Shown here in pieces: positions 1-64,000 of a stretch of 64,000 bases of DNA; position 1 is the first letter of the stretch, and every line of letters starts with the position of its first letter. The notes below the pieces were generated by a model. It saw only the letters and a program-made list of their open reading frames with translations. It had not been told where the DNA came from and ran no database searches. This stretch comes from an uncultured Rhodospirillales bacterium. GTDB lineage: Bacteria > Pseudomonadota > Alphaproteobacteria > ATCC43930 > CGMCC-115725. Position numbers and translations under genes: made by a program. Location: NCBI GenBank assembly GCA_903822185.1, contig CAIJOA010000032.1:62001-126000 (forward strand), written 5' to 3'.

Positions 1-1090
1 CCGCCAATGCGATCGCACGCGGTGAAACGCTGACCCGATCGACGATGATCGCCAACAGCATAAGGCCGATCATCATGAAGGCCCGACGCGATGAAACTGT
101 GGCGCCGGACAGCAACAGATAAACGAAAATGACGAACAACGCGCCCGCTGCCGCCCATTTCTTAATCGGGTAATTGAGCGCAATGCGCGGTATCAGCGCT
201 AGAATTATACGTAAAGCGAAAAATGCTACGCTGGCTGCCAGCCCCATATGCAGTCCGGCAATAACGAGAATATGGGCGAGACCGGCATCGCGAAACGCAC
301 CGGCGTCATCCGGCGCGATGCCATGCGTCTGGCCGGCAATGATCGCGGAGGCGATCGCGCCGCTGCGATCCGGCAGCGCCAAGCGGATGCGCTGCGTCAC
401 CGTCGCGCGAAATCCTTCGACGGCATGACGCCACGAACTTTCGCTTTCGCCCGATGGCGGATTGATCCGCCGTGGCGCACCGAGCGCATAACCGACCGCG
501 CCAAGGCGGTCGAACCAAGCACGGCGCTCGAAATCATAGGCACCTGGCGTTGCTGGTGCCGGTGGTGGTGACAACATGGCGCGCAACGAAATCCAGTCGC
601 CAGGGACAGCGGGACTATCTCCGCGGCGAAGACGGACGCGCAGTCGTACTGGAATACGATCCGCCGAAAGATCACCAACGCTGGTGGGGGCGATCAACAA
701 ACGCGCGCCCTCCGGCAAAGGATCGACCGAAATCAAACGGCCAGCGATATCGACAGGCCCGAGGCGACGCTCGAGGACGGGCGCCGCAGCGCTCCAGGCT
801 TGAAACTGCGCTGCTGCAAAACCCAACGCCATTGCCAGCATGGCCCAGGCAACAGTTCGGTCGCGATTGAGATGCCGAACAAGCACCATTCCCGCAAAGG
901 CCACCGTCAGCGCAGCACCGCCGATCCACCAAGCCGGTTCGTTCTGGAAAAGAAAATAAAAGCCGATGCCGGTTCCCATCAGAACCGGAAACCACAACGG
1001 CCACCGCTCGCGTTCGGCAATCAAACGCGCAGCGAGTCCCGCGACCACGCCAAGCCTTTGTTCGTCGATCAGGGTATCCGCGGACGACAT
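1..1090 (-). CDS. comEC: ComEC/Rec2-family competence membrane protein, N-terminal part (runs off the window)
   Basis: Reading the minus strand from the ATG at 1088-1090 gives about 363 codons with no stop before the window edge, so the C-terminal part, including any metallo-beta-lactamase domain, lies outside. Two early hydrophobic segments (about residues 28-75) are followed by a soluble DUF4131-like stretch (about 85-180) and then the competence core. The motif GLAHILVIAGLHMGL (about residue 280) and the later GATVSSRRAFMM match the ComEC channel signature. ComEC carries single-stranded DNA across the inner membrane during transformation. It is divergent from the small lipoprotein and gltX, a usual alphaproteobacterial arrangement. 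The family assignment is firm; active competence is not shown by this gene alone. Confidence 0.9.
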   Translation of the reverse strand, partial: MSSADTLIDEQRLGVVAGLAARLIAERERWPLWFPVLMGTGIGFYFLFQNEPAWWIGGAALTVAFAGMVLVRHLNRDRTVAWAMLAMALGFAAAQFQAWSAAAPVLERRLGPVDIAGRLISVDPLPEGARLLIAPTSVGDLSADRIPVRLRVRLRRGDSPAVPGDWISLRAMLSPPPAPATPGAYDFERRAWFDRLGAVGYALGAPRRINPPSGESESSWRHAVEGFRATVTQRIRLALPDRSGAIASAIIAGQTHGIAPDDAGAFRDAGLAHILVIAGLHMGLAASVAFFALRIILALIPRIALNYPIKKWAAAGALFVIFVYLLLSGATVSSRRAFMMIGLMLLAIIVDRVSVSPRAIALA

Positions 1091-1236
1091 CGCGCTATTC
1101 TATGCACGTCCGCGGCTTTCCCTAAAGCCCTCCGCTGGCAACACATAAGCCGGCCCTACCGCCTGCCCCGAAAATGCCTTGTAACGTTTTGCCGTCCACA
1201 GGGTTGAACGGACGAGATTTCACTTGGGAGGGTAGT

Positions 1237-1449
1237 ATGAAGTCAATCGGACTTATCGCTTTGCTGGTTTTAGGCGGCTGCAGCGTCGAAAGCACGACAG
1301 CCACCAATTTTCGTAATCCTCAGACGGGTCAGGTCGCCTCGGCCTGCGGTCCCCTGACCGGGTTTTCGGTCGCCGTTGATGAGGCGCAGTCCGGCTGTGC
1401 CGAATCATACGAAAAACAGGGTTGGGTCGAGGCCGACAAGGTCAACTAA
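1237..1449 (+). CDS. small secreted lipoprotein, 70 aa, function unknown
   Basis: A short hydrophobic signal begins at the ATG at 1237 and ends in the lipobox LGGC around residue 13, so the mature protein should be lipidated at that cysteine. The rest is short and polar with two further cysteines that could form a disulfide. The start is chosen because GGGAGG lies about 6 nt upstream and the longer frame would put a non-signal extension before the lipobox. I do not recognise a family. It stands alone between divergent comEC and gltX; a role in gltX is not implied. Confidence 0.7.
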   Translation: MKSIGLIALLVLGGCSVESTTATNFRNPQTGQVASACGPLTGFSVAVDEAQSGCAESYEKQGWVEADKVN

Positions 1450-1502
1450 ACTTCGGCCTGGGATTGTGACGGGGCGCGGGCGATGTGCTACACCGCGCGA
1501 GT

Positions 1503-2900
1503 ATGAGTGTAACCGTCCGCTTCGCGCCCTCCCCGACCGGCTTTCTCCATATTGGCGGAGCGCGCACCGCCCTCTTCAATTGGCTTTTCGCCAAGCATAA
1601 TGGCGGAAAATTCCGGCTTCGCATTGAAGATACCGATCGTGCACGTTCATCCCAGGACGCGGTCGAAGCGATCCTCGACGGCCTGAAATGGTTAGGCCTC
1701 GATTGGGACGGCGAAACGGTGTTCCAGGCGCAACAATCCGACCGCCATGCCGAGATAGCAAAACGGCTCCTCGCGGAAGGTAGCGCCTATTATTGCTACT
1801 GCACGCCCGCCGAACTCGAAGCAATGCGAGAGAAGGCAAAAGCGGAAGGCCGATCGGTTCGTTACGACGGCACTTGGCGTGATCGTGATCCACATGAAGC
1901 GCCCGCTGGGGTGCCTCCCGTCATTCGTCTCAAAGCACCACAGACCGGCGAAACCGTCATCGAAGATCACGTTCAGGGCCGTGTAGTCGTCGCCAATGAA
2001 CAACTCGACGATCTGATCATTCTTCGCGCCGACGGAACGCCGACTTATAATCTGTCAGTAGTGGTCGATGACCACGATATGGAAATTACCCATGTCGTTC
2101 GCGGCGACGATCATCTCAACAACGCCTTCCGTCAGACCCAGATCTATCGCGCGCTGGGTTGGACCGTCCCTGAGTTTGCGCATATCCCGCTGATCCACGG
2201 TGCGGACGGCGCGAAACTGTCCAAGCGTCATGGCGCGCTCGGCGTCGATGCCTATCGCGGCATGGGATATTTGCCAGAGGCGCTACGCAATTATCTGCTG
2301 CGACTTGGCTGGAGCCACGGCGACGATGAAATCATCTCGACGGACCAAGCAGTCGAATGGTTCGGCCTAAATGCTGTCGGTCGCGGACCATCGCGCTTTG
2401 ATTTCACCAAATTGGGCAGTCTCAATGCCCATTATATAAAGGTGACGGATGATGCCCGGCTCGCCGAGCTTGTCGCACCGTTTATCGAGAAGAACGTTGC
2501 CCGTTCGCTGACGGAAAACGAACGGACCCGTCTCATCGCCGGCATGGCGGGACTGAAAACCCGGGCGAAGACCCTCGTCGAACTCGCGACGGTGGCGAAT
2601 GTCTATGTTGCCGCCCGCCCGCTCCCTATTGAGGAAAAGGCAAAAGCCCACATCGCTGCCGCCGGCCCCTTGTTGGGCGAATTGACCACCGTCCTGGCCG
2701 GCAGCTTGTGGGAAACGACGAGCCTCGAAAATGCTGTCCGAGAATTTGCCGAAAGTCGAGGCATGAAGCTCGGCGCGGCCGCCCAGCCGTTGCGTGCAGC
2801 TATTACCGGTAGCACGGCCTCCCCCTCTCTTTTCGAGGTCATGACCGTCCTTGGCCGGGAAGAAACCCTTGGCCGTCTCGCAGATGCGTCGGGAAATTAA
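1503..2900 (+). CDS. gltX: glutamate--tRNA ligase
   Basis: Class I aminoacyl-tRNA synthetase that charges tRNA with glutamate. The protein opens with [18 protein letters not shown], where HIGG is the HIGH-type ATP motif, and KLSKRHGA near residue 240 is the KMSKS loop. At 465 aa it has the usual length, with an alpha-helical anticodon-binding C-terminus. The ATG at 1503 is preferred over an upstream in-frame ATG at 1485 because family members begin right before the VRFAPSPTG strand. Alphaproteobacteria often carry two gltX copies, one of which may also charge tRNA-Gln; which copy this is cannot be told here. gltA follows after 89 bp. Confidence 0.97.
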
Positions 2901-2989
2901 GGGCTGAATTGCCAAACTTCGAGCAGCCCTCTATTCTGCGTTTAAGTTAGGTTTTTTGCGCTGCACCATGGCGCCCGGGGAGATATGGG

Positions 2990-4303
2990 ATGGATACCAA
3001 AGCCACAAACCGGCGGACCGTCACCGCGACGGATAACATCACCGGCAAGTCGCTCGATATGCCGTTGCTTGACGGAACGATCGGCCCGCAGGTCGTTGAT
3101 ATCCGCAAGCTTTATTCCGATTTAGGCATCTTCACCTTCGACCCCGGCTACACCGCCACTGGCAGCTGTGACTCGAAGATCACCTATCTCGATGGCGATA
3201 AGGGCGAACTCTATTACCGCGGCTATCCTATCGAACAACTCGCGGACAAAAGCGATTTCCGCGAAGTTTGTTACCTCCTGCTGTACGGCGAGCTGCCCAC
3301 ACCCGATCAGAAGAACAATTTCGTTAAAACCGTCACCAATCACACGATGGTGCATGAGCAGCTGACGCGCTTCTTCCAGGGCTTCCGTCGCGACGCGCAT
3401 CCGATGGCCGTGATGTGTGGCGTCGTTGGCGCCCTCTCCGCCTTCTATCATGACTCGACCGATATTTCGGACCCGGTCCAACGCATGATCGCGTCACATC
3501 GCTTGATCGCGAAGATGCCGACGATCGCGGCGATGACCTACAAATACATGACGGGCCAGCCCTTCATGTTCCCGCGCAACGAACTCGATTACGCGGAAAA
3601 CTTCCTTTACATGACCTTCGCCGTTCCTTGCGAAGAGTACAAAGTCAGCCCGATCCTGGCGAAGGCCATGGACAAGATCTTCATCCTCCATGCCGATCAC
3701 GAGCAGAACGCATCGACATCGACCGTTCGCCTCGCCGGCTCTTCGGGCGCCAATCCTTTTGCCTGCATCGCCGCCGGCATCGCTTCGCTGTGGGGCCCCG
3801 CTCATGGTGGCGCCAACGAAGCCGTGCTGAAGATGTTGACGGAGATCGGTCACAAGGACCGCATCCCCGAATACGTGAAGCGCGCGAAGGACAAGAACGA
3901 CAACTTCATGCTCATGGGCTTTGGGCATCGCGTCTATAAGAACTTCGATCCGCGCGCCAAGGTTCTGCGCGAGGCCTGTCACGAAGTGCTCGACGAGCTC
4001 GGCGTGCGCGACGAGCCCTTGCTCGAACTCGCGATGGAGCTGGAGCGGATCGCCCTGCAGGACGACTACTTCATTCAGAAGAAGCTTTATCCGAACGTCG
4101 ATTTCTATTCGGGCATCATTCTCAAGGCGATGGGCTTCCCGACGTCGATGTTCACCGTTCTGTTCGCGATCGCGCGTACCGTGGGCTGGGTTGCCCAGTG
4201 GAACGAAATGATCGAAGACCCGAACCAGAAGATCGGCCGCCCGCGCCAGCTCTATACCGGCCCGGTCAAACGCGACTATGTCGCGATCTCGCAGCGTGGC
4301 TGA
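2990..4303 (+). CDS. gltA: citrate synthase (type II, hexameric family)
   Basis: Condenses oxaloacetate with acetyl-CoA as the entry step of the citric acid cycle. At 437 aa it has the length of Gram-negative NADH-sensitive citrate synthases, with the N-terminal beta domain ([18 protein letters not shown]). Catalytic His residues sit in [15 protein letters not shown] and GFGHRVYKN, and the catalytic Asp in YPNVDFYSG. The ATG at 2990 is preceded by GGGGAGATATGGG. It is codirectional with gltX. Nothing unusual is seen. Confidence 0.98.
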
Positions 4304-4496
4304 TCCAGCCGGCCGCAATCTCGGCACTTCCAGTGCTACGGCTCAACAGCGCGCGTCTATCCAGACGCGCGCTGGGCGCCCTCCTCTACCGGCCAACGAC
4401 AATCCCCTCGGTTTTGCCAAGACCCTGCGCCATCTGGTGCCGGTAACGCTGGCCGTCGCGGTCCTCGCCTGGGCGCTTTGGAGCGCCTTTCTCTAA
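4278..4496 (+). CDS. possible small single-pass membrane protein overlapping the gltA end
   Basis: A 72-residue frame starts inside the last 26 bp of gltA (ATG at 4278; a GTG at 4296 is an alternative). It is basic and Ser/Ala-rich at first, then has a PPLPANDNP segment, and ends in one hydrophobic helix (about residues 52-72). PANDN-type motifs are common in small alphaproteobacterial proteins, which is the main support. No clear ribosome site is visible and no family is recognised. It could be chance coding in a 258-bp gap. Confidence 0.33.
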
Positions 4497-4562
4497 CCTC
4501 CTGGTCGATCCTTCCCCTGGCCAGTTACGTTCGGTTAACCATATTGTCCTAGGGTCTGGGAC

Positions 4563-5489
4563 ATGACGGCCCCGACCAATCCATACCCCGCCCTAACCCG
4601 CGCGGTTGATCCGACTGTCCTGCACAGCATTCGGCAGGCCAGCCAAGCGACTTCGACCGATTTCGGGCTGTTGATGGCGCAAGCCTCGCGTGAGAGCGGA
4701 TTCCGGGCCGACGCCAAATCATCCAGCAGCAGCGCCGCCGGACTGTTCCAGTTCGTCGATAGCACCTGGCTCGATATGGTGCGCCGCTTCGGCGCCAAAT
4801 ACGGCGCCGGTCAGCTCGCCCAGCAAATCAGCCAGGACGCCAACGGCAAGCCTGTGGTGAGCGATTCCGCGACCCGCAAGGAAATCCTCGCTCTCCGCCA
4901 CGACCCCTCGCTGTCGGCTTCGCTGGCGGGCGAATACACCAAGCTCAACCAGACCGAAGTCGAACGCAGCGTCGGCCATAAGCTTTCGCGCGGCGATCTC
5001 TACATGGCGCATTTTCTGGGTGCCGGCGGCGCGTCATCGTTCCTCAAGGCGCTCGACACCAAGGGCAACACCGCCGCCGCGGATATCCTGCCGGACGCCG
5101 CTGCCGCCAATCAGAGCATTTTTTACGATTCAAACGGCCGGGCACGTACGGTCGCCGAAATCTATCATACGTTGTCGGACAAGATCGAAAAGGACGCGGC
5201 CGCGTTCGGCGGTGCAGCCCCGACCGATCCTCAACCCAGCACAATGACCACCGCACAGCGCGTCGATGCCGTCGCCTCGGCGCTTGGCCTCGGCAATTCG
5301 GATGCACCGTTTGGAACGCCCACCGTCGGGCGGGCGGGAGATATGTCCGGGATTAAGCTGTCGGAACCGGTGCTCGCCATGCTCAATGTGGTTGCGATGG
5401 CGGCGCTGAAGATGAGCCAGACCGACCCGGCAACCCCGAAACAGACGCCGCCAACGACCTCGACTCCGCGCGAGCGTCACTCCATTTAG
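4563..5489 (+). CDS. lytic transglycosylase-like (SLT fold) protein
   Basis: A lysozyme-like domain spans about residues 20-190. ASRESGF (about residue 40) carries the expected catalytic glutamate, followed by SAAGLFQFVDSTWLDM, the SLT-type core. The fold cleaves the glycan strand of peptidoglycan to 1,6-anhydro products. No export signal is visible at the N-terminus, so it may leave by another route or the annotated start may miss a leader. The C-terminal 100 residues are low-complexity and Pro/Thr-rich. It is followed by a hairpin (5515-5536) and the tRNA gene. Confidence 0.85.
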   Translation: MTAPTNPYPALTRAVDPTVLHSIRQASQATSTDFGLLMAQASRESGFRADAKSSSSSAAGLFQFVDSTWLDMVRRFGAKYGAGQLAQQISQDANGKPVVSDSATRKEILALRHDPSLSASLAGEYTKLNQTEVERSVGHKLSRGDLYMAHFLGAGGASSFLKALDTKGNTAAADILPDAAAANQSIFYDSNGRARTVAEIYHTLSDKIEKDAAAFGGAAPTDPQPSTMTTAQRVDAVASALGLGNSDAPFGTPTVGRAGDMSGIKLSEPVLAMLNVVAMAALKMSQTDPATPKQTPPTTSTPRERHSI

Positions 5490-5566
5490 TCCCTGATTTT
5501 GAAGCAAGAATGCCCTTGGCGGATTGACCCGCCAGGGCCCGCATCCTATTGTCCGCGGCCACGCGC

Positions 5567-5641
5567 GGGCTCGTAGCTCAGCGGTAGAGCTTCCGACTTT
5601 TAATCGGGAGGTCGCGGGTTCGAATCCCGCCGAGCCCACCA
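5567..5641 (+). tRNA. tRNA-Lys (anticodon TTT)
   Basis: A full cloverleaf can be drawn by eye. Acceptor arms are 5567-5573 and 5631-5637, D-arm GCTC/GAGC, anticodon stem 5592-5596 with 5604-5608, and loop CTTTTAA giving anticodon TTT at 5599-5601. The T-arm is GCGGG/CCCGC with TTCGAAT. The discriminator is A5638 and CCA is encoded at 5639-5641. There is no intron. This would read AAA and AAG lysine codons. Confidence 0.96.
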
Positions 5642-5680
5642 CGCGCGAGCCTTCTAGACGCCCGAATTACGAGGCCAGCC

Positions 5681-5956
5681 ATGAAGCGCAGTGCCGTTTT
5701 CCTCGCCGCAATCACCCTCCTCGCCGGCGCGTCCTCGATGACAACGCCAGCCCAGGCCGCCTGTGAGCCCGGCACAAAACTCGACAGCACGACCGTAGAT
5801 TCGACACGAATCCTGGTCACAAAGGCCGGGTACAAGAACCCGCAGCATTTGCGCAAAGGCTGCGACAGTGCGTGGCACGGCACAGCCACAAAGAATGGTG
5901 CTGCTGTTTCGATCGCCGTCACCACAGACGGCAAAGTTGTTGAAGAAGGCGAATGA
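5681..5956 (+). CDS. small secreted protein, 91 aa, unknown function
   Basis: A Sec signal peptide (about residues 1-26, ending TPAQA|A) precedes a mature domain of about 65 residues with two cysteines, likely a disulfide. GAGG sits about 8 nt upstream of the ATG. Its stop overlaps the next start (ATGA, 5953-5956), so the two are probably translated together. No family is recognised. Confidence 0.72.
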   Translation: MKRSAVFLAAITLLAGASSMTTPAQAACEPGTKLDSTTVDSTRILVTKAGYKNPQHLRKGCDSAWHGTATKNGAAVSIAVTTDGKVVEEGE

Positions 5957-6330
5957 ACATGAAGAAAAATTTCCTCGTTGCCGGCGTACTCCTCGCTCTC
6001 GCTGCCTGCGCCAGCCTCGACAAGCCGCGCGACTACATCGTCTTCTTCCAGACTGACCAAGCTGACCTGACGCCCGAAGCCAATCAGGTGATCGCGGACG
6101 TCGCCAAACAGACCCACGATCTGTCGCCGTCGAAAGTAGTGGTCTCTGGTCGCGCCGACGGTAGCACCGCGCATGATGCAACGCTCGCCGACCAGCGCGC
6201 ACAAATGGTCATGAAGGCACTGAGCGACAAAGGCGTCCCCGCTGCCAAGATATCGAAATTGGCCGACGCACCGCCGGCGGATCGGACTGGTGTGGCCGCC
6301 CATCAGGTGGTGATCACCCTCCTGCCCTAA
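5953..6330 (+). CDS. small OmpA-like lipoprotein
   Basis: A lipoprotein signal with lipobox LAAC (about residue 19) is followed directly by an OmpA C-terminal-like domain: FFQTDQADLTPEA matches the beta-alpha start of the fold. A later Asp/Arg pair (GRADGS and ADQRAQ) occupies the positions that bind meso-diaminopimelate in Pal. At 125 aa it is a minimal Pal-type anchor between the outer membrane and peptidoglycan. It is coupled by a 4-bp overlap to the upstream secreted protein. A second in-frame ATG at 5959 is equally possible. Peptidoglycan binding is inferred. Confidence 0.78.
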   Translation: MNMKKNFLVAGVLLALAACASLDKPRDYIVFFQTDQADLTPEANQVIADVAKQTHDLSPSKVVVSGRADGSTAHDATLADQRAQMVMKALSDKGVPAAKISKLADAPPADRTGVAAHQVVITLLP

Positions 6331-6348
6331 CGCACCGCCTCGCACCTT

Positions 6349-6915
6349 ATGTCTGAGATCAGACCGGTTCTCGCGCCGCGCCCTGGCACTGACGGGCTGG
6401 TCGATCTCTTCGTTGCCTTTCTGCAGATCAGCCTCTCGGGCTTCGGTGGCGCCATCAATTGGGCGCATCGCGCTTTAGTCGAAAAGCGCCAATGGATGAC
6501 CGACGAAGACTTCACCGAGATGCTGAGTCTTTGTCAGTTTCTTCCCGGACCCAACATCGTCAATTTCGCCGTGTGTCTCGGGCAACGCCAACAAGGTGTG
6601 CTCGGCTCGATAGCGGCGCTGTCAGGCTCCGTCGTCGTTCCCTTCGTCATCTTTCTTTTCCTGGCGCTGTTCTATTCGCATCTCGGCAAGATCGATTCGA
6701 TTCACGGTGCGCTGACGGGCGTTTCGGCGGCGGCGGCGGGCTTCATGATCACCGTCGGCATTCGTCTGGCGCGCCCTCACCGTAAACGAGCCCTCTCGAT
6801 ATTGTTCGGCACCGCGGCCTTCATCGCCATGGGCATCATCCGCTTTCCTCTGGTTTATGTTCTTCTCGTACTGGCACCGCCGAGTATCATCATCGCGTGG
6901 GTCATGAAGAAATGA
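6349..6915 (+). CDS. chrA: chromate transporter, N-terminal-type half
   Basis: Short-chain CHR family protein of 188 aa with about five membrane segments. It carries the family signatures GFGGAINWAHR and LCQFLPGPNIVN. Family members export chromate or related oxyanions. A normal long ChrA is two such halves in one chain; here the second half is a separate overlapping gene, so a heterodimer is expected. The substrate is not proven by sequence, since many short CHR proteins have no tested chromate activity. Confidence 0.88.
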   Translation: MSEIRPVLAPRPGTDGLVDLFVAFLQISLSGFGGAINWAHRALVEKRQWMTDEDFTEMLSLCQFLPGPNIVNFAVCLGQRQQGVLGSIAALSGSVVVPFVIFLFLALFYSHLGKIDSIHGALTGVSAAAAGFMITVGIRLARPHRKRALSILFGTAAFIAMGIIRFPLVYVLLVLAPPSIIIAWVMKK

Positions 6916-7442
6916 TCGAAGAAGGCGCACTCGGAAAGATGACGGCGCAGTTCGCGTTGTTGACGCTGATCTCGTTTGGCGGCGTCAATGTCGTGCTGCC
7001 AGACGCGCATCGCTTCTTGGTCGATGTGCATCATTGGATTACCGATCAGGAATTCGCCGATTACTTCGCCATCGCACAAGCGGCGCCTGGCCCAAATTTC
7101 ATGATGTTCGCGCTGATCGGCTGGAAGATCGACGGCGTGATCGGCGCTATCGCCGCTTCGCTCGCGATCATTCTTCCTGCCGGCGGGCTGGCTTTCATCG
7201 GCGGCGGGCTGTGGCATTATTTCCGCGAAGCCCCTTGGCGTCGCGCCGTTCAGCTTGGCCTTGCGCCGATAACGATCGGTCTTGTCTTTTCATCCGGCTA
7301 TGTTCTGTCGAGCGCTGCTGACCATGACTGGCTGACTTTCGGTATCACCGCCATTACGGCCGTCGTCACGCTCTATAGTAAGATCAATCCGTTATGGGTG
7401 TTTGCCGGTGCCGCCCTCATCGGCACTTTCGCCTTATCTTGA
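6912..7442 (+). CDS. chrA: chromate transporter, C-terminal-type half
   Basis: The partner half, 176 aa, starts at the ATG at 6912 that overlaps the previous stop (ATGA). LISFGGVNVVLPDAHRF and AIAQAAPGPNFMMF mirror the FGG and PGPN motifs of the first half, as expected for the duplicated domain in inverted membrane topology. The 4-bp overlap supports one-to-one synthesis. A ribosome site for the next gene (GAAGGA) immediately follows its stop. Confidence 0.88.
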   Translation: MIEEGALGKMTAQFALLTLISFGGVNVVLPDAHRFLVDVHHWITDQEFADYFAIAQAAPGPNFMMFALIGWKIDGVIGAIAASLAIILPAGGLAFIGGGLWHYFREAPWRRAVQLGLAPITIGLVFSSGYVLSSAADHDWLTFGITAITAVVTLYSKINPLWVFAGAALIGTFALS

Positions 7443-7452
7443 AGGATCTGTA

Positions 7453-7932
7453 ATGCAGCTTCTTTTGCCGCAAGCCGAAACCGCCGCGACCCTGTTGCGG
7501 GCTAAAAAATACAAAATTGCAATCGCCGAATCATCGACCGGCGGTTTGATATCGAGCGCACTGCTGGCAATGCCCGGTGCGTCCGATTATTTCCTCGGCG
7601 GTTGCGTCGTATATACCGCACAGTCACGCGAGATTTTTCTCGGCCTGACGAGCGCCGATCTGACCGGCATGAGGCCATCCACCGAAGCCTATGCCCTCTT
7701 CGCGGCTCGCCGTGTCCGCGAACGTTTCGGTTCAGATTGGGGCCTGGCCGAAACCGGAGCAGCAGGACCGACCGGCAATCGTTATGGCGACGCAGCGGGC
7801 CATAGCTGCATTGCCCTCGTTGGCCCCGTTGAACGCGCCATCACCATCGAGACCGGCGAAACGGATCGCGCCGCCAACATGCTCGCGTTTTCCGCCGGCG
7901 CATTACGTCTTATTGCCGAGGTTCTGGGTTAA
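7453..7932 (+). CDS. pncC: CinA C-terminal-type nicotinamide-nucleotide amidohydrolase
   Basis: A stand-alone PncC domain, 159 aa, that deamidates nicotinamide mononucleotide to nicotinic acid mononucleotide in the NAD salvage cycle. The signatures IAIAESSTGGLISSAL near the N-terminus (with the active Ser) and GAAGPTGNRYG are visible. It lacks the N-terminal CinA nucleotide-sugar-like domain. The start at 7453 has GAAGGA 7 nt upstream. The chain YFLGGCVVYTAQSR is a good family match, but the later part is slightly divergent, so the activity is inferred. Confidence 0.85.
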   Translation: MQLLLPQAETAATLLRAKKYKIAIAESSTGGLISSALLAMPGASDYFLGGCVVYTAQSREIFLGLTSADLTGMRPSTEAYALFAARRVRERFGSDWGLAETGAAGPTGNRYGDAAGHSCIALVGPVERAITIETGETDRAANMLAFSAGALRLIAEVLG

Positions 7933-8444
7933 CCCGCCACACCGCGTAACAAATCGCGCGCACCCGGCGTATCCATCGAACGGATCGTTCGGCTTTTTAT
8001 CCGCCATCCTTCCGGTGTCCGAACCAACTCCCACCGATTGGCAGATAGACGGCAGACACGAAATCCTTTCGAGGTGCCGTGCGCCGATAGCTCAAAGGGC
8101 TTGCCGTCGGGGTCCGCCGCCAGAATTTGCAGGTAGGACGTCGCAACGGCGGTATCTCCGTCGATCACGATATGCGGCGGTCCCGCGAAATGGCAGATGC
8201 CCTGGCGCTGAGCTTCCTTGAAGCCGGGCGCGTTCAGAATTTCGAGCATGCTTTCGAAGCCGGTCGGCGGCACGCCCTCGCGCCCCATATCGATCATGCC
8301 GTCTTTTGCCCAGAATGAAGCCGCGTAATCACGCGACGCGCTGTCCGCTCCCGGCGGATGACCGGCAATAAGATTGATGATTTCGAGGTGATCCTCGATG
8401 CGCAGGATGCGATCTTCCAAGCTGCGGCTTTTGCTGTCCGTCAT
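7929..8444 (-). CDS. SnoaL/NTF2-like protein
   Basis: A 171-residue protein with the alpha plus beta cone-fold pattern: helices LEDRILRIEDHLEIINLIAGH, then YAASFWAKDGMIDM and a string of beta strands ending in a WRIKSRTIRS segment. Members are ring hydroxylases, isomerases or ligand-binding proteins, and the substrate cannot be told. A strong GAGGAGGGG ribosome site precedes the ATG. It is convergent with pncC and their stops overlap by 4 bp. Confidence 0.75.
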   Translation of the reverse strand: MTDSKSRSLEDRILRIEDHLEIINLIAGHPPGADSASRDYAASFWAKDGMIDMGREGVPPTGFESMLEILNAPGFKEAQRQGICHFAGPPHIVIDGDTAVATSYLQILAADPDGKPFELSAHGTSKGFRVCRLSANRWELVRTPEGWRIKSRTIRSMDTPGARDLLRGVAG

Positions 8445-8555
8445 GTCCCCTCCTCGCGCCGAACCTTTCTTGGCTCTTGGCAGACGCCGATCTTATACCG
8501 ATCTCGAAACCGTTGCCGACTTCCGTCATGATGCGCCTCGAAGCGCGGAGCAGAC

Positions 8556-9860
8556 ATGGATCAACCCTCCCCGCGGCGGAACCTGACAGACCGCACGCGG
8601 CTCGATATCAAGGAAGTTCTCGAGGGACGCCGTCGCGGCCTACGCACCCTGCTGCCTTTTTTCGGACCGGCCGTTGTCACCTCGGTCGCCTATATCGATC
8701 CGGGCAACTTCGCCACCAACATCCAGGCCGGAGCGCGCTACGGCTATGGCCTGCTGTGGGTCGTCGTGATGGCCAATGTGGTTGCAATGCTGTTCCAGGC
8801 GATGTCCGCCAAGATCGGCATCGTGACGGGACGAAACCTTGCGGAATTGTGCCGCGATCATCTCCCGCGGCCTCTCGTCATCGCGATGTGGATCGTCAGC
8901 GAGATCGCGGCCATGGCGACCGATCTCGCCGAGTTCCTCGGCGGTGCACTCGGCCTGGCGCTTCTGTTCAGCATCCCCTTGCTGCCGGGCATGGTGATCA
9001 CCGGCATCGTCACCTATGGCATTCTCATTCTTGAGCGGCTGGGATTCCGGCCGATCGAAATTGTCATCGGCAGCTTGGTCACGGTGATTGCGCTCTGCTA
9101 TCTCGCCGAGATGTTTCTCTCGCCGTTCGATTGGCAGCAGGCGTTGCAGGCCTTGGTTCCGACGCTGCCCGACGGCGCGGCATTGCTTCTCGCGGTCGGG
9201 ATTGTCGGCGCGACGGTGATGCCGCACGCGGTCTATCTTCATTCAGGTCTGACCCAGGCACGCGCGGCCGCGCATGACGATCACGAGCGTCGCCTTCTTG
9301 TTCGTTTCTCGCATCGCGAAGTGTTCATCGCCTTGGCCATCGCCGGGCTCATCAACATGGCGATGGTCATCATGGCCTCGAACGCCTTCCACGCTGGATA
9401 CAGCGACGTTGCCGAGATCGAGACGGCCTATCACACGCTCGTCCCGTTGCTGGGTATTGCCGCCGCCGGGGTCTTTTTGACGTCACTGATCGCATCCGGA
9501 ATATCCAGTTCGATCGTCGGCACGATGGCTGGTCAGATGATCATGCAGGGCTTTGTCGGATTTCGTATTCCGATCTGGCTGCGCCGCCTCGTCACGATGA
9601 TCCCGGCATTCGTCGTCGCCGCGATCGGCGTGAACACAACAACCGCTTTGATCATGAGTCAGGTGCTGCTCAGCCTCACGCTGCCCGTGCCCATGATCGC
9701 GTTGGTCTTTTTCAGCAGCCGGCGGGACATCATGGGCGATTTCGTCTCTTCTCGTCTTACCACGATGATGGCGAGCCTCGCCGCCTTGATGGTCCTTGGG
9801 CTCAATCTCGTTCTGCTTTTACAGACTTTCGGGATCGAGATTCCGGGTTTGCCGGTCTGA
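8556..9860 (+). CDS. mntH: Nramp-family divalent metal transporter
   Basis: A proton-coupled manganese or iron importer of the inner membrane, 434 aa with about 11 membrane helices. The metal site is visible: SVAYIDPGNFATNIQAG in helix 1 (Asp and Asn ligands) and TVMPHAVYLHSGL in helix 6 (Met and His). GCGGAG precedes the ATG. No manganese- or iron-regulator operator could be identified with confidence in the 110 bp upstream. The final helix is complete and a short hairpin follows. Confidence 0.94.
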   Translation: MDQPSPRRNLTDRTRLDIKEVLEGRRRGLRTLLPFFGPAVVTSVAYIDPGNFATNIQAGARYGYGLLWVVVMANVVAMLFQAMSAKIGIVTGRNLAELCRDHLPRPLVIAMWIVSEIAAMATDLAEFLGGALGLALLFSIPLLPGMVITGIVTYGILILERLGFRPIEIVIGSLVTVIALCYLAEMFLSPFDWQQALQALVPTLPDGAALLLAVGIVGATVMPHAVYLHSGLTQARAAAHDDHERRLLVRFSHREVFIALAIAGLINMAMVIMASNAFHAGYSDVAEIETAYHTLVPLLGIAAAGVFLTSLIASGISSSIVGTMAGQMIMQGFVGFRIPIWLRRLVTMIPAFVVAAIGVNTTTALIMSQVLLSLTLPVPMIALVFFSSRRDIMGDFVSSRLTTMMASLAALMVLGLNLVLLLQTFGIEIPGLPV

Positions 9861-9877
9861 AGCGATCCAGAGGAATT

Positions 9878-9896
9878 CGGCGAATCGCCGCGTTTT
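9878..9896 (+). terminator. short hairpin and T-run after mntH
   Basis: CGGCG-AAT-CGCCG (9878-9890) followed by CGTTTT. The stem is only five pairs, so this is a weak intrinsic terminator candidate. Confidence 0.45.
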
Positions 9897-9963
9897 GACA
9901 GCAAAATCGTCCGAAAATCCGGCCACAATAAAGCCGCATCTTTTGTCGAAAATCTTTACGAGA

Positions 9964-9979
9964 TGACGCCATTGCGTCA
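9964..9979. promoter_or_regulatory. palindrome in the gap before the RRM gene
   Basis: TGACGC-CATT-GCGTCA is a perfect six-pair inverted repeat in the 260-bp gap between mntH and the RRM gene. It has the look of an operator but no regulator can be named. The rest of the gap shows nothing else. Confidence 0.2.
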
Positions 9980-10121
9980 ATTCGGCTTACTGTCGCGGAT
10001 TTTTAGCGTCAACGCCGTCCATGCATTGCGGACAGCGGAGAGTTCCAAGAAAGCCGGAGCCAGATCGCATCAATACGGATTATGATGCACTGCAAACCAA
10101 AAATTCGACAGGGACCTTGCC

Positions 10122-10592
10122 ATGCGCGCGGCTCAGTTCAAAGGCAACATCGTCGTCACCAACATGCCCGAAGGCTTTACGGGTGCGGCGCTTGCCGCGC
10201 TCTTCGATGAGTTCGGTTTAGTGCTGGGTGCCGTTATTGAACGGCCCAACAACTCACCGGAACGCGCACCACGCGGCATGGTCAGCTTGGCGCCACCCAG
10301 CGCCGTCGATACAGCCATTAAAACCCTTGATGGTCAGGTCATCGAATCACGCCATCTGAAGGTGCGCAAAGCACCGGAACCGAAGAAGCGTGTTGGCCCG
10401 CCCAAGGCGCCCGCACAGGCCCGCCGCAGCCCGCTATCGCGCCCCGTCGATGCAACGCGCACGCCTTCGTCCGCTTTCGCGCCGACGCAGCCCGTGGTCG
10501 TGCGGCGTGCCCCAATCGTCGAACGGCGCAGCCTTGGTGCAGCAACGAAGCGCGTGCGCTTCTTCGACGAATCCAAAAACACCCGCGACTAA
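10122..10592 (+). CDS. RRM-domain protein with basic proline-rich tail
   Basis: The first 80 residues follow the RNA recognition motif pattern: strand NIVVTNMP (RNP2 position), helix GAALAALFDEFG, strand, RGMVSLAP (RNP1 position), helix AVDTAIKTLDG and a final strand. The aromatic residues that usually stack on RNA are replaced in both RNP motifs, so RNA binding would depend on the 70-residue Arg/Lys/Pro-rich tail or be unusual. It is cytosolic and transcribed alone, ending in a strong terminator. The fold assignment is fairly secure; the target is unknown. Confidence 0.75.
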   Translation: MRAAQFKGNIVVTNMPEGFTGAALAALFDEFGLVLGAVIERPNNSPERAPRGMVSLAPPSAVDTAIKTLDGQVIESRHLKVRKAPEPKKRVGPPKAPAQARRSPLSRPVDATRTPSSAFAPTQPVVVRRAPIVERRSLGAATKRVRFFDESKNTRD

Positions 10593-10655
10593 ATTTCCGG
10601 TACGAGACTGTCTGCTGCGGCAGATCTAGGCTCAAAAAATCGGACCCAAAAAGAA

Positions 10656-10689
10656 ATCGGCCCGGGCAATGCCCGGGCCGATCCTTTTT
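10656..10689. terminator. bidirectional intrinsic terminator
   Basis: A perfect 12-pair hairpin, ATCGGCCCGGGC-AAT-GCCCGGGCCGAT (10656-10682). It is followed by CCTTTTT on the plus strand and by TTTCTTTTT on the minus strand. It can end both the RRM gene and the convergent OmpA-type gene. Confidence 0.92.
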
Positions 10690-10710
10690 AGTTCCCGAAG
10701 AAGTCGGGAA

Positions 10711-11826
10711 TTACATCACGATTTCGACGCGACGATTTTGCGGCTCACGGACGCCATCGGCGGTCGGAACACGCGGGTTCTCTTTGCCACGCGCGGCCGT
10801 GGTGATGACATTAGCGGCAACGCCATCCTTAATCAGCGCAGAACGAACCGCTTCAGCGCGCTTTTGCGACAGACGCAGATTGTACTGTGCCGTACCCGAA
10901 AGATCGGTGTAACCGGTCAAGGAAACACTGGTCTTGCCGTTCTTGAAGGCGGAAGCAGCCGCATCGACAACCTTCTGGCCATCGGGGGTCAGCGTGGCTT
11001 TATCGAACTCGAAGAACACGATGAAGTTCTGCGTGGTCGGCTGAACGGCGGCCGGACGCGGCGCCGGCGGCGCAGCAACAGGCGCCGGAGCCGGCGGTGC
11101 AACCGGAACACCGAAGGTGTAGCGCAGGCCAACCATAACGGTGTGCGCCTGCAGATCGGCCTTCAGGGACGGAACGGTCGTCGCCGCTCCGTTGGAAACA
11201 AAGCGGGTACCACTGCGCATCGAGCCGGCATCGATATATTTATACGCGAGGTCGAGGGTCAGGTTCTGCGTGAGCGCATAACCAACGCCCGCCGTCGCAT
11301 CCCAAGCGAAGCTGGTATGTTCACCGCCGGAAAGCGTCGAACCGACACCGGCCGTGTTGAGCGCCTGCGTAGCGAGGACGTTGCGGGCAAGACCGATACC
11401 GCCGCCGATATAGGGCTGGAACGGGCCAAAAACGCCAGGAAGCACGCCGGCGAGATCGAAATAGCCATTGGCCAAGCCGACGAGCGAATTGATGTCGCCC
11501 TTCGAACCCGAGCCCGCCGTGGCGTTAAAACCCTTGAATTGCAGCGACGGCATATAATCAACGGTCAGATCGGTACGGAACATCGGGTTGATGCGGTAAC
11601 CGATGCCGGCACCGAAGATCACCGAATTACCGGTATGGCCTTTAAACTTTCCCGTTCCACCCGGGAGCGTCGATTTCGCCGTCGTATCGACACCGATCGC
11701 ACCGCCCACGTCGCCGCGGACGTAGACGCCATAGGGCAGCCACGACGCCATGTCCTGTGCGTAACCGCTCGAGGCTGTCAACGCCACCAAACCGGCGCCG
11801 ATCATTACGTTGCGGACCAAACTCAT
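10711..11826 (-). CDS. OmpA-family outer-membrane beta-barrel protein
   Basis: A signal peptide ending GYAQD (about residue 24) is followed by an eight-strand barrel of about 215 residues. A Pro/Ala linker (residues about 240-262) leads to a C-terminal OmpA domain (IVFFEFDKATLTPDG, then TGYTDLSGTAQYNLRLSQKR) that carries the Asp and Arg peptidoglycan ligands. It anchors the outer membrane to the wall and is probably abundant. AGGAG sits about 8 nt before the ATG. The C-terminal NRRVEIVM is typical of the family. Confidence 0.93.
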   Translation of the reverse strand: MSLVRNVMIGAGLVALTASSGYAQDMASWLPYGVYVRGDVGGAIGVDTTAKSTLPGGTGKFKGHTGNSVIFGAGIGYRINPMFRTDLTVDYMPSLQFKGFNATAGSGSKGDINSLVGLANGYFDLAGVLPGVFGPFQPYIGGGIGLARNVLATQALNTAGVGSTLSGGEHTSFAWDATAGVGYALTQNLTLDLAYKYIDAGSMRSGTRFVSNGAATTVPSLKADLQAHTVMVGLRYTFGVPVAPPAPAPVAAPPAPRPAAVQPTTQNFIVFFEFDKATLTPDGQKVVDAAASAFKNGKTSVSLTGYTDLSGTAQYNLRLSQKRAEAVRSALIKDGVAANVITTAARGKENPRVPTADGVREPQNRRVEIVM

Positions 11827-12000
11827 ACTGAACTCCTACGGGTGCTTGCGGATAATTACTTGATACTCTTACTCGCTGCCTACGAAAGCGGCGAGCAATG
11901 GAACGGGTTTTTGCTGCCGCTCTAGGGCTTTTTCAAATCCTGTTGTATTGAGGCAACACTAAATCGAGTCGGCGACCCATTTCTTAAGCGGTCTTTGTCC

Positions 12001-12212
12001 ATGAAGCCTTCCCCTCCTTCCGCTCTCAATAGAAACGATCCCTATCTCGTCCTACTGCGCCGGGAGTTGACCGAGCTCAGGCGCGACTACGCCGCGCCGA
12101 ACGTGAACGAGATCAAGCTATCGCCGCGCTTGAACGTTTGAAGAAAAGCAAGACGTCAGAAGAAGCGACCGGCTCGAAGAATACCAAAACGTCAGTAATT
12201 ACTATCGAATGA
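12001..12212 (+). pseudogene. small coiled-coil protein gene, apparently frameshifted
   Basis: The ATG frame from 12001 reads a charged helix (LLRRELTELRRDY) and then stops early at 12141. From about 12091 another frame (offset by two) continues the same kind of helix, with RAERERDQAIAALERLKKSK, to a TGA at 12210-12212. Joining the two needs one inserted base near 12090-12093 and would make a coiled-coil protein of about 70 residues. It could be a real frameshift, a sequencing error or chance. The ribosome site is weak. The rest of the gap 11827-12350 holds only the porin leader and an AT-rich stretch (12215-12310) probably serving as promoter for the next gene. Confidence 0.35.
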
Positions 12213-12350
12213 GAACGGTTAATATTTTAATAAAATTAACCATACTTATTTTAAAAACCATCGATATTTACGTTGTATTAACTATTACTGTTTTCTTACA
12301 TTCTACAAAGAATAAGAGCTAACACCCGCGGGAGTAAGGAGTTCGTTGCT

Positions 12351-12680
12351 ATGTCACGTACCACGACCGGCGCGCAAATTCGGCCGGGTTGGGCGATTGC
12401 GCCCGACCACGACCAATCTCAAGCCCAGTTGCCACGTCGGCGCTGGCGAATTCTGCAAAGCGCCAAGCCACGGATGGAGCCCGGCGGCCCCGTCCCGAGC
12501 TGGATCAAAACGCCTGAGGATTTCGTGCGCTGGCTGGCCAGCCGGTTGAGCATCAATGAGCTCTACACCTATTTCCGTGATCTGGAAGCGATCGCAAAGA
12601 TGAGCTGCGACCTCGAATTACTGCGCTTTTCACGCCGATATTTGCATGGCGATCTAACCCGGGAGTTGGCGGAGGATTGA
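12351..12680 (+). CDS. conserved-looking hypothetical protein, 109 aa
   Basis: A good ribosome site (GTAAGGAG, 10 nt before the ATG) and an AT-rich promoter-like region upstream support this as a gene. The first 45 residues are basic and irregular. The second half is helical, with WIKTPEDFVRWLASRLSIN and a run of Leu/Tyr helices. I do not recognise a family. It is not linked to the glycosyltransferase downstream, because a terminator lies between them. Confidence 0.55.
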   Translation: MSRTTTGAQIRPGWAIAPDHDQSQAQLPRRRWRILQSAKPRMEPGGPVPSWIKTPEDFVRWLASRLSINELYTYFRDLEAIAKMSCDLELLRFSRRYLHGDLTRELAED

Positions 12681-12849
12681 TCTATCGACCGGCTCGACAA
12701 GGGACCTGCCGCAACAATCCGGATAGCATCAAGCTATTGATATTACAGAAATTTTTGAATCAGCCTTCGATTTGTCCTCGTAACGAATAGAACAGATTCA
12801 CAGCCACATCGACATTAGGTTCGATTTTCACGGTTGGCGGATGACTAAC

Positions 12850-12882
12850 GGCGGAATTCCTTGCGGGATCCGCCGTATTTTT
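12850..12882 (+). terminator. intrinsic terminator before the glycosyltransferase gene
   Basis: GGCGG-A-ATTCC / GGGAT-CCGCC forms a ten-pair stem with one bulge and a TTGC loop (12850-12874), followed by TATTTTTT. It ends transcription coming from 12351-12680 or from a small RNA in 12690-12850. It also contains the TTG at 12861 that would otherwise be the earliest start of the next gene, arguing against that start. Confidence 0.75.
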
Positions 12883-12932
12883 TGTCTGCGCCCGGTATCT
12901 GTTTCTTAGGTTTTCGCGTCTATTTCAAAGGG

Positions 12933-14099
12933 ATGGTCGTCGATTTAGCGCTGAACGAAGCGCGTTCCCCCATCCCCGCCCCGCCGCCCGTTCGCCGGCC
13001 ACAACTTTTGCATGTGTTACCGAGCTTCGCGGTTGGCGGCGTGCAGGTCCGCCTCGCCCGCGTGATCAATGCGCTGGGATCGCGGTACCGCCATCGTATC
13101 CTTGCGCTCGATGGGAACACGGCTTGCCGCTCCTTGATCGACGATCAGCTCGACGTCATCGCCGAGACGGCGCCACCGCCACGACCCCTCAAAGAGCTTC
13201 CGTCGGCCCTGCGCATCATTCGCCGCGACCTCCGTGCGGCCCGACCCGACCTGCTGCTGACCTACAACTGGGGCTCGATCGAATGGGCGATCGCCAATCG
13301 ACTGTTCCCTGTCGCACCCCATATCCATTTCGAGGATGGATTCGGCCCCGAAGAGACGGAACAACGCCTGACGCGGCGCTCGATGATGCGGCGCTGGACG
13401 CTCGGCCGCAGCAAACAGATCGTCGTGCCGTCACGCACGCTGGAAACGATCGCGCGCGATGAATGGCATCTCGATCCGAAACGCGTGCATTACATCGCCA
13501 ACGGCATCGACGCGGACAATTTCGTCGCCAGCGGCAAAACGGCCTCTCCGCTTTTCGCGCGGCAGCCGAACGAAATCATCATCGGCACGGTGGCGCCGCT
13601 GCGTCCCGAAAAGAATGTCGGGCGGCTCGTCCGCGTCTTCGCACAGTTACATACCGACATACCGACGCGTCTCGCGATCGCCGGCGGCGGCGCGCAACGC
13701 GATGAGATCGAAGCGATGGCGCGCAGTCTCGGCGTTGCCGATCGGGTTATTTTCCTCGGCTCGGTCGCACAACCGCAACGCGCCTTAGCCCTGTTCGATA
13801 TTTTTGCGCTCTCGTCCAACACCGAGCAGATGCCGATGTCGGTGCTCGAGGCGATGGCAACCGGCCTACCGGTTGTGTCAGTCGATGTCGGCGACGTGAA
13901 GGCGATGCTCGCCGATGAGAACAGCGATCTGATCGTTCCCAAAGAACGGGAAGATTCTTTTGCGAGCGCGCTAACCGCGCTTGTCCTCGATCCGGACCGT
14001 CGCTGGTCGCTCGGCGCGCTCAATCGATTGAAGGTCCACACCGTTTATTCCTGGAAGGCGATGGTCGAAGAATATGAGCGCGTTTTCAGCACTCGCTAA
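12933..14099 (+). CDS. GT4-family glycosyltransferase
   Basis: A GT-B fold enzyme that transfers a sugar from a nucleotide donor. The N-terminal half has LHVLPSFAVGGVQVRL (the family GG acceptor loop), and the C-terminal half has GTVAPLRPEKNVGRL and the donor motif NTEQMPMSVLEAMATGLPVV. It is 388 aa from the ATG at 12933; a longer TTG frame exists but runs through a terminator hairpin. Its end overlaps the FemAB-like gene by 26 bp, so the two are coupled. Related pairs occur in exosortase/exopolysaccharide loci, but no such locus is present here. Confidence 0.85.
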   Translation: MVVDLALNEARSPIPAPPPVRRPQLLHVLPSFAVGGVQVRLARVINALGSRYRHRILALDGNTACRSLIDDQLDVIAETAPPPRPLKELPSALRIIRRDLRAARPDLLLTYNWGSIEWAIANRLFPVAPHIHFEDGFGPEETEQRLTRRSMMRRWTLGRSKQIVVPSRTLETIARDEWHLDPKRVHYIANGIDADNFVASGKTASPLFARQPNEIIIGTVAPLRPEKNVGRLVRVFAQLHTDIPTRLAIAGGGAQRDEIEAMARSLGVADRVIFLGSVAQPQRALALFDIFALSSNTEQMPMSVLEAMATGLPVVSVDVGDVKAMLADENSDLIVPKEREDSFASALTALVLDPDRRWSLGALNRLKVHTVYSWKAMVEEYERVFSTR

Positions 14100-15156
14100 A
14101 AGCCAATCCCCCCTCGCCGCGCCTGCGCTTGTGGTGCGTCCGTTCGAGGCGCGCGACGAAGCGGCTTGGGAAGCGTTCGTCGATGCTTGCCCGACGACCA
14201 GCTTTTTCCATCGCGCCGGATGGCGGCGGGTGATCGAAAAGAGCCTCGGCCATCGGTCCTATTACCGTTGCGCCTGGCGGGGCGATCAACTCGTCGGCAT
14301 CCTGCCCTTGATCGAGGTTAAATCACGGCTGTTCGGTCATGCCCTGGTCTCTCTCGCTTTCGGCGTCTATGGCGGTATCGCCGCTCTCGATGATTCAAGC
14401 GGTCTCGCGCTTGCCGCCGATGCTGCCGCTTTGGGACAGTCGCTCGACGTCGATTTCGTCGAGTTGCGCAACGAAGCGCCCAACAACATTCCTTGGCTGG
14501 CAAAACCCGAACTATATTTCACGTTTCAGCGCCGTCTCGCCGATGACGATGCTGCGAACCTCAAAGCAATCCCGCGCAAAAAGCGCGCCGACTTGCGCAA
14601 AGCGATCGACAACAAAGCGCTGTCGGTCGATGCCAATGCCGATATCAAAACCTTCTATCGGATTTATTCGGAAAGCGTGCGCAATCTCGGCACGCCGATC
14701 CTACCACAGCGTTTTTACGCCGCGATCGCAGCCGAATTCGGCGGCGCCGTCGAGCTATCGACCATCAGCGGACCGGAAGGTCCGGTCGCGGCTTTAATGA
14801 CCTATTTCTTCAAAGACCGGGTCATGCCCTATTATGGCGGCGCGACACCGGCGGCGCGGCCGCTTCATGCCTACGATCTGATCTATTGGAAGCTGATGGC
14901 GCGCGCGCTCGATCGCGGCGCGCATATTTTTGATTTCGGCCGCAGCAAGCGCGGGACCGGCGCCTTCGACTACAAAACCTATTGGGGCTTCGAGCCGACG
15001 CCGCTGCATTACCAGTTTCATCTTGTCCGGCAGAAAGAACTGCCCGAGATCAATCCGCTGAATCCGAAATATCGGTTGATGGTGGATAGCTGGAAGAAGC
15101 TGCCGCTGCCGATCGCGAATACGGTCGGGCCGTTTATCGCCCGCCAGATCGGATAA
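14074..15156 (+). CDS. FemAB/GNAT-fold acyltransferase-like protein (XrtA-associated type)
   Basis: A 360-residue protein with two GNAT-like domains. RKKRADLRKAIDNKAL and the C-terminal FDFGRSKRGTGAFDYKTYWGFEP resemble the FemAB-related proteins annotated in PEP-CTERM/exosortase loci. FemAB enzymes use aminoacyl-tRNA to add amino acids to peptidoglycan; these relatives probably modify a surface polysaccharide or glycolipid. It overlaps the upstream glycosyltransferase. The substrate is not known. Confidence 0.75.
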   Translation: MSAFSALAKSQSPLAAPALVVRPFEARDEAAWEAFVDACPTTSFFHRAGWRRVIEKSLGHRSYYRCAWRGDQLVGILPLIEVKSRLFGHALVSLAFGVYGGIAALDDSSGLALAADAAALGQSLDVDFVELRNEAPNNIPWLAKPELYFTFQRRLADDDAANLKAIPRKKRADLRKAIDNKALSVDANADIKTFYRIYSESVRNLGTPILPQRFYAAIAAEFGGAVELSTISGPEGPVAALMTYFFKDRVMPYYGGATPAARPLHAYDLIYWKLMARALDRGAHIFDFGRSKRGTGAFDYKTYWGFEPTPLHYQFHLVRQKELPEINPLNPKYRLMVDSWKKLPLPIANTVGPFIARQIG

Positions 15157-15158
15157 GA

Positions 15159-16106
15159 TCAGCCCTCGACCATCGCCCCGTCGAGGGACTGTAGCACCAC
15201 GGCAAGTCCCGCCTCGAGATCGGTCTCGGCCCGAAAGCCAAGATAATCCTGTGCCCGCGCCGGATCACCGGTGAGATAGCGTATATCCCCCTGCCGCGAC
15301 GGGCCGAAAGCGATCTCTGCCTGCGTTCCGCACAATTCGGCGATATTCGCAACAAGATCGAGCAGCGAGATGCCACGGCCGGTGGCGACATTGAGTGTCT
15401 CGGGAACGAGCGGTAAATGTTCCATCGCCGCCAGCAACGCCGTAACGGCATCGCCGACATAAACAAAATCTCGGGTCTGATGACCATCGCCGAAGATCGT
15501 CACCGGCCGATTGGCGCGGATGCGTTCGCAGAACAGCGAAACAACACTGGCGTAAGGCGCGCGTGACGATTGCTGCGGGCCATAGACGTTGAACAGACGC
15601 AACCCGATCGCCGGGATCGAATGAACCGCGCGCGCGATCCGCGCATGAAGCTCCGCCCCCACCGTGTCCGCACCGTAAGACGAGATCGGCCGCGGCGGCA
15701 GACGTTCGGACAACAGATGATCTTCGTGATTGCCGTAGATCGCCGCCGACGAGGCATAGACGACAGGTACGGGATTGGCCGGCCGTTCGCGGTGGCTGGC
15801 GTCCAGCACATTGACCGTGCCGGTCAAATTCGTGCGGTGGGCCGTAAGCCACTGCCGCTGACATTGCGGAACCGACGCGAGGCCGGCGAGATGGAAACAG
15901 CCCCCGACTCCTTCCATCGCGCGCCGTACGACCATGGGGTCCGCGACATCGCCTTGGATAAGTTCGACCGAGGGCGAGATGTCATCTGCGGTGCTGTTCG
16001 ACAAGTTGTCCAGCACCCGCACATCGTTACCCGCAGCCACCAAAGCTGCGGTCAAGTGAGCGCCGATGAAGCCGCAACCGCCGGTCACGAGATAAAGCGG
16101 GCGCAT
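15159..16106 (-). CDS. NAD-dependent epimerase/dehydratase (extended SDR), catalytic Lys replaced
   Basis: A Rossmann start LVTGGCGFIGAHL binds NAD, and YASSAAIYG supplies the SDR serine. The active site that should read YxxxK reads YGADT in the codons around 15665-15682: the tyrosine is there but threonine replaces lysine. Family members interconvert UDP- or GDP-sugars for surface polysaccharide, which fits the neighbouring glycosyltransferase and FemAB genes convergent to it. The ATG at 16106 is chosen because family proteins begin just before the TGGCGFIG strand; upstream TTG (16163) and ATG (16160) starts would add 18-19 residues. It may be inactive or altered. Confidence 0.85.
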   Translation of the reverse strand: MRPLYLVTGGCGFIGAHLTAALVAAGNDVRVLDNLSNSTADDISPSVELIQGDVADPMVVRRAMEGVGGCFHLAGLASVPQCQRQWLTAHRTNLTGTVNVLDASHRERPANPVPVVYASSAAIYGNHEDHLLSERLPPRPISSYGADTVGAELHARIARAVHSIPAIGLRLFNVYGPQQSSRAPYASVVSLFCERIRANRPVTIFGDGHQTRDFVYVGDAVTALLAAMEHLPLVPETLNVATGRGISLLDLVANIAELCGTQAEIAFGPSRQGDIRYLTGDPARAQDYLGFRAETDLEAGLAVVLQSLDGAMVEG

Positions 16107-16357
16107 GGATTCGCGCGCGCGGCGCGTTCCGCTTCGTGGCAGGCCAAATCCGTCTGCCATCAACGCTCTACCTGGTTGTTTGCCGATGTGGCGTTAATCA
16201 ACTGCTAACCTCGTTTACTGCCCGCATCTTACTAGCAGCACGCGAAGAAATGCCACAACTCAGTTGTGAAAATAGGCCGTTAGGTAACTGATATTGTTAG
16301 TTTTTATGGTTAATATCGCACCGATTTACGGGTCGCCGTTAATTTAAGCGATTAAGC

Positions 16358-16540
16358 TCAGAGAGCGGTCGCAACCGACGTGAAGGCGCTGTTGACCTTG
16401 GTCGTGATCGCGGGGATCGCGGCGGCAATGGCGACGGCAATCATGACAGCCAGGATCGCGTATTCGATCGAGGCTGCCCCCTGCTCGTCGCGGAGAACGG
16501 CACGAAGACTTGAAAAGAACCGGTATGGGAGAATCGGCAT
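16358..16540 (-). CDS. Flp/Fap-type pilin
   Basis: A 60-residue prepilin. After a short basic leader, the segment DEQGAASIEYAILAVMIAVA carries the Gly/Ala-Ala-Ser-Ile-Glu-Tyr motif and the hydrophobic helix typical of Flp pilins cleaved by TadV/CpaA-type peptidase. Flp pili mediate adhesion and biofilm. No tad/cpa assembly genes are in the window, so it is an orphan copy here. Its start codon lies in the loop of the hairpin listed next. Confidence 0.88.
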   Translation of the reverse strand: MPILPYRFFSSLRAVLRDEQGAASIEYAILAVMIAVAIAAAIPAITTKVNSAFTSVATAL

Positions 16541-16560
16541 GACCGATTTCTCCCATACCG
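16521..16560 (-). promoter_or_regulatory. long hairpin enclosing the pilin ribosome site and start codon
   Basis: On the minus strand CGGTATGGGAGAAATCGG pairs with CCGATTCTCCCATACCG, 17 pairs with one extra base. GGGAGAA, the likely Shine-Dalgarno, lies in the 5' arm, the ATG sits at the loop/3' arm junction, and the first codons form the 3' arm. Translation would be blocked unless the helix opens. It could also stop readthrough from the oxidoreductase gene 15 bp upstream, but there is no T-run. Confidence 0.6.
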
Positions 16561-16574
16561 GGCTTAACCGCCTC

Positions 16575-17693
16575 TTAAGCCGGCGGTAATTTTTGGGCTT
16601 CGAGCTTGTGCTTAATCCAGTTCGGGCTGCGCGCCGTATGGGTCGGCGAAGCAAAGGGCGCAATAACCCCCAGTTCGTCACCGGCATGCCAGGCCCAGCG
16701 CGGATCGTCGATATAGCCGCGCCCGACGGCGATCATATCGGCCTTGTCCTCGGCCAGAATTGCATCAGCCTGACGGCCGGTGAAAATCATACCAACGGCG
16801 CGCGTCGGAATACCCACCTCGCGCCGAATCCGATCCGCGAATTGAACCTGATAGTTCGCCCGGATCAGCGGCGGCACCATCGACACCACGCCGCCACTGG
16901 AGCAGCAGATGAAATCGCAGCCGGCATCCTTCAGCGCTCTCGCGAAGACGATCGTGTCCTCGAGCGTCGTGCCGCCATCGACCCAATCGACGCAGCTAAG
17001 CCGCACACCGAGCGGCTTGTCCGAGGGCCAGACCTCGCGCATCGCGCTGAAAACCTGCAGCGGAAACCGCATCCGGTTCTCGATGCTGCCGCCGAAATGA
17101 TCTTCACGCCTGTTCCCGAGCGGCGAGAAGAACGACGACAACAGATAACCATGTGCGCCATGCATCTCGCAGGAATCAAAACCCAGGCGGGCGGCACGCC
17201 GCGTCGCACTGACAAAACCGTCCAGTACACGGTCGAAATCAGCAGCGACCATCGCGCGCGGCGTACCGTAGCCCTCGCCGAAAGAGACCGCCGAGGGCGC
17301 GATGGTCTGCCATCCGCCCTTCTCTTCCGAAAGCCCCTTTCCGCCGCGCCACGGTACGTCGCATGACGCTTTACGGCCCGCATGTGCGATCTGGATACCG
17401 AGCTTGGAATGGCCGTATTGACGACAGGACGAAATCACCCGCGCCAGCGCCGCTTCCTGCTCGTCAGACCAAAGGCCCGCGCACCAAGGCGTGATGCGGC
17501 CGATCGGTTCGACATCCGTCATTTCAAAGACGACGAGTCCGGCACCCGAAATGGCCATGCCCGGCAGATGCAGCATGTGCCAATCCTGGGCAACGCCGTC
17601 TTTCGAGCTGTATTGGCAAAGGGGCGGCACGACGACGCGATTTTCAAGCGTAACGCCGCGCAGGGTGATCGGGGTAAAGAGTTTGTTTTCCAT
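16575..17693 (-). CDS. NADH:flavin oxidoreductase, old yellow enzyme family (NamA/YqjM type)
   Basis: A 372-residue FMN-dependent TIM barrel. The YqjM-class features are VVVPPLCQYSSKDG (the Cys that tunes the flavin), IQIAHAGRKAS (His/Arg substrate site), FDSCEMHGAHGYLLSSFFSP and SIENRMRFPL, with an FMN phosphate loop near the end (IAVGRGYIDDPRWA). Such enzymes reduce activated C=C bonds with NADPH. The physiological substrate is unknown. It is followed on the same strand by the pilin gene. Confidence 0.92.
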   Translation of the reverse strand: MENKLFTPITLRGVTLENRVVVPPLCQYSSKDGVAQDWHMLHLPGMAISGAGLVVFEMTDVEPIGRITPWCAGLWSDEQEAALARVISSCRQYGHSKLGIQIAHAGRKASCDVPWRGGKGLSEEKGGWQTIAPSAVSFGEGYGTPRAMVAADFDRVLDGFVSATRRAARLGFDSCEMHGAHGYLLSSFFSPLGNRREDHFGGSIENRMRFPLQVFSAMREVWPSDKPLGVRLSCVDWVDGGTTLEDTIVFARALKDAGCDFICCSSGGVVSMVPPLIRANYQVQFADRIRREVGIPTRAVGMIFTGRQADAILAEDKADMIAVGRGYIDDPRWAWHAGDELGVIAPFASPTHTARSPNWIKHKLEAQKLPPA

Positions 17694-17754
17694 GGTGGCG
17701 CCATCCTATCCGGTGGCGCGAAACCAGGCAACAAAACCGTAAGGGAATGAAGTT

Positions 17755-17870
17755 ATCCCCGAGCCGTCCCGCTTACCATCTGGAGGATTGGGGGGTGTAA
17801 GCGGGACGGACCCGAGGATCGATGCCCGCCAAGGGGGGTCGAACGGGCATGGCGGCAGAACCGCCTGCCC
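17755..17870 (-). ncRNA. candidate structured RNA between coaD and the oxidoreductase gene
   Basis: The 250-bp gap holds unusually strong pairing. Arms 17755-17776 and 17797-17819 form about 22 pairs with a single bulge, closing a 20-nt loop that on the minus strand contains CCCCCC and CCTCC, an anti-Shine-Dalgarno-like sequence. On the coaD side, GGGCAGGCGG (17870-17861) and CCGCCATGCCCG (17855-17844) pair, but the second segment can instead pair with CGGGCAT (17828-17822), making exclusive alternatives. It could be a small RNA or the leader of the oxidoreductase gene. No known RNA family is recognised. The strand is inferred from the flanking genes. Confidence 0.4.
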
Positions 17871-17944
17871 CATTACCGCGCAAACAAGACGCCGATCCAA
17901 GTTAAACTTATTTCACCATGACACCGCATCAAAGCGGCCATGCA

Positions 17945-18469
17945 TTAAGGCTTAACGGCGCTTTTTGAAGCGAGCGCGAAACGCTCGGCGAGACGTGCGG
18001 CCACACGTGCGCTCACGAAGTGGGAAACATCGCCGCCCAATTGCCCAATCTCTTTGACGAACCGTGACGAGATGAATTGGTATTTGTCCGACGCCATCAG
18101 AAAGACGGTTTCGATATTGGGATTCAGCCGGTTATTCATGCCGGCCATTTGGAATTCATATTCGAAATCGGAGACGGCGCGCAGGCCGCGAATGATCACC
18201 GACGCCCCAACCTCGATCGCGAAATGCATCAAAAGATTATCGAAAGGGCGTACGTCGATTCGCTTCGCCGCTTCCGGATCGAGATGCTTCAATTCTTCAC
18301 GAACGATCTCGACGCGCTCGTCGGTCGTAAACATCGGACCCTTGCCGGCATTGCGCGCGACACCGACGATCAGCCGATCGACGATCTTGACCGCACGCAG
18401 GATGATGTCCGCGTGCCCGTTCGTGATCGGATCAAATGTTCCGGGATAGACCCCGACCCGCGTCGTCAT
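17945..18469 (-). CDS. coaD: pantetheine-phosphate adenylyltransferase
   Basis: Fourth step of coenzyme A synthesis: transfers AMP from ATP to 4'-phosphopantetheine. GVYPGTFDPITNGH carries the T/HxGH nucleotidyltransferase motif and the ISSRFVKEI loop closes the site. At 174 aa it has the expected length. It starts 3 bp after gyrA ends, so the two are probably cotranscribed, a pairing often seen in alphaproteobacteria. Confidence 0.97.
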   Translation of the reverse strand: MTTRVGVYPGTFDPITNGHADIILRAVKIVDRLIVGVARNAGKGPMFTTDERVEIVREELKHLDPEAAKRIDVRPFDNLLMHFAIEVGASVIIRGLRAVSDFEYEFQMAGMNNRLNPNIETVFLMASDKYQFISSRFVKEIGQLGGDVSHFVSARVAARLAERFALASKSAVKP

Positions 18470-18472
18470 GTT

Positions 18473-21229
18473 CTACTCCTCTTCGCCGCCGGCGACATCG
18501 GTTCCGGCATCTTCGCCGGGATCGGATTCGCCCGTGTCGGGCAGCCGCGCCACCGAAACCACCCGCTCGCCATCATCCACTTTGAGCACCGTCACACCAC
18601 CGCTACGACGGCGGCGGATGCTGATGCCTTCAACGGGGACACGGATCAACGTGCCGCCATTCGTGACCAGCATGATCTGATCCTCTTTGGCCACCGGGAA
18701 GACGGCGATCGTTGCGCCCTGCCCGCGGCTTGGATCGTTGTTCTCACGCCCCTGCCCGCCACGACCGGTAATGCCATAATCATAAGCCGAACTTCGCTTG
18801 CCGTAGCCCTTTTCGGTCAGGACAAGGACGAATTCTTCGCGCGCGGCAAGATCAGCGAATTGTTCTTCGCTGATCGTCGCCGGTACGCCCACCTCGGCAT
18901 CGCCGTCATCAACCTCGACCTCTTCAGTCGGGGCTCGGCGACGCTCGGCCGACAGCCGCAGATAGGCGTAACGCTGCTCCGTCGGCACGTCTTCGTGCCG
19001 TAGGATCGACATCGAGATAACCGCATCACCTTCGATCAGGCGGATACCGCGCACCCCCACCGAGCTGCGGCCGGTAAAGACACGCACCTCATCGGCGGCA
19101 AAGCGGATCGACCGTCCGTTCCCCGTGGCCAACAAGACATCGTCGGAAGCGCTGCAGACCGCCACGGCAATCAGGCGATCATTGGCATCTTCACCTTCGA
19201 ATTTCATCGCGATCTTGCCGGTGACGAAGACGCTGGTGAAATCCGCCAGGGAGTTGCGGCGCACATTGCCTTTGGCCGTGGCGAAGACGGCATATTTGTC
19301 CGTCCAGTTCGCTTCGTCTTCCGGCAAAGGCATCACGGTTGAAATGCTTTCGCTCGCGCCGAGATTGGGTAGCAAGTTGACCATCGCCTTGCCGCGCGAT
19401 TGCGGTGTGCCGACCGGCAAGCGATAGACCTTGAGCTTATAGACGCGTCCCGACGAGGTGAAGAACAGCACCGGGGCATGGGTCGAAGCGACGAAGACTT
19501 GGCTGAGGAAATCCTCGTCGCGCATCGCCATGCCGGCGCGGCCACGACCGCCGCGGCGCTGTGCACGATAGGTCGAAAGCGGCACGCGCTTGATGTAGCC
19601 GCTATGGCTCACCGTCACGACCATATCCTCGCGCTGGATCAGCGCTTCGATATCGGTCTCGAATTCGATGTCTTGTATCTCGGTGCGGCGCGGCGTCGCG
19701 AATTGCTCTTTCACCGCGATGAGTTCTTCGCGGATGACTTCCATCAGCCGTTCGCGCGACCCGAGAATTTCGAGATAGCCTTTGATCTCGATGACGATAC
19801 CGTCGAGTTCTTCTGCGATCTTGCCACGTTCCAACGCCGTCAAACGCTGCAGGCGCAGATCGAGGATGGCTTTGGCTTGTTCTTCACTGAGGTGATAGCT
19901 GCCGTCGGCGGTGGCGCCGCCGCGTCCTTCTTCCTCGATCAGCGCGATCAAGGGTAAAACGTCCACAGCCGGCCAGGCACGCGCCAGCAATTCCGCGCGC
20001 GCCGTCGCCGGATCGGGCGACCTGCGGATAAGCGCGATCATCTCGTCGATATTCGCGACGGCGACAGCAAGGCCCAGCAACGTATGAGCGCGCGAGCGAG
20101 CTTGGCGCAGCAGATAAGCCGTGCGCCGCGTGACGACTTCTTCGCGGAAATTGACGAACGCGACGATGATGTCGCGCAGCCCCATCAACAAAGGCCGGCC
20201 GCCATCGAGCGCCAGCATATTGACGCCGAAGCTGGTCTGCAGTGGCGTGTAGCGATAAAGCTGATTCAGCACGACATCGGCAACGGCATCACGCTTCAAT
20301 TCGACAACGACGCGAACACCGTGACGATCGCTTTCGTCGCGCAGGTCGGAAATGCCCTCGATGGTCTTTTCCTGAACCAGTTCGGCAATACGCTCGACCA
20401 TGCGCGCCTTGTTCACCTGATACGGAATCTCGGTGATGACGATCGCTTCGCGGTCCTTACGGATCTCTTCGATCGCCACGCGGCCGCGCATGACGACAGA
20501 GCCGCGGCCCGTCGCATAGGCGGAATGGATACCGGCACGGCCGAGGATGATACCGCCGGTCGGGAAATCCGGTCCCGGCACATGCTCCATCAGGCCTTCG
20601 GTCGTGATCTGGCGATTATTGATGTAGGCAATGCAGGCATCGATGACTTCGGTCAGATTGTGCGACGGAATATTTGTCGCCATGCCGACGGCGATGCCAG
20701 AGCCACCATTGACGAGAATATTCGGATAGCGCGCCGGCAGAACCTTCGGCTCTTCGCGGCGTCCGTCAAAGTTCGGCTGGAAATCGACGGTGTCCTTGTC
20801 GATATCGTCCAGCAGCGAGTCGGCAGCGCGGGAAAGGCGCGATTCCGTGTAACGCATAGCCGCCGGCGGATCGCCGTCCATCGAGCCGAAATTGCCCTGC
20901 CCGTCGATCAGCGGCAGGCGCATGGAGAAATCCTGCGCCATGCGGACCATTGCCTCGTAGATCGGCGCGTCGCCATGGGGATGGAAGTTACCCATGACCT
21001 CACCGACGCTGGTCGCCGACTTGCGGTAAGCGCGGTTCCAGTCGTAACCGGCCTGCTTCATACCGAAGAGAATGCGACGGTGGACGGGCTTTAAACCGTC
21101 ACGAACGTCAGGCAGCGCACGCGACACGATTACGCTCATCGCGTAGTCGAGATACGAGCGCTTCATCTCCTCTTCGATCGCGACGGGCGTAATATCGAGA
21201 GGCGGCGGAGGCGCGGGAGTATCAGCCAA
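18473..21229 (-). CDS. gyrA: DNA gyrase subunit A
   Basis: Type II topoisomerase breakage subunit, 918 aa. The catalytic tyrosine is in AAMRYTE and the winged-helix segment reads [19 protein letters not shown]. The quinolone pocket thus has Ala at the position of E. coli Ser83 and Glu at Asp87. Six C-terminal beta-pinwheel blades wrap DNA, with [11 protein letters not shown] matching the GyrA box. The tail is acidic ([14 protein letters not shown]). Translation appears to start at a TTG (21229), supported by the MADT start shared by relatives; the first internal ATG would remove 17 residues. Confidence 0.97.
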
Positions 21230-21549
21230 ATTGATGATCCGAAAACGGGCGCAAAAAGCGGCGTGAAGCCGTCAAAGTCACCGGGGAAACTGTAAGAAAA
21301 GAGTAGCGGATTTTGCAGCCGTCAACAATGCCGGCACGGCACAAAGACTTGCACGAGCCGCGCGAAAAAACGCTAAAAATAGCTATTGAATATCAATAGG
21401 TTATTGAGCGCGGCGGATTGTAAAAAGTCGCCTCGTCAGGGGGTAATCCAGCTTCTGCCCCGGAAGCCGGATTTTGCACTGCAAACCCCGGTAGAAACGA
21501 TTCGCCGCGGGCCGATTTCTCGGTCCGCGGCGCTTCATCAGACAGCCGT
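21230..21549. other. intergenic region, gyrA promoter side
   Basis: 320 bp without a gene. It contains the gyrA upstream region, the palindrome CTATTGA-ATA-TCAATAG (21383-21399) in an AT-rich block, and a GC-rich hairpin at 21503-21532. The palindrome resembles an operator but no factor can be named. No tRNA or convincing short ORF was seen. Confidence 0.5.
21503..21532 (-). terminator. GC-rich hairpin downstream of the cytochrome gene
   Basis: CGCCGCGG and CCGCGGCG arms with an inner CCG/CGG extension around an ATTTCT loop. It lies 18 bp past the cytochrome stop on the minus strand. There is no clear T-run, so this is a stem-only terminator or a stabilising 3' end. Confidence 0.45.
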
Positions 21550-21912
21550 TTATTGGTTCGCGAGCAGCGGGATGTCTTTGGCGGCCTTTGACGCAGGAAT
21601 CGATTTCAGCCACGCGTAGATGTTGGCTACGTCGCTGTCCGGAAGGATTTTGGCTTCATAGGGCGCCATCGCGTTTTGCGGGACACGTATTTGCTGCACG
21701 AAGGCCGAATAGGGCAAAGCCGTCCCCGATATCTGGGGCCCCGTTGTTGCGCCGCCCTGCCCGACCGTGCCGTGACACTGCCAGCAACCGACCGAAAGGA
21801 AAGTCGTCTGCCCTGCCTTGGCATCGCCTGCCGGTGCGGTGTCCTGCGCCAAAGCCGGGAACGCCATGCCAAGAACGAACGCGGCTGTCGCGAAAAAATG
21901 CGTAACTTTCAT
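21550..21912 (-). CDS. small periplasmic c-type cytochrome
   Basis: A signal peptide (about residues 1-22, ending PALAQ) is followed by one heme site, CWQCH, near residue 44 and a distal Met region (NAMAPYEAKILPDSD) with the class I cytochrome c pattern ending in YAWLKSIP. It is 120 aa from the ATG at 21912; longer in-frame starts overlap the upstream gene. It follows the exported ThDP enzyme by 13 bp, so it is likely its electron acceptor or partner; that link is inferred. Confidence 0.88.
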   Translation of the reverse strand: MKVTHFFATAAFVLGMAFPALAQDTAPAGDAKAGQTTFLSVGCWQCHGTVGQGGATTGPQISGTALPYSAFVQQIRVPQNAMAPYEAKILPDSDVANIYAWLKSIPASKAAKDIPLLANQ

Positions 21913-21925
21913 GATCCGATTTTCC

Positions 21926-23881
21926 TCACCGACCCTGCGAAACAACATCAAGCAGGGCGGGTTCGCCCTTCTTCACGATGGCGATGGCACGTTGCAGTGC
22001 CGGCCCCAATGCCGCCGGATCCGTGATCGGGCCTTCGGCATAAACCCCCATGCTCTGGGCGAGTTTGGCGAAGTCGATATTCGGATTGGCAATCTCGGTG
22101 CCGATGTTTGCCGTATGCGGATCGCGCAGATGGCGGTTGGCCATGTGCTGAAGATGCATCACCTCTTGGAAGTAATAGCGGTTGTTATGCATCACCATGA
22201 GGATCGGAATCTTGTGCTTGGCAGCCGTCCAAAGCGCGCTGGGCGAAACCATCAGATCGCCATCGCCCATGATCGCAACGGACAGTCGTCCATACTTGCG
22301 ATTGGCGAGCGCCGAACCGACCGAACCACCGCCGCCGTAACCGACGCCGTAAGCGCCGGAATCGCCGAGCGCGTGATAGTACTTGTCCATCTTCCAGAGA
22401 CGGCGCGACCAATAGCTCGCCGGCTGCGTGCCGCTGACGAGCGACCAGTCTTCACCTTTGATCTTGTCCCAGACCTCCATGGTGAGACGCGCGGTGCTGA
22501 TCGGGTTCGCATCCCAACCCACCGCCGCTTCGTTCTTGGACTGCTCGTAGGACGCCTTACGGGCATCCGCCATCTTCTTGCCGCGGCTTTCGAAAGCCGA
22601 TTTCTTATCGTCGTTGGCAAGCTTGCGCACCGCTTCGACCAGGAACGGCATCGTTGCCGCACCGTCACCGCTGATCTCGAGCGTGACGTCGCTGAAGCGC
22701 TGGAAATTCTGATAGTTCGAGCGAATTGTCTGACTTGCCGAACTCAGCGACACTGTCTTGGCTGTCGGCTTCAGCAAGGGACGCGAGGTCCGATGTAGCT
22801 GATCGCGATAGCCGTGCGTCACGCCCCAGAAATCCGTCATGTCGATGCCGACGACGAGATCTGCCTGCGCCAACAGCGCGCCGCGACGCTCGCTTTGGTT
22901 CAACGGATGCATGTTCGGGAAATTCATGCGGCCGCCGATATCGACCACCGGGCATTGCAACGCTTCGGCCAGCGCGATCAAATTCTTCATCACGCCGTTC
23001 GGACCGGGGACGCCGCGATCGGCGAAGATCACCGGATTTTCGGCGGACACCAGCATCTGCGCCAGTTCGGCCACGGCAGCCGAATCACCGACTGCCGTCG
23101 CAAAACGGGGCAGCTTCGGGATGGTCAGCTTCGCGTCCTCGGGAATCGGATCTTCTTGGAGCGAGCCGTCGGCAACGAGCAGCACAGGCCCCATCGGCGG
23201 GGTCATGGCGATCTGATAGCTGCGGACCGTCGATTTGGCGAAATGCTGCAACGAGCCCGGCGAATCATCCCACTTCGTATAATCGCGGGTGATGACCGGA
23301 CCGTCCTGCACGGTGTGATCGACCTCGACGCCAGGGCGTCGCATCGTCGCATCGGCAATGTTGGCCGTCATCATACAGATCGGCACGCGATCGGCGTAGG
23401 CGTTGTAGATCGCCATCGAGGCATGCTGCAGACCGACGGTCGCATGAACCAGATTGAGCATCGGCTTGCCTTCAACCTTGGCATAGCCATGCGACATCGC
23501 GACCGAGATTTCCTCGTGCAGACAGGTCAGCCATTCCGGCGCGGTGTTCTTGCCGTAATTGATGAAGGACTCTTGCAGACCCCGGAAGCTCGAGCCCGGC
23601 ATGGCCGCGATATATTCGATGCCGAGTGTCTTGAAGGCATCGACCATGAAGTCGGAGCCGCTGCGGGCTTCGATCAGATGTTCGGCGCCTGCCGGAAGCT
23701 TTTCGGATTCAGCGGCCTTCTGCCCGGCGGTAACACCTTGCGGCAATTTTTCCGGCGCGGCCGGCGCCTGAGCCCGTGCCGCCGACAGCGGCGCCGCGAT
23801 CGTCGTCGCTGCACCGGCTAAAGCGGCACCTTTGAGAAAACCACGGCGACCGACTTCGGCCGCATCTTTGCGCTTCGACAT
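21926..23881 (-). CDS. Tat-exported thiamine-diphosphate-dependent enzyme (acetolactate synthase/decarboxylase-like)
   Basis: The N-terminus carries a twin-arginine signal: EVGRRGFLKGAALAGAA, then a hydrophobic stretch ending AARAQ. The body of about 600 aa has the three domains of the ALS/decarboxylase family: a PYR domain with the catalytic Glu in CLHEEISVAMSHGYA, a central domain (ENPVIFADRGVPGPNGV), and a PP domain with the ThDP motif IMGDGDLMVSPSAL...VMHNNRYY. The GPG loop of acetolactate synthase is replaced, so the reaction is not acetolactate formation for certain. A folded, cofactor-loaded enzyme in the periplasm would need Tat. GGGAGGGAACG precedes the ATG. The substrate is unknown. 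Confidence 0.88.
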   Translation of the reverse strand: MSKRKDAAEVGRRGFLKGAALAGAATTIAAPLSAARAQAPAAPEKLPQGVTAGQKAAESEKLPAGAEHLIEARSGSDFMVDAFKTLGIEYIAAMPGSSFRGLQESFINYGKNTAPEWLTCLHEEISVAMSHGYAKVEGKPMLNLVHATVGLQHASMAIYNAYADRVPICMMTANIADATMRRPGVEVDHTVQDGPVITRDYTKWDDSPGSLQHFAKSTVRSYQIAMTPPMGPVLLVADGSLQEDPIPEDAKLTIPKLPRFATAVGDSAAVAELAQMLVSAENPVIFADRGVPGPNGVMKNLIALAEALQCPVVDIGGRMNFPNMHPLNQSERRGALLAQADLVVGIDMTDFWGVTHGYRDQLHRTSRPLLKPTAKTVSLSSASQTIRSNYQNFQRFSDVTLEISGDGAATMPFLVEAVRKLANDDKKSAFESRGKKMADARKASYEQSKNEAAVGWDANPISTARLTMEVWDKIKGEDWSLVSGTQPASYWSRRLWKMDKYYHALGDSGAYGVGYGGGGSVGSALANRKYGRLSVAIMGDGDLMVSPSALWTAAKHKIPILMVMHNNRYYFQEVMHLQHMANRHLRDPHTANIGTEIANPNIDFAKLAQSMGVYAEGPITDPAALGPALQRAIAIVKKGEPALLDVVSQGR

Positions 23882-23977
23882 CGTTCCCTCCCTTGGGAAT
23901 CTGCTGTACCCATTTGACGGGCTGACATTGTTGATTAGGTCACAAAGCCCCAAACCGTGCAACCGGCCAGGGAAATA

Positions 23978-24005
23978 AAAAGACCCGGCAATGGCCGGGT
24001 CTTTT
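23978..24005. terminator. intrinsic terminator of ssb
   Basis: AAAAGACCCGGC-AATG-GCCGGGTCTTTT: 12 pairs with a 4-nt loop, lying 8 bp beyond the ssb stop. Read on the minus strand it ends in TCTTTTTATTT. It also works in the other orientation. Confidence 0.88.
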
Positions 24006-24012
24006 GTACGCG

Positions 24013-24510
24013 TCAGAACGGAATTTCGTCGTCGAGATCGTGGGAGACCGGAGCCCGGCTGCTGCTGCTGCCGCCACCGCCGCCCCCACCGCTACGCGGC
24101 GTGCTGGCGCGCGGCGCCGGCGATTCATCCGGCATATCGGAAAAACCTTCCCCGCCGCTGCGACCATCGAGCATCGTCAACTGACCGTTGAACCGGCCAA
24201 GCACGACCTCGGTCGTGTAGCGTTCTTGGTTGTCCTTGTCGGTCCATTTGCGGGTTTGTAGCGTGCCTTCGATATAAAGCTTCGCGCCTTTTTTCACGTA
24301 GCGTTCGATGACTTCGACCAGCCGATCGTTGAACACCGCAACGCGGTGCCATTCGGTCTTTTCTTTGCGTTCGCCGCTGGCCTTGTCGCGCCAATTTTCC
24401 GAAGTTGCGATCGACAGATTGCAGATACGCATGCCGTCTTGAGTCGAGCGGATTTCGGGGTCCCGTCCGACATTGCCGATGAGAATGACTTTGTTGACGC
24501 TGCCAGCCAT
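24013..24510 (-). CDS. ssb: single-stranded DNA-binding protein
   Basis: An OB-fold of about 110 residues (SVNKVILIGNVGRDPEIR... KLYIEGTLQTRKWTD) is followed by a Gly/Ser-rich linker and the acidic tip DDEIPF that binds partner proteins. 165 aa, tetramer expected. It is transcribed away from uvrA across a gap holding a LexA box, the common SOS-linked arrangement. Confidence 0.97.
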   Translation of the reverse strand: MAGSVNKVILIGNVGRDPEIRSTQDGMRICNLSIATSENWRDKASGERKEKTEWHRVAVFNDRLVEVIERYVKKGAKLYIEGTLQTRKWTDKDNQERYTTEVVLGRFNGQLTMLDGRSGGEGFSDMPDESPAPRASTPRSGGGGGGGSSSSRAPVSHDLDDEIPF

Positions 24511-24552
24511 GGGGCGCTCCCGAGTCGATTGTTGCGGTGAAAAATCACTCTA

Positions 24553-24567
24553 GAACGGAGTGGGAAC
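24553..24567. promoter_or_regulatory. LexA (SOS) box between ssb and uvrA
   Basis: GAAC-GGAGTGG-GAAC, which on the minus strand reads GTTC-CCACTCC-GTTC. This is an exact match to the alphaproteobacterial LexA consensus GTTC-N7-GTTC. It lies in the 93-bp divergent promoter region of ssb and uvrA, so DNA damage should induce one or both. Confidence 0.85.
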
Positions 24568-24603
24568 ATTGCCAAGGGCTTAGCGCATCCCTATGTTTAG
24601 AGC

Positions 24604-27459
24604 ATGCAATACATACGCGTTCGCGGCGCCCGCGAACATAATCTCAAAAATGTCGATGTGGATATGCCGCGCGACAGCCTGGTCGTTATCACCGGGCTCT
24701 CGGGATCAGGCAAATCTTCGCTCGCTTTCGATACCATTTATGCCGAGGGTCAGCGGCGCTATGTCGAGAGTCTATCGGCATACGCGCGGCAATTCCTTGA
24801 GCTGATGCAAAAGCCGGATGTCGATCTGATCGAGGGCCTCTCGCCCGCCATTTCGATCGAGCAAAAGACGACGTCGAAGAATCCGCGTTCGACCGTCGGC
24901 ACCGTTACCGAAATCTACGATTATCTTCGTCTGCTCTACGCGCGTGTCGGCATTCCCTACTCGCCCGCCACCGGCCTACCGATCGAAAGCCAGACCGTCT
25001 CGCAGATGGTCGATCGCATCATGGGTATGCCGGACGGAACGCGGCTTCTTCTGCTCGCGCCGATCGTGCGCGGCCGCAAAGGCGAATACCGCAAAGAACT
25101 TCTCGATCTGCAAAAGCGCGGCTTTCAGCGCGTGAAGATCGACGGCAAGATGTACGAGATCGACGCATCGCCAAAATTGGACAAGCAGATCAAACACGAC
25201 ATCGAAGTCGTGGTCGATCGTATCGTCGTGCGCGAAGGTCTCGGCAACCGCGTCGCGGATTCCATCGAAACCGCATTGCAGTTAGCCGATGGTCTCGCGA
25301 TCGCCGAACATGCCGATAAGGGCGACCGGACAATCTTCTCGTCGAAATTTGCCTGCCCGGTTTCCGGCTTCACCATTCCCGAAATCGAACCGCGGCTCTT
25401 CTCATTCAACAATCCACACGGCGCCTGCCCGGCCTGCGACGGCCTCGGCACGAAATTATTCTTCGACCCGGATTTGGTCGTCGCCGACGAGCGGTTGAGC
25501 TTGCGTGAAGGCGTCATCGCGCCTTGGGCCGGATCGAGCAAACAATATTACGCCCAGACCCTCGACAGCCTCGCCCGCCATTTCAAGATCAGCACCAATA
25601 GCGCTTGGAAAGACCTGACCGAGAAAGTCCGCAAGGCGATCCTGTTCGGCACCGGCGAAGCGCCGGTCGCGATGCGTTATGACGACGGCGTCAAAGCCTA
25701 TACGACGACGCGGCCTTTCGAAGGCGTCATTCCGAACATGGAACGGCGCTACAAGGAAACCGACAGCTCGTGGCTTAAGGAAGAACTCGGGCGCTATCAG
25801 AACACGACCGAATGCGAAGTCTGCAAAGGCCGCCGGCTGAAGCCCGAAGCGCTGGCCGTTAAAATCAACAAGCTCGATATCAGCGAGGTTTGCAACTTCT
25901 CGATCCTCGATGCCGTCGCGTGGTTTAGCGCGCTCAGCAAGCATCTGACGGCGAAGCAGCGCGACATCGCCCAGCGCATCCTCAAAGAGATCAACGAACG
26001 TTTGGGCTTCCTGCGCGATGTCGGGCTCGAATATCTGACCATGGCGCGCGCCTCGGGCACCTTGTCTGGTGGCGAGAGTCAGCGCATTCGTCTTGCTTCG
26101 CAAATCGGGTCGGGCCTTACCGGCGTTCTCTACGTTTTGGACGAACCTTCGATTGGTTTGCATCAGCGCGACAATGACCGTTTGCTGGTGACGCTGAAAC
26201 GACTGCGCGATCTCGGCAATACCGTGATCGTCGTCGAGCATGACGAGGAAGCAATTCGCATTGCCGACTACCTGATCGATATGGGCCCGCAGGCCGGCAT
26301 CCATGGCGGTCACGTTGTCGCGGCTGGTACGCCGGCCGAAGTCATGGAAGTACCGGAAAGCATCACCGGCCAGTATCTGACGGGCCGCCGCCGCATCGAG
26401 GTGCCGAAGACACGCCGCCCCGGCAATCCGGGCCAGAAGCTGAAAGTGATCGGCGCGCGCGCCAACAACCTCAAGAACGTCACGGCCGAATTTCCGATCG
26501 GCACCTTCACCTGCATCACCGGCGTCTCCGGCGGCGGCAAGTCCTCGCTGGTCATCGACACACTTTATAAGGCCCTCGCCCGCAAGCTGAACGGCGCGCG
26601 CGAGCATCCCGGCCCCCACGATAAGATCGAAGGCGCCGAGCATTTCGACAAGATCGTCGATATCGACCAATCGCCGATTGGCCGCACGCCGCGATCGAAC
26701 CCCGCGACCTATACCGGCGCCTTCACACCGATGCGCGACTGGTTTTCCGGTCTGCCGGAATCAAAAGCGCGCGGCTACGGTCCCGGACGCTTTTCCTTCA
26801 ACGTGAAGGGTGGACGCTGCGAGGCCTGCGAAGGCGACGGCGTCTTGCAGATCGAGATGCACTTCCTGCCCGATGTCTTCGTGCAATGCGATGTCTGTCA
26901 GGGAAAACGCTACAACCGCGAAACGCTCGAAGTCACCTTCAAGGGCAAGAGCATCGCCGACGTCCTCGACATGACGGTCGAGGAAGGCGCCGAGTTTTTC
27001 CGCGCCGTGCCGTCGATCCGCGACAAGCTCGCGACCCTGGAACGCGTCGGTCTTGGCTATGTGAAAGTCGGCCAGGCCGCGACGACCCTTTCGGGCGGCG
27101 AAGCGCAGCGCGTGAAGCTTGCCAAAGAACTGTCACGCCGTGCCACCGGCCGCACGCTCTACATCCTCGATGAGCCGACCACCGGTCTGCATTTCGAGGA
27201 CGTGAAGAAGCTGCTCGAAGTGCTGCATGCCTTGGTCGATCAGGGCAACACCATGCTGGTGATCGAGCATAATCTCGAGGTCATCAAAACCGCCGATTGG
27301 ATTCTCGATATCGGGCCCGAAGGCGGATCGGCGGGCGGCAAGATCATCGCCGCCGGCACGCCCGAGCAGATCGCCGCGACCAAAGGCAGCTATACCGGCG
27401 AATATCTGCGCCAGTACGTGACCCGAACCGGCGAGAACAAGAAACTGAAGCGCGCTTAA
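24604..27459 (+). CDS. uvrA: excinuclease ABC subunit A
   Basis: Nucleotide-excision repair damage sensor, 951 aa. There are two ABC ATPase halves: Walker [15 protein letters not shown] and [14 protein letters not shown], and signatures [14 protein letters not shown] and [14 protein letters not shown]. Zinc-binding Cys clusters are seen ([32 protein letters not shown]). It starts 36 bp after the LexA box. No defect is seen. Confidence 0.98.
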
Positions 27460-27467
27460 GCGCGCCG

Positions 27468-28814
27468 TCAGGATTCGATCGCCAGATTTTCCTTCAGCAA
27501 CGTGCTTTCGTACTTGGTGCGGAAGCGACCACGGCGTTGCAATTCGGGAATGAGGAAATCGACGACATTCAGAAGATCGCGCGGCATCGCCGGCGGATGG
27601 CCGATCATGAAGCCGCCACGGCTGCCGGTCGCCTCGAACGTCTCTTCCAGAATATCGGCGACCTGCGCCGCTGTGCCGGCGATCGCGTGATCGTAACCCG
27701 ACGCCCACTTTGTGGCGTGATCGAAGAATTCCTCGCGCGTCATTTCCGTTTCGCCGCCGAATTCATCCGCGAGCTTCCCGACCACGCCGACAGGCGATGC
27801 CTGCTTGGCTGCGATCTCCTCATTCAGCTCCCGTAGCTTGAAGCGCGCAGGAAGCTGCGAGAAGTCATAGCCCGCACGGTCGGAGACAAAGGCCGCCGCG
27901 GCCTCGAACGGCATTACGGTACGCAGCATTTCCTTGCGGCGAATGGCTTCCTGCTCGTTGTCGGACACCAACAGGATCATGCCCCACAAAATGCCGACCT
28001 TCGCCGGATCGCGCCCTTGTGCCGTCAATTGCGCATCAAGGGCAGCGCGATGCTGGGCCATGCGGTTGCCGGGGCTGTGTTGGCCGAAGACATAATCGGC
28101 GAAGTTGGCCGATGCCTTAATGCCGCGCGGGCTGCCGCCGGCTTGAATCAAAACCGGCCGCCCTTGTGGCGATGGCACGCTGGCCAACGGACCTTTCACT
28201 TTGAAATATTTGCCGACGTGATTGATCGGCTTGATCCGGGTCGGGTCTTCGATCGCGATGCCGCTTTCGCGGTCCCACACGAAGGCGTCGGGCGGCACGC
28301 TGGCCCAAAGCCTTTTGCAGATGTCGATGAATTCTTCCATGCGGTCGTAACGCGCGCCGTGCTCCATCAGGTCGTCGAAGCCGTAATTCGCGGCATCGGC
28401 GCCGCGCGTCGAGGCGACGACGTTGAAGGCAATGCGCCCGCCGGTGATGTGATCCAGCGAATTGAGTAAGCGCGCCGTATAGAACGGGTGCATGAAGGTC
28501 GTGGAATAGGTCAAGCCGAAGCCGATATTCTTGCTGAACTGCGCCAGCACGGATATGAAGGGGCTCATATCCTGGCGGGGAAAGCCAATGCCCCATTTCA
28601 CCGCCGCGTCGGTATTCCCGCGCCATGTGCTGGGGATGCCCTGACTGTCCCCGAAAAAGATCAGATCGAAAAGCCCGCGCTCCGCGATGCTCACGACTTC
28701 CTTGAAGATATCGAGGTTCGGGAACGTACGGCCCGTCCAAGCGCCCGGCACGCGCCAACGCCCCTGGATATGCGACCAGGACATGTCGATGGCGAGCTTC
28801 ATCTTGGCTTTCAC
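27468..28814 (-). CDS. LLM-class flavin-dependent monooxygenase (NtaA/SnaA/SoxA type)
   Basis: A 448-residue TIM-barrel FMN monooxygenase. Features are the N-terminal strand LAIDMSWSHIQGRWR, FFGDSQGIPSTWRGN, SLDHITGGRIAFNVVAS, and YFKVKGPLASVPSPQGRPVLIQAGGS, the signature of the NtaA/DszA/SnaA branch. Members oxidise N- or S-compounds with FMNH2 supplied by a separate reductase, which is not nearby. Translation likely begins at GTG (28814) behind GAGGGAG; an ATG four codons later is possible. It is convergent with uvrA. Confidence 0.9.
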   Translation of the reverse strand: MKAKMKLAIDMSWSHIQGRWRVPGAWTGRTFPNLDIFKEVVSIAERGLFDLIFFGDSQGIPSTWRGNTDAAVKWGIGFPRQDMSPFISVLAQFSKNIGFGLTYSTTFMHPFYTARLLNSLDHITGGRIAFNVVASTRGADAANYGFDDLMEHGARYDRMEEFIDICKRLWASVPPDAFVWDRESGIAIEDPTRIKPINHVGKYFKVKGPLASVPSPQGRPVLIQAGGSPRGIKASANFADYVFGQHSPGNRMAQHRAALDAQLTAQGRDPAKVGILWGMILLVSDNEQEAIRRKEMLRTVMPFEAAAAFVSDRAGYDFSQLPARFKLRELNEEIAAKQASPVGVVGKLADEFGGETEMTREEFFDHATKWASGYDHAIAGTAAQVADILEETFEATGSRGGFMIGHPPAMPRDLLNVVDFLIPELQRRGRFRTKYESTLLKENLAIES

Positions 28815-28853
28815 GGTCTTACTCCCTCACGGTTTTTTATCGGTCTGTCACGG

Positions 28854-30035
28854 CTACTTCGTTTCGAACTCTGCAGCGCGCCAGAGATACCAGCTTGCCA
28901 CCGTGCGATACGGCGTCCAGCGTGCGCCACGTTTTTCCAATTCTTTCGGCGTCGGCATGCCGCGTTTCGTGATCGCGACACCGCAGCCTTTGCGTACGCC
29001 GAAATCATCGACCGGTAAGACATCGCCCCGGCCCAGGCGAAACATGAGCAGCATCTCGACGGTCCAACGGCCGATGCCGCGCACCTGCGTCAGATGGAAA
29101 ATAAGCTCCTCGTTCTCCATCCGATGCGCTTCGGCGAGGGTCGGTATATCGCCCTTCACCGCTTTCGCCGCGAGGTCGCGCAACGACGCCAGCTTCGAAC
29201 GCGATAGGCCAGCACCAAGCAACTTCACGTCCGATGCCCGCAGAATCTGCCGTGCCGTCGGCCCAGCCTGCGCATTGGGAAACAGTGCGCAGACACGAGC
29301 GAAGATCGTCGCCGCGGCGCGTCCGTTGAGCTGCTGATAGACGATGGCCTCGGCCAGCGCGACGAAGATGCTCGGGGTGCGTTTGAGCTTCATTCGGAAC
29401 GGGCCGACTTTGTTGATGAGCTTCGCCATCGCTGGATCGGCGTCGCGTAAATGTGTCAGTGCCGCATCCGGATCGAAACCAAGTACACCATCGCCTTCGT
29501 AAGCAGCGGCTGCCTTCTGCGCATGTTCGGCCTCAAGCGCGAGCAGCCGCAGCTTCGTCGTGATCACACCATTGGCCGAGTAGCCGCCGATCTTGCCGCC
29601 GGCCGCGAGAATGCGATGACACGGGACGACGATGGCGAAGGGATTGCGTCCCAATGCCTGCCCCACCGCGCGGGCCGCGCCAGGACGGCCGATGCGGTCC
29701 GCGAGGCCACCATACGATATCGTCTCTCCCGGCAGCAGCTTGCGCGCAGCGGCAAAAACGCTTTGATGAAACGGCGGCACACCCGTCATATCGAGATCGA
29801 TACCGGAAAGATCGATATCCTCGCCGCGCAACAGCGCGAGCACAGTATCGATCGCCTGTTGGACGGACTGAGGCGGCGGGGCCTCGACCGCGCCGGGAAA
29901 GCGGGCCAGCATCTTCTTACGCGTTTCGCTGGGTTTAGCCTGCGGCAATTGCAGGCCAACAATACCGCCATGCCCCCAGGCAATGCCGAGCCGGCCAACC
30001 GGCGTATCGAAAAGCGTGAAGGATGGGGATGACAT
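28854..30035 (-). CDS. fused O6-alkylguanine-DNA alkyltransferase and 3-methyladenine DNA glycosylase
   Basis: One uninterrupted 393-residue frame. Residues about 1-160 form a methyltransferase with the acceptor cysteine in PFAIVVPCHRILAAGG and the SYGGLADRIGRPGAARAVGQAL helix. Residues about 185-393 are an AlkA-type helix-hairpin-helix glycosylase with LTQVRGIGRWTVEMLL and the catalytic Asp in PVDDFGVRKG. Together they would repair O6-alkylguanine and N-alkylpurines. There is no Ada N-terminal regulatory domain. The ATG at 30035 fits the family start; an upstream in-frame extension looks non-coding. It could be a bifunctional enzyme. Confidence 0.92.
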   Translation of the reverse strand: MSSPSFTLFDTPVGRLGIAWGHGGIVGLQLPQAKPSETRKKMLARFPGAVEAPPPQSVQQAIDTVLALLRGEDIDLSGIDLDMTGVPPFHQSVFAAARKLLPGETISYGGLADRIGRPGAARAVGQALGRNPFAIVVPCHRILAAGGKIGGYSANGVITTKLRLLALEAEHAQKAAAAYEGDGVLGFDPDAALTHLRDADPAMAKLINKVGPFRMKLKRTPSIFVALAEAIVYQQLNGRAAATIFARVCALFPNAQAGPTARQILRASDVKLLGAGLSRSKLASLRDLAAKAVKGDIPTLAEAHRMENEELIFHLTQVRGIGRWTVEMLLMFRLGRGDVLPVDDFGVRKGCGVAITKRGMPTPKELEKRGARWTPYRTVASWYLWRAAEFETK

Positions 30036-30145
30036 GGAAGCCGAATGGTAGCACCCGGCGGCAAAATTGCACGCCAGCCGCCTCTCCCGACGACCGCCAC
30101 CATCGGCTATAGGATAGCCGGCAGACAAAGACCGAAGGCGATCTC

Positions 30146-31498
30146 ATGACGGCGCATACTGTTCACATTATCGGCGGCGGATTGGCCGGAAGCGAAGCAG
30201 CATGGCAGGTGTCGCAAGCCGGCATCGAAGTCGTGCTGCACGAAATGCGGCCCGTGCGCAAAACCGATGCGCATCAGACCGATCATCTGGCCGAACTCGT
30301 CTGCTCCAATTCGCTGCGATCGGATGATGCCGAAAACAACGCAGTCGGTCTGTTGCATGAAGAGATGCGGCGTTGCGGTTCGCTGATCATGCGCGCAGCG
30401 GATGCCAGCCGGGTTCCGGCCGGCGGTGCGCTGGCTGTCGATCGCGATGCTTTCTCCGCCGGTATCGAAGGCGCTCTTAGGGCCGCACCCAACGTCACGA
30501 TTACGCGCGAGGAAATCCCGCATCTGCCGACCGCTGATTGGGGCAGTACGATCATTGCGACCGGCCCTCTTACCTCCCCCGGCCTCGCGGAGGAAATCCG
30601 GACCGCGAGCGGTGAGGACTCCCTCGCCTTCTTCGACGCCATCGCACCCATCGTCCACTATGACAGCATCGATCAAACCAAAGTCTGGCGGCAATCGCGT
30701 TACGACAAAGGCGATGGCGCGGATTATCTCAACTGCGCCCTCGACCGCGACCAGTATTATGCCTTTATCGCAGCCTTGATCGCGTCAGACACGGTCGAGT
30801 TTCACGAATGGGAAAAGAATACGCCTTACTTCGACGGTTGTTTACCGATCGAAGTCATGGCCGCGCGCGGCGTCGATACGTTGCGCTGGGGTCCAATGAA
30901 ACCGGTCGGATTGACCAACCCGCACAGCACACAGCGGCCCTACGCCGTCGTCCAGCTACGCCAGGACAACACACTCGGCACGCTCTACAACATCGTCGGG
31001 TTTCAGACCAAGCTGCGCCATGCCGAGCAAGCGCGTATCCTGCGTGCCATCCCCGGTCTTGAGACCGCCGAGTTCGCACGGCTTGGCGGCTTACATCGCA
31101 ACACCTTCATCAACAGTCCAAAAATTCTGGACGGTGCGCTTCGCCTGAAGGTAATGCCCCATATCCGATTTGCTGGCCAGATCACCGGCGTCGAAGGTTA
31201 CGTCGAAAGCGCGGCCATTGGGCTGCTGGCGGGACGTTTCGCGGCAGCGGAACTCGCCGGCGCACCGCTTTCGGCTCCGCCGGAAACAACGGCACTCGGC
31301 GCATTGCTGCGGCACATCACCGGCGGCGCCGACGCCAAAAGCTTTCAGCCGATGAACGTCAATTTCGGTTTGTTTCCGCCGCTCGCCGAGGGCGTCATCA
31401 CCCGCAAAAATCGCGGCGAGAAGAAGCCGATGACCGCGCGCCGTGCGTTGGCGGACCTGGCTAAATGGCTCGAGCAACCGCGCGAAGCTGCCGAGTAG
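30146..31498 (+). CDS. trmFO: methylenetetrahydrofolate--tRNA-(uracil-5-)-methyltransferase
   Basis: The folate- and FAD-dependent enzyme that makes ribothymidine 54 in t[18 protein letters not shown] is the FAD motif, with [22 protein letters not shown] and [16 protein letters not shown] typical of the family. 450 aa. GAAGG precedes the ATG by 7 nt. It is convergent with the phytoene-synthase-like gene, a few bases apart. Confidence 0.96.
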
Positions 31499-32350
31499 CT
31501 AGTAGCGGCCGCGCATGGCGGCCCAAGCCAATCGCCAGCTTTGGCGGGGATCGGAAATCGTCCAGCGCGGATCGAAGACGTTGTAATTCAGACGCCGCAG
31601 AACCGAGAGACGCCGCGATACCAAGACAGCCGGCAATAAGGCCGGTACTGCCTTGCGCGGAACATACCGATGCAAAGCACGTCCTCGCTCAAGTGATGTC
31701 TGCGCAAGCATCGCCATATCCTTCACCGCGTCGGCAAGCGCCGGCGACGGCTTCAATTCGAAGAGCGATCGCTGCAAATCGATCTGATGCAACGCGATCG
31801 TTTCTTGCGGCAGATAGAGACGCTTCATACGGGCATGAAACGGAATTGCCGCCAGCAGGCCCGCCAAAGCGAAAGCCGTGCCGACGGCGCGCCCGGCATT
31901 GATCGCTGCCGGGTCCCGGACATCAAGGATTTCGAGCGCCAACAACACGAGATTTCCCGCCGAAGCTTCGGCGTAGGTTTCGAGCGCAGCCGGCGATGGT
32001 GGCGGCTCGTCTTCCATATCACGTTCGCGCGCATCCAGCAGCCGATCGAAGTAGGCGCGGGTCAGGGTATGATCATGAATGGCGCGCGCCAAGGGCTGGA
32101 CGACCACATGACGGCGCGGCGTTACGTCTGAATAGATTTCATCCAGTGCGTCCCGCCACCATTGCAGCCGCATCCGCCCGAGAAGCGGCTCGCGCGTAAC
32201 CTCGCGAATGCGCGCTATTTCAAAATTGAATTCATAAAGAGCGAACAGGGCATCGCGCGTCGCGGGCGGTGCGAACAAAGCACACTGGAAGCGATCGCGA
32301 TCATGCGCCCGTACCTCTTCCGCCAATGTCTGCAATACAGGTTCGGTCAT
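31499..32350 (-). CDS. squalene/phytoene synthase-family protein (NDUFAF6-like)
   Basis: 283 aa from the ATG at 32350. The trans-isoprenyl synthase fold is seen: RMRLQWWRDALDEIY, the position of the first Asp-rich motif, and LDARERDMED, the second. The motifs are weakened compared with carotenoid synthases and there is no carotenoid cluster. Alphaproteobacterial members next to secDF and trmFO are homologous to mitochondrial complex I assembly factor NDUFAF6. An enzyme or assembly role cannot be decided here. Confidence 0.8.
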   Translation of the reverse strand: MTEPVLQTLAEEVRAHDRDRFQCALFAPPATRDALFALYEFNFEIARIREVTREPLLGRMRLQWWRDALDEIYSDVTPRRHVVVQPLARAIHDHTLTRAYFDRLLDARERDMEDEPPPSPAALETYAEASAGNLVLLALEILDVRDPAAINAGRAVGTAFALAGLLAAIPFHARMKRLYLPQETIALHQIDLQRSLFELKPSPALADAVKDMAMLAQTSLERGRALHRYVPRKAVPALLPAVLVSRRLSVLRRLNYNVFDPRWTISDPRQSWRLAWAAMRGRY

Positions 32351-32354
32351 CAAT

Positions 32355-32531
32355 TCAGCCGCCGGGTCGCGGGCTTGCAGCAGCAGACTCGCGGGCCTTT
32401 TCAAGGCAGGACGGGCAGAGACATCCCTCGCCCTCCGCCGGCATGGGCAGGTAAGGCGGCGTCATACACCAGCAATCCCCTTCCGGATTGCACGTAAAAC
32501 CATTGCCGCAACGGGCGCATCGGATATCCAT
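32355..32531 (-). CDS. cysteine-rich CWC-family small protein
   Basis: A 58-residue protein in which CARCGNGFTCN, CWCM and CLCPSC provide the conserved cysteines, likely a zinc site. The ATG at 32531 begins MDIRCARCG as in relatives. It ends 4 bp before the phytoene-synthase-like gene begins, so the two form an operon. The function of the family is not established. Confidence 0.78.
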   Translation of the reverse strand: MDIRCARCGNGFTCNPEGDCWCMTPPYLPMPAEGEGCLCPSCLEKARESAAASPRPGG

Positions 32532-32671
32532 GGCCCTATTATTACATGCGGTGCCGTGGTTTCCAGGGCAGATCGATCGAGGCGTTGGGATCGTCGCATT
32601 TGTCCAGCCGGAGGGCCTCGTGGTTATATAACCGCGAACGACCACGCAAAAACGCAAGGGGGAATTCTAGA

Positions 32672-32764
32672 ATGAAAAATCCGCTGGACTCATTAGGTCA
32701 AACGATAGCGCTCGGCTTTGTTCTGACGATCGTTGTCGTCTTGCTCATCCATGCCATCGCCTAA
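32672..32764 (+). CDS. very small single-pass membrane protein, 30 aa
   Basis: The ATG at 32672 follows GGGGGAA by about 8 nt. The peptide is a short polar head (NPLDSLGQT) and one membrane helix. It ends 17 bp before the PuuD-like gene, so both are probably on one mRNA and it may be a small subunit. It is too short for any family call. Confidence 0.55.
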   Translation: MKNPLDSLGQTIALGFVLTIVVVLLIHAIA

Positions 32765-32781
32765 TACGAAGGGAGATCATC

Positions 32782-33288
32782 ATGGAACTCATGAGCTTCG
32801 ATTGGTGGCTCTTTTGTATGCGATGGCTGCATGTCATCTGCGGGGTGATGTGGATCGGTCATCTCTGGTACTTCAATTTTACCCAGACGCCGACCGTGCC
32901 GAAGATCCCGGCTGAGCTTCGGCCCGGCGTCACCAAATTCATCCTTCCCGAAGCCTTGTTTTGGTTTCGTTGGGGCGCGATGGGCACGATCCTTTTCGGC
33001 CTCATCCTTGCCTACATGAATGGTTATCTCGGTTCGGCGCTCAAAATCGGCATCGGCGACCACAGCACGCACAACACCACGATCGGCATCGGCATGTGGC
33101 TCGGCACGATCATGTGGTTCAATGTCTGGTTTATCATTTGGCCGAACCAGAAGAAGAATATCGGCCTTGTTCAAGCAACGCCCGACGAGATCAAGGTCGC
33201 CGCACGCACGGCAGGCCTAACGTCACGGGTCAATACGATGCTGTCGATCCCGATGCTTTATTGCATGACCGGGATTCATTTTTATTGA
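32782..33288 (+). CDS. PuuD-like integral membrane heme domain without the cytochrome tail
   Basis: 168 aa with about four membrane helices. CMRWLHVICGVMWIGHLWYF carries His residues placed like heme ligands, and more His occur in DHSTHN and GIHFY. This resembles the N-terminal membrane part of urate hydroxylase PuuD; the C-terminal cytochrome c domain of PuuD is absent. No purine-degradation genes are near, so the substrate is uncertain. GGGAG precedes the ATG, and a strong terminator follows. Confidence 0.75.
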   Translation: MELMSFDWWLFCMRWLHVICGVMWIGHLWYFNFTQTPTVPKIPAELRPGVTKFILPEALFWFRWGAMGTILFGLILAYMNGYLGSALKIGIGDHSTHNTTIGIGMWLGTIMWFNVWFIIWPNQKKNIGLVQATPDEIKVAARTAGLTSRVNTMLSIPMLYCMTGIHFY

Positions 33289-33312
33289 ACATGGTTGCTA
33301 TAGCTAGAATCG

Positions 33313-33340
33313 AAACGGGGCCTCACGGCCCCGTTTTATT
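33313..33340 (+). terminator. intrinsic terminator after the PuuD-like gene
   Basis: AAACGGGGCC-TCAC-GGCCCCGTTT then TATT: a 10-pair stem with a 4-nt loop and T-rich exit on the plus strand. It is also used by the convergent small membrane protein gene, if at all. Confidence 0.88.
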
Positions 33341-33345
33341 GTCGA

Positions 33346-33750
33346 TCAGCGAACGCCGCGCCGGGCCCCATTATCATTTTCGAGCAGCCTTCGATTCAGC
33401 GCCAGATTGTCATCGAGCAGTTCGGCAATGCGGTTCTTTTGCCCCTGCACCACGTAACAGACGAAAGCCATCACGATAAGATAGAGCGCGAAGGACATCG
33501 CGCTACCGATATCGGGAATATGAAAGCTCCACGCCGGCGGCACGAAGAAAAACCAGCCCGCCAGCGCGGCCAGAACAATGCCGGCCAATCCACCAGCGAT
33601 TCCATCGATCAACCAAGCGATCACGACGACCGGCAACAGCGCCATTTCAGGGTCATCAACGCCCAGCCGCGCCAAGCCAAGGCCGGCGGCGGTTCCTAAA
33701 CCGACTAATAAAATCAATGTGATGGCAAAACCTGAGAAGATTCGCTTCAC
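33346..33750 (-). CDS. DUF4118-like four-helix membrane protein
   Basis: 134 aa with four hydrophobic segments and the loop WFFFVPPAWSF, like the membrane part of KdpD-type sensors. The C-terminus is a short charged helix (about residues 107-128) that may dimerise. There is no kinase domain. GTG start at 33750. Its role is unknown; it could be a stand-alone sensor domain. Confidence 0.65.
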   Translation of the reverse strand: MKRIFSGFAITLILLVGLGTAAGLGLARLGVDDPEMALLPVVVIAWLIDGIAGGLAGIVLAALAGWFFFVPPAWSFHIPDIGSAMSFALYLIVMAFVCYVVQGQKNRIAELLDDNLALNRRLLENDNGARRGVR

Positions 33751-33881
33751 GTCTGCCCCCGCTAATGGCCGCCCTATTTTCCCCAGCCAAGAGAATTATC
33801 GATGCCATAACCAGCGCGCGGAGTCCACCGCGCCGAACGAATCGGGTGGCCGATATGCGTTAAATGTCGGAATGGAAACAG

Positions 33882-34265
33882 TTATCGAAGCGAAGCAAGA
33901 GCCACGGCTAAAGCATCTAATTTGAAGGGCTTTTGAATGACCGGCCGAGACGCCCATTCGGGGGAAATACCGTGCTTGCCGTATCCCGTCGCGAAGACAA
34001 ACGGGATATTCGCCTATGCCAACTCGCCGGCGAGACGATAACCGGAATCGCCGCCGAGATTGACGTCGAGCACCGCGAGGTGAGGCCGATTGTCTTTTAG
34101 GATGGCCTGCGCTTCTTCCATGTTGCTCGCCAACCAGATCGAGCCGCATCCCAGATCCAACAGCATTTCCTCGATAAGCATGGCAATCATGCTCTCGTCT
34201 TCAACGACGAGAACATTGCTGCCTTCCAGCTTCGCCTGCGCGTCTTCTGCCAAGGATCCGCTCAT
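33882..34265 (-). pseudogene. single-domain response regulator interrupted by an amber stop
   Basis: From the ATG at 34265 the frame codes a receiver domain: VLVVEDESMIAMLIEEM (acid pocket) and LAVLDVNLGGDSG (phospho-acceptor Asp). A TAG at 34014-34016 stops it. Reading on in the same frame gives [15 protein letters not shown] (conserved Thr) and [11 protein letters not shown] (conserved Lys), then a natural TAA at 33882-33884. The missing piece is thus intact. Without readthrough the product lacks strands 4-5 and should not fold. No partner kinase is adjacent. Confidence 0.8.
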
Positions 34266-34438
34266 CGGAAAATACTCAGGTGAACGATCAAAAGTGCTGT
34301 CATCTGTCTCGGTTTGTTCATCGCGCTGGGTCCACCTGACGACAGGAAGCGCCCTAGGACCACCATTTTCATTGCTTCCCAGTTTGCTCAATAAGATGGC
34401 AACAAAAGGGCAATGATGACCCGCCCCTTTTTGCCGGT

Positions 34439-34810
34439 TCACCCGACGGGAAGCAAGGCTGCGGCAACACGACGATCTTCGGCCAACAGGATATTGTAGG
34501 TTCGGCAGGCAGCGCCGGTATCCATGACGTCGGCGACGATGCCATGATCGCGCAAGGATTGTCGAACTGCAGGGGCGAGCCGGATCATTTTCGGGCCGCA
34601 TCCCAACAGCAATATTTCGACTTTCGCCTCGATCACGGGGGCCAAATTATCGAGTGAAATTTCGGTCATCGAGGCGGCAGACCAAGGGTAGGTCGCCAAA
34701 GGCAAAACCATCACGGCGCCCTTATGCATGACCCCGCTCACGCGGAAGCTTCCAGCACCGTAACTTTCGATCACCTGCCGGTCTTTGGGGACAAGCGGGG
34801 TGACGTCCAA
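34439..34810 (-). CDS. Mth938-like domain protein (NDUFAF3 homologue)
   Basis: 123 aa with VIESYGAGSFRVSG and EILLLGCGPKM typical of the DUF498 family. It begins at a TTG one base after the secF stop. The alphaproteobacterial homologue lies downstream of secF in the conserved order, and the mitochondrial relative NDUFAF3 helps assemble complex I. It is likely cotranscribed with secD-secF. Confidence 0.85.
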   Translation of the reverse strand: MDVTPLVPKDRQVIESYGAGSFRVSGVMHKGAVMVLPLATYPWSAASMTEISLDNLAPVIEAKVEILLLGCGPKMIRLAPAVRQSLRDHGIVADVMDTGAACRTYNILLAEDRRVAAALLPVG

Positions 34811-34811
34811 T

Positions 34812-35756
34812 CTAGGGAGTCCCGCTCGCAGGCGCAGCGGCTTTATCGTCTTCCTTCACCGGAGCCCGCTTCGGCCGGATGTAATAGAGCAGCGGCGCGG
34901 CAATGAAGAGCGACGAGTAGGTTCCGATCACCACGCCCCACAGCATCGCGATCGAGAAGCCGCGCAAAACTTCGCCACCGAGAAAGAGCAGCGACAGCAC
35001 CATCAACGCCACCGTGCTGACGGTCAGAATGGTCCGCGACAGAGTCTCGTTGAGGCTCTTATTGATGAGTGTTTTGAAATCCATCGTCTTGTAGCGGCGC
35101 ATGGTTTCGCGCATGCGGTCATAGATGACGACGGTATCGTTCACCGAATAGCCGGCGATGGTCAGGATCGCGGCCAGAGTCGTAAGATTAAATTCGATCT
35201 GGAGCAGCGAGAATAGGCCGATCGTGGTGATCGTGTCGTGCAATGTCGAGAGCATCGCGCCGACGCCGAACGGCCATTCGAACCGGAACCAGACATAAAA
35301 GGCGATCGCGCACAAAGCGAGGATGGTCGCCACGGCACCGGCGCGAATGAGTTCGCCGCCGACTTTCGGACCGACGACTTCGGTACGGCGATACTCGACC
35401 GAGCTGCCGAGTTTCTGCTTCACCGTTTGAACGGCTTGTTCTTGTGCCGCGTCCCCGCCCGGCTGACGGGCAAGACGAATCAGCACATCGTTCGGGGTCC
35501 CGAAACCCTGCAGCGAAACATCGCCGAGGCCGAGCCCGTCGAGCTGCGAGCGCATGGTGGCAAGATCGGCCGGGCCGCTGACAGACCGCGCTTCGATCAG
35601 CGTGCCGCCGCTGAAATCGATGCCGTAATTCAAACCGCGTTCGATGAACGCGCCGATCGAGATCAACGTCAAAATCAAAGACAGCACAAAGCCAAGCTTG
35701 TGCATCTTCATGAAGTCGATGTCGGGAATACGGCGAAGCGTGATAAGCGGGCGCAT
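34812..35756 (-). CDS. secF: protein translocase subunit SecF
   Basis: 314 aa with six membrane helices and a first periplasmic loop. The N-terminal GIDFSGGTLIEAR, the TIAGYSVNDTVVIYDRMRE segment and later NETLSRTILTV are the SecF signatures. With SecD it pulls secreted proteins across the inner membrane using the proton gradient. It begins 5 bp after secD ends and continues into the Mth938-like gene. Confidence 0.97.
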   Translation of the reverse strand: MRPLITLRRIPDIDFMKMHKLGFVLSLILTLISIGAFIERGLNYGIDFSGGTLIEARSVSGPADLATMRSQLDGLGLGDVSLQGFGTPNDVLIRLARQPGGDAAQEQAVQTVKQKLGSSVEYRRTEVVGPKVGGELIRAGAVATILALCAIAFYVWFRFEWPFGVGAMLSTLHDTITTIGLFSLLQIEFNLTTLAAILTIAGYSVNDTVVIYDRMRETMRRYKTMDFKTLINKSLNETLSRTILTVSTVALMVLSLLFLGGEVLRGFSIAMLWGVVIGTYSSLFIAAPLLYYIRPKRAPVKEDDKAAAPASGTP

Positions 35757-35761
35757 GGCGA

Positions 35762-37336
35762 TCAGATCGGTATGGATTTGGGCTTGGTCTGGCGCAGCCA
35801 GGTGACAACCAGCAAGCGCGTGACCAGGATGGCCGAGAACAAGGAGGTCAGCACGCCGATACTGAGGGTAACGGCAAAGCCTTTGACCGGTCCCGAACCG
35901 AGCCAGAACATCAACGCGCCGGCAACCAAAGTCGTCACATGGCTGTCGAGAATGGTGCCGAAAGCGCGCTCGAAACCGGCTTGCAAGGATGAGATCATCG
36001 TGCGCCCGCTACGCAGCTCTTCGCGGATACGCTCATAGATCAGCACGTTGGCATCGACGGCCATGCCCATCGTCAAGGCGATGCCGGCGATGCCCGGCAA
36101 CGTCAGCGTCGCGCCAAGCAACGAGAGGCCCGACATGATCAGGCAGAGATTGAAGAACAACGCGATGTCGGCGAAGATTCCGAACGTGCCGTAGAACACG
36201 ACCATGAACACAATCACGAGCCCGACACCAACGACGCTGGCCAGTGCGCCGGCATGGATCGAATCAGCGCCAAGATCGGGACCGACGGTACGTTCTTCGA
36301 GCACCGTCAACGGTGCCGGCAAGGCGCCTGCGCGCAGCAACAGCGCCAGGTCGTTCGCCGATTGCACGGTAAAGCTGCCCGAGATCACCCCTGCCCCGCC
36401 CAGGATCGGTTCGCGGATCACCGGCGCGCTGATCACCTTGTTATCGAGGACGATCGCGAAGGGCTTGTTGACGTTTTCCTTGGTCGCATCACCAAACCGG
36501 CGTGCGCCGGTCGAATCGAATTTGAAACTGACGACCGGCTCGTTGCTGTTCTGGAACGTCGGCTGCGCGTCGGTCAGCGTATCGCCACTGACCATGACGC
36601 GGCGGCGCACGACGTAATATTGCGCCTGCTGGCCAGGCTTGTTCTCGCCCGGCAGAAGCACATCGCCCGGCGGCAGCTTGCCATTGCGGGCATCATCGAC
36701 GGATGCGTTCACATCGACAAGTTGGAAGGTCATCTTGGCGGTCTGACCAAGAAGCTCTTTCACATGCTCGGGATTTTCGACGCCGGGAAGCTGAACCAGG
36801 ATGCGATCGTCGCCTTCGCGTTGGATCGTCGGTTCCTTGGTGCCGGTTTCGTCGATACGGCGGCGGACGATTTCGATCGATTGTTCGACCGCTGTCGCGC
36901 GGCGTTTGGTCAGCGCGACTTGATTCGGCGAGAGGCTGACCGTGCCGTTCGTCGCTACCTGCGTATCCAGATCGGGATCGATCTTAGCGATGATATCGCG
37001 CACATCCTTCATGCGGTCCGCGTCGCGAACCGTGAAGGTGACGCGGCTCGTATCGGCCCGCAGATCGGAATAGCCGATCTTCGCCGTCAGCATCTGCGTC
37101 CGGACTTCATCGACGAGAGCGTTGAGGCGTTCTTTCTCGACCGTGCTCATATCGACTTCGAGCAACAGATGAGAGCCGCCGCGCAGATCGAGGCCGAGCG
37201 AGATTTGCTTCTTCGGCACGAAGGCAGGCCACTTCGCCACCGTCTCCGGCGAGAAGGCATTCGGCAAAGCAAGGACGACCCCGAGGAGGCAAGCCCCGAT
37301 GATCAGAATCAGTTTCCAGGTTTGAAAATAGAGCAT
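35762..37336 (-). CDS. secD: protein translocase subunit SecD
   Basis: 524 aa. One N-terminal helix, a large periplasmic domain (about residues 35-340) with LGLDLRGGSHLLLEVD, then five helices including LTLPGIAGIALTMGMAVDANVLIYERIREEL, the conserved D-A-N-V proton-linked motif. It lies between yajC and secF on the same strand. Confidence 0.98.
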   Translation of the reverse strand: MLYFQTWKLILIIGACLLGVVLALPNAFSPETVAKWPAFVPKKQISLGLDLRGGSHLLLEVDMSTVEKERLNALVDEVRTQMLTAKIGYSDLRADTSRVTFTVRDADRMKDVRDIIAKIDPDLDTQVATNGTVSLSPNQVALTKRRATAVEQSIEIVRRRIDETGTKEPTIQREGDDRILVQLPGVENPEHVKELLGQTAKMTFQLVDVNASVDDARNGKLPPGDVLLPGENKPGQQAQYYVVRRRVMVSGDTLTDAQPTFQNSNEPVVSFKFDSTGARRFGDATKENVNKPFAIVLDNKVISAPVIREPILGGAGVISGSFTVQSANDLALLLRAGALPAPLTVLEERTVGPDLGADSIHAGALASVVGVGLVIVFMVVFYGTFGIFADIALFFNLCLIMSGLSLLGATLTLPGIAGIALTMGMAVDANVLIYERIREELRSGRTMISSLQAGFERAFGTILDSHVTTLVAGALMFWLGSGPVKGFAVTLSIGVLTSLFSAILVTRLLVVTWLRQTKPKSIPI

Positions 37337-37357
37337 CGTGCGAGCTCGATGCGGCTG

Positions 37358-37783
37358 CTAGCGCAGCCCCAGCAGTTTTTTCCAAATCGGCGTTTCTTCG
37401 GCCGCGGCCTGAACCGTCGGCGCCGCCGTGATTTCACCGTCCACCACGGCACCGTCTTTCGTCGCCGGCTCCGTCTTGGCCAGAACCGACGCGATCGTGC
37501 TGCGAACCACGCGAACGCGGACGTTATCGGCCAGGTCGATCAGCACTTCCTCGTTATTGACCACTTTGGACACGGTGCCGATGAAGCCGCCGCCGGTCAC
37601 GACTCGGTCGCCGCGACGAATCGCGTCGAGCATCGAGCGTTGCTGTTTGGCTTTTTGCTGCTGCGGCCGGATCAGGAAGAAGTAAAAGACGACGAAAATC
37701 AGGGCCAAGGGCGCCATCTGCACCAGCATGCTGGAGCTATCGGCAGCACCGGCGGCCTGCGCATAAGCCGGCGATATCAGCAT
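37358..37783 (-). CDS. yajC: preprotein translocase accessory subunit YajC
   Basis: 141 aa from the ATG at 37783 (GGGAG upstream). One membrane helix (LVQMAPLALIFVVFYFFLIRP) is followed by RPQQQKAKQQR and the cytosolic domain GDRVVTGGGFIGTVSKV. Relatives end near 110 residues; the last 30 here are an Ala/Thr-rich extension. First gene of the yajC-secD-secF operon. Confidence 0.94.
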   Translation of the reverse strand: MLISPAYAQAAGAADSSSMLVQMAPLALIFVVFYFFLIRPQQQKAKQQRSMLDAIRRGDRVVTGGGFIGTVSKVVNNEEVLIDLADNVRVRVVRSTIASVLAKTEPATKDGAVVDGEITAAPTVQAAAEETPIWKKLLGLR

Positions 37784-37969
37784 CTTGAACTCCCTGGCAA
37801 AGGCTGGCCTCACGCGGCCGACCTGCCCCTCGAACCGCGGCGCATTCGTACTGGATGCCTGCCCAAAGCGCAAGCAACGTCCCGTTTTGCGCCGGATCGC
37901 GCCATCTGCCTTTTAGCCGCTCCCGCGAGCCGCTATCATGACAAACGGTTCAGGAAATGAGGTGCGCAG

Positions 37970-38173
37970 ATGAAAACATTTATCGCTCTGGCCTTCGCGA
38001 CGGCGCTTCTTGGCGGCTGCACCGACACCATCGTTATGCGCGATGCTTCCGGCGCCGAGAATGTCTGCAACTACTCCCTGATGTACCGTGCGCTCCACCA
38101 ATGCGTGCAATCCAGTGAAGCGGATGGCATGACGATGGCGAACGAGCCGCGTTGGTGGACCTATTACCGTTGA
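37970..38173 (+). CDS. small lipoprotein, 67 aa, unknown function
   Basis: The signal MKTFIALAFATALLGGC ends in the lipobox LGGC (residue 17). The mature part has two more Cys and ends in WWTYYR. It is divergent from yajC and sits 40 bp before the DUF815 ATPase gene. No family is recognised. Confidence 0.7.
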   Translation: MKTFIALAFATALLGGCTDTIVMRDASGAENVCNYSLMYRALHQCVQSSEADGMTMANEPRWWTYYR

Positions 38174-38214
38174 GGCAGCCACCGCCTCGCCCCTTGCCCA
38201 TTATTGTCTAGGTC

Positions 38215-39075
38215 ATGACGGATATCGCAAAACTCGAAGCCTTGCTCACCCGCATTGCTGTGGCGTTAGAGCATCAGACTCCCCCCACCTTGCCGAAAAA
38301 TGATTTCGACGCGGCGGACGCCTTCGTCTGGCACGCCGATCGTGAATGGCTCGAGCCTGTCGCGTCGATCAACCGGGTCGATCTATCGCTGCTGCAAGGG
38401 GTCGATAGGGTGCGCGACATCCTGCTCGACAACACGCAGCGTTTCGCCAAGGGCCTCCCGGCCAATAACGTGCTGCTCTGGGGCGCGCGCGGTATGGGTA
38501 AGTCCTCGCTTGTGAAATCGACCCACGCCGCGGTCAATGCCGAGAATGCGCATACGCTGGTGCTGGTCGAAATTCACCGTGAGGACATCCCCAGTCTGCC
38601 GAAGCTTCTGACCTTGCTGCGTCAGACCCAACGCCGCTGCGTTCTGTTCTGCGACGATCTCTCGTTCGACGGGGAGGACAGCAGCTATAAGTCGCTTAAG
38701 GCGGTGCTCGATGGCGGCATCGAAGGCCGCCCCGACAATGTCGTGCTCTATGCGACCTCGAACCGGCGTCATCTTTTGGCGCGCGACATGATCGAGAACG
38801 AACGATCGAGCGCGATCAATCCCGGTGAGGCCGTCGAGGAAAAAGTCTCGCTCTCTGATCGCTTCGGCTTATGGCTCGGATTTCATTCCTGCGATCAGGA
38901 CACGTATTTCGCGATGATCCTCGGTTACGCGAAACATTTCGGCCTCGATTATCCCGAAGAAAAGCTCAAGGCCGAGGCTGTCGAATGGGCCATCACGCGT
39001 GGCGCACGATCGGGCCGCGTCGCCTGGCAATATGTCCAGGACATCGCCGGCCGCTTGGGCAAGAAAATCGCTTGA
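38215..39075 (+). CDS. DUF815-family AAA-like ATPase
   Basis: 286 aa. The P-loop is LLWGARGMGKSSLVKS and CVLFCDDLSFDGEDSSY supplies the Walker B acids, followed by ATSNRRHLL (sensor 1). The family is conserved beside yajC in alphaproteobacteria but has no assigned biological role. It lacks membrane segments, so it is cytosolic. Confidence 0.9.
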   Translation: MTDIAKLEALLTRIAVALEHQTPPTLPKNDFDAADAFVWHADREWLEPVASINRVDLSLLQGVDRVRDILLDNTQRFAKGLPANNVLLWGARGMGKSSLVKSTHAAVNAENAHTLVLVEIHREDIPSLPKLLTLLRQTQRRCVLFCDDLSFDGEDSSYKSLKAVLDGGIEGRPDNVVLYATSNRRHLLARDMIENERSSAINPGEAVEEKVSLSDRFGLWLGFHSCDQDTYFAMILGYAKHFGLDYPEEKLKAEAVEWAITRGARSGRVAWQYVQDIAGRLGKKIA

Positions 39076-39079
39076 GGGA

Positions 39080-39106
39080 TCATCGCGCGGCAACACCGCG
39101 CGATGA
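39080..39106. terminator. hairpin between DUF815 and the bactofilin gene
   Basis: TCATCGCGCGG-CAACA-CCGCGCGATGA, a perfect 11-pair stem placed 4 bp after the plus-strand stop and 8 bp after the minus-strand stop. There is no strong T-run, so termination would be stem driven. Confidence 0.6.
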
Positions 39107-39114
39107 AATGTCCT

Positions 39115-39627
39115 TCAGGATTTGGCGGCAAGGCTCCTCACGTCGCCGCTAATCTCGCCGCCGTCTTCAATATGAAGCCGGCCATAGCGCACCGTACCGC
39201 TCACCCGGCCCGTGCCACGGATCAGCAGGCTTTCGCGCACCGTCAACGAACCGTCGTAATGGCCGGATATTTCCGCGCCGGTGATTTCCGCCGCGCCTTT
39301 GAACGTACCGTTCTCGGTGATCTCGACGGTATGACAGTCTTCCAGTTCCGCTTCGACCGTCCCATCGACGATCAGGCGATCGCACGATGAGATTTTGCCG
39401 TCGAGCGAAATGCCACGACCGACGATAAGCCTTTTCCCATCGCCTCTACCGTCCGATTTCTCGTCACGTGGAAAAGGAATGGGCGGTACCGTGCGCGGCG
39501 CCGTGTGCAAAGTTTTATCGGCGTTTGGCTGTGCGGCAGAAGTCGGCGTTAGATCGGAAAGTGGCGTAAGATTTTCGCGAATTTGCTCGTCGGCTTTTGC
39601 TTTGACGTCTTTATCGCGCGTGAACAT
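39115..39627 (-). CDS. bactofilin
   Basis: 170 aa from the ATG at 39627 (GAGGGAA upstream). An unordered 65-residue head (polar, with PPIPFPRDEK) leads to the right-handed beta-helix of bactofilins: GRGISLDGKISSCDRLIVDGTVEAELE and GRVSGTVRYGRLHIEDGGEISGD repeats. These polymerise into cytoskeletal filaments that shape cells or localise proteins. The usual M23 partner peptidase is not adjacent, though an M23 NlpD-like gene lies 1.3 kb away. Confidence 0.9.
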   Translation of the reverse strand: MFTRDKDVKAKADEQIRENLTPLSDLTPTSAAQPNADKTLHTAPRTVPPIPFPRDEKSDGRGDGKRLIVGRGISLDGKISSCDRLIVDGTVEAELEDCHTVEITENGTFKGAAEITGAEISGHYDGSLTVRESLLIRGTGRVSGTVRYGRLHIEDGGEISGDVRSLAAKS

Positions 39628-39715
39628 GAATTTCCCTCGATAAGCCCAATGAAAGCTTCCACAAAAATGTGCAATCGAGTCAGAAGATGTAGTCGGACTA
39701 TGGCGACGATCATGG

Positions 39716-39750
39716 CAATTCTGTGGCTCAGGGAACCAGCCACAGAATTG
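39716..39750. terminator. long hairpin downstream of the hydrolase gene
   Basis: CAATTCTGTGGCT and AGCCACAGAATTG are perfect 13-base arms around a 9-nt loop, 42 bp beyond the hydrolase stop. The T-run is absent, so it may be a terminator or an mRNA-stabilising end. Confidence 0.55.
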
Positions 39751-39791
39751 GGTCGTTAATCTCTTTCGCCGAACGGCTGATTTCCGAGGGG

Positions 39792-40907
39792 TTAGGCGGT
39801 TAATCTCGTCTTTAGCCAGCGCACGATCATCGGATTGGTGTCGGGCGTGTAACCCATATGGCCAACCGGATAGAAGCGAGAGGTTTTCGGATCGCCATGT
39901 TCCAGCATCAGATACTTGTCTTCGATCGGAAAGATCGTGTCTTTCGTCCCGTTGACGAGCAGCATCGGCGCGCATGGCTTATCGAGGATGCCTTGCTCTA
40001 ATAACGACAGGCGCGGACAAAACGCGACCCATTCCTCGAAGGTCTTCATGCCGAAGGCACTCGCGAGCGTTTCAGCGAGTTCGAAAGCGTAGCTGCCATG
40101 CTGAGCCTTCTCGATCCATTCGGGCATGAAGGCGAAATGCGCGCAACCACCTTGCGCGACGGCGGCGGCCAAACGATCGCGATGCGTATGCGCGACCTTC
40201 GCCGCCCAATAGCCGCCGGTGCTGCCGCCCCAAACACCGATGCGCTTTGAATCAATCTCGGATCGCGTACCGCACCAATCGAGCACCGCATCCCAAAGAC
40301 GTTCGGCATCTTCCGATCCGAACAACGGCGCGTCACCGGTGCCCGGCATATCGATCAACAACAGCGACATGCCGGCATTGAGGATCGGTTCCCAAATCTC
40401 GGTTCGATCTTCCTTGAAGGTATCGATACCGGCCCACATCAGCACGACGGCAATTTTTCCTGCGTTCTTGGGGCGAACGAAATAGCCGACGGAATGAGTC
40501 CCCTCGCCCGGTTTGCCTTTGAAGGAAATCTCGACGCGCTCGAACGCATAAGGAAGATAGCGCAGGGCAGCGAGATACATCTCCTGCGACTTGCGATAGG
40601 CGGCGCGCTTGCCGGCCGAATTGCTGGTCGGAAACCGCGCCATGCGATAAAGCCCATAGGCGTGGAAATAATTTTCCTTAGCCGCCGCATCGTCGCCGCG
40701 CGCTTCGGCCGCGCGCGCTTGTTCCTCGAACGGGCGTGCGGCTGCGCTGTAGGCTTCCGCCCAGGCGTCGCGGTCGAGCGATGTCAGTTTTGCGAAGACC
40801 TGCTGATGATCTTCGTATTTCGTAAACACCATCGGATGCAGCGCATTTTTCGCATTCGGCAACCAAAACTGCCAAAGCTCGCTCATCGATCGCGTGAAAC
40901 GCTGCAT
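39792..40907 (-). CDS. alpha/beta hydrolase (FrsA/DUF1100-like)
   Basis: 371 aa. The nucleophile elbow is GVWGGSTGGYWA, a later Asp lies in NGTKDTIFP, and the catalytic His in PVGHMGYTPDT. The N-terminal 130 residues form a helical cap of the FrsA type. The substrate is probably an ester or peptide; it cannot be specified. No signal peptide, so cytosolic. Confidence 0.82.
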   Translation of the reverse strand: MQRFTRSMSELWQFWLPNAKNALHPMVFTKYEDHQQVFAKLTSLDRDAWAEAYSAAARPFEEQARAAEARGDDAAAKENYFHAYGLYRMARFPTSNSAGKRAAYRKSQEMYLAALRYLPYAFERVEISFKGKPGEGTHSVGYFVRPKNAGKIAVVLMWAGIDTFKEDRTEIWEPILNAGMSLLLIDMPGTGDAPLFGSEDAERLWDAVLDWCGTRSEIDSKRIGVWGGSTGGYWAAKVAHTHRDRLAAAVAQGGCAHFAFMPEWIEKAQHGSYAFELAETLASAFGMKTFEEWVAFCPRLSLLEQGILDKPCAPMLLVNGTKDTIFPIEDKYLMLEHGDPKTSRFYPVGHMGYTPDTNPMIVRWLKTRLTA

Positions 40908-40933
40908 GGTTCCTCCCCGTGGATATTATCGCG

Positions 40934-41971
40934 TCAGTCGGCGCTGGCGCGCAGCGACGGCAGCAAGTTGGTGGGATCGATCGCCTTCGATCCTTGCCGA
41001 ATTTCGAAATGGACCTGCGGTGTCGTGACGGTACCGGTGGATCCTGCCTTAGCGATCTCCTGCCCGCGTTTGACGACTTGGCCGCGCTTCACCAGAAGCT
41101 GCGAGTTATGCGCATAAGCGGTCATGTAACCGCCGGCATGCTTGACCAACACAAGATTGCCGTATCCGCGCAACTCGTTGCCGGCATAAGCGACCACGCC
41201 GTTATCGGCGGCATGAACCGGGTCGCCGTTCCGGGCAGCGATATTGATGCCGTCGTTATGCGTGCCGTTCGAGCCCGAGCCATAACGGGCAAGAATTCGG
41301 CCTTCGACCGGCCAATCGAAATTCCGGCCGCTGCGCGGTGGCGGGCGCGGCGTTGCCGTCATATCCGGCTTCGGCCGCTCGGGCGCCGGTGCCGCGTCGT
41401 TGTTCCGATCGCCGGGCTTTTCCGGCGGCGCTTCCTCGGTCGTTTGAAATTCGGGTTTGGTGCCGGGCACAGCCGCGATGTTTCGATCGGCCGGCTCAAC
41501 CGCCGTCGGCAGGATGAGCGTCTGTCCTGTTTTCAGGGCATAGGGCGCGGTCAGATGATTGAGGCTCGCAAGCGTGCTGACCTCGACGCCATAGAGGCGG
41601 GAAACGCCATAGAGCGTGTCGCCTTGACGAACGATGTGATAGCGCTCTTGCGGCAGGATAAGCTTAGTCCCCGCCGCCACCTGAAAAGGCGGGTCCAGAT
41701 GATTGGCGTCGATGAGCGAGCGCAACGGCACGTCATAGCGCCGGCTGATGCTATAGAGCGTATCGCCTTTGCCCGCCGTGATCTCGCCAGGATGGCTTGA
41801 GGCGGGACGCGATGGCGCCGCCGGTGTCGCGGTTGTCGTCGGTGCAGCCCTGCGCACAGGTGGCTCGGTGCCGTTCGTCGAAACCGGCGCAGGCGGGCCT
41901 TCACGCGCGCAGCCAGCCAACGCGAGCGCCGCGATCGCAAGGACTGTCGCAGGGGGCCACAAACGCATCAT
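40934..41971 (-). CDS. NlpD-like lipoprotein: two LysM domains and an M23 domain
   Basis: 345 aa. The lipobox LALAGC is at residue 21. Two LysM repeats follow (GKGDTLYSISRRYDVPL and RQGDTLYGVSRLYGVEV), then a Pro-rich spacer and an M23 domain near the end (about residues 215-340). The expected HxGxD metal motif reads THNDGINI and the His pair is in VHFEIRQG, so Asp is replaced by Asn, as in amidase activators rather than peptidases. It should activate peptidoglycan amidases at division. It follows pcm in the conserved order. Confidence 0.9.
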   Translation of the reverse strand: MMRLWPPATVLAIAALALAGCAREGPPAPVSTNGTEPPVRRAAPTTTATPAAPSRPASSHPGEITAGKGDTLYSISRRYDVPLRSLIDANHLDPPFQVAAGTKLILPQERYHIVRQGDTLYGVSRLYGVEVSTLASLNHLTAPYALKTGQTLILPTAVEPADRNIAAVPGTKPEFQTTEEAPPEKPGDRNNDAAPAPERPKPDMTATPRPPPRSGRNFDWPVEGRILARYGSGSNGTHNDGINIAARNGDPVHAADNGVVAYAGNELRGYGNLVLVKHAGGYMTAYAHNSQLLVKRGQVVKRGQEIAKAGSTGTVTTPQVHFEIRQGSKAIDPTNLLPSLRASAD

Positions 41972-42016
41972 GGCCTAAGTTTAAGCCATGGCGCCGAAAA
42001 GGCCGAGAACAAAGCC

Positions 42017-42664
42017 TTAGCGGCCGGCGCTGCGGGGAAGACCGGCAACCAGCGGGACGAAACGCACAATGCCGAGATCCTCGGTCGTGAAGGTTTCGCC
42101 CGAACGCTGGATGCGCATCAACGTCTGGTCCTTTTTGGCCTCGCCCACCGGCGCCACCAGGACACCGTCATCGGCCAGGCTTTCGATCAGAGCGTCTGGA
42201 ATCGTCGCAGCCGCCGCCGTGATCATGATGCGGTCGAAGGTCGGCTGTTCCGGCCAGCCCTTGGTCCCGTCACCGAATCGTGTTGTGACGTTATGAAGAC
42301 GCATCTGCTTGAAGCGGTCCTCGGCGACTTTCACCATCGCGCTATGCCGTTCCACCGTAAAGACGCGCCGGGCAAGGCGGGCCAGAACCGCCGACTGATA
42401 ACCCGAACCCGTGCCGATCTCGAGCACGATATGGCGATCGCTGACATCGAGCGCCGCGGTCATGACAGCGACGATGTAGGGCTGACTGATGGTCTGGCTA
42501 TGGCCGATCGGCAAGGCGACGTTCTCATAGGCGCGCTCGCGAAAGGCAGCCGGCACGAACAATTCGCGCGGTACGCGTTCGATCGCGTGCAATACCCGTT
42601 TGTCGGTAATCCCGGCATCGCGCAGCTCGTCGAGAAGTTGGGTCAGTTCGGGCGATTTGGTCAT
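42017..42664 (-). CDS. pcm: protein-L-isoaspartate O-methyltransferase
   Basis: 215 aa. The SAM site is VLEIGTGSGYQSAVLA, and VALPIGHSQTISQPYIVA is the substrate loop of the family. It repairs isoaspartyl residues in aged proteins. Its ATG overlaps the surE stop (ATGA), the standard coupling of these two genes. Confidence 0.97.
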   Translation of the reverse strand: MTKSPELTQLLDELRDAGITDKRVLHAIERVPRELFVPAAFRERAYENVALPIGHSQTISQPYIVAVMTAALDVSDRHIVLEIGTGSGYQSAVLARLARRVFTVERHSAMVKVAEDRFKQMRLHNVTTRFGDGTKGWPEQPTFDRIMITAAAATIPDALIESLADDGVLVAPVGEAKKDQTLMRIQRSGETFTTEDLGIVRFVPLVAGLPRSAGR

Positions 42665-43440
42665 GCGAGCGCCTTGCGCAACCGGCCCAAGGCGCGGCGA
42701 TTGGTCAGATCGAGAAACACCGGCGTCACCGAAACGTAACCGTCAGCGACAGCACGAACATCGCTGCCCGGTCGTGTCCGCGACTCGTCACGCTGCGGGC
42801 CGATCCAATAATAAGGCCGGCCGCGCGGGTCCAAACGCTCGATGAGATGATCGCCAAGCTTGCGCCCGCCCTGAGCGGCGGCAAGTAGCCCTTTGACCTT
42901 GTTCACCGGCAGCGCCGGGAAGTTGACGTTGTAGAGCGATTCATCCGGCCAGGGCAGCGCGGCCAGCCGACGGATGACTTTGGCGGCCCAAGCCTTCGCC
43001 ACGTCCCAATCCAGTTTGCGATCGTCGGAGACGACCTGGCTGAAAGCGATGGCTTTCAACTGCAGCAGGGTCGCTTCCATCGCGGCAGCAACCGTCCCGG
43101 AATAGGTCACATCCTCGCCCATGTTGGCGCCGCCATTGATGCCCGACAGGACCAAGTCCGGCTTCTTATCCTTGAGGATCGAATTCACGGCCAGCAGCAC
43201 GCAGTCGGTCGGCGTGCCATCGACGGCGAAACGGCGCGGCGCGACTTTTCGAATCCGCAATGGCCGATGCAGGGTCAGGGAATGGCTCGCGCCGCTTTGT
43301 TCCTGCTCCGGCGCGACGACCCAGACATCGTCGGTCAGCTCTTTGGCGACCCGCGTCAGCAGCTTGATCCCGGGAGCCTCGATGCCATCGTCATTGCAGA
43401 TAAGGATACGCGCGCGAGCGAGATCGATACGCTCAACCAT
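42661..43440 (-). CDS. surE: 5'-nucleotidase SurE
   Basis: 259 aa. [14 protein letters not shown] carries the metal Asp pair, [12 protein letters not shown] the Ser, and [19 protein letters not shown] the Asn-rich loop. It dephosphorylates nucleoside monophosphates. The ATG at 43440 overlaps the end of serS by 8 bp; a longer in-frame extension would run through serS and is rejected. Confidence 0.96.
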
Positions 43441-44710
43441 CGGGACGCAAAACCTCCAGCCCGCCCATATACGGACGTAGGACGTTCGGAATCGCGACCG
43501 AACCGTCTTCGCGCTGATGATTTTCCAACACCGCGACCATCGCGCGGCCGACCGCCAACGCCGAACCGTTGAGGGTATGAACGAAGCGTGTCCGCTTCCC
43601 TTCCTTGGGACGGAAGCGCGCATTCATGCGCCGTGCTTGATACTCGCCACAATTCGAGCAGCTCGAAATTTCGCGATAAGCATCTTGGCCCGGCAGCCAG
43701 ACTTCGATGTCATACGTTTTGCACGCCGCCGCGCCCATATCACCGGCGCAGAGCAGCATGACGCGATACGGCAGTTCTAATTGCTTCAGCACTTCTTCGG
43801 CACAGCGCGTCATGCGCTCGTGCTCGTCGTTCGAATGATCGGGATGCGCGATCGAAACGAGTTCGACTTTGTTGAATTGATGCTGACGGATCATGCCGCG
43901 CGTGTCTTTTCCCGCCGCGCCCGCTTCCGACCGGAAACACGGCGTCCAGGCGGTCAGGCGATGCGGCAGCGACGCTTCATCGACAATCTCGTCCGCGACG
44001 AGATTGGTCAGCGGCACCTCAGCCGTGGGGATCAGCCACATGCCGTTGGTGGTCTTGAAAAGATCGTCAGCGAATTTCGGCAACTGGCCCGTTCCGAACG
44101 CGGTTTCGTCGCGCACCAACAACGGCGGCGCGATTTCGGTGTAGCCGTATTCGCGCGTATGCAGATCGAGCATGAACTGACCGAGCGCCCGTTCAAGCCG
44201 TGCGAGCCCGGCGCGCAGCACGACGAAGCGCGCGCCTGATAATTTGCCGGCACGGGCGAAATCCATCTGGCCAAGACCTTCGCCCAACGCGACATGGTCT
44301 TTCGGCTTAAAACTGAAGGTCGGCTTCACACCGTGGTCGCGGACGAAAACATTGCCGTGCTCGTCCTTGCCTTCAGGGACATCGTCCGCCGGCAAATTGG
44401 GAATGCCGGACAACAACGCGTCGATATCGGCTTTGAGGCGGCTTGCTTCGGCTTCGAGCTTGCCTTCTTCCTCTTTGCTTTCGGCAACGCGGCGCATGAT
44501 GTCGCTGGCATCGCCGCCTTTGGATTTAATTGCGCCGATCTCGCGTGACAGCTTGTTACGCTCGGCCTGCAGCACCTCGGCTTTGGTCTGAGCGGCGCGC
44601 CATTCCTTGTCGAGCGCCAGGATGGCAGGCGTCTGCGGAGGCTTGCCCCGGCGTGCCAGGCCGTGGTCGAAAGCGTCGGGATTATCGCGGATGATTTTGA
44701 GGTCGAACAT
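43433..44710 (-). CDS. serS: serine--tRNA ligase
   Basis: 425 aa. The N-terminal coiled-coil arm (about residues 28-100) binds the long variable arm of tRNA-Ser. Class II motif 2 is [22 protein letters not shown] and motif 3 [14 protein letters not shown]. First gene of the serS-surE-pcm run. Confidence 0.98.
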
Positions 44711-44746
44711 GCGTCGCTACTATAAGCGGCGCGCGGCGCGCGTCCA

Positions 44747-45838
44747 CTACGCCCGAGCGACACCGAAACGATTTCGCCGTGAAAGCCGCCGTCCCAAGGT
44801 CATTGCCGGCGCTTCGACGAGACGATACGCCGTTTCGGCGACGATCAGCGACACCGGCACGCTGCCGACGAGAATCGCCCAGAGCGGGATCAGGCCATAC
44901 AGCAGATGCACGGCGGCCAAGATCACCAGCAAATGAGTCAGATAGAGGCTGTAGGAGACTCGGCCGAGCCATTGCAGCGAAGGTCGATTGAGAAGATCGG
45001 CACCGACGCCGCTTTTCGCGCTGAGGATGATCAGCAGCGACGCGCCGATACCGTTCGCGAGGTCCGCCCTCGGCGACAGAGCAATAATCGCGACCATCCA
45101 TAAGACGCCGAGCGCCCAGGGCTTCATCTTGGCGAGCGCCATGCCGATCGACTCGGCTTCCATCGCCAGCACGATGCCGAAAACGAAAAATGTCGTGAAA
45201 TAGGCCGTCACCAGCAACGACAAGGCGGGCGTCGGCCCATAAAAAGGCGGCCGGATGCCGAAATGCGCGATGGCATAATCGAGCAGTCCGAACCCGAGCA
45301 GCGTCAGCATCAATGCCCTCAGCGGCCCCGTGCGCACGAACAAGACCAGCAGCGGGAAGATCAGCGATATGCGCAGCTCATAGACGAGGCTCCACATGAC
45401 ATTGTCGAGCCCGCCATCACCCGGCAGGCCTGTCATCAAGAGATGCCGCGCCAGCATCTCCCAGCCCAGCGGCGTGTTCCAGGAATCAGTGTTGAACCAA
45501 TCGCCCAACGCCGGGATGGGGCCCGGCGCGATTACGGCATAGAGAACCGCCGACGCCAGGATCGCGGCGACGAACGGCAAATACAGACGGCAGAACCGCT
45601 TCAACAGGTAACGCCCGTACCCTTGAGGTTCGTGACCGAGAAACGGCAGGGTCAGGACGTAGCCGCTGAGGACGAAAAACAGGATGACGTTCGGGCGACC
45701 CAGCACGACGATATTGAGGGGCGTCGCCGCCGGCCATGCCGCCGCGACACCGTCACCGAGGGCGACGAGATAAAGATGGTGGATCACCACCAGCAACGCG
45801 GCGAGGCCGCGCAAGGCATCGAGGGATTTGATCCGCAT
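44747..45838 (-). CDS. acyltransferase 3 family membrane protein (OafA/YrhL-like)
   Basis: 363 aa with about ten membrane helices. The start SLDALRGLAALLVVIHH contains the family His, and FFVLSGYVLTLPFL, RFCRLYLPFV and FTRTGP-type loops follow. Such proteins O-acetylate surface sugars. It is an accessory gene sitting between tatC and serS, where conserved neighbours would otherwise be adjacent. Confidence 0.85.
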   Translation of the reverse strand: MRIKSLDALRGLAALLVVIHHLYLVALGDGVAAAWPAATPLNIVVLGRPNVILFFVLSGYVLTLPFLGHEPQGYGRYLLKRFCRLYLPFVAAILASAVLYAVIAPGPIPALGDWFNTDSWNTPLGWEMLARHLLMTGLPGDGGLDNVMWSLVYELRISLIFPLLVLFVRTGPLRALMLTLLGFGLLDYAIAHFGIRPPFYGPTPALSLLVTAYFTTFFVFGIVLAMEAESIGMALAKMKPWALGVLWMVAIIALSPRADLANGIGASLLIILSAKSGVGADLLNRPSLQWLGRVSYSLYLTHLLVILAAVHLLYGLIPLWAILVGSVPVSLIVAETAYRLVEAPAMTLGRRLSRRNRFGVARA

Positions 45839-45931
45839 GGGCTCCGCCGATTATCGCGGCGGGGCTTTGACAAAGCGCTAACAGACCAGGGCGAAAAACA
45901 AGATTAGATACTAATTATAACTATCTGAATT

Positions 45932-46738
45932 TTATTGTTTTTCGTCATTTTCGGCATCCAAAGCTGCCTGCTTGGCTTTCTGGCGTTCGACCAATTTGCA
46001 GGACCAAATCGACAGTTCGAACAGAATTAGAAGCGGGATGGCCAAGGAAATCTGGCTGAAAATATCGGGCGGCGTCAGCACGGCCGCCACGACGAAAACC
46101 GCCACGATGGCGTATCGGCGCTGCTTGGCCAGCCATTCCGCCGTGATCAGCCCGACCCGGGCCATCAGGGTCAACAGCACTGGAAGCTGGAACGCCAACC
46201 CGAAAGCCAGGATCAGGTGCATGACCAGGGTCAGGTATTCGCTGACCTTGGGCTCGACCTGGATCGGCAGACTGCCCGCCCCGCCCGGGGATTCAAAGCT
46301 GAGGAAGAACCGCCAAGCCACGGGGAACAAGATGTAATAAACCAGCGCACCGCCCATCAGAAACAGGACCGGCGTCGCGATCAGATACGGCAGGAAGGCC
46401 CGCTTCTCCTGCTTATAGAGGCCGGGCGCGACGAACAGCCAAAGCTGGCTGGCGATGATCGGGAAAGCGAGACAGAACGCCGCCCAAAACGCCACCCGCA
46501 GATTGGTGAAAAAGGCCTCGGTCAGGTCGGTGAAGATCAGGTGGCGGCCGCTCTCGCCGCCCAGTGCGTCGGCCAAGGGCTGCGCCAGGAAATTGTAGAT
46601 GTCCTTGCTGAAATACCAGGACGGCGCGAAAGCGATGACGAGCGCGATAGCCGAATAGAACAGACGCGTGCGCAGCTCGACCAGATGGGCGAGCAGCGGC
46701 ATCTTGCCTTCTTCGAGTTCGTCATCGCGGTCAGTCAT
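45932..46738 (-). CDS. tatC: Sec-independent protein translocase TatC
   Basis: 268 aa with six membrane helices. MPLLAHLVELRTRLFYS and AFFTNLRVAFWAAFCLAFPIIASQLW are the family motifs, including the conserved Glu that binds twin-arginine signals. Its start overlaps the tatB stop by 8 bp. Confidence 0.96.
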   Translation of the reverse strand: MTDRDDELEEGKMPLLAHLVELRTRLFYSAIALVIAFAPSWYFSKDIYNFLAQPLADALGGESGRHLIFTDLTEAFFTNLRVAFWAAFCLAFPIIASQLWLFVAPGLYKQEKRAFLPYLIATPVLFLMGGALVYYILFPVAWRFFLSFESPGGAGSLPIQVEPKVSEYLTLVMHLILAFGLAFQLPVLLTLMARVGLITAEWLAKQRRYAIVAVFVVAAVLTPPDIFSQISLAIPLLILFELSIWSCKLVERQKAKQAALDAENDEKQ

Positions 46739-47207
46739 TAAACGGACGCTGTTTCTCGGGTTCGGGCAAACTCGGCTTGGCGTCGATATGCTCGCGGATC
46801 ACCGGTTCGGGCGCCGGGAATGTGGGTGGCTCGATCGCGTCGGGCGCCGCCGGGCCTTCGATCGCCGCGGTTTCATCGCCGCGCGGATAGGCCGGATGGT
46901 CGGCCAGCGGATCGTTCAAGACAGGCTCGCTGAGCGAACGATGCAGATCGCCGGTCGGATCGACCGTATTACGGATTTCGTTTTCGAGATTGAAGTTGGT
47001 AGCGCGGTCGAGACTGCGCTTCACATCGTCGAGTTCGGACTCGCGAATCATTTGGTCGAGGCTGCCCTGGAATTCGCGCGCGATCCCGCGAGCCTGGCGG
47101 ACCCATTGGCCGACCGTGCGCAACACCCGGGGTAGATCCTTCGGTCCGATGACGATAAGCGCCACGGCCGCGATCAAACCCAATTCCGACCAAGCGAAAT
47201 CGAACAT
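46731..47207 (-). CDS. tatB: Sec-independent protein translocase TatB
   Basis: 158 aa. FDFAWSELGLIAAVALIVIGPKDLP is the short N-terminal helix with the TatB Glu and Pro positions, followed by an amphipathic helix (VLRTVGQWVRQARGIAREF) and an acidic Pro-rich tail. tatA, which normally precedes it in this gene order, is absent. Confidence 0.93.
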   Translation of the reverse strand: MFDFAWSELGLIAAVALIVIGPKDLPRVLRTVGQWVRQARGIAREFQGSLDQMIRESELDDVKRSLDRATNFNLENEIRNTVDPTGDLHRSLSEPVLNDPLADHPAYPRGDETAAIEGPAAPDAIEPPTFPAPEPVIREHIDAKPSLPEPEKQRPFND

Positions 47208-47287
47208 CGCCTATGTCACTGTCTTGCTTTGCTGTTTCGGGCGCGGATCATGGCAGAACCAGCCCCTCCCCGCAACGCGGCGAGATA

Positions 47288-48298
47288 TCACGCGGTCTTG
47301 TCGTCGTCGGGATCGGACTCGTCCTCGATTTCATCATCGTCGGACTCGTCGTCATCATCTTCGTCGTCGGCGTCTTCCGCTCCGTCATCCTCGACGTCGT
47401 CTTCCGCATCCTCGCCTTCCTCGGCATCTTCGGCCTTGGCCGCCTCCGCTTCGGTGTCTTCGAGGACCGCGGCGCGGGCATCTTCCTCAAGGCCGTTTTC
47501 GGCCTCGCCGTCGCCGCCGTCATTGTCGCCAGGCGCCCGTGGCAAAGCGCTGTCTTCCGGGATGCCGATCGTTTCGCTCAAGGTCGCGACAGGGCGCGGC
47601 CCGATCAGGCCACTCGCGCGCAATTCATCGATGCCCGGCAGATCGCTGAGGCTCGCCAAGCCGAAATGCACCAAGAAGGCTTCGGTCGTAACCCAGGTCA
47701 CCGGACGGCCAACAGTCTGCTTGCGGCCCTTCGGAACGATCCAACCCGCTTCCATCAGCGTGTCGAGCGTGCCCTTGCTGATGACGACACCGCGAATTTC
47801 TTCAATTTCGGCACGCGTCACCGGCTGATGATAGGCGACGACGGCCAAGGTCTCGATCGCGGCGCGCGACAGCTTGCGCCCCACTTTCTGCGTTAGCTTC
47901 ATGCGCGGCGCGAGATCGGGAGCGGTGCGGATTGTCCACCCGCCGGCAACCACCGCGATGTTGACGCCTCGGGGCGCATAAGCCTCGGTCAATTCAGCCA
48001 TCAGCGCGCGAACATCCGTGCCTTCGGCCAGACGTTCCTTGATCGCGGCTTCATCGAGCGGTGACGACGCGGCAAATAGCAAAGCCTCGATCAGGCGCAG
48101 ATCGTCCGCGGTCGATGTCTCCACGACCGGCTCGACAGCTTCCGCCACCAGGGCTTCTGTTTCAGAAGGCTCTGCTTCGTGAGCCTCCGTTTCGGAATGC
48201 TCGGTTTCAGAACTCTCCGTTTCGTGAGTCTCCGTTTCAGGAGTCTCTGTTTCGGAGATGGTTTCTTCGTTCTCGATTTCGGATTCAGGAATACTCAT
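47288..48298 (-). CDS. scpB: segregation and condensation protein ScpB, with acidic repeats at both ends
   Basis: 336 aa, longer than the usual 180-240. The winged-helix core (about residues 65-235) reads ALLFAASSPLDEAAIKERL, VVAYHQPVTRAEIEEIRGV and FGLASLSDLPGIDEL. Before it, about 45 residues are Glu/Thr-rich repeats (SETET, HETES, SETEH); after it about 90 residues are almost all Asp/Glu/Ala. The kleisin-binding core seems normal. The ATG overlaps the scpA stop. Confidence 0.93.
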   Translation of the reverse strand: MSIPESEIENEETISETETPETETHETESSETEHSETEAHEAEPSETEALVAEAVEPVVETSTADDLRLIEALLFAASSPLDEAAIKERLAEGTDVRALMAELTEAYAPRGVNIAVVAGGWTIRTAPDLAPRMKLTQKVGRKLSRAAIETLAVVAYHQPVTRAEIEEIRGVVISKGTLDTLMEAGWIVPKGRKQTVGRPVTWVTTEAFLVHFGLASLSDLPGIDELRASGLIGPRPVATLSETIGIPEDSALPRAPGDNDGGDGEAENGLEEDARAAVLEDTEAEAAKAEDAEEGEDAEDDVEDDGAEDADDEDDDDESDDDEIEDESDPDDDKTA

Positions 48299-49080
48299 GA
48301 CGTCTCTGTTGGCGGACTGCGTAAATAAATCGGCCCGAAAGCCTTATCCTGGCGAAGCTGTAGCCGGCCGGAACGAACCAGTTCCAAGGTCGCCGCAAAC
48401 GTCGCGGCGACGGCCGAGCGATGCACCAGACCGGATTGAAGTCCCGATGGCAGGAAGCTTATCAGCGTGCGCCAATCGGGCATCCGGCCCAGAAGGCGTT
48501 CCAGCCGCTGCAAGGCTTCGTCCATCGAATAAAGTTCGGGCGCCTCGATATGAAGGACACCGGTTTCCTTGCGCGAGCGATCTTCGCCATAGGCCTTGAG
48601 CAAATCGTACAGCGTCGCTTCATAGACCGGGATCAGCACACGCGGCAGACCTTCTGGCGCACCGCGTGCGAACACGTCGCGGCCAAGAAGATCACGCGCA
48701 AAGAGTTGTTGTCCCGCCTTCTGCATCGCTTCGAGGCGCAGCAACTGATGCGCCAACGCCGCGGCCATCTCCTCGCCCGACGGCTCTTCCGCCTCGGCAG
48801 GCTGCGGCAGCAACAGGCGCGATTTGAGATAGGCGAGCCACGCTGCCATCACGAGATAATCGGCAGCGATCTCAAGCCGTAGCCGACGTGCCGCCGATAT
48901 ATAGTCGAGATACTGATCGGCGAGCTTCAGAATCGATATCTTGGTGATATCGACTTTCTGATCGCGCGCCAGCGCCAGCAGCATGTCGATCGGGCCTTCA
49001 TAGCCCTCAAGATCGACAACGAGCTCCGCGTTCAGCTCGGGCTCGGGCTTTTCCATTTCAAACGTTTCGACGTCGCTCAT
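48295..49080 (-). CDS. scpA: segregation and condensation protein ScpA
   Basis: 261 aa kleisin of the SMC complex. VDLEGYEGPIDMLLALARDQKVDI at the N-terminus and YLVMAAWLAYLKSRLLLP, SAVAATFAATLELVRSGR near the end bind Smc head and neck. Overlaps the M50 protease stop (ATGA) upstream and the scpB start downstream. Confidence 0.95.
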   Translation of the reverse strand: MSDVETFEMEKPEPELNAELVVDLEGYEGPIDMLLALARDQKVDITKISILKLADQYLDYISAARRLRLEIAADYLVMAAWLAYLKSRLLLPQPAEAEEPSGEEMAAALAHQLLRLEAMQKAGQQLFARDLLGRDVFARGAPEGLPRVLIPVYEATLYDLLKAYGEDRSRKETGVLHIEAPELYSMDEALQRLERLLGRMPDWRTLISFLPSGLQSGLVHRSAVAATFAATLELVRSGRLQLRQDKAFGPIYLRSPPTETS

Positions 49081-49775
49081 ACGCCTGTCAGCCAGCTAAT
49101 GCCACGTAACAACCACTCAACCGGACGCTGGATCACATACCCAACAGGATTGAGATTCATGTGGAGTTGATCACCGATCATCGGCAGCAGGAATAATAGC
49201 GTGATCAGGATCAGCATCCCATAGCGTTCGCTGCGCGCCAAGGGAATGGCGAGCGCGTTTGGCAGCAGACCGACCGCGACTCGGCCGCCATCCAAGGGCG
49301 GCAAGGGAATCATGTTGAAAACCGCAATAATGACGTTGAAGACGACCGAATTGACCAAGTTATCTTCGGTCCAGCCGCGCAAAAAAGACGGCAGAAAATT
49401 CGTCCCGCTCAACAGCACTGCCGAAAGCAGCGCCAGTACGATATTGATCCCCGGCCCTGCCAAAGCCACCCACACCATGTCACGGCGGGGATTGCGCAGG
49501 CGGTCGAACCGCACCGGCACCGGCTTCGCATAACCGAAAACGAAACGGCCGCCTGATCCCAACAGAAGGATCAGCGGTAGAATGATGGTCCCGAACAGAT
49601 CGATATGTTTGAGCGGGTTGAAGGTGACTCGCCCCATCTGCCAGGCCGTGTCGTCACCCAGCTTGTAGGCGACGAAGCCATGCGCGGCTTCATGAAAAGT
49701 AATCGCGAAGATCACCGGCAGCGCGCCGACAGTGATGCTTTGAATAAGCGCCGCGAGTTCCGGCGGAATAGTCAT
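49077..49775 (-). CDS. site-2 protease family (M50) membrane peptidase
   Basis: 232 aa with about six membrane segments. The zinc motif is FHEAAHG (HExxH), and the third ligand Asp is in PPLDGGRV. Members cleave transmembrane helices. It sits between nagZ and scpA with ATGA overlaps on both sides, so it is translated with them. The substrate is unknown. Confidence 0.92.
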   Translation of the reverse strand: MTIPPELAALIQSITVGALPVIFAITFHEAAHGFVAYKLGDDTAWQMGRVTFNPLKHIDLFGTIILPLILLLGSGGRFVFGYAKPVPVRFDRLRNPRRDMVWVALAGPGINIVLALLSAVLLSGTNFLPSFLRGWTEDNLVNSVVFNVIIAVFNMIPLPPLDGGRVAVGLLPNALAIPLARSERYGMLILITLLFLLPMIGDQLHMNLNPVGYVIQRPVEWLLRGISWLTGV

Positions 49776-50803
49776 CGCGCGTCCTGTAGCAGCGCCGCGA
49801 AGCGTTGTTCGGCCGCGTAGCGATCGAATGCGCCCGGCGCAAAACGGCGCGCCTCGCCCACCGCGACGCGGCGCGCAGCGGCAACGTTCATCGGCCCGAC
49901 GACACCGGCGATCGTACGCATCTCGTTCATATCGCCGTTACAGTGCAGCACCAGATCGCAACCCGCTTTCAACGCGCCGGTGGCGCGCTCGTCGAGTCGC
50001 CCGCCCAGCGCTTGCATGGATAGATCGTCGGAAAGAAGCACGCCGTCGAACCCGATGCTAGCCCTGATCGTCTCGGCGATAACCGTCGGTGACAATGTCG
50101 CAGGAAGCGCCGAGTCGAGCGCCTTGTACAAGACATGCGCCGTCATAGCCCAAGGCATTCCGGCCAACATGCGGAACGGGATAAAATCGTTCGCGTCGAG
50201 CACATCGCGCGGCGTATCGACCTCGGGCAAGTCCAGATGGCTATCGACCATCGCGCGGCCATGACCGGGGATGTGTTTGATGATCGGCAGTACGCCGCCC
50301 GCCATCAGCCCATCACAAACCGCGAGACCGAGCGTGCCAGCGATCTCGGGATCTTTGCTCCAAGCGCGATCGCCGATGACTTCGTTCGCGCCTGTCACCG
50401 GCAGATCGAGCACCGGCGCGCAATCGATGGTGATACCAAGTTGTCCCAAATCGTCCGCGATTAGACGCGCCGCGAGAAACGCTGCTTCCCAGCCGCGCAT
50501 GCCGCCCAGCGCCGTGATCTTCGCCGCTGCCGGGTAAGCCGGCCAATGTGGCGGCTTCAACCGCGCAACACGTCCGCCTTCTTGATCGATGAGCACCGGC
50601 GCATCGCCGCGTCCCACCGCATCGCGCAAATCCAACACAAGACGACGAACCTGTTCAGGCGTATCGCAATTGCGCTGAAACAGAATGAAACCCAGCGGAT
50701 CGCTCGCACGAAAGAAGTCGCGTTCGGCGGCGCTCAACACCGTCCCGCTCAAACCATAGATAACGGCAGCAGCCTCACGGCTTGACAAGGATGCACCCGA
50801 CAT
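49772..50803 (-). CDS. nagZ: beta-N-acetylhexosaminidase NagZ
   Basis: 343 aa, glycoside hydrolase family 3, cytosolic. The catalytic acid/base loop is KHIPGHG and the nucleophile Asp lies in LLSDDLSMQAL. It removes GlcNAc from recycled anhydromuropeptides and feeds beta-lactamase induction in many Gram-negatives. It overlaps the end of the SPOR gene by 29 bp and the M50 gene by 4. Confidence 0.96.
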   Translation of the reverse strand: MSGASLSSREAAAVIYGLSGTVLSAAERDFFRASDPLGFILFQRNCDTPEQVRRLVLDLRDAVGRGDAPVLIDQEGGRVARLKPPHWPAYPAAAKITALGGMRGWEAAFLAARLIADDLGQLGITIDCAPVLDLPVTGANEVIGDRAWSKDPEIAGTLGLAVCDGLMAGGVLPIIKHIPGHGRAMVDSHLDLPEVDTPRDVLDANDFIPFRMLAGMPWAMTAHVLYKALDSALPATLSPTVIAETIRASIGFDGVLLSDDLSMQALGGRLDERATGALKAGCDLVLHCNGDMNEMRTIAGVVGPMNVAAARRVAVGEARRFAPGAFDRYAAEQRFAALLQDAR

Positions 50804-51671
50804 TGCGGCTCTTCAGCGCCGCGCAATTCTGCGTCGCTTGCGTGGCATCGGCGATCGGCCCCGCCTGGATGCGGTAATAGATGCCCTTGTCGGCACCAAG
50901 ATCGACGCGCGACGTGCTGAAGGCGAGCTTGCCTAAAATATCCGGCTGCTGCTTCTTCAAACGTTCCCATTCGGCGCGCGCGGCGTCTTCGCTCTTGAGC
51001 GCTCCGAGTTGCAGGCGATAGCCACTGCCGCTTGGTGTCGGCGATTTCGCCGGCGCAGCTTCAGGGGCGGGCAATTTAGCCGGCGCAGCTTGTGTCGGTG
51101 GCACAGGCGGTTTCGGCGGCGCCGCTAACGCGAGCGGCGGCTTTGTCGCCGGCGGCCCCGATGCGGCCGCGGCCGACGATGATCCATTCACCGCGGGCGA
51201 TGGGCCAGGTGGCGGCGTATAGCTTGTCGTCGCCGGGATCGGCGCCGGTAGCGGCGGCGACGCTGGGGCTTGTGGCGGCGGCGGCGCGGCAGCTTGCTGT
51301 TGCGGCGGCGGTGATGCCGGCTTCGGTGCCACTGGACGCGGCAAGACCGGTTCAGGATCGGGCAATAATTGCTCGACCTTCGCGTTGTTGCGGCCTTCGC
51401 GATTGAGCAGAACAGAATCCTGATCAGGCACGACCATGCCGCCCGGATTTTTCGGCGCTTCTTTTACCGGCGAATCATCCGAATGGATAACCGGCACCGG
51501 CCCATCGACCGGCGCGTTCTTGTCGCTGTGATAGGCCCAATAGGAACCGCCGGCGATGCCCACCACAGCGATGGCGACAAGCGCCCCCATGAACGATCGG
51601 CCGCGCGGCCGATCGGATTCGCCTTCGTAGCGATCTTCGTCGTCAGGCTCGAATTCGAGCCGCGAATTCAT
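50775..51671 (-). CDS. SPOR-domain inner-membrane protein
   Basis: 298 aa from the ATG at 51671. An acidic head ([15 protein letters not shown]), one membrane helix (about residues 27-46), a Pro/Ala/Gln-rich periplasmic linker of about 130 residues, and a C-terminal SPOR domain ([18 protein letters not shown]) that binds denuded peptidoglycan at the septum. Its ATG overlaps the argS stop. Confidence 0.9.
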
Positions 51672-53428
51672 CCGCGCAACTCCTCGAGCGGCGCGACACC
51701 GAACACTTGAAGACCAGACGCGATGACGAACGCCATTGCTTGCACCAGCGCCAGGCGCGCCAGGGTTACATCCTTTGCGCCGCTTTGGATGAAACGCAGG
51801 CTCGCGTCGGAATTGCCCTTGTTCCACAGACCATGGAATGCTGCGGCGACTTCCTGCAGATAGAACGCGATGCGATGCGGCTCGTGTGTTTCAGCGGCGC
51901 CTTCGACGACGCGCGGCCACTGCGCCAATAGGCGGATTAGCGCGATCTCGTCACGATCGTTCAACAACTGCAGCTCGGCCGAGGCCAAGCCATCGGGCTC
52001 CAACATCATCGGGTCGAATTCTTCGCGCGCATGACGCAACACAGACGACGCCCGCGCATGGGCATACTGAACATAGAAAACCGGATTGTCTTTCGACTGC
52101 TCGACCACCTTGGCAAAATCGAAATCGAGTGCCTGGTCGTTGCGGCGGATCAGCATAACGAAGCGGAAGACGTCCTTGCCGACCTCATCGACACATTCGC
52201 GCAGCGTGACGAACGTACCCGCGCGTTTCGACATGCGCACCGGCACGCCTTTGTCGAACAGGTTGACGAGCTGGCATAGCTTCACATCGAGCGCGGCCTT
52301 GCCGCCGCTGAGCGCGGTTACCGCCGCCTGCATGCGTTTCACATAGCCACCGTGATCCGCGCCCCAGATGTCGATCATCTCGTTGAAGCCGCGTTGCGTC
52401 TTGTCGAAATGATAGGCGATGTCGGCTGCGAAATAGGTCCAAGACCCATCCGACTTCTTCAACGGACGATCGACGTCGTCGCCGAAATTGGTCGAACGAA
52501 ATAAGGTTTGCGGACGCGCTTCCCAATCGTCGGGCAGCTTGCCCTTCGGCGGCTCCAGCGTACCGACATAGATGAGGCCTTGCTTGTCGAGTTCGGCAAT
52601 CGCCTTGTCGATCGCGCCGGCGCTGCTGACTTCGCGTTCCGAGGTCAGCACCTCGTGTTCGACACCCAGCGCCGCCAGATCCTCGCGGATCAGCCCCATC
52701 ATGTTATCGATCGCGAAGAGGCGGAACGTCTCAAGCCATTCGCTCTCGGGCGCCTTTGCCCATTTATCACCATCACGCTTGGCCAGCGTCACGCCGGTAT
52801 TGATGAGATAGTCGCCCGGATAAAGTCCTTCCGGGATCGCGCCGATATTTTCACCCAGCGCTTCGCGATAACGCAGATGCAGCGAGCGCGCGAGGACATC
52901 GACCTGCGCGCCGGCATCGTTGATGTAATATTCGCGGCAGACGCGGAAGCCGGCTTTTTCGAGAAGGTTGGCAAGCGCGTCACCGACCACCGCGCCGCGG
53001 CCATGGCCGACATGCATCGGGCCGGTCGGATTGGCAGAGACATATTCGACATTGATCCGCCGCCCCTGCCCTATGTCGCTGTCGCCGTAAGACGCGCGCG
53101 CGGTCAGGATGTCGGCAAGACGGTCATGCCAGAATGAATCGGCAATGCGAAGATTGATGAAACCGGGACCGGCGATCTCGGCCGAGACGATGTCTTTTTC
53201 ATTCTTCAGACGCGCCGCCAGTTTTTCGGCGAACGCGCGCGGCGCCATGCCGGCAGGCTTGGCCAGCACCATCGCAGCGTTGGTGGCGATATCGCCGTGG
53301 GTCGGGTCACGCGGTGGCTCGACCGCCACACGCGCCAGATCGAGACCTTCGGGCAACTCGCCGGCCTTCATCAGCGCGTCGAGCTCTGCCGTCACCACAA
53401 AACGGAAATGCGTAAAAAGATTTCTCAC
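51668..53428 (-). CDS. argS: arginine--tRNA ligase
   Basis: 586 aa class I synthetase. [19 protein letters not shown] is the HIGH motif, [14 protein letters not shown] the KMSKS-type loop, and the DALR anticodon domain ends the chain. The start is GTG, overlapping the dgt stop (GTGA). Confidence 0.97.
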
Positions 53429-54585
53429 GTCGTCGCGTACCTGTCGAATAAACGAAAATGCTCGTCGAGAGCGAAGCGATCGGTCATGCCGGCGATATAA
53501 TCGGCGACGACCCGAGCCGTCTCCGCTCCCTTAGCATCCTTGGCCTGCGACCGCCATTCGGTAGGCAAGCAATTCGGTTCGGCGAGCAGAAGCTGGAACA
53601 GTTCCTGGAGAATCCGCCGGGCTTTCGAGGCCATGCGATTGACCCGGTAATGCCTGTACATGCGCTCGAACAAGAAGCGGCGCAGCTTATGCTCCTCTTC
53701 GCGCATCGCCGGCGAAAAGCCGATCACCGCGCGGCCCAAGGCTCGCACATCCGCCGCACTGGCGACGCCACTTTCCTTCAAACGCCGCCGCGATTCTTCG
53801 ACCACGTCGCCGACCATCAGATTGATCAACCGCCTATTCGCCTCATGCACGCGCCGGCCTTCGTCGATGCCCGGATAAAGTTTATCCACCTCGGCGAAGA
53901 CACGGCCGACAATTGGCACCTGCGAAATATCGGCGATCGTGAACAACCCGGCACGCAGAGCGTCGTCGATGTCGTGATTGTCATAAGCGATGTCGTCCGA
54001 CAACGCCGCGACCTGCGCTTCGGCGGAAGGCCAGGTCGAAACTTCAAGATCGTGCCGGGTGAGATATTCAGAAATTATCGCCGACAACGGGCCGCGCACC
54101 GGGCCGTTATGCTTCATCGTGCCTTCGAGCGTTTCCCACGTCAGGTTGAGCCCATCGAAGTCCGCGTAGCGTTGTTCGAGCTTGGTCAGAATACGCAGCG
54201 TCTGATCGTTATGGCTGAAGCCGCCGAAATCGCGCATTACCCCGTCGAGCGCTTCCTCACCCGCATGCCCGAAAGGCGTGTGTCCAAGGTCATGCGCGAG
54301 CGCCAACGCTTCGGCCAAGTCTTCGTTGAGTTCGAGCCGGCGCGCGATGCTGCGCGCGATCTGCGCGACCTCGAGACTGTGCGTCAGCCGCGTACGGTAG
54401 TGATCGCCTTCGTGATAGACGAAGACCTGCGTCTTGTATTGCAGACGCCGAAACGCCGATGAGTGGATAATCCGGTCGCGGTCGCGCTGAAACACCGAGC
54501 GCGACGGACTTTCCGGCTCGACGTGAAGCCGCCCGCGACTCTCCTCGGGGCGGCAGGCATAGGCGCCAAGCGCCGGCTGAGTCAT
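53425..54585 (-). CDS. dgt: deoxyguanosinetriphosphate triphosphohydrolase-like protein
   Basis: 386 aa HD-domain enzyme that releases tripolyphosphate from dNTPs. [16 protein letters not shown] and [18 protein letters not shown] hold the metal His/Asp pairs, with [15 protein letters not shown] a third part of the site. Alphaproteobacterial copies sit beside argS and erpA. Confidence 0.95.
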
Positions 54586-54696
54586 GGGCTGAAACTAGTC
54601 CCGGGAGGGTGGTTTCGCAACGCCACTTTGGGGTTTGCAACGGGGCTCAACCTGTTGAATGATTTGCCCAGAAAAGCACAAAGGGGTTCTCGCGGG

Positions 54697-56334
54697 ATGG
54701 CCAGCGCCAAAAGCTATGATTACATCATTATCGGCGCCGGATCGGCGGGATGCTGCCTCGCGAATCGCTTGACCGAGGATAGCGATGTGCGCGTGCTGGT
54801 CCTCGAGGCCGGTGGCTGGGACCGCGATCCGCTGATCCATATCCCCCTCGCCTGGGGCAAAATTTTCGAAGAGCGGCTCCACGACTGGATGTATTTCACC
54901 GAATCGGAACCGAACCTTAATGGCCGCAACGTCGAATGCGCCCGCGGCAAGGTTATCGGCGGTTCATCCTCGATCAACGTCATGGGCTATGTGCGCGGCA
55001 ATCGGGGCGATTACGACCGCTGGGCAGATAGCGGCCTGACGGAATGGTCCTTCGCTCATTCCCTGCCCTATTTCAAACGCCAGGAAAGTTGGGAAGACGG
55101 CGAGACTGCCTATCGGGGTGGCAGCGGGCCGCTGAAAGTGCGTTGGACGCGCTACAAAGATCCGCTGATCGAAGCGCATGTCCAGGCGGGTCTCGAAGCC
55201 GGCTACAAGGAAACGCCCGATTACAATGGCGCGCAGCAAGAGGGCTTCGGTCACTCACAAGCGACCGTGGTCAACGGCCGCCGCTGCAGCGCCGCGACCG
55301 CCTATCTGCGCCCGGCCTTGAGCCGCAAGAATCTGCAGGTCGAAACGGGTGCGCTCGTCACACGTCTCGTGTTCGAAGGCAATCGCGTGGTCGGCGTCGA
55401 ATACAGCAAGGACGGACAGACGACGATCCTTCGCGCCGAGCGCGAGGTGTTGCTATCGGGCGGCGTGATCAACTCGCCGCAACTGCTGATGCTGTCGGGC
55501 ATCGGTGATCCCGATGAACTCAAGGCGCATGGCATTCCGGTGAAGGTCGCACTACCAGGCGTCGGCAAGAACCTGCAGGACCATCTTTCGGTCGGCATCG
55601 ATTACAAACGGCGTGAGCAAGGCCCCTTCCCCAGCCGCTTCCGCGTGGATCGCATCGGCATGGCAATGGCGCAGGCTTATCTGTTCGGCACCGGCTGGGC
55701 GACCGATCTTCCCGGAGGCTGCATGGCCTTCGTCAAATCCCGGCCCGACGTGAAGATGCCGGATATCCAGATTTTGTTCCGCATGGCCCCCGGCGGTGCA
55801 CGACCCTACCTGCCGCCGTTCGGTGGTCCCGTGGCCGACAGCTTCGGCGGCCGCGCCGTTCTGCTACGGCCCGAGAGCCGCGGCGACGTCAAGCTCGCCT
55901 CGACCGATCCGCGGGTGCCCGTGCGGATTCACCAGAATTTCCTCGCCGCCGAAAACGACCGAAAACTAACCCGTGAAGGCGTTCGGATCGTCCGGGCGTT
56001 GGGACGGCAAAAAGCGCTTCAGCCCTTCATCGAGAAAGAGATTCTGCCCGGCTCCGCCAAGGAATCGGATGCCGAGCTTGATGCTCATATCCGCGCCATG
56101 GGCGCGACCGCCCACCATCCGCTCGGCACCTGCAAGATGGGCATCGATAGCGACCCGTCCGCCGTGGTCGATCAGGAGTGCAAAGTCCGTGGCATCGATG
56201 GCCTGCGAGTCGTCGATGCGGCCGTTATGCCCGACTTGGTCGGGGCCAATATCAACGCCACCGTCATCATGATCGCCGAGAAAGCCGCCGATTTCATTCG
56301 CGGGCGGCCGACTTTGGCGCCGGTTAATGTCTAG
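54697..56334 (+). CDS. GMC-family FAD oxidoreductase (choline dehydrogenase-like)
   Basis: 545 aa from the ATG at 54697; a longer frame to 54463 crosses the divergent dgt gene and is rejected. [17 protein letters not shown] binds [21 protein letters not shown] is the second signature, and the catalytic His/Asn pair is in [10 protein letters not shown] and [22 protein letters not shown]. It oxidises an alcohol. The substrate cannot be told; no betaine aldehyde dehydrogenase or regulator is adjacent. Cytosolic, no signal. Confidence 0.9.
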
Positions 56335-56398
56335 AGGCCGTTTGACAAATCCTAGGGACTGCCCACATAGAATGGGTACGCAACTCTAGGAATTTGCC

Positions 56399-56761
56399 AT
56401 GCCGGAAGGCGCCACGAACCCGATCGAAGCCCAAGTGACCTTGTCGGCCAGCGCGGCCAAACGGGTCGCCGAGCTGAAGATTCAGGAAAATACCCCCGAT
56501 GCTTTCCTGCGTCTCGCGGTATCCGGCGGCGGCTGTTCCGGCTTCCAATATGGCTTCAGCTTCGACAAGGAACGGCAGGACGACGACCGCGTTTTCGAGC
56601 GCGACGGTGTCTCGCTGGTGATTGATGAAACCTCGCTGGAGTTCGTCAAAGGCGGCGAGATCGATTTCGTCGAGGACATGATGGGCGCCGCGTTCCAGGT
56701 GAAGAACCCGAACGCTGCTTCCTCATGCGGCTGCGGCAGTTCCTTCTCGATTGCTCTCTAA
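56399..56761 (+). CDS. erpA: iron-sulfur cluster insertion protein (A-type carrier)
   Basis: 120 aa. The three cluster cysteines are in GGGCSGFQYGF and SSCGCGSSF. It delivers Fe-S clusters to target enzymes. It is normally next to dgt and xthA in alphaproteobacteria; here the GMC gene and an aldolase block lie between. Its stop overlaps that of the convergent aldolase by 4 bp. Confidence 0.94.
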   Translation: MPEGATNPIEAQVTLSASAAKRVAELKIQENTPDAFLRLAVSGGGCSGFQYGFSFDKERQDDDRVFERDGVSLVIDETSLEFVKGGEIDFVEDMMGAAFQVKNPNAASSCGCGSSFSIAL

Positions 56762-57486
56762 GGGAACAATTCGACTCGGCCGGTTCCCGGTTGATGATCC
56801 CAGCGCGCTTCCAGTGTCGAATAATACGTCCAGGTCCGCTGCGCGATATTGTCGAGCTTGATCTCTTTGTTGATCGCCCGGCATTCCTCGACGCTGAGCG
56901 TCTTCGCCCCACCCATCGCATCCGTCTGTAACGTCTTCAGCGCATCGTTCTCGAGCGCGAGCGTTGCATGCAGCAATTCCATCAGGTTTTCTGCAACGAC
57001 GGTGATGCCGTGCGCGCGCATGAAGGCAGCGCGCTTGTTGCCGATCACTTCCAACAGCTTCGCGCCGCGCTCGACCGTCTCGATCAGATGCGGTTCGGTA
57101 TAGAGCGGCACGCCTTCGCCGAAGATGCTGCTATGAACCGTGATCGGCTGGTATTCGCGTTTCGAGATCGCGAAGAGTGTCGAATAAGGCGGATGCAGAT
57201 GCGCGATGGCGATGGCATCCGGTCGCGCCGCGTGAAGCGCCATATGGATCGGCCATTCGAGCGGCGGCCGCCCCTTCCCATCAATCGCTTTACCGGCAAG
57301 GTCTGAGACGACCATCTGGTCCGCCTGCAGCTTCGCCTTGTCGGAACCCGAACCCGGCGTGATCAGCACGCGCTTCGTCTCCGGCTGATAGACGCTGACA
57401 TGGCCATGAAGGCCCAGCATTCCCTGCATCGCAAAGATGCGGGCACAGGTTGCGAGTTGTTCTTTCAGTTCGTTTTCGGATGCCAT
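56758..57486 (-). CDS. class II aldolase/adducin-family protein
   Basis: 242 aa. The zinc His pair is in IAHLHPPYSTLF and a third His in MRAHGITVVAENL; GLHGHVSVY is the phosphate-loop region. Members are sugar-phosphate aldolases or decarboxylases such as fuculose-1-phosphate aldolase. It lies 28 bp downstream of an ABC binding protein, suggesting joint uptake and breakdown of one compound, which is inferred. Confidence 0.85.
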   Translation of the reverse strand: MASENELKEQLATCARIFAMQGMLGLHGHVSVYQPETKRVLITPGSGSDKAKLQADQMVVSDLAGKAIDGKGRPPLEWPIHMALHAARPDAIAIAHLHPPYSTLFAISKREYQPITVHSSIFGEGVPLYTEPHLIETVERGAKLLEVIGNKRAAFMRAHGITVVAENLMELLHATLALENDALKTLQTDAMGGAKTLSVEECRAINKEIKLDNIAQRTWTYYSTLEARWDHQPGTGRVELFP

Positions 57487-57514
57487 AATGGTGTCTCTGT
57501 CAGGTCTAATAAAT

Positions 57515-58504
57515 TCAGGGAAGCGCGACGGCGTAGCGTTTGTCGATCAACTGGTCGGCGGTGATGTCGCCCTTCATCATGCCTTGCGCCCTATACCATT
57601 CGATCTGCCGCGCGACGTCTTTCATATCAATGCGAAGCAGCGGATCGACAAAGAGCATCTGCGTTGCCAACGATTCCGGCGATGCGCCGATATATTTCGA
57701 CATGACCGCCAATGTCGCCGCCGCGCCAGGACCATCTTCGCGCTCTTCCTTGGCGTTGGTGAAAGCATCGTGATAATCGCGCGCGCCTTTCATCAGCGCG
57801 CGCAGGAAACGCTGGTTCACATCGCGGCGATCGTCGGCATTCTTCGTCGTCATGAAGACCGCGCCGATCTGCCACGGCGTCTCGTCGCCGACCCATCCCA
57901 GCGGAACAACGCCGTTACGCTCCATCTCGCCCTTGAGCGTGCCGGGCAACATCGCCACATCGGCCTGTCCGCCGGTGACGGCGGCCGCGCTGTTGGCGAT
58001 CGCTTGCAGCGGTAGGATGCGGACTGATTCGATCGGAAAGCCATATTTCATCGCCAACAAGCCGACGGCGTAATGCGTGGTCGAACCGATCGTGGTGATC
58101 GCCACCGAATGACCTTTGAGGTCCTTGAGCGACGTCAGCCCGGCGTCATGCGCCTTCCTCGAGACGAAATAGCCCTGAATACGAAAGCCATGCGCTTCGC
58201 GGTGAAGTCCCGCCAGCAGGCGAATCTGACCGCCATTGGCAAGATTATAAAGCCCCGCCGTCAGGCCGGTGACGCCGACATCGATATCGTTCGACACCAC
58301 AGCCACGGCGACCGCCTGCCCTGCCTCGAAATTGGCGAGTTCGACGGTCAGACCCTCGGCGGCGAAATAGCCCCGATCAAGCGCGATATAGACCGGCCCC
58401 GACGCGCCGACCTTGAGGATTCCGACTTTGAGTGTTTCGGCTTTGGCGGTAACGGCCGTCATGAAGCCGATCAACAACAAGAACCCGATTCCGTAACGCG
58501 ACAT
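57515..58504 (-). CDS. ABC transporter substrate-binding protein (NMT1/THI5-like)
   Basis: 329 aa with a signal peptide (about residues 1-22, ending TAKAE). LKVGILKVGASGPVYIALDRGYF and VSNDIDVGVTGLTAGLYN match the nitrate/sulfonate/thiamine-precursor binding family. No permease or ATPase gene is in the window. It is in a likely operon with the aldolase. Confidence 0.85.
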   Translation of the reverse strand: MSRYGIGFLLLIGFMTAVTAKAETLKVGILKVGASGPVYIALDRGYFAAEGLTVELANFEAGQAVAVAVVSNDIDVGVTGLTAGLYNLANGGQIRLLAGLHREAHGFRIQGYFVSRKAHDAGLTSLKDLKGHSVAITTIGSTTHYAVGLLAMKYGFPIESVRILPLQAIANSAAAVTGGQADVAMLPGTLKGEMERNGVVPLGWVGDETPWQIGAVFMTTKNADDRRDVNQRFLRALMKGARDYHDAFTNAKEEREDGPGAAATLAVMSKYIGASPESLATQMLFVDPLLRIDMKDVARQIEWYRAQGMMKGDITADQLIDKRYAVALP

Positions 58505-58632
58505 GCGCGCTTCCCCCACCTGACCTCCGCGCCCTGCGGCGCTTCATTGCCGCGGATCGTAGCGCAAGCGCCGCAGGCGCGCGACAGGCAACGATCTGCT
58601 AAAGTGGCGGTGAATATCGAGGATAAGTCCGC

Positions 58633-59454
58633 GTGAAGATTGCTACCTGGAACGTCAATTCCGTTAAGGCACGGCTGCCCCATGTGCTGAGCTGGCTCGA
58701 AAGCGCCAAGCCCGACGTCGTGTGTCTGCAGGAAATCAAATGCCAGACCGAGGATTTCCCGGCGCTGGAGATCAAGGCGCTCGGCTATCACGTCGAGGCG
58801 CATGGCCAGCGCAGCTATAACGGCGTCGCGCTGTTGTCCCGCGAAGAACCCAAGGACGTGCTGCGCGGTCTCGCCGGTGACGAGACCGACGTGCAGTCAC
58901 GTTATATCGAGGCGACTTTCTCCGGCGTGCGTGTCGCGTCGATTTATCTGCCGAACGGCAATCCGGTCGATACCGACAAATATCCTTACAAGCTGGGCTG
59001 GATGAAACGGCTCGCCGTGCGGGCGAAGGAACTGCTCGAAAGCGAGCAGCCGGTCGTTCTCGCTGGCGATTACAATATCTGTCCGACCGATGATGATGTG
59101 TACGATCCGGTCGGCTGGGCCGGCGATGCGCTATGCCTGCCCGCCTCGCGCGCCGCGTTCCGCACCATCCTCAATTACGGCTACACCGAAGCCTATCGCG
59201 CGCTGCACAAAGAGCCGCATCGCTACAGCTTTTGGGATTACCAGGCGGGCCGTTGGCACAAGGACGAAGGTCTGCGCATCGACCATCTGCTGTTGAGCCC
59301 ACAAGCCGCCGACCGGCTGGTCGCGTGCGAGATCGACAAAGGTCCGCGCGCCTTGGAAAAAGCCTCTGATCACACGCCGGTTTGGTGCGAGATCGGGCCG
59401 GCGCAGAGCCTCGAGATCAACGAGGCTCCGCCCCCCAGCGGTGGGTTTATTTGA
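58633..59454 (+). CDS. xthA: exodeoxyribonuclease III
   Basis: 273 aa AP endonuclease and 3'-exonuclease. IATWNVNSVKARL, LQEIKCQTEDFP, AGDYNICPTDDDVYDP and DHTPVW are the family motifs. The start is GTG (58633) behind GAGGATAA. Its end overlaps the second binding protein gene by 8 bp. Confidence 0.96.
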   Translation: MKIATWNVNSVKARLPHVLSWLESAKPDVVCLQEIKCQTEDFPALEIKALGYHVEAHGQRSYNGVALLSREEPKDVLRGLAGDETDVQSRYIEATFSGVRVASIYLPNGNPVDTDKYPYKLGWMKRLAVRAKELLESEQPVVLAGDYNICPTDDDVYDPVGWAGDALCLPASRAAFRTILNYGYTEAYRALHKEPHRYSFWDYQAGRWHKDEGLRIDHLLLSPQAADRLVACEIDKGPRALEKASDHTPVWCEIGPAQSLEINEAPPPSGGFI

Positions 59455-60454
59455 TCCGCTTTGCGGCTTCTTCGACGAGGCTCAGGTCGGCGTATTTCTT
59501 CGGGTCAAGATCGCTCTTGAGGAAGCCGAGTTCATGCGCGGTGGCGATGTTGCGCTTCAGGGCATCGAGATCGGGCTTACCGTTGGGCGCGTGATATTGG
59601 TCCCGGTCGGTGAAGAGCCAGCTGTCCCACAGCGTTGCCGGCGTCTTGGTGAAATCGGTCACCGCCTTGATCGCCTCGGCGTGATGCGCCGGATCGAAAT
59701 ACCATTGCAACTCGCGCAGATTATCCTCGAGGAAATCGACCAGCGCGGCGCGGTTCTTCTGAATGAAAGCGGCGCGCGTGGTCATGGTGATCATCTGTGA
59801 TGAGCCGAGCGCGTCTTTTTGCACGAACAACGGATGGGCGACGGCGCGCAGCGCGGGGTCTTGGCTGAACGGCACCACGCCGGTGATGAGATCGACCTTA
59901 TGGTCGATCAGTTGCGCCTTCATGTTAGGGAAAGCGGTTTCGATCAGGCTGTAGTCTCGCTTGTCCTCCAGCCCGTTCTTTCTGAGCATCGCGCGAAGCG
60001 CGATATCGACGGCGCTGCCGACGGAATTGGAGGTTACGACCTTGCCCTTCAGATCCTCGATCTTTTTGATCGGACCGTCGTTCAGCACCATGAATTCGCT
60101 GCTGTAGTGGTTCTCGACCCCGTCCTGGAAGACGTCGGCGATGAGGCGCAGGTCTTCGAGCTTGGCGTTCTCGACCGCGAGGGCGAAGGACGAATAAGCG
60201 AAGGGGACGATGTCGATTTCGTTCGCGGCGACGGCCGAGATCATCGGCGGCGTGCCGGTGAAATGGATGTATTCGACCTTGTAGCTTTTGCCTTCGTGGG
60301 TCGCGATGCCCTCTTTGCCGAGGAGGCCGAGCGGCGCGTCACCCGCGGGGACGATCCAGGCGATGCGGATCTTGGTCGGCTCGGCGGCGATGGCCGGGAG
60401 GGCCAGGCTGGATACCACAGCAAAGGCTGACAGAAGCTTCAGTGCGGCGCGCAT
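59447..60454 (-). CDS. ABC transporter substrate-binding protein (aliphatic sulfonate/taurine type)
   Basis: 335 aa with a signal peptide ending LPAIAAE. KIRIAWIVPAGDAPLGLLGK and VAANEIDIVPFAYSSF resemble sulfonate-binding proteins. GGGGGAA precedes the ATG. Again no transporter partners are adjacent. It differs clearly from the binding protein at 57515. Confidence 0.85.
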   Translation of the reverse strand: MRAALKLLSAFAVVSSLALPAIAAEPTKIRIAWIVPAGDAPLGLLGKEGIATHEGKSYKVEYIHFTGTPPMISAVAANEIDIVPFAYSSFALAVENAKLEDLRLIADVFQDGVENHYSSEFMVLNDGPIKKIEDLKGKVVTSNSVGSAVDIALRAMLRKNGLEDKRDYSLIETAFPNMKAQLIDHKVDLITGVVPFSQDPALRAVAHPLFVQKDALGSSQMITMTTRAAFIQKNRAALVDFLEDNLRELQWYFDPAHHAEAIKAVTDFTKTPATLWDSWLFTDRDQYHAPNGKPDLDALKRNIATAHELGFLKSDLDPKKYADLSLVEEAAKRIK

Positions 60455-60509
60455 GATCGGTTCCCCCAATAAACTTATTGGAGAGTCCATAGCACGGCGG
60501 ACGCGGTGG

Positions 60510-61064
60510 TTAGAAGTGGAAGCCGTACCGGACGCGGAGGTCGTCGCCGACGGCGGCGCGGTCGCCGAAATACGGCGCCGGGGTCATATGGTCGATGTCG
60601 AGCGACAGGCTCTGCTGGTTGCCGAGGCTGTAGCCGAGTTCGAAGGTGCTGTGGAGGCCGAGCAGCGGACCGGCGTTGTGGCGGCTGGGGTCATCGACCG
60701 GGGCGCGGTTGACCGCCCCCGACAGCGCGACATTGCCGAACAGCTTGTCGGCGTCGAAGAGGTTCCAGGCGAGCCCCGAATAAGCTGCCCCGGCTGTCGA
60801 GCCGAAACCGGCGGTCTGGCCGGTGACGGTGCGCGGCGAAAAGAGGAAGCGCAGCACCGACTGGTCGGGCGAGGTCAGCGAGATTTCGAGGTCGTTCTTT
60901 TCCGGCGTCCGGGCGGCGGTGAGCGGCGTGGGGCCGATCTGGATCGGGAAGTTGGTCTGGAAGCTCGGCAGGGGCGCCCCGCCACGGACCAAGCCGCTGT
61001 CGGCATGGGCCGCGGCGACGGTGCCGAAGGCCAAGAGCGTGGCGGTGATCACGGACCGGATCAT
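60510..61064 (-). CDS. outer-membrane beta-barrel resembling PagL-type acyloxyacyl hydrolases
   Basis: 184 aa: signal peptide (about residues 1-22), then a barrel of alternating strands ending VRYGFHF. The segment LHSTFELGYSLGNQQSLSLDIDHMTPA looks like the lipid A 3-O-deacylase region that reads HxSN; here His is present but Ser is Thr. The resemblance is modest and the enzyme role tentative. Its ATG overlaps the PilZ stop. Confidence 0.6.
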   Translation of the reverse strand: MIRSVITATLLAFGTVAAAHADSGLVRGGAPLPSFQTNFPIQIGPTPLTAARTPEKNDLEISLTSPDQSVLRFLFSPRTVTGQTAGFGSTAGAAYSGLAWNLFDADKLFGNVALSGAVNRAPVDDPSRHNAGPLLGLHSTFELGYSLGNQQSLSLDIDHMTPAPYFGDRAAVGDDLRVRYGFHF

Positions 61065-61396
61065 GCGCGCCGCCGCATCCGGCCCGAGGCTGCACGGTCG
61101 AGCGCGCCAATCAGGTCCATCGACGGATCGGTGAACTGATAGCCCGTGCCGTCAGCATCGCTGCGTACGGCGTTGGCAGTAAAGGATTGTTCGCTGCCGT
61201 CGGCGAAGCGGACGAGGCCGGCGACGGCTTCACCGGGGAGGAATTGCGGGCCGTAGCCCAGCAGGAATCCGCCCAGCGACCAGTTCGCGGTGGTGTAGTC
61301 GAGATCGGCCAACGACACGGTAATCGGCGGCAGCGGGTAACGGCGATCCCGGCGCGACTCTTCTCGGTCAAAATTGGTACGGATGGTCTTCAACAT
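61061..61396 (-). CDS. PilZ-domain protein
   Basis: 111 aa from the ATG at 61396. ESRRDRRYPL fits the RxxxR switch and NWSLGGFLLGY the (D/N)xSxxG motif, the pair that binds cyclic di-GMP. There is no other domain. Coupled by ATGA to the barrel gene. Confidence 0.85.
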   Translation of the reverse strand: MLKTIRTNFDREESRRDRRYPLPPITVSLADLDYTTANWSLGGFLLGYGPQFLPGEAVAGLVRFADGSEQSFTANAVRSDADGTGYQFTDPSMDLIGALDRAASGRMRRRA

Positions 61397-61532
61397 GCTT
61401 CCTCGACGGTCCGGATTACATAATAAGACCGGGAGGTTAACAAGATTATTTAAGTCTGAATTTGATGATGCCCAAATCGCGTTGCCGAAAGGACGCGATT
61501 GAAGAAGCGTCGCCAACCCACTGATATAACTT

Positions 61533-62570
61533 CTATTCCTTGGGCGGATAGCGGTGAGTGTTTCCCTGCGGGTCTTCGATCGACCACCCCTCGCCCGATT
61601 CGCGCGCATAGCACGGCCCGACCGGCACCTTGCCGTGACCGCCGGGCAGGTCGAGAACATAGATCGGCTGGGCGATGCCCGAGAGCCGTCCCCGCAGCGC
61701 CCGCATGACCTCCCGCCCCTCGGCCAGACCGGTGCGAAGATGCGCCGTGCCCCGCGCCAAGTCGCCGTGATGGAGGTAATAAGGCTTCACCCGCATGGCG
61801 ACGAGGCCGCGCAACAGCGCCTCCAAAACCACAGGCGTGTCGTTGACGCCCTTCAGCAGCACCGACTGGCTAAGCAGCGGAATCCCAGCCTTTCCAATCC
61901 GTTGCACCGCCACCTTCATCGCCGGCGTCAGTTCGCGCGGATGGTTGGCGTGAACGACGACATAGACCGCCTTCTCGCTGAACAGCGCCTTGACCAGCGC
62001 CGGGCCGACCCGTTCGGGCGCGACCACCGGGATGCGGGTGTGGAAGCGGATGACCGCCACATGCGGGATCGATTCGAGCGCCGCCATGATCGTCTTCAGC
62101 CGCCGCGCCGACAAAAGGAACGGGTCGCCGCCGGTGACGATGACCTCCCAGATCTCGGGGCGCGAGCGGATATAGGCGATGGCCGCGTCCAGCTCCGCGT
62201 TGGTCAGCGTCGCCCCCGCCGGCCCGACATCCTCGCGCCGGAAGCAGAAGCGGCAATAGATCGGACAGACATGCAGCGGCTTCAGCAGCACCCGGTCGGG
62301 GTAGCGATGCACGATCCCTTTGACGGGCTCGAACGCGTGATCGCCGATCGGGTCGGCCATTTCCTCGGGCGCGGTGTCGAGTTCGCGCGCATCGGGGATG
62401 AATTGGGTTGCGATTGGGTCTGCCGGGTCGTTCGGATCGATCAGCGCAGCCATCGCCGGCGTGACCGCGACCGAGAAGCGGCGGGCGACTTCGTCCAATT
62501 CGGCCTGGCGTTCCGCCGGAATCAGCCCCGCCGCGACGAGGTCGGCGGGCTTTCGCAGCGTTCCGGTCAT
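61533..62570 (-). CDS. KamA/EpmB-type radical SAM lysine aminomutase
   Basis: 345 aa. KPLHVCPIYCRFCFRRED holds CxxxCxxC for the iron-sulfur cluster; VIVTGGDPFLL and the PLP Lys region YYLHHGDLARGTAHLR follow. The family either makes beta-lysine or modifies elongation factor P (EpmB). No efp or epmA gene is nearby to decide. GCGGAG precedes the ATG at 62570. Confidence 0.88.
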   Translation of the reverse strand: MTGTLRKPADLVAAGLIPAERQAELDEVARRFSVAVTPAMAALIDPNDPADPIATQFIPDARELDTAPEEMADPIGDHAFEPVKGIVHRYPDRVLLKPLHVCPIYCRFCFRREDVGPAGATLTNAELDAAIAYIRSRPEIWEVIVTGGDPFLLSARRLKTIMAALESIPHVAVIRFHTRIPVVAPERVGPALVKALFSEKAVYVVVHANHPRELTPAMKVAVQRIGKAGIPLLSQSVLLKGVNDTPVVLEALLRGLVAMRVKPYYLHHGDLARGTAHLRTGLAEGREVMRALRGRLSGIAQPIYVLDLPGGHGKVPVGPCYARESGEGWSIEDPQGNTHRYPPKE

Positions 62571-62763
62571 GCGCTCCGCCTCAAGAAATGGGTTCGTTTC
62601 GTAATTTTCGCTTTTTCGCTGAAAGATCAGGGACTTGGCGAAAATGCCTCGGCACGGCGCCGGGGGTCGCGAGGATATGCGGCGATGCGGGCGGGATATC
62701 AAGGGCAGATGCCATGCGAACGACGGGCATTTTTTGAAGCGGCGCCCTCGGCCCGTCCTCATT

Positions 62764-63625
62764 CGTCATGCCCGGACTTGATCCGGGCATCCATTCCGCC
62801 ACCACGCGGACGGATCGATGGATTGCCGGGTCAAGCCCTGCAATGACGAGTAAAAAAAGACGGGCGCAAAATGGGTAAAAACGACGGCAAACGGCGTCAA
62901 ATTTGGCTCAAAGAAGGTTCACCACGGAGACACGGAGGAAGAAGAGAAGAACAGAGAATAAAATTACTTCTCCGTGCTTCTCCGTGCCTCCGTGGTGCAT
63001 TTCTTTTTTCACGTCATGCCCGGACTTGATCCGGGCATCCATCGCGCCACCGCGCGGGCGGATAGATGGATTGCCGGGTCAAGCCCGGCAATGACGAGGA
63101 AAAAAGAGAGCGCAAAATGGGTAGAAACGACGGCAAACGGCGTCAAAATTGGCTCAAAGAAGTTCACCACGGAGACACGGAGGAAGAAGAGAAGAACAGA
63201 GAATAAAATTTCTTCTCCGTGCTTCTCCGTGCCTCCGTGGTGCATCTATCTTTTTCCACGTCATGCCCGGACTTGATCCGGGCATCCATCGCGCCACCGC
63301 GCGGGTGGATAGATGGATTGCCGGGTCAAGCCCGGCAATGACGAGTGAAAAAAGACGGGCGCAAAATGGGTAAAAACGACGGCAAACGGCGTCAAATTTG
63401 GCTCAAAGAAGGTTCACCACGGAGACACGGAGGAAGAAGAGAGAAGAATAAAATTTCTTCTCCCTGCCCTCCGTGCCTCCGTGGTGCATTCTTTTTCATG
63501 TCATGCCCGGACTTGATCCGGGCATTCATTCATCACCGCACGGGCGGATGGATGGATTGCCGGGTCGAGCCCGGCAATGACGAAGAAAAGAGCGAGCGCC
63601 AAATTGGGTAAAAATGCGAAAACGG
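62764..63625. repeat. composite tandem array of two palindromic repeat families
   Basis: Unit one (about 86 bp, starting CGTCATGCCCGGACTTGATC and ending CAATGACGA) occurs at 62764-62849, 63012-63097, 63259-63344 and 63499-63583; each has two internal inverted repeats. Unit two (about 78 bp, ACCACGGAGACACGGAG to CTCCGTGCCTCCGTGG) occurs at 62921-62998, 63166-63242 and 63416-63486. A shared linker of about 65 bp (with GGCAAACGGCGTCAAA) joins them. The period is 240-248 bp. No protein-coding content is seen. Both units resemble dispersed palindromic families of alphaproteobacteria and other bacteria. Confidence 0.9.
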
Positions 63626-63704
63626 CGTCATTGCGAGGAACGTTAGCGACGAAGCAATCCAGTGGGTGGACAGACTGGATTGCTTCGCTTCGCTCGCAAT
63701 GACG
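63626..63704. repeat. third palindromic repeat interrupting the last linker
   Basis: CGTCATTGCGAGGA at one end and TCGCTCGCAATGACG at the other, with GAAGCAATCCAG / CTGGATTGCTTC between: a near-perfect 79-bp inverted repeat. It starts within the CGTCA of the array linker, as if inserted there. Confidence 0.85.
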
Positions 63705-63730
63705 ATCAAAGGGTAAGCGACGAGAACGTT

Positions 63731-63754
63731 GATCTCTCCCGTCAGGGAGAGATC
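63731..63754. terminator. hairpin downstream of ilvD
   Basis: GATCTCTCCC-GTCA-GGGAGAGATC, ten perfect pairs, 15 bp beyond the ilvD stop on the minus strand. There is no long T-run. Confidence 0.6.
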
Positions 63755-63769
63755 GCATTCGCCATTCGC

Positions 63770-64000
63770 TTAGATATCCGCGTAGCAGTGCGTTTCCGCC
63801 GCGCCGCCGGGATGGGTCAACGCGCCCTTCTCCGCTTGGCCGACGAGTTGGGCGTATTTCCACAGCATGCCGCTTTGATAGTTGGTCTGGCGCGGTTTCC
63901 AGGCGGCGCGGCGCTTGGCGAGTTCCTCGTCGCTCAGCTCCACATTCATCGTGCCTTTGACCGCGTCGATGACGATGATGTCGCCGTCGTTGATCAAGCC
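63770..64000 (-). CDS. ilvD: dihydroxy-acid dehydratase, C-terminal end (runs off the window)
   Basis: The last 76 residues: LINDGDIIVIDAVKGTMNVELSDEEL, then RRAAWKPRQTNYQSGMLWKYAQLV and the C-terminus THPGGAAETHCYADI, typical of the IlvD type that ends in CYADI. The enzyme dehydrates dihydroxy-acids in valine and isoleucine synthesis. The N-terminal part with the cluster cysteines is beyond the window edge. Confidence 0.93.
   Translation of the reverse strand, partial: GLINDGDIIVIDAVKGTMNVELSDEELAKRRAAWKPRQTNYQSGMLWKYAQLVGQAEKGALTHPGGAAETHCYADI

Follow-up and report, generated by a model that had tools for sequence, protein, structure and literature searches.

A predicted Tat-exported thiamine-diphosphate enzyme with its own c-type cytochrome, a candidate periplasmic respiratory module

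We analyzed a 64,000-nucleotide stretch of DNA from an uncultured Rhodospirillales bacterium (the window), which encodes on its minus strand a predicted Tat-exported thiamine-diphosphate (ThDP) enzyme followed by a secreted cytochrome c. We think it somewhat probable that the two genes form a periplasmic respiratory module, in which a Tat-exported ThDP dehydrogenase takes a small polar 2-oxo acid (or aldehyde) as its substrate and passes electrons to its own cytochrome c. An earlier note on this DNA had described an RR-signal ThDP enzyme, a 13-nt gap, and a secreted mono-haem cytochrome, and we found each of these where it had placed them.

The ThDP gene (21926..23881, minus strand) runs from an ATG at 23881 to a stop codon ending at 21926 and, by open reading frame, encodes a 651-residue protein beginning MSKRKDAAEVGRRGFLKGAALAGAATTIAAPLSAARAQA. 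PYR, middle, and PP domains are predicted from Pfam and the structural model, and the three Pfam TPP_enzyme families (N, M, and C) all score above cut-off. The glutamate in HEEISVAM (E123; 23513..23515), which we take to activate the ThDP aminopyrimidine, is present in 103/103 family rows and in 5/5 rows of a second exported lineage described below. The ThDP/Mg binding motif GDG...NN (residues 539–567; 22181..22267), read earlier as GDGDLMV...NNRYY, is equally constant, with D540, G541, N566, and N567 invariant in the same 103 aligned rows. Judged from this alignment, the catalytic residues are intact, and domains, glutamate, and motif together place the protein in the decarboxylase/acetolactate synthase superfamily of ThDP enzymes. 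Two further pocket positions stand out: H189 is invariant, and E573 (22163..22165) is Glu in 70/70 exported rows and 5/5 second-lineage rows and Asp in 33/33 rows of a signal-less sister clade.

The N terminus carries a predicted twin-arginine signal peptide (approximately residues 1–38, VGRRGFLKGAALAG...ARAQA; 23768..23881, minus strand), a low-confidence stretch of the model, with the twin arginine at R12-R13 (23843..23848). The Tat signal proposed in the earlier note proved to be a property of a whole clade: RR occurs in all 70 distinct relatives of at least 43% identity and in none of the family rows below 43%, and the exported rows form a single clade in the tree whose sister clade has no signal. 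The pattern x-RR-x-F-L is found in 48 of 71 RR-bearing rows; the AxA criterion that we used for the cleavage site is permissive. It is conceivable that the RR motif is non-functional, the enzyme cytosolic, and the adjoining secreted cytochrome a coincidence, given that the PF10518 TAT_signal model scores 19.8 bits (cut-off 22.7) and that the stretch following the RR, with a median hydropathy of 1.49, is more hydrophobic only on average and not cleanly separated from RR-less N termini (median 0.65, maximum 1.84). We consider this very improbable, however, in light of the clade-wide distribution of the RR and of a partner cytochrome that is also secreted and is almost never found apart from the enzyme. 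Export of the ThDP enzyme is thus well supported by comparison of relatives, and the mature enzyme would reside in the periplasm.

The cytochrome gene (21550..21912, minus strand) follows after 13 nt (21913–21925), and, by reading, its likely Shine-Dalgarno sequence shares bases with the stop codon of the ThDP gene. It encodes a 120-residue mono-haem, class I-like cytochrome c with a signal peptide (MKVTHFFATAAFVLGMAFPALA; 21847..21912, by reading), a haem-binding CWQCH (21772..21786), and a putative axial methionine ligand, M82 (21667..21669). C43, C46, H47, M82, and R76 are invariant in 32/32 aligned cytochromes, and Pfam Cytochrome_CBB3 and Cytochrom_C both score above cut-off. The CxxCH, distal Met, and helical fold are those of a class I cytochrome c, and the structural matches listed for the model (pLDDT 79.5) are all c-type, with modest Z scores (≤7.3). 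The top Foldseek match was the cytochrome of p-cresol methylhydroxylase (E 0.048); because Foldseek returned nothing under 0.001 and no structure reached Z ≥8 in VIA-align, this likeness is only suggestive. Nor is it specific to dehydrogenase partners, since cytochrome bcc-complex subunits came first in VIA-align (Z 7.3, with p-cresol methylhydroxylase tied at 6.8) and the best solved relatives by sequence are bc1-complex cytochrome c subunits.

The partnership is supported by the constancy of the pair. Of the rows that exceed 30% identity and offer 400 nt or more beyond the gene, 63 of 68 RR-bearing relatives are followed by the same kind of cytochrome, against 0 of 34 more distant RR-less relatives (Fisher 4e-22, a value that ignores kinship). 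Sequences sharing an identical final 250 residues entered the counts once; ten matches in which fewer than 450 query residues aligned, most of them genes truncated at the end of a locus, were removed beforehand; L153 and L186 (179 nt and 1 nt downstream) were left out; and the RR-less set includes one fragment (L052, second segment). One of the matches removed as short, L080, is a copy with an in-frame TAG, and a cytochrome follows it. The five exported enzymes with room but no adjacent cytochrome are L086, L095, L138, L139, and L079. A search for homologues combining a Tat signal with a neighboring cytochrome c, as the earlier note had suggested, therefore finds the combination to be the rule, and homologues lacking both, which that note had regarded as adverse, are absent at ≥43% identity and confined to the distinct signal-less sister clade.

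The reverse relationship holds as well. Across 96 genomes, with up to 47 candidates scored in each, the cytochrome subfamily gave 39 matches above 100 bits, 38 of them beside an exported-type ThDP enzyme (37 adjacent and one after a ThDP 3′ end cut by the contig start; one could not be assigned). Our other genome surveys scored the best three candidates per genome (the best four in one survey), and two surveyed groups with equal genome numbers and identical matches are evidently the same group, listed twice under different names. A search of 72,556 plasmids turned up the cytochrome in two records (E up to 1e-8), the same two that bear the exported enzyme. Carriers of the gene pair include a cultivable strain, Novosphingobium sp. 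KACC 22771. Enzyme and cytochrome distances are correlated over 63 pairs (r = 0.57, with 0 of 2000 permutations as high), demonstrating, at the level of sequence, co-inheritance of the two. In phylogenetic terms, the 63 linked pairs go back to a single gain, to which the second lineage adds another case, and are not independent events. We conclude from these comparisons that the pairing is not due to chance and that the partnership is well supported.

The genome of the window also contains a second ThDP lineage, with a Tat signal and a different, di-haem cytochrome; both features are present in 4/4 second-lineage members found in the window's family, its own included. An approximately unbiased (AU) test rejected a common exported clade for the two lineages (p-AU 7.9e-9), although this value is weakened because the test was made after the tree had already separated the groups. 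A distant member (L210/L214) has no cytochrome and is followed by a Tat-signal molybdopterin oxidoreductase (by reading). Both cytochrome types are c-type, of different make-up. We had considered the second type unrelated to the first and dropped this idea given its score of 16.7 bits against a profile of 63 first-type cytochromes. Its sole NCBIfam match at 1e-10 was SorB (64 of 93 bits, below cut-off). Both types weakly resemble subunits that take up electrons in periplasmic dehydrogenases, the p-cresol methylhydroxylase cytochrome and SorB, respectively.

By fold, the ThDP enzyme is closest to benzoylformate decarboxylase (4ju9, Z 37.6, rmsd 2.6, 514 residues aligned, 23% identity), the Pseudomonas putida entries sharing its overall fold at Z 37.2–37.6 over 512–516 residues, and its nearest solved relative by profile is the same enzyme. 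Benzaldehyde lyase and formolase folds are also among the structural matches. No NCBIfam model that we compared reached its cut-off: benzoylformate decarboxylase scored 147 bits (cut-off 493), sulfoacetaldehyde acetyltransferase (Xsc) 102 (676), pyruvate oxidase and PoxB 76.7 (742) and 69 (792), and the top match, the ThDP-requiring protein NF006203/PRK08327, 218.6 (456); a phosphonopyruvate decarboxylase profile was absent among the 25 of 51 NCBIfam matches listed. Of the families offered for comparison in the earlier note, neither flavin-linked pyruvate oxidase nor sulfoacetaldehyde acetyltransferase is the closest to the enzyme; among families of known structure, benzoylformate decarboxylase is.

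This placement bears on a less likely explanation of the pair, a non-redox ThDP decarboxylase or C–C lyase/ligase in the periplasm whose cytochrome serves another dehydrogenase oxidizing the aldehyde product, the two genes merely sharing an operon. Benzoylformate decarboxylase, nearest by both fold and sequence, is non-oxidative, and the pocket Glu/His pattern resembles what we take to be that of pyruvate decarboxylase; the strict pocket Glu and His of the exported enzyme also fit plain decarboxylation. Moreover, in three Acidobacteriota loci (L023–L025) there is an additional di-haem cytochrome, and the two longer of these loci continue with a PQQ-type dehydrogenase (L024, Pfam PF01011, 1e-87; L025, by reading). 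On the other hand, the loci that we read share no dehydrogenase gene, leaving the cytochrome without another constant neighbor, and the cytochrome pairing recurs in the second ThDP lineage. We favor oxidation over plain decarboxylation as the more probable chemistry of the module.

Neighboring genes were examined as a guide to the putative substrate. Neighborhoods were drawn, by simple gene calls and clustering, from 54 larger loci, of which 53 include the ThDP gene; of 211 neighbors of 120–700 residues within three genes, 150 were selected and 142 Pfam-scanned, eight being left out. None of the 142 was common to the loci, the most frequent families being Glyoxalase/VOC (6), Pyr_redox_2 (5), Amidohydro_2 (5), and MFS_1 (4), with FMN_dh in 3. 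The module proposed in the earlier note has gained an exported clade, a near-exclusive cytochrome neighbor, and a second lineage of like architecture, but its neighbor genes indicate no single substrate. With an alpha-hydroxy-acid oxidase from Salipiger as the query, FMN_dh was detected at two loci, both from a single genus, which is not enough to point to a pathway. An NHL beta-propeller was rejected as a substitute partner of cytochrome-less enzymes: of four loci, two lie beside orphans and the other two keep the cytochrome.

Aldehyde dehydrogenase genes occur in two loci. An aldehyde could itself be the substrate in place of a 2-oxo acid, adding to ThDP to give a Breslow intermediate that the cytochrome oxidizes, with the acid freed by hydrolysis; in some Acidobacteriota the enzyme would then act after a PQQ alcohol dehydrogenase. 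The PQQ-type genes downstream in L024 and L025 and the benzaldehyde lyase and formolase matches are in keeping with this, yet PQQ-like genes appear in only three further gene-called loci and we found no aldehyde-specific residue; we regard this version as unlikely.

In the mechanism that we prefer, the ThDP enzyme would fold and bind ThDP/Mg in the cytoplasm, be exported by Tat, and, once in the periplasm, turn over a small polar 2-oxo acid (or aldehyde). The substrate would form a ThDP carbanion/enamine, which the dedicated cytochrome c would oxidize to the acid in one-electron steps, and the reduced cytochrome would then deliver electrons into the respiratory chain. A flavin is not expected, given a fold like that of benzoylformate decarboxylase, and the enzyme is presumably flavin-free, with transfer probably direct from ThDP to haem. 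We know of no precedent for such a transfer without flavin or Fe-S.

To our knowledge, ThDP oxidoreductases are cytosolic, and the first acceptor of their electrons is flavin, Fe-S, lipoate, or NAD. We found no description of an exported ThDP enzyme among the listed titles and abstract openings of the full-text literature searched, which is weak evidence because most subscription journals lie outside that search. The pair may, we suggest tentatively, represent the first extracytoplasmic ThDP redox system, flavin-free and passing carbanion electrons to dedicated c-type cytochromes, with at least two origins from cytosolic decarboxylase-type ThDP enzymes and up to ten copies in one alphaproteobacterial genome. 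If so, it would constitute a new type of primary dehydrogenase for bacterial respiration, a periplasmic ThDP enzyme with a haem c acceptor, and a flavin-free system for ThDP radical chemistry. It would also imply that ThDP enzymes can leave the cytoplasm in holo form via Tat, and would open a previously unnoticed route for electrons from organic acids or aldehydes into respiration in some environmental bacteria. Finally, it would give a role to genes whose annotation, as in a Caballeronia record, goes no further than 'thiamine pyrophosphate-binding protein' and 'c-type cytochrome'.

Several known systems come close to the proposed module. Benzoylformate decarboxylase (P. putida, 1BFD) is non-oxidative and is not known to have a Tat signal or a cytochrome partner, and the invariant H189 and E573 in the pocket set the window's enzyme apart from it, but its active-site Glu is kept in the window's enzyme, as is its His, at H146 (67/70 exported rows and 33/33 others) if, as we assume, the H70 numbering places it correctly. 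Pyruvate oxidase/PoxB, of the same superfamily, uses ThDP and FAD, oxidizes the ThDP intermediate, and passes electrons to O2 or quinone on the cytosolic side. p-Cresol methylhydroxylase and SorAB sulfite dehydrogenase resemble the pair in architecture: in each, the catalytic subunit is exported and works with a small cytochrome c of its own. Their cofactors, however, are flavin or molybdenum rather than ThDP, and the matches to their cytochromes score poorly (E 0.048; 64 of 93 bits). Cyclohexane-1,2-dione hydrolase, presumably the enzyme labeled CDH in 4d5g, which is among the Foldseek matches, shares the fold of the window's enzyme and couples ThDP chemistry to oxidation, in its case NAD-linked and in the cytosol.

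The thiamine diphosphate (ThDP) enzyme gene (21926-23881, minus strand) encodes 651 amino acids with a twin-arginine N-terminus and three ThDP-enzyme domains. It is followed 13 nt later by the start of a gene for a secreted, mono-haem cytochrome c of 120 amino acids (21550-21912, minus strand), so both genes of the Tat-exported enzyme and one-heme cytochrome pair reported in an earlier note are present as stated there. The source genome comprises 4.27 Mb in 50 contigs, and the pair lies in it between ssb (24013-24510) and gyrA (18473-21229), both named by reading the translations. By eye, a hairpin with a T tract (approximately 23978-24005; absent from the list of the consensus scan) separates ssb from the ThDP enzyme gene, and the pair is therefore probably its own transcription unit. 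The same pair occurs at 76% identity in a Rhodospirillales MAG (L022), flanked by uvrA-like and gyrA-like genes, as in the window.

We drew relatives of the enzyme from the window's genome and its family (39 genomes), a class sample (386), a phylum sample (397), the phylum of an Acidiferrales MAG (347 genomes, taken as Acidobacteriota), another family of the same class (96 genomes), the genome_contigs collection, and plasmids; 113 rows were left after removal of duplicates and short hits. The twin-arginine (RR) signal was found in all 70 family rows at least 43% identical to the window protein and in no family row below 42% identity. A homologue search for both a Tat signal and a neighboring cytochrome, as proposed in the earlier note, bore out the linkage: a same-strand CxxCH protein follows 63 of the 68 exported rows that have 400 nt or more of downstream sequence, at a median gap of 13 nt, versus 0 of 34 rows without the signal (Fisher p 4e-22, which overstates independence because the rows share kinship). 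The 70 exported family rows group into a single clade (SH-aLRT 97) in a tree of 111 rows, adjoining a clade without the signal (SH-aLRT 96), and the cytochrome is missing at scattered tips; exported enzymes lacking it despite sufficient room are found at five loci (L086, L095, L138, L139, and L079). At L080/L191, an in-frame TAG breaks one Tat-ThDP copy while its cytochrome gene is open. NHL-type beta-propeller proteins lie close to Tat-ThDP genes in four loci (L166 9987-11030, minus; L180 10088-11257, plus; L162 7010-8014, plus; L184 1680-2774, minus), two of them beside enzymes without a cytochrome.

The exported type is rare overall. Excluding matches without the signal, it occurs in 2 of 386 class-sample genomes and 5 of 39 genomes of the window's family; in the phylum sample of 397, only the window's own genome has it at a threshold of 1e-120. 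It was found in 13 of the 347 genomes taken as Acidobacteriota and in 13 of the 96 genomes of the other family. Within one alphaproteobacterial genus of the latter, all 7 genomes have 2 to 10 ThDP places each, one of these without the signal, and up to ten Tat-ThDP genes occur in one genome. At L189 (G1126:C132:1-20000), L192, L181, and L183, Tat-ThDP genes stand three or four in a row, most of them accompanied by their cytochromes; L189 has four tandem enzyme–cytochrome pairs, L192 three. At two Acidobacteriota loci (L024 7268-9735 and L025 6665-9162), a further cytochrome of the di-haem kind and then a PQQ-type dehydrogenase lie downstream of the pair.

A cytochrome profile (A4) gave 57 matches in the 96 genomes, with up to 47 candidates scored in each genome. 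Among the 39 matches that exceed 100 bits, 37 come immediately after a ThDP gene found in the enzyme survey, one follows a ThDP 3′ end cut off by the contig start (L223), and the last begins at a contig start, so that any upstream neighbor would fall outside the contig (L224). None of the 18 weaker matches (50-80 bits) lies beside such a gene, and the two that were read (L225 and L226) are longer di-haem proteins. Searching 72,556 plasmids with the window cytochrome returned two records at 1e-8, from Novosphingobium sp. KACC 22771 and Caballeronia zhejiangensis, which are the two that carry the Tat ThDP enzyme; 11 other plasmid records have a relative, and the four examined (L068, L046, L047, and L048) have neither signal nor cytochrome. 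Across 63 pairs, distances among enzymes track those among their cytochromes (Mantel r 0.57; none of 2000 permutations reached this value), a correlation to which shared descent also contributes. G34, the CxxCH residues, R76, and M82 are invariant in 32 aligned cytochromes, and 62 of 63 cytochromes have one haem motif, the Caballeronia protein having two. We conclude, judging from these sequences, that the cytochrome subfamily belongs to the exported ThDP enzyme.

A second ThDP enzyme (L016; 25% identical) is encoded in the window's genome; it bears a Tat-like signal (SRRQLMRGLSAVGVSG...AMAQA), and the gene for a di-haem cytochrome follows after 2 nt. The lineage of this enzyme is present in 4 of 39 genomes of the window's family, including the window's own, all four with signal and di-haem cytochrome, and in 2 of 288 genomes of a class sample; the second class-sample member (L210; 38% identity) has the signal. 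At L210/L214 no cytochrome is adjacent, and a Tat-signal molybdopterin oxidoreductase (family assigned by reading the sequence) comes next (L214: enzyme 5018-6919, oxidoreductase 7204-8850, both plus). The second-lineage cytochrome is built differently: its sole NCBIfam match at 1e-10 is SorB, the cytochrome component of sulfite dehydrogenase, below the cut-off, and it scores 16.7 bits against the profile of first-type cytochromes. A careful tree of 47 rows places the two exported groups in separate clades (100/98 and 100/99), and forcing them into one is rejected (lnL lower by 50.8, p-AU 7.9e-9), a value to be read with caution because the prior tree had already shown the groups apart. One ancestral gain of export with later losses may also account for the pattern, but the simplest reading of the trees is that ThDP enzymes gained export twice.

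The AlphaFold2 model of the window enzyme is confident (pLDDT 88.7, pTM 0.87; signal part at low confidence) and, among solved folds, is closest to benzoylformate decarboxylases (BFD; Z 37.6), which work without flavin, followed by HKA synthase (35.5), benzaldehyde lyase (35.0), and acetohydroxyacid synthase (34.7); Foldseek places acetolactate synthase, glyoxylate carboligase, and BFD together. E123, H189, K203, D540, G541, N566, and N567 never vary in 103 family rows, and H146, which aligns with the conserved His of BFD, is present in 67 of 70 exported and 33 of 33 signal-less sister rows. Pocket position 573 splits the groups cleanly: all 70 exported rows have Glu there and all 33 sister rows Asp, and the 5 second-lineage rows all share the Glu. 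We take this position to correspond to L461 in BFD and to the catalytic residue Glu473 in pyruvate decarboxylase from Zymomonas; H189 presumably falls near pyruvate decarboxylase histidines. The pocket would therefore be polar and suited to the chemistry of decarboxylation with a small polar substrate. The possibility that the exported enzyme only decarboxylates is weakened because the cytochrome has no other constant neighbor in the loci read. A signal-less relative in Salipiger abyssi (L047 4469-10264) is flanked on either side by an aldehyde dehydrogenase, and an alpha-hydroxy-acid oxidase comes next; the set resembles a mandelate pathway and may be a clue to the ancestral chemistry.

We propose instead that the enzyme probably passes electrons to the cytochrome. 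ThDP could be loaded before export, since Tat moves folded, cofactor-loaded proteins, and in the periplasm the ThDP carbanion/enamine typical of such enzymes would form. Because a dedicated cytochrome c takes one electron at a time, two successive one-electron transfers would lead to acyl-ThDP, whose hydrolysis would release an acid. Single-electron donation by ThDP intermediates occurs in pyruvate:ferredoxin oxidoreductase. Both gene families are already known, and the parts of the open-access full-text literature that we covered yielded no description of an exported ThDP enzyme paired with a dedicated cytochrome; the pairing may be new as a combination, with electron coupling, substrate type, and periplasmic location predicted.

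By sequence, the best solved relatives of the window cytochrome are bcc-complex-type cytochrome subunits. The cytochrome of p-cresol methylhydroxylase (PCMH) is its top Foldseek row, as a weak match, and ties with bcc-complex subunits in VIA-align. PCMH and the sulfite dehydrogenase SorAB each have an exported catalytic subunit with its own small cytochrome, and the window pair resembles them and thiocyanate dehydrogenase in this respect. For the last, a single-haem cytochrome reportedly co-purified from the periplasm and takes the enzyme's electrons in vitro (PMC9456337).
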